The notes under the pieces were generated by a model. That model saw only the letters and a program-made list of their open reading frames with translations, did no database searches and had not been told where the DNA came from. Below, in pieces: positions 1 to 46,152 of a stretch of 46,152 nucleotides of DNA. The DNA comes from Alkalihalobacillus bogoriensis ATCC BAA-922 (GTDB lineage Bacteria > Bacillota > Bacilli > Bacillales > Bacillaceae_F), in assembly GCF_000621445.1 (NCBI RefSeq), contig NZ_JHYI01000037.1, forward strand, positions 1 through 46,152, read 5' to 3'. Within the stretch, counting starts at the first letter, position 1. Every line of letters starts with the position of its first letter. A program made the translations under genes and the position numbers.

Positions 1-286
<286 letters not shown>

Positions 287-413
287 GATTTAAAAAAGGC
301 GAAGTCTTTTTGACATAATTCAATACACACACTATCTAGTTTTGAGGGAATCATATGATGAACTCAACTACATAACAGGATTACTTCTAAACAAAGTAAT
401 TCAAGTTAATTAG

Positions 414-529
<116 letters not shown>

Positions 530-540
530 AAAATAAAAAA

Positions 541-570
541 ACATTACGTCAAATGACGTAATGTTTTTTT
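541..570 (+). terminator. rRNA operon terminator
   Basis: ACATTACGTC and GACGTAATGT form a perfect 10-bp stem with a 4-nt AAAT loop, followed by a run of Ts. It ends the rRNA operon 11 nt after 5S. Confidence 0.93.
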
Positions 571-575
571 GTGTC

Positions 576-754
576 TGGACATATATTCCACTATTTTATA
601 AAAAACAAGCTCTTTTGGACTTCGTTTGGACATCTTTTCCGTTATTTGACGAAAACACAAGTAATAAACTTCTGTTTTTCTAATGTAACGGAACAGATGT
701 CCGATAGTATCTCGAAAACTTACCTTTTTCTTAAAATAGCGGAACATATGTCCG
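576..754. repeat. Four-unit palindromic intergenic element, copy A
   Basis: Four related 13-bp cores lie at 577, 628 (both GGACAT...TTCC, inverted) and 690, 741 (both GGAACA...ATGTCC, direct). The steps are 51, 62 and 51 bp. Outer cores 577/741 and inner cores 628/690 match as inverted repeats at 12 of 13 positions each. The element starts 5 nt after the T-run of the rRNA terminator. Three further copies with the same geometry are at 32508, 36122 and 37866. The rest of the 571-930 gap shows only an ATGATC/GATCAT inverted repeat (886-903). Confidence 0.9.
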
Positions 755-930
755 TAAGGGCTGTAACACTGTGTCGTCAGACACAAATCGTTTTCAAAGC
801 CTATTTTTGTATATTAATCCCAAAATGGATATAGAAGTCCAAACAATCTCCAATCTTTTCAATATGCTAGTAGTGAAACGTTGAAATGATCTTTTTTGAT
901 CATGAAAAAGCGAGTAAAAGGAGGATTTCC

Positions 931-1218
931 ATGTCTGTTGCTCATTACTATGATTTATGTCAAAAAAGTGTAGGGCGAGCTGTTGAAATTAGAGATATTC
1001 ATGGTCAAGTGCATCGAGGAATTATTGAAAGAGTTGACCATGAAACGGTGTATTTACGACCATTAGATGGAGCGCAAATGCCTCCGCAAGCAGGACCAGG
1101 TGGTCCAGGAATGTTCTTTTGGGGCTTTGGCCCAGGATTAGCAGCCGGTGCTTTATTTGGGATTGGGCTTGGTGCCATTGCATCGTTAGCATTTTTACCT
1201 TACCCATATGTTTGGTAA
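931..1218 (+). CDS. Small hypothetical protein with Gly-rich hydrophobic C terminus
   Basis: A 95-residue protein. ATG 931 was chosen because AAAGGAGG ends about 7 nt upstream; an in-frame ATG at 886 has no ribosome binding site. Residues 1-45 are polar and alternate hydrophobic residues (VGRAVEIRDIHGQVHRGIIERV), compatible with a small SH3/LSm-like beta fold. The rest is Pro/Gly-rich (PPQAGPGGPG) and then strongly hydrophobic with GxxxG-type spacing, ending in LPYPYVW, which could be one membrane hairpin. I do not recognise the family with certainty; similar small Gly-rich proteins in Bacillus are often spore-associated, which is only an inference. It is a single-gene unit between element A and its own terminator. 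Confidence 0.8.
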   Translation: MSVAHYYDLCQKSVGRAVEIRDIHGQVHRGIIERVDHETVYLRPLDGAQMPPQAGPGGPGMFFWGFGPGLAAGALFGIGLGAIASLAFLPYPYVW

Positions 1219-1226
1219 TAACTCCT

Positions 1227-1270
1227 GGATGTTCAAAAGGAATATTCCTTTTGAACATCCACTTTTTTTT
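1227..1270 (+). terminator. Intrinsic terminator
   Basis: GGATGTTCAAAAGGAAT and its complement ATTCCTTTTGAACATCC meet with essentially no loop between them in DNA (1227-1260), followed by ACTTTTTTTT. It closes the small gene at 931. Confidence 0.93.
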
Positions 1271-1298
1271 ACGAAAGGGGTTTTTGAAGGTGAGTTCG

Positions 1299-1889
1299 AT
1301 GAGTAAATCTGATGATTTTCTATTTGAAACAGCACGTCTAGCGATGAGAAGCATAAAGATGACTGACAAAGAAGTTATTTATCAATTATATACTGATCCA
1401 AAAGTCATTCGTTTTGATAATACAAATGGAATAAAATCAATGGAAGAAGTTGAATCCTTTATATCACAGTTAGCGCATCCATACGTTCAGTACCACACTG
1501 TACGCTTTGCCATTATTGAAAAAGAAACAAATCAAATGATCGGTACTTGTGGGTTTCGGAATTGGGACCGAACTTCATCTCATGCTGAAATCGGTGGGAA
1601 CATAATAAGTTCTTGTTGGGGGAAGGGCTTTGCAACAGAAATTGTACCTGCTCTAGTACGATATGGGTTTTATACTTTTAACTTAAATAAACTTCATGCG
1701 TACACTGTTACAAAAAATAAAGCTGTCGTGAAATTATTAGAAAAAAATCATTTTAAAAAAGAAGGCATTTTAAGACAATACTATCGTATCAATGAAAAAT
1801 ATGAAAATGTCTATTTATATGGAAAATTGAAACAAGAAGAACTAAAGAAAGAGCCCAAAACGACAAACACCGACAAAAGAAAAGTCTAA
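1299..1889 (+). CDS. GNAT family N-acetyltransferase (RimJ/RimL type)
   Basis: A 196-residue acetyltransferase of the RimJ/RimL group, which transfers acetyl from acetyl-CoA to an amine. The N terminus carries the usual FETARLAMRSI...TDKEVIYQLYTDPKVIRF opening. The middle has IGTCGFRNWDRTSSHAEIGGNI, and the CoA-binding motif A region reads SSCWGKGFATEIVPALVRYGF, followed by LNKLHAYTVTKNKAVVKLLEKNHFKKEGILRQ, the standard motif B signature. The substrate cannot be read from sequence: protein N-termini, antibiotics or small amines are all possible. ATG 1299 is preceded by GAAGGTGAG; an in-frame GTG at 1290 with AAAGGGG upstream is an alternative. It stands alone after the terminator at 1227-1270. 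Confidence 0.88.
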   Translation: MSKSDDFLFETARLAMRSIKMTDKEVIYQLYTDPKVIRFDNTNGIKSMEEVESFISQLAHPYVQYHTVRFAIIEKETNQMIGTCGFRNWDRTSSHAEIGGNIISSCWGKGFATEIVPALVRYGFYTFNLNKLHAYTVTKNKAVVKLLEKNHFKKEGILRQYYRINEKYENVYLYGKLKQEELKKEPKTTNTDKRKV

Positions 1890-1938
1890 ATTCTCAAAGG
1901 TAGGGGCAAGTCGCTAATCAATTATTTTTTTTGAGAAT
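1890..1938. other. Separated inverted repeat before the six-repeat gene
   Basis: ATTCTCAAA (1890-1898) and TTTGAGAAT (1930-1938) are exact inverted repeats 31 bp apart, filling the gap between the GNAT gene and the next start. The T-run (1924-1931) lies inside the second arm, so this is a poor terminator; an operator is possible but unsupported. Confidence 0.35.
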
Positions 1939-1963
1939 ATGCTAAAGAGAAAGGATAAAAAAT

Positions 1964-2530
1964 GTGGTGATTGTCATGACTGATGGACAGTTGACGATAA
2001 TCGGGAGTTGGCTTGATGCGATCGGCCAAACTCTGTCGGCTATTGCTTACACTTCTTTGCTAAGAGGAGTTCGACGCCCTGAAGAAGAAGAACTGTATCA
2101 ACGAATGATTGTTGTTGGAGAAGGATTACAGGCCGTTGGGAATGCCTTAAATGCGGTGGAAGAGGAAGAGCCGATTGGAGCGATTGGAGATTGGGTAGAA
2201 GCTGCAGGTGCAGCGACAAGTTCGTATGCGAATGCACGGCAAATCGAACAAGTAACTTTAGAATACCAACAGCTTGAAGTACTAGGTGATGCGCTACAGT
2301 CACTAGGCCCAGCGATTTCTAATCTTGTAGAAGAAGACTCAAGGTTTATTGTTGGAAATAATCTTCAAACGATTGGGGCAGCAATAGAAGCAACAGGGGG
2401 CTTGTTTGAAATTAAGAGTGATGAGCAAAAAGGCCTTCTCCTATCATCAATAGGAAATTGGCTTCAAGCGGCAGGAGCCACACTACAAGCGATTATTGTA
2501 ACGAAAGAACCGACAGCCGACAATTCATAA
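1964..2530 (+). CDS. Six-repeat protein, DUF6944-like
   Basis: A 188-residue acidic protein built from six copies of a G-x6-G helical module. First glycines are at residues 14, 52, 75, 108, 131 and 164, typically reading IGxWLQAxGxxLxAI (for example IGSWLDAIGQTLSAI and IGNWLQAAGATLQAI). I associate this pattern with the repetitive Bacillus family annotated as DUF6944, from memory. No catalytic motif, signal peptide or clear membrane segment is visible; the repeats would make amphipathic helices. GTG 1964 was chosen because AAGGA (1951-1955) is 8 nt upstream; the ATG at 1976 is 20 nt away from it. The gene ends in its own terminator, so it is monocistronic. Function unknown. Confidence 0.82.
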   Translation: MVIVMTDGQLTIIGSWLDAIGQTLSAIAYTSLLRGVRRPEEEELYQRMIVVGEGLQAVGNALNAVEEEEPIGAIGDWVEAAGAATSSYANARQIEQVTLEYQQLEVLGDALQSLGPAISNLVEEDSRFIVGNNLQTIGAAIEATGGLFEIKSDEQKGLLLSSIGNWLQAAGATLQAIIVTKEPTADNS

Positions 2531-2567
2531 AGAAGGTGGAAAAAGAATCATTCCACCTTCTTTTTTT
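2530..2567 (+). terminator. Intrinsic terminator
   Basis: AAGAAGGTGGAA (2530-2541) pairs perfectly with TTCCACCTTCTT (2551-2562), followed by a T-run. It overlaps the stop codon of the six-repeat gene. Confidence 0.93.
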
Positions 2568-2623
2568 GCATGGTTTTGTTTCGTTTGGAAAAAATAACAT
2601 TAAGATTCCAAAAGGAGGATATT

Positions 2624-3712
2624 ATGCCGAAAATTCTTTCCACTAGTATTTATGACCCTCCGTACGAAATGAACCAAACGGACATCACTGAATTTGCAAG
2701 GGAAGTCTTTCACGAAGATTTTAAAGATATTGACCGTCTGTTACAAGTGTTTTCAAATGGAGAAATCAGGAAGCGACATTTTTCAGTGCCTCTTTCATGG
2801 CATAGTGAAAATCATACATTTGAAGAGAAAAATGACACGTATATTAAGCAAGCGACAGAGTATGGAAAAAAAACGATAGAAGCGTGTGTAACAAATCACG
2901 ATTATTTACAGCAATCGATTCCTATTGAAGAAATTGACGCTTTGTTTTTTATTTCAAGTACGGGTATTTCCACACCAAGTATTGAAGCGAGAATTATGAA
3001 TACCCTCCCTTTTAAGCCGACGACAAAACGAATCCCTATTTGGGGGTTAGGATGTGCAGGAGGGGCAGCCGGATTAAGTCGAGCCTATGATTATTGTTTA
3101 GCATATCCAAAAGCAAAAGTACTCGTATTATGTGTGGAGTTATGTAGCTTAACGTTTCAAGTAAATGATCGGTCAAAAAGCAATGTAGTGGGGACATCTT
3201 TATTTTCTGATGGTGTTGCTTGTGCGTTAGTTGTTGGTGACGATGTACAACAAGAACAATATACGGGAAAACGGGCTATCCCACAATTGCAAGGAACAAA
3301 CTCTCGTTTATTGAAAAACTCAGAAGACATTATGGGCTGGGATGTGAAAAACTCAGGTTTACATGTAGTCTTTTCAAGAAGTATTCCGAACTTGATACTT
3401 AATTGGTTTGAACCGGTTGTTTCCGACTTTCTATCAGAATTTGAATTGACCAGCAAAGATATTGAACAATTTATTGCTCATCCCGGTGGAAAAAAAGTTT
3501 TGGATGCTTATGAGTCTGCCCTTAAGTTATCAAAAGAGAAAACAACACCATCACGATATATATTAGAGAACTATGGAAATATGTCGTCCCCAACGGTTTT
3601 ATATGTATTAAACCACGTTATGAAACAAGGTGGGCAACCAGATCAGTATGGTTTAATTGCTGCACTTGGTCCCGGATTTAGTTCAGAATTATTATTACTA
3701 CAATGGAAATAG
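2624..3712 (+). CDS. bpsA: Type III polyketide synthase (BpsA/BcsA-like)
   Basis: A 362-residue chalcone-synthase-fold enzyme. In B. subtilis, BpsA condenses long-chain acyl-CoA with malonyl-CoA to give alkylpyrones; the same role is inferred here. The Cys-His-Asn triad is intact: Cys144 in WGLGCAGGAAG, His286 in FIAHPGGKKVLDA and Asn319 in NYGNMSSPTVLYVL. The C-terminal GLIAALGPGFSSELLLLQW matches the family. ATG 2624 follows AAAGGAGG by 5-6 nt; an upstream in-frame ATG (2570) lies inside the previous terminator region and is unlikely. The next gene starts 10 bp downstream and encodes a methyltransferase of the BpsB type, so the two form an operon for methylated alkylpyrones, probably membrane-located. 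Confidence 0.93.
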   Translation: MPKILSTSIYDPPYEMNQTDITEFAREVFHEDFKDIDRLLQVFSNGEIRKRHFSVPLSWHSENHTFEEKNDTYIKQATEYGKKTIEACVTNHDYLQQSIPIEEIDALFFISSTGISTPSIEARIMNTLPFKPTTKRIPIWGLGCAGGAAGLSRAYDYCLAYPKAKVLVLCVELCSLTFQVNDRSKSNVVGTSLFSDGVACALVVGDDVQQEQYTGKRAIPQLQGTNSRLLKNSEDIMGWDVKNSGLHVVFSRSIPNLILNWFEPVVSDFLSEFELTSKDIEQFIAHPGGKKVLDAYESALKLSKEKTTPSRYILENYGNMSSPTVLYVLNHVMKQGGQPDQYGLIAALGPGFSSELLLLQWK

Positions 3713-3722
3713 GAGTGATAAA

Positions 3723-4268
3723 ATGCTCTTTTTTTTAATGATTATATCAATTGTCGTTTTGCAACGGGTGTTAGAGTTACTCATTGCAAATAGAAATGCT
3801 ACATGGATAAAAAAACAAGGGGGATATGAAGTTGGACAAAATCACTATAAATATATGGTAATGCTTCATATCGGCTTTTTTGCTTCATTATTAATCGAGG
3901 TTCTTGTCGCGCAGCGGCCACTTCTTCATTTGTGGCCGATTCCCTTCAGTCTATTTGTGTTAGCGCAAGCAGGAAGAGTATGGAGTTTATCGTCACTTGG
4001 ACGCTTTTGGAATACAAGAATTATGATTTTACCTGGGGCAAAGGTTGTAGCAAAGGGACCTTATCGCTTTATCCGCCATCCTAATTATTGCATTGTCCTA
4101 CTTGAGCTCATCACACTACCACTCTTATTTCAAGCGTACTTCACAGTATGTTGTTTTCTGTTCCTCAAACTAGTGATTTTGTCTATTAGAATTCCGTTAG
4201 AAGAAAAGGCGTTAATGGAGGCAACAAATTACCAAGCTGTTTTTTATCCGAAAACAGATGAATCATAG
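3723..4268 (+). CDS. bpsB: Isoprenylcysteine carboxyl methyltransferase-family protein (BpsB-like)
   Basis: A 181-residue integral membrane methyltransferase. About four hydrophobic segments are visible (residues 2-18, 43-60, 68-83 and 131-158). The SAM-binding core has the family signature GPYRFIRHPNYCIVLLELITLPLL, with the conserved RHPNY. In B. subtilis the equivalent YpbQ/BpsB O-methylates alkylpyrones made by BpsA; the 10-bp spacing from the type III PKS gene supports that role here. ATG 3723 follows AGGAGTGAT. The conserved Glu near the end (IPLEEKALMEATNYQAVFYPKTDE) is present. A terminator follows directly. Confidence 0.9.
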   Translation: MLFFLMIISIVVLQRVLELLIANRNATWIKKQGGYEVGQNHYKYMVMLHIGFFASLLIEVLVAQRPLLHLWPIPFSLFVLAQAGRVWSLSSLGRFWNTRIMILPGAKVVAKGPYRFIRHPNYCIVLLELITLPLLFQAYFTVCCFLFLKLVILSIRIPLEEKALMEATNYQAVFYPKTDES

Positions 4269-4305
4269 TATAGAAAGGAGCAATGTGCTATTTCTATACT
4301 TTTTT
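4267..4305 (+). terminator. Intrinsic terminator of bpsAB
   Basis: AGTATAGAAA (4267-4276) pairs with TTTCTATACT (4291-4300), followed by TTTTT. It begins at the bpsB stop codon. Confidence 0.85.
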
Positions 4306-4387
4306 ACTCTGTTAGAGAATGGTTGCCTCTTTAGAAAACGGGTATAGGGGAAGAAAGGCGAAAGGCAAGAATGAGGGGGAATGAGAG

Positions 4388-4924
4388 TTGAATTGGTTAT
4401 TAGAAAATGCGTTTATGATGATTGTCATTATTTTAGCTATCAATATCGTATATGTGACGTTATTTACGGTTCGGATGATTTTTACGTTAAAAGGACAACG
4501 CTATTTTGCAGCCACGGTTAGTATTATAGAAGTGATTATTTATATTATTGGGTTAGGTCTCGTGTTAGAGAATTTAGACCGTTTAGAAAACTTAATTGCC
4601 TATGCAGTTGGATATGCGATTGGAGTATTAATAGGGATGAAAGTGGAAGAGAAGCTAGCATTAGGTTATATTACAGTTAACGTCATTACGAAGGAGTATG
4701 AACCTGATATTCCAAATGCTTTACGGGACAAGGGCTATGGTGTTACAAATTGGGTTGCGTATGGACGTGAAGGGGAACGGCTCATGATGGAAATTTTAAC
4801 GAGTCGGAAGTCGGAAATGCATTTATATAAAACGATAAAAGAACTAGATGAAAAAGCATTTATTATTTCTCATGAACCAAAAGCATTTTACGGTGGATTT
4901 TGGGTGAAAGGAATTAGGAGGTAA
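4388..4924 (+). CDS. yebE: DUF2179/UPF0316 membrane protein YebE
   Basis: A 178-residue protein matching B. subtilis YebE in length and layout. Three hydrophobic segments (about residues 8-28, 38-58 and 68-84) are followed by a soluble DUF2179 domain (from about residue 90: [15 protein letters not shown]...[19 protein letters not shown]). The family gives FxGGFWxK near the end ([12 protein letters not shown]). The role is unknown; DUF2179 is proposed to bind a small ligand. The start is TTG 4388, preceded by AGGGGGA with 8-nt spacing; no better ATG in frame exists nearby. It is 2 bp upstream of yebG and sits just before the pur operon, as in B. subtilis. Confidence 0.88.
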
Positions 4925-4926
4925 AT

Positions 4927-5130
4927 ATGAGTAAAAAGAAAAAGTTCTATTTAGAAGAGGATGAAACAATAGATTCATGCTTAAAACGAATGGATGATGA
5001 GGGGTATACACCAGTGAGAAGAACTGAAGAACCCGTATTTCAAGAAGTGAAAAACAGTGGTCAAACAGAATACATTCCAATTCGCCAAAAAATAGTATTT
5101 GAAGGAGTAATCAAGGAGAATCACTCCTAA
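4927..5130 (+). CDS. yebG: NETI motif-containing protein YebG
   Basis: A 67-residue soluble protein with the motif region DETIDSCLKRMDDEGYTPVRRTEEPVF, which matches the Bacillus NETI-motif family (here DETI). The C terminus TEYIPIRQKIVFEGV is also conserved in the family. AGGAGG lies 5 nt before the ATG, inside the end of yebE. Function unknown. The gene order yebE-yebG-purE is conserved with B. subtilis. No convincing terminator follows, only a weak AGGAG/CTCCT hairpin (5114-5128). Confidence 0.87.
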   Translation: MSKKKKFYLEEDETIDSCLKRMDDEGYTPVRRTEEPVFQEVKNSGQTEYIPIRQKIVFEGVIKENHS

Positions 5131-5144
5131 TAGTAAGTAGAAAA

Positions 5145-5178
5145 CGAACATTATTCTAAATCAGCAATATAACGTTCG
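5145..5178. promoter_or_regulatory. Paired PurR boxes upstream of the pur promoter
   Basis: CGAACATTA (5145-5153) and TAACGTTCG (5170-5178) are inverted half-sites separated by 16 nt. The B. subtilis PurR double box is CGAACANTA-N16/17-TANTGTTCG, so only one position deviates. They lie just upstream of the -35 box. PurR would repress in adenine excess through loss of PRPP binding; that mechanism is taken from the family. Confidence 0.85.
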
Positions 5179-5186
5179 ATATTTGA

Positions 5187-5215
5187 TTGACAAATCTTCT
5201 AACAAAATATAAGAT
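5187..5215 (+). promoter_or_regulatory. Sigma-A promoter of the pur operon
   Basis: TTGACA at 5187-5192, 17-bp spacer, TAAGAT at 5210-5215. Transcription would start near 5222, about 20 nt before the riboswitch aptamer. Confidence 0.8.
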
Positions 5216-5242
5216 GAACATATCGAAAAAAATTGAACGTTA

Positions 5243-5311
5243 CCTCATATAATATCGGGGATATGGCCCGTAAGTATCTACCTAATGACCTTAAATCATT
5301 AGACTATGAGG
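5243..5311 (+). promoter_or_regulatory. Purine riboswitch aptamer (guanine/hypoxanthine type)
   Basis: P1 pairs CCTCATA (5243-5249) with TATGAGG (5305-5311). P2 pairs CGGG/CCCG (5256-5259, 5267-5270) with the conserved 7-nt L2 GATATGG. P3 pairs CTAATGA/TCATTAG (5282-5288, 5296-5302) with L3 CCTTAAA, close to the consensus CCGTAAA. The specificity base is C5304 in GACTATG, which means guanine or hypoxanthine rather than adenine. It turns off the pur operon when purines are abundant. Confidence 0.96.
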
Positions 5312-5318
5312 GAAGGCA

Positions 5319-5350
5319 GAAGCTCTTATTAACTAAGAGTTTTGTTTTTT
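5319..5350 (+). terminator. First leader hairpin of the pur riboswitch platform
   Basis: CTCTTA (5323-5328) pairs with TAAGAG (5334-5339); the stem can extend outward by AAG/TTT with G-U pairs. It is followed by TTTTGTTTTTT. It looks like a weak intrinsic terminator ahead of the main one. Confidence 0.55.
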
Positions 5351-5362
5351 GCAATGGTCATG

Positions 5363-5415
5363 AAGCCTTGCTGATGGAAGCTTTCTCTCGCTTATAGCCA
5401 TCGCAAGGCTTTTTT
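5363..5415 (+). terminator. Main riboswitch-controlled attenuator of the pur operon
   Basis: AAGCCTTGC (5363-5371) pairs with GCAAGGCTT (5403-5411), extended inward by GATGG/CCATC (5373-5377, 5398-5402) and AAGC/GCTT, then a T-run. AAGGC at 5313-5317, just after P1, can pair with GCCTT (5365-5369) and would serve as the antiterminator contact. Confidence 0.85.
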
Positions 5416-5462
5416 ATGCCTTCATTTACATACTAAACGTTTGCACTAGGAGGAAAAAAGCA

Positions 5463-5948
5463 ATGAAGCCACTTGTAGGTGTCATAATGGGAAGTATTTC
5501 AGATTGGGAAACAATGAAACATGCCTGTGATATGTTGGACGAGCTAGAAATCCCATACGAAAAACAAGTTGTCTCTGCTCACCGTACACCAGATTTAATG
5601 TTTGACTATGCTGAAGCGGCAAGAGAAAAAGGACTAAAAGTCATTATTGCAGGAGCTGGAGGTGCCGCACACCTACCAGGTATGGTCGCAGCGAAAACCG
5701 TCGTGCCTGTCATTGGGGTACCTGTGCAATCGAAAGCGTTAAATGGACTAGATTCTTTATTATCTATCGTGCAAATGCCTGGTGGAGTACCAGTAGCCAC
5801 TGTAGCCATTGGTAAAGCAGGTGCTACAAATGCTGGCTTATTGGCTGCACAAATCGTTGGTGCGTTTGATGAGAAAGTCGCCGAAAGTTTGGAGAAAAGA
5901 AGAGAACAAACAAAACAACAAGTAATGGAAAGCAGTGACCAACTATGA
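5463..5948 (+). CDS. purE: N5-carboxyaminoimidazole ribonucleotide mutase PurE
   Basis: A 161-residue class I PurE, which converts N5-CAIR to CAIR in de novo purine synthesis. The family signatures are visible: [10 protein letters not shown] (residues 9-18), SAHRTPD (38-44) and [11 protein letters not shown] (64-74) with His70 of the active site. Ser11/Asp14 and His40/Arg41 fit the nucleotide-binding residues. AGGAGG lies 11 nt before the ATG. This is the first gene of the pur operon and overlaps purK by 4 nt (ATGA), the usual sign of translational coupling between these partner enzymes. Confidence 0.97.
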
Positions 5949-7072
5949 CAGTCATAAAGCCAGGACAAACAATCGGGATATTAGGAGGGGGCCAACTCGG
6001 AAGGATGATGGCCCTATCTGCACGTGAAATGGGATATCGCATTGCTGTTTTGGAACCAACTGAACATTCTCCGTGTGGACAAATATCTGATGTTGAAATC
6101 ATTGCAACTTACGATAGTCGTGAAGGAGCAATGAAACTAGCAGAAACCTGTGATGTCTTGACATATGAATTTGAAAATATAAACAAAGAAACAGCGAAAT
6201 GGTTAGAAAATCATTTATACTTACCTCAAGGGTATCAGTTATTAGAAATGACTCAACATCGAGCAAGAGAGAAACAAGCCATTACTTCTTTTGGTTTACC
6301 TGTTGCACCATATCATGTAGTTGATTCATTGGAAAAGTTAGACAATGCACTTGAACAAATTGGAGTTCCTGCCGTATTAAAAACGTGTACGGGAGGATAT
6401 GACGGGAAGGGACAAGCTGTCATTAAGCAAAAGTCAGACAGCAACTATGCTTTTGAACAGTTACAAGGAAAAGGAGAACTAATTGTAGAACAGTGGGTTC
6501 CCTTTATTAAAGAGCTTTCCGTAATTGTCACGAGAAGCGTTCATGGTGAAGTGACAACATTTCCTGTCGCTGAGAACATTCACCGGAACAATATTTTACA
6601 TCAAACAATTGTACCAGCAAGAATTCCGGAACATGTTCAAGAACAAGCAAGAAAAATGGCGGTTGATTTAGCAGAAGGGTTAAATATGAAGGGGACACTT
6701 GCGGTGGAAATGTTTTTAACAGAATCGTTTGACCTTTATATTAATGAGCTAGCACCGAGGCCTCATAATTCTGGTCACTATACGATGAATGCTTGTGAGA
6801 CCTCTCAATTTGAACAACATATTCGAGCAATATGTGGATGGCCGTTAGGTGGAACAACCCTTGTGAAACCTGTTGTGATGGTTAACATATTGGGAGAACA
6901 TCTTCAATCTGTGTTAGATAATCTACCAAAGTATTCAACGATGAAACTCCACTTATATGGAAAAAGTGAAGCAAAAGAAGGAAGAAAAATGGGACATCTT
7001 AATGTTCTAGCTGATTCTGTAGAAAACGCACTACTTGAAATTGAAAAATTAGCCATCTGGCCTAATGAATAA
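5945..7072 (+). CDS. purK: N5-carboxyaminoimidazole ribonucleotide synthase PurK
   Basis: A 375-residue ATP-grasp ligase that makes N5-CAIR from AIR, bicarbonate and ATP, feeding PurE. The N-terminal Rossmann-like segment reads [22 protein letters not shown]. The ATP-grasp domain has [13 protein letters not shown] (around residue 147), [16 protein letters not shown] and the metal-binding [24 protein letters not shown] inside the N-terminal coding sequence is not the ribosome binding site; coupling to purE by the ATGA overlap is likely. Length and order match the B. subtilis operon. Confidence 0.97.
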
Positions 7073-7087
7073 TAGGAGGACAAAGAA

Positions 7088-8383
7088 ATGATTGAACGTT
7101 ACACACGCCCGGAAATGGGAGCGATTTGGACAGAGCAAAACCGTTACCAAGCATGGTTAGAGGTAGAAATCGTAGCCTGTGAAGCATGGGCTGAATTAGG
7201 AATTATTCCAAAAGAAGATGTTGCGAAAATTCGTGAGCATGCTAGTTTTGATGTGAACCGTATTTTAGAAATTGAACAAGATACACGTCATGACGTAGTT
7301 GCATTTACAAGAGCAGTTTCCGAGACATTAGGAGAAGAAAGAAAATGGGTTCACTACGGATTAACATCAACAGATGTTGTTGACACAGCCCTATCTTACT
7401 TGCTCCGTCAAGCTAATGAAATTTTACAAAAAGATATAGAAAACTTCATTGATATTTTAAAAGAAAAAGCATTAGAGCATAAAGATACAGTGATGATGGG
7501 ACGTACTCATGGTGTTCATGCGGAACCGACAACATTCGGTTTGAAATTAGCATTATGGTATGAAGAAATGAAGAGAAACTTAGAACGTTTTAAAAATGCA
7601 GCAGAACGTGTTCGTTTTGGGAAAATTTCCGGTGCAGTTGGAACGTATGCGAATATCGACCCGAAAGTCGAACAGTTTGTTTGTGAGAAACTAGGATTAC
7701 AAGCGGCTCCTATTTCTACGCAAACATTACAGCGTGACCGCCATGCAGAATACATGGGAGCATTAGCTTTAATTGCAACGTCGATTGAAAAATTTGCAGT
7801 TGAAATTCGCGGTTTACAAAAAAGTGAAACAAGAGAAGTGGAAGAGTTTTTTGCTAAAGGGCAAAAAGGATCATCGGCGATGCCACATAAACGTAACCCA
7901 ATTGGTTCAGAAAATATGACGGGTCTTGCTCGTGTTATCCGCGGTCATATGCTAACAGCTTATGAAAATGTTCCATTATGGCATGAACGTGATATTTCTC
8001 ATTCATCGGCTGAGCGTATCATTATTCCAGATGCAACGATTGCGTTAAATTACATGCTTAACCGTTTTGGAAATATCGTGAAAAACTTAACGGTATTCCC
8101 TGAAAACATGAAACGAAACATGACTAGAACATACGGCTTAATCTACTCTCAACGCGTATTGCTTTCTCTTATTGATAAAGGCATGGCACGTGAAGAAGCA
8201 TATGATTTAGTTCAGCCAAAAACAATGGAAGCATGGGAAAAAGGAATTCAGTTCAGAGAGCTAGTGGAAGCTGAAGAACGTATTACGTCAGTTCTTTCAC
8301 CAGCTGAAATTGATGATTGCTTTGATTATAACTATCACTTAAAAAATGTCGATACGATTTTTCAACGGGTTGGCTTACTCTAA
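7088..8383 (+). CDS. purB: Adenylosuccinate lyase PurB
   Basis: A 431-residue fumarase/aspartase-superfamily lyase acting twice in AMP synthesis: SAICAR to AICAR, and adenylosuccinate to AMP plus fumarate. The superfamily signature [11 protein letters not shown] is at residues 261-271, with the catalytic flexible-loop serines 262/263. The general acid region GRTHG lies at 138-142 (His141), and TSTDVVDT (93-100) and RHDVVAF (67-73) are the other conserved regions. AGGAGG precedes ATG 7088 by about 7 nt. It follows purK by 15 bp. Confidence 0.97.
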
Positions 8384-8411
8384 AGAGAACGAAGAAGTGG
8401 AGGCGATTGGG

Positions 8412-9128
8412 ATGGAGAAAAAAGAGCTACTTTATGAAGGTAAAGCAAAACGCATTTATGCAACAGAAGATGAACAAGTGTTATGGGTGCAATACAAAGA
8501 TGAGGCAACTGCTTTTAATGGAGAAAAGAAAGATACCATTGAAGGGAAAGCTAGATTAAATAACGAGATTACATCGATTATTTTTCAAACATTAACAAAA
8601 ATGGGCATCGCGAATCACTTTGTAGAACGACTTTCTCCAACAGAACAGCTAGTAAAAAAAGTGACAATCGTTCCACTCGAAGTTGTTGTCCGCAATATCA
8701 TTGCAGGAAGTCTTTCAAAGCGACTTGGAATGGAAGAAGGCACACAACTAGACCAACCAATCGTAGAGTTTTACTATAAAGACGATGATTTAGGCGACCC
8801 AATCGTTACCGAAGACCATATTCAAATTTTGAATATTGCAACACCACAACAATTAGAAGAGATGAGACAAATGGGGCTTGAAGTAAATAAAGCCCTACAG
8901 CAATTATTTGCTAACATTAATGTCCGTCTTGTTGACTTTAAATTAGAATTTGGAGTAACAGAAGAAGGGGTCTTACTTCTTGCTGATGAGATTTCACCAG
9001 ATACATGTAGATTATGGGATAAAGATACAAACCAAAAGTTTGATAAAGATGTTTACCGTCGTAACTTAGGAAATTTACAAGATGGATACCAAGAAATTTT
9101 AAATCGCTTAGGAGGCTCATCATGTTAA
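8412..9128 (+). CDS. purC: SAICAR synthetase PurC
   Basis: A 238-residue enzyme that joins CAIR and aspartate with ATP. It begins with the standard [15 protein letters not shown] and contains [20 protein letters not shown] and [14 protein letters not shown], the two PurC signatures. Start ATG 8412 gives the family N terminus [11 protein letters not shown], with GGAGGCGATTGGG upstream; the longer frame from 8346 overlaps purB and lacks homology. The stop overlaps the purS start by 7 nt, and AGGAGG for purS lies inside the purC end. Confidence 0.96.
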
Positions 9129-9376
9129 AAGTAAAAGTATTCGTAACATTAAAAGAAAGTGTACTAGACCCACAAGGAAGTGCCGTAACATCGTCGCTAC
9201 ACGCCCTTTCATATAATGAAGTAAAAGAAGTTCGTATCGGAAAATATATGGAATTGACACTTGAAAAAGGTGACTATGATTTAGATACAAGAGTGAAAGA
9301 AATGTGTGAAAAGCTTCTTGCCAACACTGTTATTGAAGTATTTCGTTATGAGGTGGAGGAGGTTCAATCATCATGA
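9122..9376 (+). CDS. purS: FGAM synthase subunit PurS
   Basis: An 84-residue protein, the small structural subunit of the three-part formylglycinamidine ribonucleotide synthase (PurS, PurQ, PurL) used by Gram-positive bacteria. The sequence [20 protein letters not shown] and [12 protein letters not shown]-like middle ([13 protein letters not shown]) are typical. It bridges PurQ and PurL so ammonia can pass between them, by family knowledge. The gene overlaps purC by 7 nt and purQ by 4 nt. Confidence 0.96.
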
Positions 9377-10056
9377 AATTTGCCGTCATAGTCTTTCCTG
9401 GTTCAAACTGTGATGCAGATATGTACCATGCGATAAAAGATGGTTTAGGTGAAGATGTTGAATACGTATGGCATGCAGAAACGAATTTAGATGAGTTTGA
9501 TGCGATTTTATTACCTGGTGGTTTCTCTTATGGGGACTATTTACGTTCAGGTGCCATTGCAAGATTTTCAAATATTATGGAGTCTGTGATTCAAGCAGCC
9601 GAAGCAGGGAAACCCGTGTTAGGCGTATGTAACGGATTTCAAATTTTATTAGAAGCCGGCTTATTACCAGGTGCGATGAAACGAAATGAAAATTTAAAAT
9701 TTATTTGTCGCCCCGTTAATTTAGTTGTTGAAAACAACGAGACAATGTTTACGTCTGATTATAGTACAGATCAAGTGATTTCCATTCCTGTTGCTCATGG
9801 TGAAGGAAACTACTATTGTGATGAAGAGACATTCGCAAAGTTAAAAGCAAACGGACAAATTGTTTTCACTTATGAAACAAATGTCAATGGGTCACTAGAA
9901 CAAATCGCTGGAATTACGAATGAAAAAGGGAACGTATTAGGAATGATGCCTCATCCAGAGCGAGCGGTAGAGCAGCTTTTAGGTAGTGAGGACGGATTAA
10001 AGTTATTTACATCTATTTTACGAAACTGGAGGGAAACCAATGTCGTTACATCGTGA
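9373..10056 (+). CDS. purQ: FGAM synthase glutaminase subunit PurQ
   Basis: A 227-residue class I glutamine amidotransferase that releases ammonia from glutamine for PurL. The nucleophile is Cys86 in [13 protein letters not shown]; the His/Glu of the triad are in MMPHPERA near residue 195. The oxyanion-strand motif [17 protein letters not shown] (48-64) is intact. ATG 9373 overlaps the purS TGA, with GGAGGAGG upstream. It overlaps purL by 17 nt. Confidence 0.97.
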
Positions 10057-12268
10057 ACCTAACGAACAACAGATCAAAGAACAAAAGATTTATCGTGAGA
10101 TGGGTCTAACGGATGACGAGTTTCAATTAGTAGAAAATATTTTAGGTCGCCTTCCGAACTATACAGAAACTGGCTTATTTTCAGTAATGTGGTCAGAACA
10201 CTGTTCTTATAAAAACTCAAAAGTATTATTAAAGAAATTCCCTGTTGATGGAGAAAAAGTACTTCAAGGGCCTGGTGAAGGTGCTGGAATTATCGATATA
10301 GGTGATAACCAAGCGGTTGTATTTAAAATTGAAAGCCATAATCATCCGTCAGCGATTGAACCATATCAAGGAGCAGCAACAGGTGTTGGTGGAATCCTTC
10401 GTGATGTCTTCTCAATGGGAGCAAGACCGATTTCGATTTTAAATTCATTGCGATTTGGTGAGTTAACCTCTCCGAAAGTTAAATATTTATTTGAAGAAGT
10501 TGTAGCTGGGATTGCCGGTTATGGAAACTGTGTCGGCGTTCCAACGGTTGGGGGAGAAGTACAATTTGACCCTTGCTATGAAGGAAATCCGCTTGTAAAT
10601 GCGATGTGTGTTGGTTTAATTGACCATAAAGACATTCAAAAAGGACAGGCAAAAGGTGTCGGCAATACAGTGATGTATGTTGGTGCTTCCACAGGTCGTG
10701 ATGGAATCCATGGAGCGACATTTGCTTCAGAAGATTTAAGTGAAACGTCCGAAGAAAAGCGTTCAGCTGTTCAAGTTGGGGATCCTTTTATGGAGAAATT
10801 ATTACTTGAAGCATGCCTAGAACTTATTCAATCAGATGCCCTTGTTGGTATTCAAGATATGGGGGCTGCTGGATTAACATCATCTTCAGCTGAAATGGCA
10901 AGTAAAGCGGGTTCAGGAATTGAAATGAACCTTGATGCTGTTCCACAACGTGAAACAGAAATGACACCGTATGAAATGATGCTATCTGAATCACAAGAAA
11001 GAATGTTAATTGTTGTAAAAAAAGGTAGAGAAGATGAAATTCGTGAAATTGTTGAGCGTTGGGGCTTAGCGTGTACAGATATCGGACGTGTAACAGATGA
11101 TAAAACATTACGCCTTCTGCACCAAGGGAAGATCGTTGCAGAGGTTCCTGTTGATGCATTAGCAGAAGATGCTCCAGTTTATCATAAGCCATCAAGAGAG
11201 CCTGAATATTATCGTGAATTCCAACAACAAGAAAATAAAGTACCAACAGTTGAAAACCCGAAAGAAACAATGTTAGCGTTACTATCACAACCTACGATCG
11301 CAAGCAAAGAGTGGGTGTATGATCAATATGATTACATGGTGCAAACAAATACGGTAGTAAGTCCAGGTTCAGATGCAGCCGTAGTTCGTATTCGTGATAC
11401 GAAAAAAGCATTGGCGATGACGACCGATTGTAATTCCCGGTACTTATATCTTGACCCAGAAGTCGGTGGAAAAATCGCGATTGCTGAAGCGGCCCGAAAT
11501 ATTGTTTGTTCTGGAGGCGTTCCATTAGGTGTTACAGACTGCTTAAATTACGGAAATCCAGAAAAACCAGAAATTTTCTGGCAGTTAGAAAAGTCAACAG
11601 ATGGTATGAGTGAAGCATGTCGGACATTAGAAACACCAGTTATCGGTGGAAATGTGTCTTTATATAATGAAACAAATGGAGAAGCTATTTATCCGACCCC
11701 TACAATTGGGATGGTTGGCTTAATTGAAGATACGGCTCATATTACAACACAGTCTTTTAAAGAAGCTGGCGATGTTATCTATTTAGTAGGAGAAACAAAG
11801 CAAGAGTTTGGTGGAAGTGAACTTCAAAAACTGACGGAAGGCCAAATTTCAGGAAAATCACCAGCGTTAGATTTAGAAGTGGAAAAAGCAAGGCAAGCTC
11901 AAGTGTTACAAGCAATCCAAGCTGGATTTGTTCAATCTGCACATGATCTTGCAGAAGGTGGATTTGCAGTTGCTTTAGCTGAAAGTGTGATGGATGGAAA
12001 TGTCGGCGCAAAAGCAACAATTTCCGGTGATGTTGTAACAGAGTTGTTCTCAGAAACACAATCTCGTTTTCTTATTACAGTAAAGGAAGAAAACAAAGCG
12101 GCATTCGAACAAATCGTCAAAGATGCAAAAGTCGTTGGAGCAGTAACAGAAGAAACGGGTGTAGTTATTACACATGAAACAGAAGGTGAAGTCCTTTCTG
12201 CCTCTCATAAAGAAATTGAAACATCTTGGAAAGGAGCTATTCCATGCTTGCTGAAATCAAAGGCTTAA
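10040..12268 (+). CDS. purL: FGAM synthase subunit PurL (short form)
   Basis: A 742-residue ATP-dependent synthetase subunit converting FGAR to FGAM. The length is that of the short Bacillus PurL, which needs PurS and PurQ, and both are adjacent. Visible features: the N-terminal [14 protein letters not shown], the nucleotide-binding [25 protein letters not shown], and two duplicated halves with GDAAVVRI and [14 protein letters not shown]-type motifs. The start with TGGAGGG upstream lies inside purQ. It overlaps purF by 25 nt. Confidence 0.97.
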
Positions 12269-13656
12269 ATGAAGAATGCGGTGTGTTTGCCATTTGGGGG
12301 CATAAAGATGCTTCTCAAATTTCTTATTACGGATTACACAGTCTTCAACACCGTGGACAAGAAGGAGCAGGCATTGTTGTTTCAGATGGTGAAAAGCTAT
12401 CTATCCATAAAGGAAATGGATTAGTAAATGAAGTGTTTAGCCAAAATGATGTAAACCAATTGCATGGGAAAGCTGCTATCGGCCATGTTCGCTATGCAAC
12501 AGCCGGAGGGGGAGGAATTGCCAATGTGCAACCTCTTCTCTTTCGTTCCCAAACAGGAAGTCTTGCGATTGCCCATAATGGCAATTTAGTGAATGCGAAC
12601 CAACTGAAACATCAGCTTGAAAGTCAAGGAAGTATTTTTCAGTCAACTTCAGATACAGAAGTGCTTGCTCATTTAATTAAGCGAAGTGCTTATCCACGCT
12701 TAGTAGATAAGATAAAAAACAGTTTAACGATGTTAAAAGGAGCTTATGCATTTGCGGTATTAACGGAAGACCAGATGGTTGTTGCCCTTGATCCGAACGG
12801 ATTACGTCCACTTTCCATCGGTCGATTAGGTGATGCTTATGTTGTTGCTTCTGAAACGTGTGCATTTGATGTTGTTGGAGCAACATATGAACGTGAAGTA
12901 AAGCCAGGAGAACTCGTTGTGTTTTCTGAAGAAGGTGTGTATTCAGAGCAATTTGCAACTAGTGTACCTCGTGCTATTTGTAGTATGGAGTATGTTTATT
13001 TTGCAAGACCAGATAGCAATGTAGATGAAATCAATGTTCATACAGCGAGAAAAAATCTAGGCAAGCAACTAGCACTAGAATCTCCTGTTGAAGCTGATGT
13101 TGTAACAGGGGTACCTGATTCTAGTATTTCAGCAGCCATCGGTTATGCCGAGCAAACGGGAATTCCTTATGAGTTAGGGATGATAAAAAACAGATATGTG
13201 GGAAGAACGTTTATCCAACCTTCACAAGAATTACGGGAGCAAGGGGTAAAAATGAAGCTTTCGGCTGTTCGAGGTGTTGTTGAAGGAAAACGAGTGGTTA
13301 TGATCGATGATTCTATCGTAAGAGGAACAACAAGTAAACGTATCGTTAACATGTTAAGAGAAGCTGGAGCTACTGAAGTCCATGTCAGAATTAGTTCACC
13401 ACCAATTAAAAATCCTTGCTTTTACGGAATTGATACGTCAACAAAAGAAGAACTTATTGCGGCAACAAATACAATAGAAGAAATGCGAGAAATGATGGGC
13501 GCTGATACGCTGGCATTTTTAAGTGTAGACGGTTTGTATGAAGGGATTGGACGTTCAAAGGAAGTAACAAATTGTGGTCAATGTGTTGCATGCTTTACAG
13601 GACAGTACCCAACGGAAATTTACCCTGATACACTTCATCCGCATGACAAATGTTAA
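12244..13656 (+). CDS. purF: Amidophosphoribosyltransferase PurF
   Basis: A 470-residue enzyme for the first committed step of purine synthesis, from PRPP and glutamine to phosphoribosylamine. ATG 12244 ([15 protein letters not shown]) was chosen over the in-frame ATG at 12226 because AAAGGAG is 7 nt upstream and because the B. subtilis enzyme has the same 11-residue propeptide before nucleophile Cys12. The PRPP loop [18 protein letters not shown] is intact. The [16 protein letters not shown] segment has the cysteines used for the 4Fe-4S cluster in the Bacillus enzyme. The C-terminal tail is a few residues shorter than in B. subtilis. Confidence 0.97.
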
Positions 13657-13688
13657 TGAAAAAGATTACACGATAGGGGGACCTATAA

Positions 13689-14723
13689 ATGTCGGAAGCG
13701 TATAAACGAGCTGGTGTTGATATTGAAGCCGGTTACGAAGCAGTAGAACGAATGAAAAAGCACGTAGCGAGAACGAAACGTCCTGAAGTTCTTGGTGGAT
13801 TAGGTTCATTTGGTGGCATGTTTGATTTGTCTCAATTTAATTTAAAAGAACCTGTGCTTATTTCAGGTACAGATGGAGTTGGAACAAAGTTGATGCTTGC
13901 TTTTTTGATGGACAAGCATGACACAATTGGTGTAGATGCAGTGGCGATGTGTGTAAATGATATTATTGCACAAGGAGCTGAACCATTATATTTCCTTGAT
14001 TATATTGCTTGCGGGAAAGCCGACCCCGAAAAAATCGAAGCGATCGTAAAAGGACTAGCAGATGGCTGCCAACAAGCTGGGTGTGCCATTGTAGGCGGAG
14101 AAACAGCGGAAATGCCAGGGATGTACAGTGAAGAGGAGTATGACCTCGCTGGTTTTACGGTTGGAATTGTAGAAAAGTCAAAGCTTATAACGGGAGAGCA
14201 CATTAAAGAGGGGGATGTCATTATCGGATTACAATCCAACGGTGTTCATTCCAATGGATTCTCACTCGTTCGGAAAGTATTGCTTGAAGAAAATCAATTA
14301 CAGCTACAAGAGACATATGATGGCTTTTCTCAGTCATTAGGAGAAGAATTATTAACCCCGACAAGAATTTATGTGAAGCCAGTCCTAAAGGTTTTAGAAA
14401 AATTTGAAGTCAAAGGGATTTCTCATATTACAGGTGGGGGATTTTATGAAAACATCCCACGTATGCTTCCTAAACAAGTAGGAGCAGACATTCAATATGG
14501 GTCGTGGTCGATTCCTCCTATCTTCTCTTTTATTGAAGAAAAAGGCTCTATCTCGAAAAAAGATATGTTCTCCACGTTTAATATGGGAATTGGAATGGCC
14601 CTCGTTGTTTCTGAACAAGAGGCGAAGCAAGTCATAGCAGAATTAGAAGCTAACGGAGAAACGGCGTTTGAAATTGGCAGAGTAAAACAAGGCGAAGGAG
14701 TTTCGATTGGAGGCATTTCATGA
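13689..14723 (+). CDS. purM: AIR synthetase PurM
   Basis: A 344-residue ATP-dependent cycloligase that converts FGAM to AIR. Recognisable segments: GGFGGMFDL-like [15 protein letters not shown] (residues 36-50), [49 protein letters not shown] and HSNGFSLVR, all conserved in the PurM/PurL superfamily. AGGGGG lies 9 nt before the ATG. Its stop overlaps the purN start (ATGA). Confidence 0.97.
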
Positions 14724-15305
14724 TGAAGCTAGCAGTCTTTGCTTCTGGTTCAGGTACGAACTTTCAAGCGATTATTGATGCGGTTGAAGACGGTCGCCTT
14801 CAAGCTGAGCTCGTGTTATTAGTTTGTGATAAACCAGAAGCAAAAGCGATTGAACGAGCAAATGCCCATCAGATTCCAACGTTTGTGTTTCAGCCGAAGC
14901 AATATTCGAACAAAGAGGCATTCGAATTAGAAATATTGGCGCAGTTACAAAACTGTAACGTCGATTATATCGCATTAGCAGGTTATATGAGACTCATTGG
15001 TCCAACGCTATTGCAAGCTTTTGAAGGACGAATTATTAATATTCATCCTTCTCTTTTACCTGCCTTTCCTGGGAAAGATGCGATTGGACAAGCATTTCAG
15101 GCAAAGGTTAGTGAAACAGGAGTCACTATTCATTATGTAGATGAAGGAATGGATACAGGTCCAATTATTGCTCAAGGCAAAATCCAAGTCGATAAAGAAG
15201 ATACGATTGAAGCAGTGACGAAAAAAATTCAAAAAGTAGAACATGAGTTATATCCTGCAACATTACAGACACTATTCAGTGAAAAGGTAAGAAGGGAGCT
15301 TAATA

Positions 15306-15316
<11 letters not shown>
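14720..15316 (+). CDS. purN: Phosphoribosylglycinamide formyltransferase PurN
   Basis: A 198-residue 10-formyl-THF-dependent transformylase converting GAR to FGAR. The N terminus [17 protein letters not shown] is the substrate phosphate-binding loop. The catalytic Asn/His are in [14 protein letters not shown] and the Asp in [13 protein letters not shown]. Two adjacent ATG codons (14720 and 14723) are possible starts; the second gives the MKxAVFASG N terminus seen in relatives. AAGGGAG for purH lies in its end, and it overlaps purH by 11 nt. Confidence 0.96.
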
Positions 15317-18217
<2,901 letters not shown>

Positions 18218-18249
18218 AATTATCATCTCCTAACCTTATATATAAAGTA

Positions 18250-18284
18250 AACCTTATAAGAAGAATTTCTTATAAGGTTTTTTT
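18250..18284 (+). terminator. Terminator at the end of the pur operon
   Basis: AACCTTATAAGAA (18250-18262) pairs perfectly with TTCTTATAAGGTT (18267-18279), followed by a T-run on the plus strand. On the minus strand the following sequence is only moderately T-rich, so it may be a weaker terminator for the DUF2892 gene. Confidence 0.9.
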
Positions 18285-18301
18285 GTTTTAGACCGATTTT
18301 A

Positions 18302-18583
18302 TTAATATGGGTTGAATGCATCTGCAAAATTCGTTTGAGGCTCATTTTGTTGTTTGTTTTCATTGTTTTGCTTTTGAATTTGGATAGCTTGCTCTTGAAT
18401 CATGTACGTAATGGGGCAAAAACGTGTGAATCCTTCAGCGACTTTCATAGCTCCTGCCATAGCGACAAGCAGTGGCATACTATGATTTGGCTTTCGTACA
18501 AATTTTGCGGTAGACCATGATAGAAGAGTAAGTCCACATGTAATTCGAATGAGCGAGTTTACAATACCGATATTAGGTTTCAT
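18302..18583 (-). CDS. DUF2892 (YgaP-like) membrane protein
   Basis: A 93-residue protein with two hydrophobic segments (residues 6-24 and 36-52). The pattern MKPNIGIVNSLIRITCGLTLLSWS...LLVAMAGAMKVAEGFTRFCPITYM is the DUF2892 signature, including the (G/E)x(T/S)RFCP end found in the membrane part of YgaP-like proteins. The tail (from residue 63) is rich in Gln and Asn and ends FADAFNPY. AAAGGTG is about 10 nt upstream of the minus-strand ATG. In B. subtilis small minus-strand genes also separate purD from yerA. Function unknown. Confidence 0.82.
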   Translation of the reverse strand: MKPNIGIVNSLIRITCGLTLLSWSTAKFVRKPNHSMPLLVAMAGAMKVAEGFTRFCPITYMIQEQAIQIQKQNNENKQQNEPQTNFADAFNPY

Positions 18584-18703
18584 TTGTTTTTGTCACCTTT
18601 CCTTACACGATTTTTATAAAGTTTTCACAACTTTAATACTGTACTTAATGAAATTATGGTAAGATAAAAATTACAACGGTTACATGAAAGTTGGGTGAAT
18701 ATT

Positions 18704-20449
18704 ATGGCAGATAGAATTTATCGTTGGACAAAAAAATTATTAAGACAACAATTAGCTGTCATTCGTGGTGAAAAAGCACCAACAATTTTATTAACGAATG
18801 CAACATATTTAAATAGTGCAAGACGAAAATGGCTGTCAGCAAATATATGGATTTACGAAGACCGGATTGTTTATGTTGGTGAATTAATGCCAACCAACCT
18901 TGTTGGGACAGAAATTGTTGACTGTCAAAATGACGTTGTTGTTCCAGGATATATTGAACATCATGCACATCCGTTTCAATTATATAATCCCCACAGCTTT
19001 GCGAAGTATGCATCACAAAAAGGGACGACAACCTTAATTAATGACAATATGATGTTTTTTTTATCTCTCGAGAAAAAGAAAGCGCTTACTTTAATTGAGA
19101 CTTTAGACCAAACATTACCAACATCTATGTATTGGTGGTGCCGTTATGATGCTCAAACAGAGTTAGAAGAAGAGGAAGAAGTGTTTTCTTATTCAAAAAT
19201 GAAAGCGTGGCTAGAACATCATTTAGTCGTTCAAGGAGGAGAACTCACATCCTGGCCGAAAGTACTTGGTGGAGATGATAGTATTCTTCATTGGATGCAA
19301 GAAACGAAACGAATTGGGAAGCCGATTGAAGGACATTTACCTGGAGCTTCTGAACGGACCTTGGCCCAAATGGCAATATTAGGAGTAAACTGTGACCATG
19401 AAGCGATGACGGGGAAAGAAGCCGTTATGCGTTTAGATATGGGGTATACAACCTCACTTCGATATTCATCGATTCGTCCGGATTTACCAAAAATAATAGA
19501 AGAAATGTTAGAGCTTGGAATTGACGATTTTAGTCGTTGTCTGTTTACAACCGATGGATCTACACCTGCTTTTTATGAGCAAGGTATCATTGATAAAATG
19601 ATTGCGATTGCGATTGAAAAAGGAGTACCTACTGTCGAGGCTTATCATATGGCATCATATAATGTTGCTAAGCATTATAATATGGACTCAAAACTAGGAA
19701 TGATAGCGCCTGGTCGAATGGCCCATTTAAATATTTTAAGTCACCAAGAAAATCCAGTTCCTCATTCCGTGTTAGCGAAAGGAAAATGGGTACGAAAATA
19801 TAATGCCGTTGTTGATGAAGAAGAAACGTTTCCTTGGGGTGAGTATGGGGTTACATCACTACAACTTGATTTTGATGTGACAATGGATGACTTTCATTTT
19901 TCAATGCCACTTGGAATTGAAATGACGAACGCAGTCATTTTAAAACCGTATCAAATTGGCTTGGAAGATACGATGGACGCTTTAGAAACTTCACATGATG
20001 AGTGTTATTTTGTCATGCTAGACAAACATGGTAAATGGAGAATCAACACAATCATCAAAGGGTTTGCAGATTCATTAGGTGGTTTTGCTAGCTCCTATTC
20101 TAATACGGGTGATGTCATTTTAATTGGGAAAAAGAAACAAGATATGATAATAGCGTTCCAGCAACTTAAAAAGCAAGGTGGCGGTATCGTTATCGTTGAA
20201 GATGGGAAAGTATTATCGAACTTAGAGTTGCCATTATTAGGATGTATGTCAAATGCATCGATGGACGTAGTTATTCAAAAACAAAAAGAGATTGTTTCGA
20301 TATTAAAGGAGAAAGGATATAAGCACGAAGACCCAATTTATAGTATTCTTTTTTTCTCTTCTACCCATCTACCATATATTCGCATAACACAAAAGGGAAT
20401 TTATGACGTATTTAATAAAAATGTACTCTTTCCTTCAATTATGCGTTAA
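18704..20449 (+). CDS. yerA: YerA, adenine deaminase-related amidohydrolase
   Basis: A 581-residue member of the adenine deaminase family, matching B. subtilis YerA along its whole length. The metal-dependent hydrolase core has GYIEHHAHPFQLYNP (HxH, about residue 82), EGHLPGAS, VNCDHEAMTG and the Asp of FTTDGSTPAFYEQG; the C-terminal GGGIVIVEDG and THLPYIRITQKGIYDVFNK are as in YerA. Adenine deamination has not been shown for YerA to my knowledge, so substrate is inferred; a nucleobase fits the place after the pur operon. ATG 18704 is preferred (GGGTGA 5 nt upstream) over GTG 18695. Confidence 0.9.
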   Translation: MADRIYRWTKKLLRQQLAVIRGEKAPTILLTNATYLNSARRKWLSANIWIYEDRIVYVGELMPTNLVGTEIVDCQNDVVVPGYIEHHAHPFQLYNPHSFAKYASQKGTTTLINDNMMFFLSLEKKKALTLIETLDQTLPTSMYWWCRYDAQTELEEEEEVFSYSKMKAWLEHHLVVQGGELTSWPKVLGGDDSILHWMQETKRIGKPIEGHLPGASERTLAQMAILGVNCDHEAMTGKEAVMRLDMGYTTSLRYSSIRPDLPKIIEEMLELGIDDFSRCLFTTDGSTPAFYEQGIIDKMIAIAIEKGVPTVEAYHMASYNVAKHYNMDSKLGMIAPGRMAHLNILSHQENPVPHSVLAKGKWVRKYNAVVDEEETFPWGEYGVTSLQLDFDVTMDDFHFSMPLGIEMTNAVILKPYQIGLEDTMDALETSHDECYFVMLDKHGKWRINTIIKGFADSLGGFASSYSNTGDVILIGKKKQDMIIAFQQLKKQGGGIVIVEDGKVLSNLELPLLGCMSNASMDVVIQKQKEIVSILKEKGYKHEDPIYSILFFSSTHLPYIRITQKGIYDVFNKNVLFPSIMR

Positions 20450-20499
20450 ACTATAAAAGTAAATGCGGGTACAATAAAGAGAAAAGAGTGTGTTATAAG

Positions 20500-21513
20500 A
20501 TGAAAAAAGTGAGTCAAGCCATTATGATGATTACGATTTGCTTCTTTGTTATTTCTGGGTGTGGCAAAGAAGAAGTTGCTCCAGAACCCGAAACTGAAGT
20601 ACCAACAGTAGAAATTGAGCCAGAACCACAAAATATACAGCCACTAACAGGCGTTAAGACGGATGAAGATATATCTACATTGCGACCATTTGCCGTCATT
20701 ATTAACAATGACCCTGCTGCTAGACCTCAATCAGGGTTATATATGGCAGATGTTGTTTATGAATTGTTAGTCGAAGGATCAATCACCCGTTTTGTTGCTG
20801 TATACCATAGTCAACAACCTGAGAGAATTGGACCTGTTCGAAGTGCGAGAGAGTACCATATTGATTTATCAAACGGGTATAATGCCCTGTTTGTCGCACA
20901 TGGTTGGAGTCCAGAAGCAAAGCGATTGTTAGAAGAAGAAAGAAAAGCGGAGTTTATTAATGGAATGTATCTTGATGGCACGATTTTCCAAAGATCTAGT
21001 GATAGAAAAGCTCCACATAACTCCTATGTTTCATTCGCATCGATGAAACAAGGTTTAGAAGATAAAGGTTATGGATTAGAAGGAGAGTTTGAACCATTAC
21101 CTTTTATAGAAAGTGATGAGTCTATTGAAGGCACTGTTGCGACAACTGTTGCTGTGAATTATGGTTCAAATAATGTGACGTTCCGATATAATGAAGGTGA
21201 ACAAAGCTATGATCGCTATAATGGATCAACACCAACACTTGATAAAGAAACGGAAGCGCCTGTTTCAGTTGAAAATGTGTTTATTTTAGAAACAAGACAT
21301 GAAGTCATTGATAAGCAAGGACGAAGAGATATTGATTTAACGTCTGGGGGAAAAGGACTACTTATTCAGCAAGGGGTTGCAAAAGAAGTTGAGTGGGTAA
21401 ATGACAATGGTCGATTACTTCCAGCAGAAAATGGACAAATTCTCCCATTTCTTCCAGGGCAAACATGGATTAACATAGTTCCTAGCTTACAAGGTGATGT
21501 TGTGTTTGAATAA
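20500..21513 (+). CDS. yerB: DUF3048 lipoprotein YerB
   Basis: A 337-residue predicted lipoprotein. The signal peptide ends ICFFVISGC with the lipobox Cys at residue 21. A Glu/Pro-rich linker (EEVAPEPETEVPTVEIEPEPQ) follows, then the DUF3048 N-domain (RPFAVIINNDPAARPQSGLYMADVVYELLVEGSITRF) and C-domain (from about residue 220). The motif QQPERIGPVRSAREYHIDL is characteristic. ATG 20500 was chosen because AAAGAGTG is about 9 nt upstream; GTG 20488 is less likely. Role unknown; it acts outside the membrane. yerA-yerB-yerC order is conserved in Bacillus. Confidence 0.9.
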   Translation: MKKVSQAIMMITICFFVISGCGKEEVAPEPETEVPTVEIEPEPQNIQPLTGVKTDEDISTLRPFAVIINNDPAARPQSGLYMADVVYELLVEGSITRFVAVYHSQQPERIGPVRSAREYHIDLSNGYNALFVAHGWSPEAKRLLEEERKAEFINGMYLDGTIFQRSSDRKAPHNSYVSFASMKQGLEDKGYGLEGEFEPLPFIESDESIEGTVATTVAVNYGSNNVTFRYNEGEQSYDRYNGSTPTLDKETEAPVSVENVFILETRHEVIDKQGRRDIDLTSGGKGLLIQQGVAKEVEWVNDNGRLLPAENGQILPFLPGQTWINIVPSLQGDVVFE

Positions 21514-21534
21514 AGGAAAGGTGAGTGGCATACG

Positions 21535-21843
21535 GTGCAGATTGATAAACTAAGAGGAAAAGAATTAGACCAACTTTTTAAATCGATCTTAACGCTACAA
21601 AACTTAGAGGAATGTTATCAATTTTTTGATGATTTATGCACGATTAATGAAATTCAATCGCTTGCACAAAGGCTTGAAGTTGCAAGAATGCTTCAAAATG
21701 GCTATACGTATCATAAAATTGAAACGGAAACAGGAGCAAGTACAGCGACAATCTCAAGGGTGAAGCGGTGCTTAAACTATGGCAATGATGGATATAAAAT
21801 GACGTTAGATCGAGTAAAAGAAGAAGAACAAAAAAAAGCGTGA
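21535..21843 (+). CDS. yerC: TrpR-like DNA-binding protein YerC
   Basis: A 102-residue helical protein of the YerC/YecD TrpR-related family. The helix-turn-helix is GYTYHKIETETGASTATISRVKRCL, about residues 54-78, and is nearly identical to B. subtilis YerC. The starting codon is GTG 21535, with AGGTGAG 9 nt upstream. It is probably a transcription regulator; its targets are unknown. It is 21 bp downstream of yerB and ends with a terminator. Confidence 0.92.
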   Translation: MQIDKLRGKELDQLFKSILTLQNLEECYQFFDDLCTINEIQSLAQRLEVARMLQNGYTYHKIETETGASTATISRVKRCLNYGNDGYKMTLDRVKEEEQKKA

Positions 21844-21874
21844 GTGACCTTTTGGTCGGCTCATGCTTTTTTTG
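21835..21874 (+). terminator. Intrinsic terminator of yerABC
   Basis: AAAGC-G-TGAG-T-GACC pairs with GGTC-GG-CTCA-T-GCTTT around a TTTT loop, followed by TTTTTTT. It overlaps the yerC stop. Confidence 0.88.
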
Positions 21875-22079
21875 TCATATAAGAAAGCATAAAAATTTTA
21901 ACTGTTAAAAGCGGACAGGGCTGTGCAAAACTATAAAATAGTCGACTTGTGTATAACATGTTCTAATAAATTCTTAGACTGAATTAGGGACTTGGTACTA
22001 TGAGAGAAGCAAGAAAAGACCGAAGTGAATCATTAACACTTGAGGCGGGGTTATCGCGTTATCGATTTTGTTGTTTATG

Positions 22080-22258
22080 GGAAGTAAGCGGCCATGAAAA
22101 CTCTTATAGGCTAGCGTTTTGGAACGTTGGTGGACACAGGAGCAGTTAATCATAATATATCGCTAGGAATAGAGTTGCTTTTGCGTGAATAAGTGCTCCT
22201 GTGACCGCTAAAAAACGGAAACCCGTATCATGTTCACAAATAACGGCTGCTCTGACCG
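22080..22258. repeat. Variant four-unit palindromic element, copy E
   Basis: Core units at 22132 (GGACACAGGAGCA, inverted), 22194 (TGCTCCTGTGACC, direct) and 22245 (GGCTGCTCTGACC, direct) are spaced 62 and 51 bp, exactly as in copies A-C. The direct units keep the flanking AATAA and following G. The inner pair are inverted repeats at 12 of 13 positions although the core sequence differs from the GGAAC...GTCC family. The fourth unit, expected at 22081, is degenerate (GAAGTAAGCGGCC, 7 of 13 to the expected complement). The rest of the 21875-22428 gap holds the inverted repeat at 22310 and no gene I can support. Confidence 0.75.
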
Positions 22259-22309
22259 CAAAAATGAGACAAATAAGGGAGTATGAAAATTTTGGTCTAG
22301 CAGTGAAGC

Positions 22310-22360
22310 TTTGATCCTTCTTATGAAAAACACTCCCGCGTTTTCATAAGAAGGATCAAA
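22310..22360. repeat. Perfect 20-bp inverted repeat upstream of gerA
   Basis: Positions 22310-22329 (starting TTTGATCCTTC) are the exact reverse complement of 22341-22360, with an 11-nt loop holding CTCCCGCG. No T-run follows on either strand, so it is not an ordinary terminator. It ends about 70 bp before the gerA start and may be an operator or a leader RNA hairpin. Confidence 0.85.
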
Positions 22361-22428
22361 CCGAAATACATAATTGTTCTTAAAATAGGGGAAATCTAAC
22401 AAAAATGAGAAAAAGGAGATTCGTTCTG

Positions 22429-23919
22429 TTGTTAAAACTTTCAAAAATTAAACGAAAACATTTACAACAACCAAAAAAACAAGTTGAACGAATAACAAAA
22501 CCTCAGCTTACTGTTGCAGCAATAAAAGAGAAACTGTCTAATATGGACGATTTAATTATTAAAGAACTCACAATCCAAGGTGAGATTGTTTTTTTAATTT
22601 ATTTAAGCTCATTAGTCGAAGTGAAAAACTTGCAACGTTTAATTTATGAACCATTAAATCAAGCGTATGAACGTGAGCCAGAAGATATTTTTAAAAATAG
22701 TGACAAAATCCTCAACGATGATGTTGACCAAGCGGTATACGATGTAGTGAGTGGTCATTCCCTTTTGTTTTTTACGAATCGACAATTAGTCATTAAATTT
22801 TTCACTCTAAGTGATGTAAACCGCTCTGTGGCAGCACCTGAAAATGAAACGACCGTAATGGGACCACAAGACTCATTTGTTGAAAACTTAAGTTTAAATA
22901 TAGCTTTAGTAAAAACGAGAATAAGGTCTCATCATTTAAAAATGAAAGAGTTTATATTAGGTACAGAAACAAATAACACAGTAGCCGTTTTATACATGGA
23001 TAACATTGCAAATAAAGAAAATGTAGACCGAGTCATTTCTAGAATACAACATATTGAATTCCATGGCTTTAGTGGTTTTCCGATGTTAAAACAGATGCTT
23101 GAAGATAAACCACTGTCTCCTTTTCCTCAGTTTGGTATTACAGTTAGAACAGATAATACGATGGCTGGTTTATTAGACGGAAAAATTATTGTGATGATGA
23201 ATGGAAGTCCTGAAGCAGCGATATTACCAGCGACATTTATGGATTTTTTGATTACTCCTGAAGACCATTATAACCGGTGGACAACAGCAACTTTATTAAG
23301 AGGGTTACGATTTGTAGGTTTTTTTATTTCGATTTTTTTAACGTCAACATATGTTTCGGTTTTAACGTTTCATCCAGAAATGTTACCACCGCAATTATTA
23401 ACGATTTTAGCAGAGTCACGTGCACAAGTACCATTTCCTCCCCTTTTTGAGGTGATGTTAATTGAGCTAGTTATTGAAGTGCTACGTGAAGCTGGGGCAA
23501 GAATGCCGACAAAAATCGGGCAAACGATTGGTATTGTTGGAGGGATTGTAATAGGGACAGCTGCAGTTGAAGCAGGACTTGCGAGTAATGTGTTAATTGT
23601 ATTAGTTGCGATTACGGCCTTATTGTCATTCATTCCTCCAAACTTTTTAATGAGTAATGCGATTCGACTTGTTCGCTATTTCTTTATTATAGGTGCAGGT
23701 GTGTTTGGAATGTTTGGGCAAATGGTTGTATTAGCGTGGATGATTAATCATATCTCGAACCTTACTTCATTAGGAACACCATATATCTCACCAGTGATAC
23801 CAAGAAAGTGGAGTGATCTATTAAATAGTGTATTACGAGCTCCTTCCAAATACGTTAAAGAACGGTCTGGCATGGCAAGAGCGAAGAAGAAACTTGTCCG
23901 ACCAGTTGAAGAGGAGTAA
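22429..23919 (+). CDS. Spore germination receptor subunit A (GerA family)
   Basis: A 496-residue GerAA-type subunit of a nutrient germinant receptor in the spore inner membrane. The N-terminal soluble domain (to about residue 280) is followed by membrane segments at roughly 288-306, 320-330, 375-400 and 405-470. Family motifs include SFVENLSLNIALVKTRIR, GRTDNTMAGLLDGKIIVMMNGSP and QTIGIVGGIVIGTAAVEAG. The start is uncertain: TTG 22429 lies 10 nt after AAAAGGAG, whereas ATG 22405 precedes that ribosome binding site. The order A-B-C is the standard ger operon. Which nutrient is sensed cannot be told. A sporulation (sigma-G) promoter is expected but none is convincing. Confidence 0.9.
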   Translation: MLKLSKIKRKHLQQPKKQVERITKPQLTVAAIKEKLSNMDDLIIKELTIQGEIVFLIYLSSLVEVKNLQRLIYEPLNQAYEREPEDIFKNSDKILNDDVDQAVYDVVSGHSLLFFTNRQLVIKFFTLSDVNRSVAAPENETTVMGPQDSFVENLSLNIALVKTRIRSHHLKMKEFILGTETNNTVAVLYMDNIANKENVDRVISRIQHIEFHGFSGFPMLKQMLEDKPLSPFPQFGITVRTDNTMAGLLDGKIIVMMNGSPEAAILPATFMDFLITPEDHYNRWTTATLLRGLRFVGFFISIFLTSTYVSVLTFHPEMLPPQLLTILAESRAQVPFPPLFEVMLIELVIEVLREAGARMPTKIGQTIGIVGGIVIGTAAVEAGLASNVLIVLVAITALLSFIPPNFLMSNAIRLVRYFFIIGAGVFGMFGQMVVLAWMINHISNLTSLGTPYISPVIPRKWSDLLNSVLRAPSKYVKERSGMARAKKKLVRPVEEE

Positions 23920-23922
23920 CGC

Positions 23923-25038
23923 ATGGACTTAGGAAAAATAAAAAAGCTAAACAAATATCATGTTGTCTTTTTAACACAAAATGTTCTAATCGGAATTGGC
24001 TTGTTTTCATTGCCTCATGATATTAGCTCGTTAGGATATAATTTATGGATTTTACCATTGATTTATGGGGTTATTGCAACTTTGACGTTAATTCCGATTT
24101 TAGCATTATGTAAAAGGTATCCAGATAGTTCGTTGTACTCCATTAATGAAAAACTGTTGGGGAAGTATGTGGGTAAAGGACTTAATGTTCTCATCATATT
24201 TTTTGCAATTATTCATACTTCCTCAGTCTGCCATTCTTATGTACGTGTACTTCAAACGGTTTCATATCCAGACAATACAATATTAATTAGTAGCTTGTCT
24301 TTGTATTTTGTCCTTGTCTTAATTGTGTTAGGTGGAATTAAATCGGTAGCCCGTTTTTGTATTTTTTCATTTTTTATTACGGGCTGGATGCTTTATTTTG
24401 TAAAATGGGCGTTTCAGCAAGGCGAATTAATGCATGCTGTACCAACATTAGAACATGATTTATCGATATGGCTTTCCTCGATGCATAGCGGGGCAGGTGT
24501 CATGTTTGGGTATGTGTTAGTTTTGTTTTATTTCCCATATATTCAAAATCAAAAAAAGACATTCCGCCATATGACCATTGGAATTTGGATTGCAGTTACG
24601 TATTATGTTGTCGTATGTTTAGCAAGTGTTGTTTACTTTTCAACATGGCAACAAGCCAATCTTGTCTTGCCCATTTTAAATTTATTTCAGTCGGTTCAAC
24701 TTCCGTTAGTGGAAAGGATTGAAAATTTTGGTGTCAGTATTTGGGTGTTTTTAGTGTTATCAACATCCTCTGCTTATTTATGGGTGGCCAAAAAAGGTGT
24801 CGATGCGCTTTTTTCTAACTATAAAGACAAAGCTTGGCATGTATATCCTGTTGCTTTTATTTCTATTATGTTGTTTTTAGGTCCATTATCGGTGGAGCTA
24901 CAAGAAGTGATTTTTGGTGATATTAATGTCTATTCAGAATATGCTGTCATTGTTTTACCTGTATTTTTACTATGCGTTCATTGGTTGAAATCAAAGTTAA
25001 AAAAAGAGGGGAATCATGAAAATACTCACGAAGCTTAA
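23923..25038 (+). CDS. Spore germination receptor subunit B (GerB/APC family)
   Basis: A 371-residue integral membrane protein of the GerAB branch of the amino acid-polyamine-organocation transporters, the likely germinant-binding subunit. It has about ten hydrophobic segments, with the usual opening VVFLTQNVLIGIGLFSLPHDISS. AGGAG lies in the end of the A gene, and ATG 23923 is 3 nt after its stop. The end overlaps subunit C by 23 nt. Confidence 0.92.
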   Translation: MDLGKIKKLNKYHVVFLTQNVLIGIGLFSLPHDISSLGYNLWILPLIYGVIATLTLIPILALCKRYPDSSLYSINEKLLGKYVGKGLNVLIIFFAIIHTSSVCHSYVRVLQTVSYPDNTILISSLSLYFVLVLIVLGGIKSVARFCIFSFFITGWMLYFVKWAFQQGELMHAVPTLEHDLSIWLSSMHSGAGVMFGYVLVLFYFPYIQNQKKTFRHMTIGIWIAVTYYVVVCLASVVYFSTWQQANLVLPILNLFQSVQLPLVERIENFGVSIWVFLVLSTSSAYLWVAKKGVDALFSNYKDKAWHVYPVAFISIMLFLGPLSVELQEVIFGDINVYSEYAVIVLPVFLLCVHWLKSKLKKEGNHENTHEA

Positions 25039-26125
25039 TATACTTTTCGTTTGCATCTTCTTGCTATCAGCGTGTAGTCCAGAACTTGATAAACCAGTTA
25101 TTGAAGATTTAGGTATGGTTGGAGTATTAGGCTTTGACTATGTTGATGATGAAAAAATGAAAGTGACAGTCACTTTTCCACAACCGCAAAAAGATGCAGA
25201 AGAAAAAACGCAACGTTATTCCGCGGAAGTGACCTTACCACATGAAGCCATTCTTGAAGTATCATCAATGTCTGAAAAAGTATTGTCGACTTCTCAATTA
25301 CGGGTCGTATTATTTAGTGAGGAATATGCCCGTGAAGTCGGATTATGGAAAGCATTACATAGTTTGTACCGTGACCCTCAAATTGGTACAAATGTATTTG
25401 TTGCTGTTGTGAAAGGAACAGCAGAAGAGTTTTTAATGAAAGAGTATAAAGATAAACCTGAAATCAACGTCTATTTAAATGAAATGCTAACACCTAAAGC
25501 AGAAGAAACGTTTAATCCTTATTCCACGATTCATCATTTTATTTTCCGAGCGAGAGATGATGTTTCTGACCCGACAACGCCATATTTAGAAATTGTTGAT
25601 GATACAATTAAATTAACGAGTGTTGCTTTATTTAAAGATGAGAAAATGGTTGACACGATAACACCAGAAGAAGGGAAATTAGTTGAAGCGTTTAAAAAGC
25701 GAAAACGTGTACCGAATATTAAAGTGGAATTAACAGAGGAAGATGGTTCAATGAGCACATTACTATTAATGTTTGTTGAATCAAGATTTAATGTTAAGGC
25801 AAATACAGACATGGCTAATCCTAAAATGTTTCTACATTTATACGTTAGAGGCATGATTGAAGATTATAATGGAGAGCATGATTTAGGTGTTAAGGAAGAA
25901 CGAAAAAAAGTGGAAAAACAAGTTGAAGAGGCACTAGAAGCGAACGTGATGAAATTAGTCACTAAGTTTCAAAACCATAAAACCGATTCAGCAGGATTCG
26001 GTGAAAGCTTCCGTATTGCCAATGCGAAAGAGTGGGATAAGGAAAGGTGGCGAGATGTGTTTGCACAAACAGAAATGACGACTCATGTGGAAGTTACCAT
26101 TGTGTCGACAGGTTCAACAAAATAA
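25016..26125 (+). CDS. Spore germination receptor subunit C, Ger(x)C lipoprotein
   Basis: A 369-residue lipoprotein. The signal peptide ends FLLSAC with the lipidated Cys at residue 20. The mature part has typical GerAC features: IEDLGMVGVLGFDYV, TLPHEAILEVSSMSEKVLS, the FSEEYAREVGL strand, and a coiled, charged C-terminal domain with KVEKQVEEALEANVMKLVTKFQ. AGAGGGG lies upstream of the ATG inside the B gene. It is the last gene of the ger operon; a terminator follows. Confidence 0.93.
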   Translation: MKILTKLNILFVCIFLLSACSPELDKPVIEDLGMVGVLGFDYVDDEKMKVTVTFPQPQKDAEEKTQRYSAEVTLPHEAILEVSSMSEKVLSTSQLRVVLFSEEYAREVGLWKALHSLYRDPQIGTNVFVAVVKGTAEEFLMKEYKDKPEINVYLNEMLTPKAEETFNPYSTIHHFIFRARDDVSDPTTPYLEIVDDTIKLTSVALFKDEKMVDTITPEEGKLVEAFKKRKRVPNIKVELTEEDGSMSTLLLMFVESRFNVKANTDMANPKMFLHLYVRGMIEDYNGEHDLGVKEERKKVEKQVEEALEANVMKLVTKFQNHKTDSAGFGESFRIANAKEWDKERWRDVFAQTEMTTHVEVTIVSTGSTK

Positions 26126-26146
26126 TAGAAAAAAAGAGAAATATTG

Positions 26147-26185
26147 AAAAGCATCGCTTCCTACTTAGAATGCGGTGCTTTTTTT
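26147..26185 (+). terminator. Intrinsic terminator of the ger operon
   Basis: AAAAGCATCGC (26147-26157) pairs with GCGGTGCTTTT (26172-26182) with one G-U, followed by further Ts. Confidence 0.88.
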
Positions 26186-26235
26186 GATATAATCGTCAAG
26201 GAAGGAATTTGCATGGTGTATCGGAGGAAATGGAA

Positions 26236-26922
26236 ATGCGAGAATATAGAGAATGGAAACATATATTTAAATTAGACCCGAATAAAGAGATTTCGGATGA
26301 AGGTTTAGAGTTAATTTGTGAGTCAGGTACAGATGGCATTATCGTTGGTGGGTCGGATGGTGTAACATTAGATAATACGTTACAATTACTTTCTCGTATT
26401 CGTCGGTATTCTGTGCCGTGTGTGTTAGAAATATCGAATATTGAATCAATTACTCCTGGTTTTGATTATTATTTTATCCCACTTGTGTTAAACAGTGAAG
26501 ATGTCATGTGGGTGACGCAATTGCATCATCAAGCAGTAAAGCAGTTTGGACATATGATGAATTGGGATGAAATCGTCATGGAAGGGTATTGTATCGTTAA
26601 TGGCGATTCCAAGGCAGCGAAGTTAACAAGCGCAATGACCGATATCGATGAAGATGACATTGTAGCCTATGCGCAAATGGCAGAGAAAATGTTTTCTTTA
26701 CCAGTCTTTTATTTAGAATATAGTGGCACTTATGGCTCGCCTTCTGTAGTAAAACGAGTGAAAGAAGTGTTACAGCAAACAAAGCTTTTTTACGGTGGAG
26801 GCATAACGACTGCAGAGCAAGCAAAAGAAATGGCTCAATTTGCAGACACTGTAATAGTAGGAAATATTATATATGATGACATACAAGCGGCATTACAAAC
26901 CGTTCATGCAGTGAAACGATAG
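26236..26922 (+). CDS. pcrB: Heptaprenylglyceryl phosphate synthase PcrB
   Basis: A 228-residue TIM-barrel prenyltransferase that joins heptaprenyl diphosphate to sn-glycerol-1-phosphate, giving an archaeal-type ether lipid precursor in Bacillus. Diagnostic parts: [39 protein letters not shown] at the N terminus (phosphate loop and substrate Asp), [23 protein letters not shown] and the C-terminal phosphate-binding [26 protein letters not shown]. Of three in-frame ATGs (26209, 26230, 26236), the last has GGAGG at 8 nt spacing and was chosen. It precedes pcrA, as in B. subtilis. Confidence 0.94.
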
Positions 26923-26923
26923 A

Positions 26924-26952
26924 TTGTGATTAAAGACAAGTTCAGGTACAAT
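26924..26952 (+). promoter_or_regulatory. Possible sigma-A promoter for pcrA-ligA
   Basis: TTGTGA (26924-26929), 17-bp spacer, TACAAT (26947-26952), in the 63-bp gap between pcrB and pcrA. Confidence 0.55.
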
Positions 26953-26985
26953 AAATAGAAGAACAAACGTTTGGTGGTGGGGAAT

Positions 26986-29214
26986 GTGCAAAGTAAAATC
27001 ATTGAGAAAATGCTAGCAGGATTAAATCCAGAGCAACGAGAAGCCGTGAAAACAACAGAAGGTCCCCTTTTGATTATGGCGGGAGCAGGTAGTGGAAAGA
27101 CAAGAGTGTTAACGCATCGTATTGCTTATTTATTACGAGAAAAGGGAGTTGCCCCTTGGAATGTTTTGGCGATTACATTTACAAACAAAGCCGCACGTGA
27201 AATGAAAGACCGTGTCGCTAAGCTTGTTGGACCAGTCGCAGAAGATATTTGGATTTCAACATTCCATTCGATGTGTGTTCGAATTTTAAGAAGAGATAGT
27301 AATCGAATCGGAATAAATAGTAATTTTACGATTTTAGATGGGTCTGACCAGCTATCCGTTATAAAGCAAATTTTAAAAACAAAAAACATCGACCCAAAAA
27401 AATTTGATGCAAGAAGTATATTAGCAACGATAAGCTCGGCTAAAAACGAATTAAAACGAGCCGATGACTTTATGAAAACGACAAGCAACCAAGATTTATT
27501 CCGTTCTACAGCGGCAGAAGTTTATGTTGAATATGAAAAGCAGTTAAAGAAAAATCAGTCCTTAGACTTTGATGATTTAATTATGACAACGATTCGATTA
27601 TTTAAGCTCGTTCCAGAAGTGCTTGATTATTATCAAAATAAATTTCAATATATTCATGTGGATGAGTATCAAGATACAAACAAAGCGCAATATGAGCTCG
27701 TGAATCTATTAAGTGAGAAATATAAAAACGTTTGTGTTGTAGGGGATTCCGATCAATCGATTTACCGTTGGCGTGGGGCCGATATTGCCAATATCCTGTC
27801 TTTTGAAGAAGATTACCCGAATGCGACTGTCATTATGCTTGAGCAAAACTATCGTTCAACAAAAACCATTTTACAAGCAGCAAATGAAGTCATTGCGAAT
27901 AATAGTAATCGTAAACCGAAAAATCTTTGGACAGAAAATGAAGATGGTCAGAAGATTTTTTATTACGAGGCAGACACAGAACAAGATGAGGCATTTTTTG
28001 TGACGGATAAAATAAAAGAAGCAACACGATTAGGAACGTATAAAAATGCAGATATCGCAATTTTATACCGAACAAATGCACAATCACGTGTGATTGAGGA
28101 AATGCTTCTTAAAGCAAATATTGAATATAATATCGTTGGCGGCACAAAGTTCTATGACCGAAAAGAAATTAAAGACATTCTTGCTTATTTACGTCTTGTC
28201 GCCAATCCTGATGATGATATTAGTTTACAACGAATTATTAATGTTCCGAAACGTGGGATTGGTGCAGCAACCGTTGATAAAATTGGAGCATTTGCGCTTG
28301 ACCAAGATATCTCGATGTTTCAAGCACTACAAGAAGTCGAGGAACTTGGCTTAGGTGCAAGAGTTGTTACAAAGCTACGGGATTTTGTGAATCAGATGAA
28401 TAATTGGATTGCGATGCAAGACTATTTATCCGTAACAGAGCTAGTTGAAGAGTTACTAGACCGGACAGGCTATCGTGAAATGTTAAAAGTAGAAAATACG
28501 CTTGAGTCACAAAGCCGGCTTGAAAATATCGATGAGTTTTTATCGGTTACACAGGACTTCGAAAAGAAAAACGATGATAAATCATTAATCGCATTCCTTA
28601 CTGATTTGGCTCTTGTTGCCGATATTGATAAACTAGATGAAGATGAAGCGAAACCGGCAGATGCGGTTGTCCTGATGACATTACACTCCGCTAAAGGATT
28701 AGAGTTTCCGATTGTCTTTTTAATTGGAATGGAAGAAGGGATTTTCCCTCACAGCCGTTCGTTATTTGAAAATGATGAAATGGAAGAAGAACGAAGACTC
28801 GCGTATGTTGGAATTACACGAGCCGAACAAACATTATATTTAACAAGTGCTAGACTTAGAACTTTATACGGACGGACAAATACAAATCCGCCATCAAGAT
28901 TTATTAACGAAATTCCAAGTGAGTTACTCGAATCAATGCAAGAAGAAAAGCCAGAACCACTTTGGATGAAATCATCTCGACCGCAAGCAGCCCCAATGAC
29001 AAAAAAACAAATTCCACGTCCGCAAATTCAGACGACAGGTGGAGAAAAGTTTGGCTGGAGTGTTGGTGATAAAGCAGAACATAAAAAGTGGGGAGTTGGC
29101 ACAATCGTTAGCATAAAAGGGGAAGGAGAGCATATCGAATTAGATATCGCATTCCCACAACCTACTGGCATTAAACGGCTTTTTGCTAAATTTGCCCCAA
29201 TTACAAAGGTGTAA
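26986..29214 (+). CDS. pcrA: ATP-dependent DNA helicase PcrA
   Basis: A 742-residue superfamily 1A 3'-5' helicase, essential in B. subtilis for repair and for removing recombinase and RNA polymerase from DNA. Walker A is AGAGSGKTR (residues 32-40), Walker B is [10 protein letters not shown], followed by [32 protein letters not shown] and [15 protein letters not shown]. The C-terminal Tudor-like RNA-polymerase-binding domain ([25 protein letters not shown]) is intact. GTG 26986 was chosen by closeness to GGTGGTGGGG and by alignment to MxxxxxQLLSGLNPVQ-type N termini; TTG 26971 is possible. It forms an operon with ligA. Confidence 0.95.
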
Positions 29215-31251
<2,037 letters not shown>

Positions 31252-31283
31252 AAACGAGAGAACAGTGTGGAAGAGGAGGGACA

Positions 31284-32456
31284 ATGGTGGTTAAACGAAT
31301 ATGGCTTGCTATAGTAGGAAGTATAGTTTTCATATCAGGATGTTCACCGTTCTTACAGCCTGAGGAAGAAATCGTAGAAGAAGGTCCGATTGAAGAAGAA
31401 CAAGTCGTGGAGTTAAGTCCTGATGTATATACACCGGAAAATTATTATCGCAGTGTATTGTATGATGGGAAATATCAACACGGGGAAGCAAGAGGGTTTA
31501 GCACGGCTGTTGTTCATAACCGTCTTGATTTAGAACAGCTAGAGTTAGGTTTAACGGTTATCGCACAAGAACAATTTGATCCGGAACAATATTTTTTTAG
31601 AGAAGGAAAATATATTAAACGTGATGAGTTAAATAGCTGGTTAATGCGTGAGTCTGAAGATAACCCGAACGGTCTTAACCCGCCATTAGGTGAAGGGGAA
31701 GATGACAAAGCAAGAGAAGAAAACCAACCTCGGTATTTGTCTCATATTCTCGAGCATAATTATTTAGTTGAAAATTCCAACGGACAACTTGAGCTAGGTG
31801 GAATTGTCGTTGGCCTCTCGATGAACAGTATCTATCATTTCCGAATCATCGATGAAAACGGTGGCTATTATTTTTATGAGCAAGAAGTCGACCGTGATGA
31901 GATGATTAAAGCGGGACAAAAAATGGCAGATCAAGTGGTCGAGCGGCTCCGTTCCGAAACGAGAGAAGAAGGGATTTTAAGTGAAATTCCGATTGTCGTT
32001 GCGTTGTTTGAAGAGCAACAACGTGAAGCGGTTATTCCTGGAACTTTTATTTATAAAGCGGTGGCAGAGCCGAATCGTGAAATCGGAAACTGGCAAAAAA
32101 TAAATGAACGTTATTATTTGTTCCCATCCACTGAAGCGAATAATGACCAACGAAATGACGCCGAACGAGTTAGTAAATTTAACGAAGAAGTTAATGACTT
32201 CTTTGATAATTATATTGGAGTTGTCGGAAAAGGTTACTATAAAAACGAACAGCTTCAAGAACTAAGCATTGAAGTTCCGATTCGCTTTTATGGAAAAACG
32301 GAAGTTGTTGCTTTAAGTCAATATGTCGCTGATAAAATTACACAAATATTTCCATCCGGCTATAAAGTCCAAGTATATATCACATCCATTAGTGGTCAAG
32401 AAAGCTTAATTGTCCGTAATCCAGATGAAGAACCATTTATTCATATTTACCGCTAA
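31284..32456 (+). CDS. camS: CamS-family sex pheromone lipoprotein (YerH)
   Basis: A 390-residue lipoprotein: signal peptide MVVKRIWLAIVGSIVFISGC with the lipidated Cys at residue 20, then an acidic linker (EEEIVEEGPIEEEQVVEL) and the CamS domain. Family segments include PENYYRSVLYDGKYQHGEARGF, LEHNYLVENSNGQLELGGIVVGLSMNS and IPIVVALFEEQQREAVIPG. In enterococci and staphylococci, CamS-type signal peptides give sex pheromone peptides; in Bacillus the role is unknown. AGAGGAGGG is 4 nt before the ATG. It probably belongs to the pcrA-ligA transcript (32 bp gap). Confidence 0.93.
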   Translation: MVVKRIWLAIVGSIVFISGCSPFLQPEEEIVEEGPIEEEQVVELSPDVYTPENYYRSVLYDGKYQHGEARGFSTAVVHNRLDLEQLELGLTVIAQEQFDPEQYFFREGKYIKRDELNSWLMRESEDNPNGLNPPLGEGEDDKAREENQPRYLSHILEHNYLVENSNGQLELGGIVVGLSMNSIYHFRIIDENGGYYFYEQEVDRDEMIKAGQKMADQVVERLRSETREEGILSEIPIVVALFEEQQREAVIPGTFIYKAVAEPNREIGNWQKINERYYLFPSTEANNDQRNDAERVSKFNEEVNDFFDNYIGVVGKGYYKNEQLQELSIEVPIRFYGKTEVVALSQYVADKITQIFPSGYKVQVYITSISGQESLIVRNPDEEPFIHIYR

Positions 32457-32462
32457 ACATCC

Positions 32463-32506
32463 AAAGCTGTCGAATTCTTTCTCGACAGCTTTCTTTGCTC
32501 TTTTTT
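32463..32506 (+). terminator. Intrinsic terminator of camS
   Basis: AAAGCTGTCGA (32463-32473) pairs perfectly with TCGACAGCTTT (32482-32492). A TTTTTT run ends at 32506, one base before repeat element B. The same stem core is used after gatB. Confidence 0.85.
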
Positions 32507-32507
32507 A

Positions 32508-32686
32508 AGGACATAGGTTCCGTTATTTAAAGGAAAAACACTGTTTCTCAAAAGCTTACGGACACAGGATCCGTTACTATCGCAAAATGAGATGTTTTTG
32601 TCGCTCGTTTCGTCAAATAACGGAACGTATGTCCGAAAAGGAAGAGAAAAACGAAGAATTTTATAAAGTAGCGGAATAGATGTCCG
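32508..32686. repeat. Four-unit palindromic intergenic element, copy B
   Basis: Inverted cores at 32509 (GGACATAGGTTCC) and 32560 (GGACACAGGATCC); direct cores at 32622 (GGAACGTATGTCC) and 32673 (GGAATAGATGTCC). Steps are 51, 62 and 51 bp. Inverted units are followed by GTTATT or GTTACT and direct units preceded by AATAAC or AGTAGC. It begins right after the camS terminator T-run. Confidence 0.93.
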
Positions 32687-32768
32687 GAACGGGACTAGTA
32701 TTATTATGCGAATATAATTTTTAAAAAGTGATAGAAATGGAGAAACCTTGCATGGTGCTTGAGGTTTG

Positions 32769-32797
32769 TTGCCTAATAGAACGTAATTTGGTATTAT
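32769..32797 (+). promoter_or_regulatory. Probable sigma-A promoter of gatCAB
   Basis: TTGCCT (32769-32774), 17-bp spacer, TATTAT (32792-32797), 40 bp before the gatC start. Confidence 0.6.
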
Positions 32798-32837
32798 CAA
32801 TTTATTGTAAACGGAACGACTAATGGAGGTGGAGAAA

Positions 32838-33128
32838 ATGTCTCGAATTTCAGAAGAACAAGTGAAACACGTCGCTCATCTTGCAAGACTTTCAATTACA
32901 GATGAGGAAGCGGTTAAATTTACGAAACAATTAGATGCGATCATCACATTTGCCGAACAATTAAATGAGCTTGATACAGAAAACGTTAAACCAACCTCTC
33001 ACGTGTTGGATATGAAAAACGTATTACGTGAGGACAAGCCTGAAAAAGGATTGCCAGTTGAAGAAGTTTTAAAAAATGCCCCTGACAAAGAAGAAGGACA
33101 ATTTAGTGTCCCTTCGATATTAGAATAG
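32838..33128 (+). CDS. gatC: Asp-tRNA(Asn)/Glu-tRNA(Gln) amidotransferase subunit GatC
   Basis: A 96-residue scaffold subunit of the GatCAB amidotransferase that makes Gln-tRNA(Gln) from Glu-tRNA(Gln). It starts [20 protein letters not shown] and contains [19 protein letters not shown] and [16 protein letters not shown], as in B. subtilis. ATG 32838 is preferred because GGAGGTGGAG lies just upstream; ATG 32823 overlaps that site. First gene of the gatCAB operon, 18 bp before gatA. Confidence 0.95.
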
Positions 33129-33146
33129 AGAGGAGGATTTACGTTC

Positions 33147-34604
33147 ATGTCATTATTTGATTTTAAGATAGCTGAACTACATAACAAATTACATAAAAAA
33201 GAAATATCGGTTTCGGATTTAGTCAGTGAATCATATAAACGCATTCATGAGGTGGATGACAAAGTAAAGGCGTTCATTACCCTTGATGAAGAACGCGCAA
33301 CAGCATATGCTAAGCAATTAGATGAGGCGGTGGGAACGAAAGATCAATATGGCCTCTTATTTGGTATGCCGATTGGAATTAAAGATAATATCGTGACAAA
33401 AAACTTACGTACAACATGTGCAAGTCGAATTTTAGAAAACTTCAACCCCATTTATGATGCAACAGTTGTGCAAAAGTTAACAAGCGCCGAAGCTGTAACG
33501 ATTGGAAAGCTTAATATGGATGAATTTGCGATGGGTTCCTCCACTGAAAATTCAGCATTTGCTGATACAAGAAACCCTTGGAATTTAAATACTGTACCAG
33601 GAGGATCAAGTGGTGGTTCGGCTGCTGCGGTTGCTGCAGGAGAAGTCCCATTTTCACTAGGCTCTGATACAGGTGGGTCGATTCGGCAGCCAGCTTCTTA
33701 TTGTGGTGTCGTTGGCTTAAAACCAACTTATGGCCGTGTTTCTCGCTTTGGATTAGTGGCATTTGCTTCATCATTAGATCAAATTGGTCCAATCACAAAT
33801 ACAGTCGAAGACAATGCGTATTTATTACAAGCGATTTCTGGGGTCGACAAAATGGACGGAACTTCAGCTAATGTTGATGTCCCAGACTTTTTATCATCTT
33901 TAACAGGAGATGTAAAAGGCTTAAAAATTGCAGTGCCAAAAGAGTACTTAATGGAAGGTGTGCAAGCAGAGGTAAAGCAATCGGTTCTTGATGCCCTTAA
34001 AGTGTTAGAAGGGCTTGGAGCAACATGGGAAGAAGTATCTCTTCCTCACTCTAAATATGCCCTTGCGACTTATTATTTACTATCTTCTTCTGAAGCATCA
34101 GCTAATCTTTCACGCTTTGATGGTGTTCGCTACGGATATCGTTCAGACAACGCAGATAATCTCATTGATATGTACAAAAATACGAGAGCAGAAGGCTTTG
34201 GTGAAGAGGTTAAACGTCGAATTATGCTTGGAACGTTTGCATTAAGTTCAGGCTATTATGATGCGTATTATAAAAAAGCACAAAAAGTACGGACGTTAAT
34301 TAAAGAAGATTTTGAAAATGTGTTTGAAAAATATGATGTCATCATCGGACCAACAGCACCAACTCCTGCATTTAAAGTTGGAGAAAACATCGATGACCCA
34401 ATGACAATGTATGCCAATGATATTTTAACGATTCCAGTAAACCTAGCTGGTGTACCTGGTATATCAGTGCCGTGCGGATTTTCAAATGGACTTCCACTAG
34501 GATTACAAATCATCGGAAAGCATTTTGATGAAAGCACTGTCTATCGTGTTGCTCACGCATATGAACAAGCAACAGATTACCATAAACAAAAACCACAATT
34601 GTAA
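33147..34604 (+). CDS. gatA: GatCAB glutaminase subunit GatA
   Basis: A 485-residue amidase-signature protein that hydrolyses glutamine and channels ammonia to GatB. The Ser-cis-Ser-Lys triad is intact: Lys79 in GIKDN, Ser154 in [15 protein letters not shown] and Ser178 in [10 protein letters not shown]. The length matches Staphylococcus and Bacillus GatA. AGAGGAGG lies 8-9 nt before ATG 33147. Confidence 0.97.
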
Positions 34605-34619
34605 AGGGGTGAAACGAAA

Positions 34620-36050
34620 ATGAAATATGAAACGGTCATTGGTCTTGAAGTCCATGTCGAGTTAAAAACAGAATCAAAAATTTTCTCTGCAAGTCCGAAC
34701 CATTTCGGGGACTCACCAAATTCAAATACGTCTGTTATAGATTTAGGTTACCCAGGTGTGTTACCTGTTTTAAATAAAGCAGCTGTAGAATTTGCGATGA
34801 AAGCTGCGATGGCGTTAAATTGTGAAGTAGCGACAGAAACGAAGTTCGACCGAAAGAATTATTTTTACCCGGATAATCCTAAGGCATATCAAATTTCGCA
34901 ATTTGATAAACCGATTGGGGAACATGGGTGGATTGATATCGAAGTCAATGGAGAGAAAAAGCGAATCGGCATTACTCGCTTGCATTTAGAAGAAGATGCA
35001 GGGAAACTAACGCATACGAGTAATGGCTACTCATTAGTCGATTTTAACCGTCAAGGCACACCTTTAATTGAAATCGTATCCGAACCAGATATTCGAACAC
35101 CTGAAGAAGCTTATGCTTACCTTGAGAAATTAAAGTCGATCATCCAATATACAGGTGTGTCTGATTGTAAGATGGAAGAAGGATCGTTACGTTGTGACGC
35201 TAATATTTCCTTACGTCCAGTCGGACAAAAAGAATTTGGAACGAAAACGGAATTGAAAAATTTAAACTCGTTTAACTTTGTAAGAAAAGGGTTAGAGTTT
35301 GAAGAAATTCGCCAAGAAAAAGTTTTACTAGCTGGTGGCGTGATTGATCAAGAAACACGTCGTTTTGATGAAGCGAAAAACGAAACGATTTTAATGCGGG
35401 TTAAAGAAGGATCGGATGATTATCGTTATTTTCCAGAGCCAGATTTAGTGGAATTATATATTGATGATGAATGGAAAGAACGGATTCGTGCCGAAATACC
35501 AGAGCTACCAGATAAACGAAAAGCGCGTTATGTGGAACAGCTAGGGTTGCCAGCATATGATGCTAACGTCTTAACATTAACGAAGGAAATGTCTGATTTC
35601 TTTGAAGCAACTGTAGGGGCTGGTGCTGATGCCAAACAAGCTTCAAACTGGTTAATGGGTGAAGTTTCTGCTTATCTAAATGCAAATGGGCAAGAAATTG
35701 GAGATGTTCCGCTAACACCAGAAAGCTTAGCTTCGTTAATTGGACTCATTGAAAAAGGAACGATCTCTTCGAAAATTGCAAAGCAAGTTTTTAAAGATTT
35801 AATTGAAAAAGGTGGAAATCCTGAGGATATCGTAAAAGAAAAAGGACTTGTTCAAATTTCAGATGAGGGGGAATTATTGAAAATAGTAACGGAAATTATC
35901 GATAACAACCAACAGTCTGTTGAAGACTTCAAAGCTGGAAAAGAAAAGGCGATTGGATTCCTCGTCGGACAAGTTATGAAGGCGACTAAAGGAAAAGCAA
36001 ATCCACCAATGGTGAATAAATTGTTAATGGAAGAACTAAAGAAAAGATAA
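34620..36050 (+). CDS. gatB: GatCAB amidotransferase subunit GatB
   Basis: A 476-residue subunit that phosphorylates and amidates the misacylated tRNA-bound Glu or Asp. It opens with [24 protein letters not shown], contains [19 protein letters not shown] and the signature [10 protein letters not shown]...[20 protein letters not shown], then [16 protein letters not shown]. The C-terminal YqeY-like tRNA-binding tail (from about residue 330) ends [34 protein letters not shown] precedes the ATG; a perfect terminator follows. Confidence 0.97.
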
Positions 36051-36082
36051 AGAATAGAAGTAGCCAAACAGGTCTGCTTCAT

Positions 36083-36120
36083 AAGCTGTCGAGACAATCT
36101 CGACAGCTTCCTTATTTTTT
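36083..36120 (+). terminator. Intrinsic terminator of gatCAB
   Basis: AAGCTGTCGAGA (36083-36094) pairs perfectly with TCTCGACAGCTT (36098-36109) around a 3-nt loop, followed by CCTTATTTTTT. Its stem core is the same as that of the camS terminator. Confidence 0.93.
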
Positions 36121-36121
36121 G

Positions 36122-36300
36122 CGGACATAGGTTCCGCTATTTGAAGGTTTTCTACTGATTACACAATGGTAACGGACGCTGGTTCCGTTATTGTAAGAAA
36201 TGGAGAGCACTAGAGTACTATTTTTGTGAAATAGCGGAACGTATGTCCGATAAGAAACGAAAAAAACGTGATTTTGCTAGAATAGCGGAACACATGTCCG
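36122..36300. repeat. Four-unit palindromic intergenic element, copy C
   Basis: Inverted cores at 36123 (GGACATAGGTTCC) and 36174 (GGACGCTGGTTCC); direct cores at 36236 (GGAACGTATGTCC) and 36287 (GGAACACATGTCC). Steps are 51, 62 and 51 bp. The best-conserved copy: direct units read AATAGCGGAAC...ATGTCCG. It lies between the terminators of the convergent gatB and VOC genes, one base after the gatB terminator T-run. Confidence 0.94.
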
Positions 36301-36312
36301 TTATGGAAATAT

Positions 36313-36347
36313 AAAAAGCCCCCTGGTGAAATTGTTCAAGGGGCTCT
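36313..36347 (-). terminator. Intrinsic terminator of the minus-strand VOC gene
   Basis: On the minus strand GAGCCCCTTGAA pairs with TTCACCAGGGGGCT with small bulges, followed by TTTTTAT. It lies just after the VOC stop. Confidence 0.8.
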
Positions 36348-36352
36348 ATTTC

Positions 36353-36733
36353 TTACTCTATTGCACTACAAATTTCAATATAATGGCCATCAGGGTCTGA
36401 CACATAAGCAACAATTTGGCCCCATGGCTTTTCAATAGGTTCGACTAACACAGGTACCCCTTTTTCACGAAGAAATTCAATAGTAGCAGGTACATCATCT
36501 ACAACAAATCCTAATTCAAATGTGTTAGAGGACATTCTTTCTTGAAAAGTAAAACCTGTCATTTCAGTAATGTCTTCTTTTATATTAATTGCAAGTATCG
36601 TATTTCCTGTGGAAAATTCAATGTAGGTCCCGTGTTCGCCACGAATCGGTAATTGGAGAAGATGATGATAAAACTGAACAGAACGTGTTGTATCGTCGAC
36701 ATATAAAATAATGTAATTCATTTTAATTTCCAT
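36353..36733 (-). CDS. VOC (glyoxalase/bleomycin resistance) family protein
   Basis: A 126-residue protein with the two beta-alpha-beta-beta-beta modules of the vicinal oxygen chelate fold. Module 1: MNYIILYVDDTTRSVQFYHHLLQLPIRGEHGTYIEFSTGNTILAI. Module 2: FELGFVVDDVPATIEFLREKGVPVLVEPIEKPWGQIVAYVSDPDGHYIEI, with the metal-site Glu/His pattern DPDGHYIEI at the end. Such proteins act as dioxygenases, glyoxalases or drug-binding proteins; the substrate cannot be told. AGGAGG is 6 nt upstream of ATG 36733. It is the only well-supported minus-strand gene between 18.6 kb and the right end and is absent from this place in B. subtilis, as I remember it. Confidence 0.88.
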   Translation of the reverse strand: MEIKMNYIILYVDDTTRSVQFYHHLLQLPIRGEHGTYIEFSTGNTILAINIKEDITEMTGFTFQERMSSNTFELGFVVDDVPATIEFLREKGVPVLVEPIEKPWGQIVAYVSDPDGHYIEICSAIE

Positions 36734-36890
36734 CGAATACCTCCTTTTTTAATGTAAATATTCGGGTTTATTGGAAGAAAACCCTTTAAAATAGATCAGG
36801 TTATGCACGTCACTAGAAAACATTATTAAAAAAAGGTACAATGGACATGTTAAATGATGGAATAATTCTTTGAAAAAAGTAGGAGATAGT

Positions 36891-37784
36891 ATGAGAGCTC
36901 GAGTAATATATAATCCTTCATCAGGAAGAGAACAAATGCGCAAACATTTGCCATATATATTAGAACGCTTAGAAAAGGTTGGTTATGAAGCTTCTGCTCA
37001 CGCGACAACTGGAGATGGTTGCGCAACGAGAGCAGCAAAGCTGGCAAGTGAGCGTCGTTATGATCTCGTCGTTGCAGCTGGTGGTGACGGAACAATTAAT
37101 GAAGTGGTCAATGGGTTGGCTGAACAACCATATCGTCCTAAATTAGGATTGCTTCCAGCAGGGACAACAAATGATTTTGCCAGAGCGTTATCGATCCCAC
37201 GAGATATAATCGAAGCGTGTGACATTTTATGTGAAGGTCATACGATCCCTGTCGATATTGGAAGAGCGGAAAATCATTATTTCGTTAATATTGCAGCAGG
37301 CGGGACGTTGACAGAGCTAACGTATGAAGTGCCGAGCAAACATAAAACATTAATGGGGCAACTAGCCTATTATATGAAAGGTTTTGAAAAGCTACCGACT
37401 ATTGCGCCAACCGCTGTTCGAATTGAGTATGATGGGAAGCTGTTTGAAGGCGAAATCATGATGTTTTTAATTTGTAACACTAATTCAGTTGGAGGTTTTG
37501 AGCGTTTAGCTCCGAAAGCGCTGTTGAACGACGGGATGTTTGATTTATTGCTAGTCAAAAAAACATCATTCCCAGAATTTATTCGAATTGCTAGTAGGGC
37601 ATTACGTGGCGAACATATTAATGATGAAAAAGTGATGTATATTCAAGCAAGTCGAGTGAAAGTTGAAGTGGCGGGCGATATGCAGCTCAATCTTGACGGC
37701 GAATATGGTGGGATGCTTCCAGGTGAGTTTGTAAATTTATATCATCATTTTGATATGCTAGCACCAAAACCGAAAGACAAATAA
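36891..37784 (+). CDS. dgkB: Diacylglycerol kinase DgkB
   Basis: A 297-residue soluble diacylglycerol kinase that returns DAG, released by lipoteichoic acid synthesis, to phosphatidic acid. The kinase motif is AAGGDGTINEVVNGL (residues 62-76, GGDGT at 64-68). LPAGTTNDFARAL (88-100), ERLAPKALLNDGMFDLLLV and the C-terminal LNLDGEYGGMLPGEFVNLYHH match B. subtilis DgkB closely. ATG 36891 follows AGGAG by 5 nt; TTG 36870 is less likely. A TACAAT -10-like box lies at 36837-36842 without a clear -35. It is separated from rlmCD, its B. subtilis neighbour, by about 6.6 kb of other genes. Confidence 0.95.
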   Translation: MRARVIYNPSSGREQMRKHLPYILERLEKVGYEASAHATTGDGCATRAAKLASERRYDLVVAAGGDGTINEVVNGLAEQPYRPKLGLLPAGTTNDFARALSIPRDIIEACDILCEGHTIPVDIGRAENHYFVNIAAGGTLTELTYEVPSKHKTLMGQLAYYMKGFEKLPTIAPTAVRIEYDGKLFEGEIMMFLICNTNSVGGFERLAPKALLNDGMFDLLLVKKTSFPEFIRIASRALRGEHINDEKVMYIQASRVKVEVAGDMQLNLDGEYGGMLPGEFVNLYHHFDMLAPKPKDK

Positions 37785-37806
37785 AGTCAATTCGCTATTT
37801 TAAGCG

Positions 37807-37843
37807 GGGTGTCCAAACAATAAGTTTTTGGACACCCTTTTTT
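37807..37843 (+). terminator. Intrinsic terminator of dgkB
   Basis: GGGTGTCCAAA (37807-37817) pairs perfectly with TTTGGACACCC (37827-37837), followed by TTTTTT. Confidence 0.92.
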
Positions 37844-37865
37844 GTGTAATGGAAGCAAAATCTTA

Positions 37866-38045
37866 CGGACATATAATCCTTTAACGTGGGAAAAAACAGC
37901 AGAATTAATAACGTAATGGACACCTATTCCGCTATTAGTGAAAAATGAAGACAAAAACCCCCGAAAAACATGGCAATAACGGAACGAATGTCCGATAAAA
38001 TTCAAAAAGGCCCGATTTTACATTAAATAGCGGAACAGATGTCCG
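37866..38045. repeat. Four-unit palindromic intergenic element, copy D
   Basis: Inverted cores at 37867 (GGACATATAATCC) and 37918 (GGACACCTATTCC); direct cores at 37981 (GGAACGAATGTCC) and 38032 (GGAACAGATGTCC). Steps are 51, 63 and 51 bp, so the centre is one base longer than in the other copies. It lies 22 bp after the dgkB terminator T-run and 60 bp before the sigma factor ribosome binding site. Confidence 0.92.
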
Positions 38046-38133
38046 AATGAAAAAAGTTTTTCAAAAGAAGTGTAGGGTTTTCGCTACGAACGATCGTCTA
38101 TTACTATAGCAAGACAGAAAGGAGGGAGAGCTT

Positions 38134-38667
38134 ATTTTAGATGAAAGAATAATAGAGAAAGCGAAAGCGGGCAATAAGCAAGCGTTTCGACTTATTGTCA
38201 CGACGTATCGAGACCATATTTTCAAAACGGTCTACAGTGTGTTGCGCAACCAAAAAGATGCAGAAGATGCGGCTCAAGAAGTGTTTCTAAAAGTCTATCA
38301 TGCTCTCCCTCAATATCAAGGGAATGGCTTTAAAACATGGATGACAACAATTGCTGTTCGTTATGCAATTGATGTAAAGAGGAAATTAGCCAAAGTTGAG
38401 CACGAGGAAATCAACCAACAGGAAGTCGATGACAAAACATCGGTGGAAGAAGAAGTAATAACAAAAGAAAAAGTGGAGCTAATAAGACGGAGATTGCAAG
38501 ATGTTCCTGTGAATTACCGAGATGTCCTTATTGATTTTTACATACATGAAAAAAGCTATAAGCAAATGGCGACTGAACACAATGTAGAAGTAAAAACGAT
38601 TGAAACAAAATTATACCGAGCAAGGCATTGGGTTAAACGAAATTGGAAAGAGGAGGAATTTAAATGA
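38134..38667 (+). CDS. ECF-like RNA polymerase sigma factor
   Basis: A sigma-70 family protein of about 177 residues. Region 2 reads AKAGNKQAFRLIVTTYRDHIF, then VLRNQKDAEDAAQEVFLKVYHALPQYQ and FKTWMTTIAVRYAIDVKRK; region 4 reads VPVNYRDVLIDFYIHEKSYKQMATEHNVEVKTIETKLYRARHWVKR. Homology begins well before the first in-frame ATG/GTG/TTG (GTG 38239). Between the upstream stop TAG (38107-38109) and 38239 there is no standard start codon. AAAGGAGG ends at 38125, exactly 8 nt before ATT 38134, so an ATT start is proposed. The stop overlaps the anti-sigma start (ATGA). It differs from SigM, SigV, SigW and SigX; YlaC is the nearest type I can think of. An N-terminal sequencing error remains possible. 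Confidence 0.8.
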   Translation: MLDERIIEKAKAGNKQAFRLIVTTYRDHIFKTVYSVLRNQKDAEDAAQEVFLKVYHALPQYQGNGFKTWMTTIAVRYAIDVKRKLAKVEHEEINQQEVDDKTSVEEEVITKEKVELIRRRLQDVPVNYRDVLIDFYIHEKSYKQMATEHNVEVKTIETKLYRARHWVKRNWKEEEFK

Positions 38668-39080
38668 GTCATTACAAGAAAAACATGTGGAACTTATATA
38701 TTGAAAATAAACTCGACCGTAACCAACAAGAAGAACTCGAACTTCATTTATATTCGTGCCCTCAATGTTTAGACGACTATATGGACATGTTAGAGCATGT
38801 AACGCTACCAACGATAAAAGACCCTGAGCAATGGACAGAAGAAGTAATGGCACAACTTCCTCCTCAACAACTAACAAAACAGTCAAATAAAAAGAAACAA
38901 TTATTACTCCATTATACAATTGCAGCTGCAGCGACAATGGTTTTAATGGTATCTGGTATCTTTCAAGGAGTCGTCAATACTGAAATGCAATATGATGTGT
39001 TATCAAACCAAGAACAACCATTTTCAGAAAAAATACTAGACAAAATTTCGATAGTACCTTTAAAGGAGGGTAAAGAATGA
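38664..39080 (+). CDS. Zinc-finger anti-sigma factor, single-pass membrane protein
   Basis: A 138-residue protein with the anti-sigma zinc motif H-x3-C-x2-C: His28, Cys32 and Cys35 in ELHLYSCPQC. One membrane segment follows at about residues 83-103 (LLHYTIAAAATMVLMVSGIFQ), with a short outer domain of about 35 residues. This is the standard architecture of membrane anti-sigma factors that hold an ECF sigma at the membrane. The ATG overlaps the sigma stop and the end overlaps the next gene by 4 nt, showing a tightly coupled operon. Confidence 0.85.
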   Translation: MSHYKKNMWNLYIENKLDRNQQEELELHLYSCPQCLDDYMDMLEHVTLPTIKDPEQWTEEVMAQLPPQQLTKQSNKKKQLLLHYTIAAAATMVLMVSGIFQGVVNTEMQYDVLSNQEQPFSEKILDKISIVPLKEGKE

Positions 39081-40156
39081 ACAATAGAAGTAAAACACTT
39101 GCGTTTTTCCTTTCGGTTTTTCCAGGACTCGGGTTTTTATATTTGAACAAAACAGGAAGAGGTATTTTTTACGGGTTGACAACGATTTTGGCAGGACTTG
39201 GTGTTCTATTTATAACGTTTATATTTGGGGCAGATTTATACGGGTTTCTCCTTCTCATGTTTATTCCAGGATTTTTTTATGGGGTGAGTTTTATTGATAT
39301 GATATTATTACTTCTTAAACCTGACCGTTCATCTGAAAGGGAGCATGAAATAGAAGAAGTAAAGCAAAGTGATGAGCGCTTTAAGACGATGTTATTATCG
39401 TTTATCCCAGGACTAGGGCATTTTCATATTGGCTTAATGAATCGTGGCTTACCGTTTCTTGTTGGTTTCTTCGGATTAATAACGATGATTTTATTTGTTG
39501 CATTTTTAACGAGACAAGATGGTTTCATTATTTTCCTTGGACTCGTACCGATTATTTGGATATTTAATGTATTTGATGTTATGTCACTATTAAAACGAAA
39601 AGAACAAGGTATAGAACTGAAGGACGTGACGATTTTCGAAGACTTTGAGAAAAATAGAGTCGAAGGGAAAAAGAGTAAAACGGTTGCGACATTATTAGCG
39701 GTGTTCCCTGGCTTAGGTCACTTGTATTTAGGGTTACAACGGAGAGGTCTTCAATTAATGGCTGCGTTTTTGTTTGCGATTTATATTATTGATGTGTTGC
39801 GGATTTCATTTTTCCTGTTTATTATTCCGCTTATTTGGTTTTATAGTATTTTTGATGCGATGCAAAAAAGTGCCGCCTATGATGAGGGACGACTAGAAGA
39901 TAAACCAATTGTTTCTTATTTTGTAAACCATCAACGTTGGATTGGTATCGGACTATTATTATTAGGCTTATATTATTTTTTCGAACAAGTCCTTTTACCA
40001 GGTGTAGTTCCTATGCTAGATCAATATTTTAATACAAATATGGTCTATATGTATCGCAGTTATCTTCAAACAACAGTCGTATGCCTCTTATTAATTGGTG
40101 GCGGCATTAAACTACTAGCTGGAAGTAAGAAAAAGAAAGGGGTGGAACAAGGATGA
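39077..40156 (+). CDS. Multi-pass membrane protein with three PGLG repeats
   Basis: A 359-residue membrane protein made from three homologous modules beginning FPGLGFLYLNKTGRG (residue 15), IPGLGHFHIGLMNRG (110) and FPGLGHLYLGLQRRG (210). Each continues with two hydrophobic stretches and closes with a FIDMILLL, VFDVMSLL or IFDAMQKS motif. The PGLGxxYLGxxxRG core resembles TM2-type domains, which is the nearest family I can name. A fourth membrane pair is at about 292-345 without the motif. A ribosome binding site AAAGGAGGG lies 5-6 nt before ATG 39077. Overlaps of 4 nt on both sides place it in the sigma operon. Role unknown; a membrane sensor or effector for the sigma factor is an inference. 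Confidence 0.82.
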   Translation: MNNRSKTLAFFLSVFPGLGFLYLNKTGRGIFYGLTTILAGLGVLFITFIFGADLYGFLLLMFIPGFFYGVSFIDMILLLLKPDRSSEREHEIEEVKQSDERFKTMLLSFIPGLGHFHIGLMNRGLPFLVGFFGLITMILFVAFLTRQDGFIIFLGLVPIIWIFNVFDVMSLLKRKEQGIELKDVTIFEDFEKNRVEGKKSKTVATLLAVFPGLGHLYLGLQRRGLQLMAAFLFAIYIIDVLRISFFLFIIPLIWFYSIFDAMQKSAAYDEGRLEDKPIVSYFVNHQRWIGIGLLLLGLYYFFEQVLLPGVVPMLDQYFNTNMVYMYRSYLQTTVVCLLLIGGGIKLLAGSKKKKGVEQG

Positions 40157-40827
40157 GAACGTGGCGTGTCGGAACAATCTCAATGGGGGCTTCCCTTATC
40201 CTATTAGGAGTCTTATTATTTCTAGGTCAATGGCTTGATATATACTCGTTGTTTTTATCATGGTGGCCACTGTTATGTGTTGTGCTAGGGGTAGAAATTT
40301 TAGTCTATTTAGCATTAGCGAAGCGAGAAACGGCGTATATAAAATATGATTTGTTTAGTATTTTCTTTGTTGGCGTCTTAGGGACGGTGGCGTTATCGTT
40401 TATGCTCTTAAATGTATCTGGTATTTTACCTGAAGTTCAACGCATCCTTGCGACAGAAGAACGAACATTTGATTTGCCTGTTGTAAAAGAGCAAATACCT
40501 GAGCATATTGAAAGAATTGTCATAGATGCGAACTATCAATATATTATTGTAGAAGGAACAGATGAGAATGAATTATCGATGTTTGGGACATATCGTGCTC
40601 AAATTGTAAAAGAAGATCCTGAGCCGTTAGTTAAACGGTCGGATTATGTGGCTTTGCATGAAAGTGGAGATACATTGTATATAACCGTAAAGCAGCCTCC
40701 AAGATCCTCAGGAATTATAGATACGTATGTGAGCATGTCATCTTTTCTCATCGTGCCCCGAGAAATCGAAATTGATATTCGTAACGGCGAACATAGTGTT
40801 GAAGTGGAAGAAGAGTTGGTTTCGTAA
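40153..40827 (+). CDS. LiaI/LiaF-like membrane protein
   Basis: A 224-residue protein. The N-terminal part has three hydrophobic segments at about residues 8-27, 34-54 and 66-88, with the LiaI/DUF5668-type pattern GASLILLGVLLFLGQWLDIYSLFLSWWPLLCVVLGVEILVY. The C-terminal half (from about 95) is soluble and beta-rich, with repeated strands VIDANYQYIIVEGTDENELSMFGTY and LYITVKQPP, as in LiaF/YvlB-type outer domains. Last gene of the sigma operon, 4-nt overlap, terminator follows. Lia-type proteins respond to envelope stress, so the operon may do the same; this is inference. Confidence 0.78.
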   Translation: MRTWRVGTISMGASLILLGVLLFLGQWLDIYSLFLSWWPLLCVVLGVEILVYLALAKRETAYIKYDLFSIFFVGVLGTVALSFMLLNVSGILPEVQRILATEERTFDLPVVKEQIPEHIERIVIDANYQYIIVEGTDENELSMFGTYRAQIVKEDPEPLVKRSDYVALHESGDTLYITVKQPPRSSGIIDTYVSMSSFLIVPREIEIDIRNGEHSVEVEEELVS

Positions 40828-40832
40828 ATAAT

Positions 40833-40878
40833 AACAAAGACTGTGAGTCGGTGGACTCCCAGTCTTTGTTTCGTTTTT
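40833..40878 (+). terminator. Intrinsic terminator of the sigma operon
   Basis: AACAAAGACTG (40833-40843) pairs with CAGTCTTTGTT (40860-40870), continued inward by GAGTC/GACTC, then a T-rich tail. Confidence 0.88.
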
Positions 40879-40937
40879 CAAAAGATAAAAGAGCGAAGGC
40901 TGCGCACTTCGCTTGAAACGAAAAGACGCTCCTGCAT
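40870..40937. other. Nested inverted repeats in the 40828-41285 gap
   Basis: TTTCGTTT (40870-40877) pairs with AAACGAAA (40916-40923) and encloses AGCGAAG/CTTCGCT (40892-40898, 40907-40913). The outer arm overlaps the preceding terminator. A T-run follows at about 40938. It could be a second terminator. The rest of the gap up to the Fnr-type site holds no gene I can support. Confidence 0.45.
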
Positions 40938-41155
40938 TTTTTTATAAAACAGAAGAACATCCCTTCTGATTTTACTATATAACAGATTTGAATATGGGAG
41001 CTTATACTACAATAAAACATATATACTATTTGCTAAAATCTTCTTTGTTTGGAATATGTATCTGTTTTACTTCGATAAAGTGAATGAGTGATACAGATTG
41101 ATGAAAATGTGAAAATTCAACGAACAATGACCAAAATAACCGCTTTTGGGCCCTT

Positions 41156-41177
41156 AAGTGTGATAAAGATCACACTT
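41156..41177. promoter_or_regulatory. Fnr/CRP-type palindrome upstream of pflB
   Basis: A 22-bp perfect palindrome with centre AAAG and arms AAGTGTGAT / ATCACACTT, containing TGTGA-N6-TCACA. That is the Bacillus Fnr consensus, recognised by CRP/Fnr-family proteins. It lies 109 bp before the pflB start. Oxygen-limited activation of pfl is expected from the family. No clear -10 box could be assigned. Confidence 0.82.
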
Positions 41178-41285
41178 GCAAAATCAGGAACATGTTACGT
41201 TTAATTCATAGAAAAAAGTCTTTTGTTCATCATTGAGCAAACAATACTTTATAAATATTTGTTTCAAATAAGGAGGCAAATTCAA

Positions 41286-43514
41286 ATGAATCAATGGAAT
41301 GGTTTTAAAGAAGGTAGTTGGAAAAAAGGTGTCGATGTTCGTGACTTTATTATTCAAAATTACACTCCGTATACTGGGGATGCAGCATTTTTACAAGGAC
41401 CAACAGAAAATACAAATGAATTGTGGAAGCAAGTCATGCAGTTATCGAAAGAAGAGAGAAACCGTGGTGGCATGTATGATATGGATACAAAAATCGTATC
41501 TACGATTATTTCACACGGAGCAGGATATCTTAATCAAGAGTTAGAGCAAATCGTAGGTGTGCAAACAGATGAACCATTTAAACGCTCATTGCAACCATTT
41601 GGTGGAGTTCGAATGGCAAAAGCAGCGTGTGAATCATACGGATATGAATTAGATGAAGAAGTGGAACACATTTTTACAGCTTATCGTAAAACGCATAATG
41701 AAGGCGTATTTGATGCGTATACACCTGAAATGAAATTAGCGAGAAAAGCAGGAATTATTACAGGGCTTCCAGATGCATATGGACGCGGTAGAATTATTGG
41801 TGACTATCGCCGAGTTGCTTTGTATGGTGTCGACTTCTTAATTAATGAAAAGAAAAAAGATTATGATTTAACTGGAAACGGCATGATGTCAGAAGAAATT
41901 ATCCGTGAACGTGAAGAAATGGCAGAACAAATTAAAGCACTTAAAGAATTAAAGCAGCTTGCTAAGACGTATGGTTTTGATATTTCTGAGCCGGCCCAAA
42001 CGGCACAAGAAGCATTTCAATGGCTCTACTTTGCTTATTTAGCAGCAATTAAAGAACAAAATGGAGCAGCGATGAGTTTAGGAAGGGTATCAACCTTTTT
42101 AGATATTTACATTGAACGCGACATAGCAGAAGGTAGATTAACAGAACAGGAAGCACAAGAGCTTGTTGACCATTTTGTGATGAAGCTCCGTATTGTGAAA
42201 TTTGCAAGAACACCAGATTATAATGAATTATTCAGTGGTGACCCAACATGGGTAACAGAGTCCATTGGTGGTGTTTCACTTGACGGACGTCCACTTGTAA
42301 CAAAAAATTCATTCCGATTCTTGCATACGTTAGATAATTTAGGACCATCGCCAGAGCCGAACTTAACGGTGTTATGGTCAAAACAGCTACCAGATAATTT
42401 TAAAAATTATTGCTCATATATGTCGATTAAAACAAGTTCGATTCAATATGAAAATGATGATATTATGCGGAAAGAATACGGTGACGATTATGGTATTGCG
42501 TGTTGCGTATCGGCAATGGCCATCGGAAAACAAATGCAATTCTTTGGCGCCAGAGCCAACTTAGCAAAAGCTTTGCTTTATGCGATTAATGGTGGGATTG
42601 ATGAAAAACAAAAATTCCAAGTAGGTCCAGCATTTGCACCGATTACATCAGAGTATTTAGACTATGATGAAGTGGTGGAGAAGTTCGACCACGTGATGGA
42701 ATGGTTAGCAGGATTGTATATTAATACGTTAAATGTTATCCACTATATGCATGATAAATACAGCTATGAGCGTATTGAAATGGCGCTACATGACCGTGAA
42801 GTCCTGCGAACAATGGCTACAGGGATTGCGGGCTTGTCTGTTGTTGCAGATTCACTTAGTGCAATTAAACATGCAAAGGTGAAAACAATCCGCGATGAAA
42901 ATGGGTTAGTTGTCGATTACGAAATCGAAGGTGAGTATCCAGCGTACGGTAATAACGATGATCGAGTGGACCAAATTGCGGTTGACCTTGTCACAACGTT
43001 TATGAATAAGTTGAAAAAACATCCAACGTACCGTAATTCAAAAACGACGATGTCGATTTTAACGATTACATCGAATGTCGTATACGGAAAGAAAACAGGA
43101 AATACGCCAGATGGTAGAAGAGCGGGTGAACCGTTTGGGCCAGGAGCAAACCCACTTCACGGACGCGACAAAAAAGGTGCACTAGCATCATTAAGTTCAG
43201 TGTCTAAGCTGCCATATGAATCAGCATTAGATGGAATTTCTAACACATTCTCGATTGTTCCAAAAGCGTTAGGACGAGAAGAGGAAACAAGAATTACGAA
43301 TTTAACGGGAATTTTAGATGGGTATGCGGAGAAAAAAGGGCATCATTTAAACATTAACGTCTTTAACCGAGAAACATTACTTGATGCGATGGAGCGCCCT
43401 GAAGAATACCCGCAATTAACGATTCGAGTTTCTGGATATGCAGTGAACTTTATTAAACTAACACGAGAACAACAGATTGATGTAATCAATCGAACATTCC
43501 ACGAATCACTATAA
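41286..43514 (+). CDS. pflB: Pyruvate formate-lyase PflB
   Basis: A 742-residue glycyl-radical enzyme that splits pyruvate plus CoA into acetyl-CoA and formate in anaerobic mixed-acid fermentation. The catalytic pair is Cys406-Cys407 in [11 protein letters not shown], and the radical glycine is Gly717 in [10 protein letters not shown]. Family blocks [23 protein letters not shown] and [19 protein letters not shown] are present. AAGGAGG (41270-41276) precedes ATG 41286 by 9 nt; the longer frame from 41223 lacks a ribosome binding site. Oxygen destroys the radical form, in line with the Fnr-type site upstream. Confidence 0.97.
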
Positions 43515-43521
43515 AAACAAT

Positions 43522-43565
43522 GAGGAATCTCTCCATCCCCCCCGGGGAGATTTCTCTCTTTCTTT
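43522..43565 (+). terminator. Hairpin between pflB and pflA (partial terminator)
   Basis: AATCTCTCC (43526-43534) pairs with GGGGAGATT (43544-43552) including one G-U pair, loop rich in C, followed by TCTCTCTTTCTTTT. It would lower pflA expression relative to pflB without separating the genes fully. Confidence 0.65.
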
Positions 43566-43600
43566 TACTAGTGCTTCGAAACAAAAAGGATTTGATCGCG

Positions 43601-44350
43601 ATGAAAATTCAAACAAAAATTCATTCAGTTGAATCATGTGGCACTGTAGATGGACCAGGATTACGCTATGTTATTTTTACACAAGGCTGTCTATTGCGAT
43701 GTCAATATTGTCATAATCCAGATACGTGGGAAATTGGAACGGGCAATTCGATGACTGTCGAAGAATTAATGGCTGATATAAAAGACTATCTTCCGTTCAT
43801 GAAAGCTTCATCTGGTGGAGTAACAGTCAGTGGTGGAGAACCATTACTACATGTGGACTTTTTAATTGAATTGTTTACACACTGTAAAAAGCTTGGCATT
43901 CATACGACCATTGATTCGTCAGGTGGCTGTTTTTCAAGAAAGCCAAATTTCATCCAATCATTTGAAAAGTTACTAGAAGTGACCGACTTAATTTTAGTAG
44001 ATATTAAACATATTGATGATGAAAAGCATCGTAAATTAACAGGACTATCTAATGAACATATTCTTGACTTTGCAACGTATTTAGCAGAAAAGCATGTGCC
44101 GGTTTGGGTTCGTCATGTTCTAGTGCCAGGAATATCGGATGATAAACATGATTTGTTTCGGTTACGAGACTTTATTTCTACGTTAACGAACGTGGAAAAG
44201 GTAGAAGTACTTCCTTATCATAAATTAGGAATGTACAAATGGGAGTCATTAGGATTAGAGTATCAATTAAAAGATGTCGAGCCACCAACAGATGAAGTAG
44301 TAGAAGAAGCAACAAACATATTAAGAGGGATAATGGAACGGCAAACGTAA
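43601..44350 (+). CDS. pflA: Pyruvate formate-lyase activating enzyme PflA
   Basis: A 249-residue radical SAM enzyme that installs the glycyl radical on PflB. The 4Fe-4S cysteines are Cys30, Cys34 and Cys37 in [15 protein letters not shown]. Other family features are [31 protein letters not shown] and [19 protein letters not shown] 43601 gives the standard N terminus [12 protein letters not shown] and has AAAAAGGA 10 nt upstream; an in-frame upstream ATG (43520) runs through the intergenic hairpin and is unlikely. Confidence 0.96.
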
Positions 44351-44379
44351 GCACAATCTAACGTTTGTCTTTTTCTTTT
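44341..44379 (+). terminator. Intrinsic terminator of pflBA
   Basis: CAAACGT (44342-44348) pairs with ACGTTTG (44361-44367), followed by TCTTTTTCTTTTTT. The stem starts inside the last codons of pflA. Confidence 0.8.
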
Positions 44380-44435
44380 TTGTTCAAAACTATGCTAAGA
44401 TGGAAAAAGAAATGAGCAGAAAAGGACGTTAAATA

Positions 44436-45815
44436 ATGAGTAATAAACCAAACGCACCAGTCAAAAAAAACGATATTGTAGAAGTAACGATAGAAGACTT
44501 AACCCATGAAGGCGCAGGTGTTGCCAAAATCGATGGGTACGCTCTTTTTATTCCGAAAGCATTACCGGGCGAAAAGGTCAAAGTGAAAGTACTGAAAGTA
44601 AATAAAGGCTATGGCTTTGGGAAAGTCATGGAAACGATAGAACAAAGCAATGACCGGGTTGAGCCTATTTGCCCAATATACGACCAATGTGGTGGCTGTC
44701 AATTGCAGCACTTAAGCTATGAAGCTCAGCTAAGTCAAAAGCAAAAACAAGTAAAAGACGTGTTAGAACGGATCGGAAAACTAACAGATGTAAAAGTCCA
44801 CCCTACAATAGGAATGGACAACCCATGGCGTTACCGAAATAAAGCACAAGTTCCTGTCGCGGACCGTGAAGGAGGTCTTGTTGCAGGTTTTTACCAACAA
44901 CGCAGCCACGAAATTATTAATATGGACGAATGTTTCATCCAACACGAGGAAAATGATGAAGTCGTACAAACGGTTAAAACGATTTGCGAACAATATGGCG
45001 TACGTGGGTATAATGAACAAACTCATCGTGGGACTCTCCGCCATGTAGTAGCACGTTATGGACTGATGACAGGTGAGACAATGGTTGTCCTTATCACAAG
45101 AACAGCTGAACTCCCACATAAAGATGAAATCATCGAGCAAATTAAAGCAAAGCTACCGAAAGTAAAGTCGATTGTCCAAAATATAAACAGTAAAAAAACA
45201 AATGTTATTTTTGGAGACAAAACGGTCGTTTTATGGGGCGAAACGTACATTTATGACTTTATCGGCGATATTAAATTTGCGATTTCCGCGCGCTCGTTTT
45301 ATCAAGTAAACCCTGAACAAACAAAAGTGCTTTATGACAAAGCGCTCGAATACGCAAACTTATCAGGCCATGAAACCGTCATTGATGCTTATTGTGGAAT
45401 TGGAACAATTTCGCTTTTCCTTGCGCAAAAAGCAAAACATGTATACGGTGTAGAAATCGTCCCACAAGCAATTGATGATGCGAAACGAAATGCGAAACTA
45501 AACCATATTGAAAATGCAGATTTTGCTGTAGGAGAAGCTGAAAATGTCATCCCATGGTGGCATGCACAAGGGATCCGAGCAGACATTATCGTTGTGGATC
45601 CGCCTAGAAAAGGCTGTGATGAAAAGCTTCTGCAGACGATTATTCAAATGAAACCAAAGCGGGTCGTGTATGTATCCTGTAATCCTGCGACATTAGCAAG
45701 GGATTTACGGATATTAGAAGATGGTGGGTATGTGACAAAAGAAGTGCAGCCAGTGGATATGTTTCCGCATACGAATCATATAGAAAATGTTGCAGTACTT
45801 GAATTGAAAATGTGA
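44436..45815 (+). CDS. rlmCD: 23S rRNA (uracil-C5)-methyltransferase RlmCD
   Basis: A 459-residue SAM-dependent RNA methyltransferase. B. subtilis RlmCD (YefA) modifies both U747 and U1939 of 23S rRNA. An N-terminal TRAM domain (about residues 10-70, [28 protein letters not shown]) is followed by the 4Fe-4S cysteines Cys79, Cys85, Cys88 and Cys166. The SAM fold has [16 protein letters not shown]. The catalytic Cys415 is in [14 protein letters not shown], with [12 protein letters not shown] before it. AAAGGACG precedes the ATG. In B. subtilis it follows dgkB directly; here the sigma and pfl operons lie between. Confidence 0.95.
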
Positions 45816-45830
45816 CCCACTAATTCTCTC

Positions 45831-46115
45831 TTCCGAAAAATAATAAACATTTCCGATTTTCGTTAAAAAGGAAGAGGGAAGTTTTCGTAAAAAATCAGGG
45901 CAATCCCTTGTGGGACTTGCCTTTTTACGTTTTCCCTTTCGGAAAACTTTATTTTAACTTGAGAAAAAGAGTGAAAAAATGAGTGAAAAGTGCGGAAAAA
46001 AACGCTTGTTTTTGAGTGAGAAATGAGTGGAAATCGGTGATTTTCGGAAAACTTTATTATGACAGCGAACGGTGGAATGCGGGTTTTGGGAAGGATTTTC
46101 GGAAGAGTTTATTTT
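45831..46115. repeat. Second degenerate repeat family at the right end
   Basis: Direct units CGGAAAACTTTATTTTA (GG at 45941), CGGAAAACTTTATTATG (46046) and CGGAAGAGTTTATTTTA (46101), with a degenerate CGGAAAAAAACG (45994), are spaced about 53, 52 and 55 bp. An inverted unit TAATAAACATTTCCG lies at 45841-45855, on the other side of the hairpin at 45876. Between units GAGTGA.AAA.TGAGTG.AAA recurs at 45969 and 46014. No gene is supported in 45816-46152. The array may continue beyond the window. Confidence 0.7.
45876..45937. terminator. Large hairpin downstream of rlmCD
   Basis: CGTAAAAA (45886-45893) pairs with TTTTTACG (45922-45929), extended outward by GGGAA/TTCCC with a bulge, and inward by GGCAATCCC/GGGACTTGCC. 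Read on the plus strand the inner GGCAA...TTGCC stem followed by TTTTT is a good terminator, about 80 bp after rlmCD. Confidence 0.75.
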
Positions 46116-46152
46116 AAATGCACAGAAATAGCTTGGTATCAATAGGTTTAGT

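Follow-up and report, generated by a model that had tools for sequence, protein, structure and literature searches.

Introduction

Most bacterial nucleoid proteins bind DNA loosely and leave little trace in its sequence. The matS and Noc-type sites are short palindromes found at many places of the chromosome and bound by a nucleoid-linked protein, which occur as single sites and are either confined to the terminus or avoid it. For the Bacillus proteins RemA and LrpC, ring-like or nucleosome-like wrapping of DNA has been proposed, and RemA is described as having an AT-rich footprint, in which 7-bp protections and 3-bp gaps make up a 10-bp repeat, over poorly conserved sites (PMC8481266). Among repeated sequences, the REP and BIME families comprise abundant, short palindromic intergenic units, present in both orientations and at regular spacing, for which roles in chromosome organisation and termination have been proposed (PMC2817692, PMC3733652), the second source also describing families with a GTAG or CGTC tag. 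The elements bcr1, Bant-1 and Bhal-1 are repeated intergenic sequences of Bacillus of about 70-170 bp, which are filed as stem-loop families, and a title in the reference list of the same source ascribes mobile-element traits to bcr1 (PMC2267715).

The element described here was detected at positions 36122..36300 of a window of 46,152 nucleotides, a stretch of the genome of Alkalihalobacillus bogoriensis ATCC BAA-922. It shares with REP and BIME abundant short palindromic intergenic units clustered in both orientations at regular spacing, but it differs in having four sites in a fixed geometry of five and six helical turns, AT-phased linkers, and a hairpin pairing that is not conserved. Like bcr1, Bant-1 and Bhal-1, it is repeated intergenic DNA; the contrast with them lies in their filing as stem-loop families and in the mobile-element traits of bcr1. 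RemA and LrpC are analogues only: the likeness lies in the proposed wrapping, whereas the poorly conserved sites reported for RemA contrast with a near-invariant dyad every 50-51 bp at hundreds of places. With the matS and Noc-type sites the element has in common the short palindromes at many places; its sites, however, come in fours, and a GT variant of the unit is found all round the chromosome of a congener (G001), including about 2.3 and 2.6 Mb, on which ground a function limited to the origin or the terminus was rejected. Six unit strings had no match in the papers searched, and keyword searches, which covered mostly titles and the beginnings of abstracts, gave no description of this family. 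The element would thus be classed as a dispersed, putatively protein-binding intergenic repeat, with a real chance of forming a category of its own.

Architecture and abundance of the element

The element at 36122..36300 consists of two units on the minus strand (36122-36136 and 36173-36187) followed by two on the plus strand (36235-36249 and 36286-36300), with successive steps of 51, 62 and 51 bp and an orthologue at G001:C1:423836. The same steps are found at 576..754, 3' of a 5S rRNA gene (414-529), with units at 576-590 and 627-641 (minus) and 689-703 and 740-754 (plus; orthologue G001:C1:388500), and at 32508..32686, with units at 32508-32522 and 32559-32573 (minus) and 32621-32635 and 32672-32686 (plus; orthologue G001:C1:420221). 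A fourth copy, at 37866..38045 (units 37866-37880 and 37917-37931, minus; 37980-37994 and 38031-38045, plus; orthologue G001:C1:425578), has steps of 51, 63 and 51 bp. A sequence-only reading of the window had already recognised these four copies with these steps, and all of them are present, their units starting one base away from the core positions that it gave. In total, 11 matches to the unit at up to two mismatches occur in the window, against 0.35 expected from shuffled sequences.

In the whole genome to which the window belongs (G000; 5.0 Mb in 51 contigs, with G001 and G002 as congeners), the unit CGGAACNNATGTCCG has 763 matches with at most one mismatch, 388 and 375 on the two strands, against 1 for a reversed control pattern. 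The order within an element is - - + +, since the AATAR side of each unit, the AATARCGGAAC half, faces the element centre; this side is the better conserved. The consensus of the four-unit alignment, AATARCGGAACNNATGTCCGWWA, is a dyad, TANCGGA-N7-TCCGNTA, and conservation ends about 10-13 bp outside units 1 and 4. Spacers drift, as the earlier reading had remarked, with a mean pairwise identity of 45% for spacers versus 58% for the whole element among 25 distinct G000 elements.

That these repeats form a family, and are not mostly isolated units at random spacing, is borne out by a wider search, where 176 of 198 units in 626 kb of G000 and 166 of 173 in 500 kb of G001 (at most one mismatch) sit in four-unit elements. 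Scaling on the units gives an estimate of about 208 such elements in G000 and 249 in G001. The 40 four-unit elements found in 446 kb of G000 (the window plus 20 stretches picked after a hit list, a non-random sample of biased density) comprise 27 at 51/62/51, 6 at 51/63/51 and 7 with other steps, namely a centre of 61, 60 or 67 or an arm of 49 or 50. Over all fetched loci, the central step is 62 in 46 of 63 intervals of G000, 33 of 49 of G001 and 30 of 36 from other genomes; the remaining centres mostly measure 60-64 and rarely 43, 44, 55, 59, 67, 72, 92 or 111-114, the last being cases of a missed or lost inner unit.

Longer arms occur in Paenibacillus, with two minus units and up to six plus units, or three minus and two plus, usually around a 62-bp centre. 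Repeated spacer sequence at three loci (L088, L094 and L096), judged by eye, suggests that these arms may grow by tandem duplication of a unit together with its spacer. At three loci the congeners differ by a single step of about 51 bp, which may be a gain in one or a loss in the other. The longest array seen, at G058:C3:136852-137762 (L083), is made up of about 17 units of mixed orientation, spaced at about 50-52, 62 and larger distances.

Distribution among genomes

Among 61 genomes, the window's own and 60 relatives, the highest unit counts were those of G001 (918), G000, G058 (177) and G013 (49), followed at a distance by G033 with 17 units (control 2), while the congener G002 has 8 (control 1). 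A search over one genome per species, which may omit records very near the window, found the exact four-unit pattern at nine loci of Paenibacillus humicus, two of Paenibacillus sp. FSL A5-0031 and one of Halalkalibacter alkalisediminis; the respective unit counts are 139, 71 and 28 (controls 9, 6 and 3). The same unit and the same geometry are therefore common to G000, both Paenibacillus and Halalkalibacter. A strict inner-pair pattern, which drifted elements would escape, matched 1 of 398 Bacilli genomes, the window's own. Within the genus of P. humicus, two of eight genomes have 108 and 123 units, one has a single unit and five have none. This abundant-or-nearly-absent occurrence among relatives provides ready-made comparisons, and the grammar common to Paenibacillus and Bacillaceae-like genomes suggests what would be a transferable chromosome-organising system.

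No match was obtained by BLAST of one G000 and two P. humicus elements against plasmids, or of one P. humicus element against phages, searches in which copies with other spacers would be missed. Three scans of viral contigs matched only two related ones, from IMG/VR, both carrying one related and partly decayed element (L139:1362-1540 and L140:439-617) upstream of a shared 164-aa ORF.

Conservation at fixed orthologous places

The G000 and G001 chromosomes are collinear across the regions compared, and 30 of 37 G000 elements have a four-unit orthologue in G001, 2 being altered and 5 unplaced; in the opposite direction the figures are 29 of 43, with 5 altered and 9 unplaced. In the 30 G000/G001 pairs, where the elements were located through their units (with a ceiling of 13 mismatches per 52 core letters) and the flanks take in poorly alignable ends, substitutions affect 54 of 1558 positions in unit cores (3.5%), 28 of 240 in the free NN, 405 of 3559 in spacers (11.4%) and 448 of 2372 in flanks. 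The cores thus change at a rate 3.3 times below that of the spacers, and in a 21-pair set the comparison of cores (43/1090) with spacers (350/2489) gives a Fisher p of 8e-22. The second lineage, an independent pair from another family, repeats this pattern: in four elements compared between G450 and P. humicus, changes number 4/208 in cores and 79/468 in spacers (Fisher p 1.4e-9), 2/32 in the NN and 127/382 in flanks.

Gap columns are likewise unevenly spread. The 30 G000/G001 pairs have 2 in cores, none in the NN, 20 in spacers (of about 3,580) and 58 in flanks (of about 2,430); between G450 and P. humicus there are none in cores or NN, 1 in spacers (of 469) and 37 in flanks (of 419). The few changes in cores and the few gaps in spacers indicate that, in two lineages, both the units and the lengths of the spacers are maintained locus by locus. 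Selection on geometry, which the sequence-only reading had proposed from the constant steps, is thus supported by the rarity of spacer gaps relative to flanks and by the whole-turn spacing with phased AT described below. Still, in 15 of the 30 orthologous pairs at least one step is 1-2 bp longer or shorter in one genome than in the other.

Helical phasing

Substitutions are fewest at -20, -10/-9, -5 to -3, +3 to +6, +9/+10 and +20/+21 from the unit centre. On the centre-facing side of the unit they follow a period of 10.5 (permutation p 0.0035), and on the outward side the period of 11.25 falls short of significance (p 0.076). Within the element, information content varies with a period of 10.0-10.5 bp, a result reached by 0 of 1000 permutations in each of three profiles, and this periodicity is absent beyond units 1 and 4; such permutation tests, both for substitutions and for information, ignore the smoothness of the profiles.

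Base composition follows the same rhythm and gives the most clear-cut evidence of it. Measured from the unit centre, AT peaks fall at 9-10, 20, 30-31 and 41 in the arm intervals and at 10, 20, 31, 42 and 52 in the central interval, with AT-poor valleys between them, and a continuous helical phase predicts the peak seen halfway along the 62-bp interval. Six sets of intervals from three lineages were compared after removal of similar spacers (Paenibacillus, 50 arm and 22 central; G000 with G001, 106 and 53; G058 with G013 and Halalkalibacter, 29 and 14), and in each the observed power was reached by 0 of 2000 circular shifts. The best-fit periods, taken on short intervals, are 9.5, 10.0, 11.25, 10.25, 10.25 and 10.25, and the G000 and G001 arms have an extra AT-rich shoulder at 13-15. 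A peak roughly every 10 bp, aligned with the unit centres, implies that 51 and 62 bp correspond to five and six helical turns. The spacers of P. humicus have 33% GC within loci of 59% GC.

In 11 Paenibacillus elements, positions -22 to -20 and +20 hold A or T about equally and -13 to -9 are mostly AAATA, so that away from the unit it is the pattern of weak and strong bases that is kept. A weak/strong pattern of about 10 bp characterises DNA that bends with its minor groove facing inward, as around a nucleosome. The AT phasing in register with the units that characterises a nucleosome-like wrapping site was thus found in the six interval sets of three lineages, and also in the information profile.

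Alternative explanations

The placement of the element invites an explanation at the RNA level, by which it would work at gene ends as a bidirectional terminator or as mRNA-stabilising hairpins, a polymerase from either side meeting CGGACAUNNGUUCCG and then YUAUUU, that is, a weak hairpin and a U-rich run. Of 37 G000 elements, 14 lie in convergent, 20 in tandem and 3 in divergent ORF gaps, against 61, 269 and 63 of 393 adjacent ORF pairs; another set, from Paenibacillus, Halalkalibacter and two G001 loci, some of them overlapping, gives 15, 14 and 6 of 35 (ORFs were called mechanically, and a few neighbours are spurious). Units outside four-unit elements are intergenic as well, 28 of 29 in 1.1 Mb, with one in a predicted ORF. 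On 36 of 105 gene-end sides, orthologues being counted twice, the stop codon is followed by the element in 30 nt or less and no terminator was detected in that gap, although this absence is partly forced, because so short a gap can hardly hold one. The 36122 copy folds strongly as a single RNA (z -6.5), as is expected of complementary units. Against these points, where the gap is at least 60 nt a terminator already precedes the element on 31 of 42 sides, versus 203 of 357 gene ends without an element, as at 36122 itself, where a consensus scan places an intrinsic-terminator-like hairpin at 36083..36109 (plus strand), outside the element and between it and the upstream ORF, so that this copy stands beyond a terminator. 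Moreover, terminators need neither a fixed sequence nor helical-turn spacing, and distances from element to gene are often larger, hundreds of bases in Paenibacillus, so a terminator role cannot be general.

Covariation also fails the RNA explanation in every test. In 25 distinct 51/62/51 elements, Watson-Crick pairing of opposed arm spacers is 0.458 versus 0.479 for shuffled partners (z -1.6), pairing between units 1 and 4 and between units 2 and 3 stays at the level of shuffled ones (z 0.4 and 1.4), and no signal came from the central spacer or from folds within an arm. Inside the unit (258 distinct sequences), pair 1-15 deviates through C-A and A-G mismatches and pair 6-11 (z 2.2) mainly through T-G; pairs 2-14 and 3-13 score above shuffled controls (z 6.3 and 3.6) because rare deviant letters co-occur in degenerate units as non-pairs (C-A, C-T) and not as compensated pairs. 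Neither the long RNA hairpin suggested by the sequence-only reading, nor the cruciform, which would need the same complementarity, is borne out. The comparison with Bacillaceae-1 which that reading had proposed also came to nothing: at Rfam gathering scores there is no hit over the elements, and in window positions 32400-38200 no Bacillaceae-1 appears even at E <=5, a level that yields sub-threshold matches only, one of which overlaps the element (T-box, 16.5 bits for a cut-off of 93). We regard a device acting in RNA as improbable, and of the three options raised by that reading, a multi-subunit protein binding site appears to fit best. Were the sites ordinary operators of a regulator controlling the neighbouring genes, a dyad of ordinary operator length would be natural, and the unit partly resembles the Gram-positive LexA/SOS box, GAAC-N4-GTTC. 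The hundreds of copies, mostly at 3' ends or in convergent gaps, make this very hard to believe, even though the few divergent placements of G000 are relatively more numerous in the other set. The SOS box itself was discarded: the unit reads GAAC-N4-GTCC, with C at position 13 in 98-100% of G000 and G001 units where the box has T, and 29 of 44 Paenibacillus units have GATC.

A further explanation is a non-autonomous mobile element, of the MITE or REPIN-like kind, in which the - - and + + units would be the subterminal sites recognised by a transposase at the two ends of a transposon that has lost its interior, with copies spreading whenever a matching transposase enters a genome. The all-or-little occurrence among relatives, the unit common to Paenibacillus and Bacillaceae-like genomes and the inverted layout agree with it, and so does the presence of RAYT-like Y1 proteins in G000, G001, G058 and G063, there being none of that kind among the four Y1 matches of the unit-poor G002. 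We nevertheless judge it unlikely, if less so than the RNA device. Among the placed loci of G000 and G001 there is no clear pair of insertion and empty site, and the seven altered loci of both directions retain units, differing by steps, a deletion or inserted sequence; the relatives of P. humicus that lack elements, at 70-80% identity, are too diverged for such a comparison. The similarity over the whole length expected of a MITE or bcr1-like family was not found, as spacers of different copies are unrelated, at the identity given above for G000 and at 39% among nine P. humicus elements (ungapped, and somewhat understated by 1-bp register shifts), with tandem duplicates and rRNA-linked copies as exceptions. 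Nor are inert copies expected to conserve their units at fixed places. In addition, PF01797 has no match in either Paenibacillus genome, and no unit at up to two mismatches lies within 3.3 kb of four RAYT-like loci.

Membership in the REP/BIME-RAYT system was rejected. In the PF01797 search of seven genomes (no hits in G061 or G062), none of the 16 hit loci scanned has a RAYT gene flanked by two inverted units, the nearest being a Y1 fragment at a contig end with a single unit (L119) and a locus with three two-mismatch matches (L106); neither a GTAG nor a CGTC tag is present in AATARCGGAACNNATGTCCGWWA, and a conserved stem-loop with compensated pairs was not found. A RAYT-like Y1 gene occupies the same place in G000 and G001 (L117:1468-2034 and L112:1297-1884), between a 104-aa ORF and a 141-aa ORF that we take to be fabZ-like, with no units nearby. 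At four G001 rRNA loci (L077:8500, L080:15567, L081:5369 and L082:10883) the element stands 46-47 bp after the 5S rRNA gene, as does the window copy at 576, and these four are 89-94% identical to each other. A recent transposition burst in G001 was dropped for this reason, the near-identical copies sitting at rRNA operons in 4/4 sampled rRNA loci. One locus, G001:C1:1958185-1959778 (L072), is the orthologue of G000 C2:207841 split by an insert of about 1.4 kb between units 3 and 4.

A probable docking array for a DNA-bending or wrapping protein

The reading that we prefer, and consider probable on the strength of these sequence patterns, sees the element as an array of docking sites in double-stranded DNA for a putative sequence-specific and probably dimeric protein, which would bend or wrap about 200 bp. 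The unit, its geometry, the phasing and the site-by-site selection are shown by the sequences, with repetition in a second lineage. Each unit (AATARCGGAWCNNATGTCCGWWA, with the dyad TANCGGA-N7-TCCGNTA) would be a single binding site, contacted over some 40 bp. With a helical repeat of about 10.2-10.3 bp, the units would stand five turns apart in the arms and six across the centre, a whole-turn spacing that would set the bound dimers on one face of the DNA. The linkers are AT-rich about once per turn, in phase with the unit centres, and AT-poor in the stretches between; this pattern resembles that of nucleosome-type wrapping and points to a complex that bends or wraps the DNA. Bending without complete wrapping would account equally well for both the in-phase spacing and the AT phasing. 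Both the binding and the wrapping, and their purpose, we infer from these patterns. The likeliest purpose would be that of a fixed architectural or insulating intergenic block, in many cases between convergent genes, which would limit read-through or anchor the structure of the chromosome. Among ten ORFs beside arrays, six belong to known Pfam families, none of them DNA-binding.

A bolder version, which we put forward tentatively and rate as somewhat less likely to be right than wrong, would make the element a bacterial equivalent of a nucleosome-positioning sequence, in a system that spans the genome and is addressed by sequence: at each of about 200 fixed intergenic sites, a horizontally acquired putative protein would wrap about 200 bp, with five-turn arms extendable outward from a six-turn centre, as permanent architectural blocks of the chromosome. 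The footprint is readable in the sequence itself, in dyads every five turns, AT phasing and site-by-site selection, and so gives a direct way to look for the protein and for its influence on chromosome folding or transcription boundaries.

Orientation signal and other features

The free NN of inner units in G001 depends on the replichore, GT variants being oriented in the direction of replication in 66 of 85 cases, by a hand count. For a G at N7, the ratio of elements with it in unit 3 only to those with it in unit 2 only is 17:1 on the left and 3:11 on the right. Pooled inner NN have a G:C ratio of 1.5 and a T:A ratio of 1.5, versus 1.30 and 0.94 in spacers. We lean towards a leading-strand base bias at the free NN as the source of this signal, of which it explains only part; an EM fit of element polarity was over-fitted and was discarded.

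The window also contains a purine riboswitch aptamer at 5225-5326, upstream of ORFs starting at 5463. A second, unrelated intergenic repeat of about 185 bp, found at L012:5957-6141 (G000:C2:185957-186141), has no credible Rfam match. It is present in dozens of copies in G001, at about 86-95% identity (40 candidates scored), and among the candidates scored it lies mostly on the plus strand below about 2.5 Mb and on the minus strand above.
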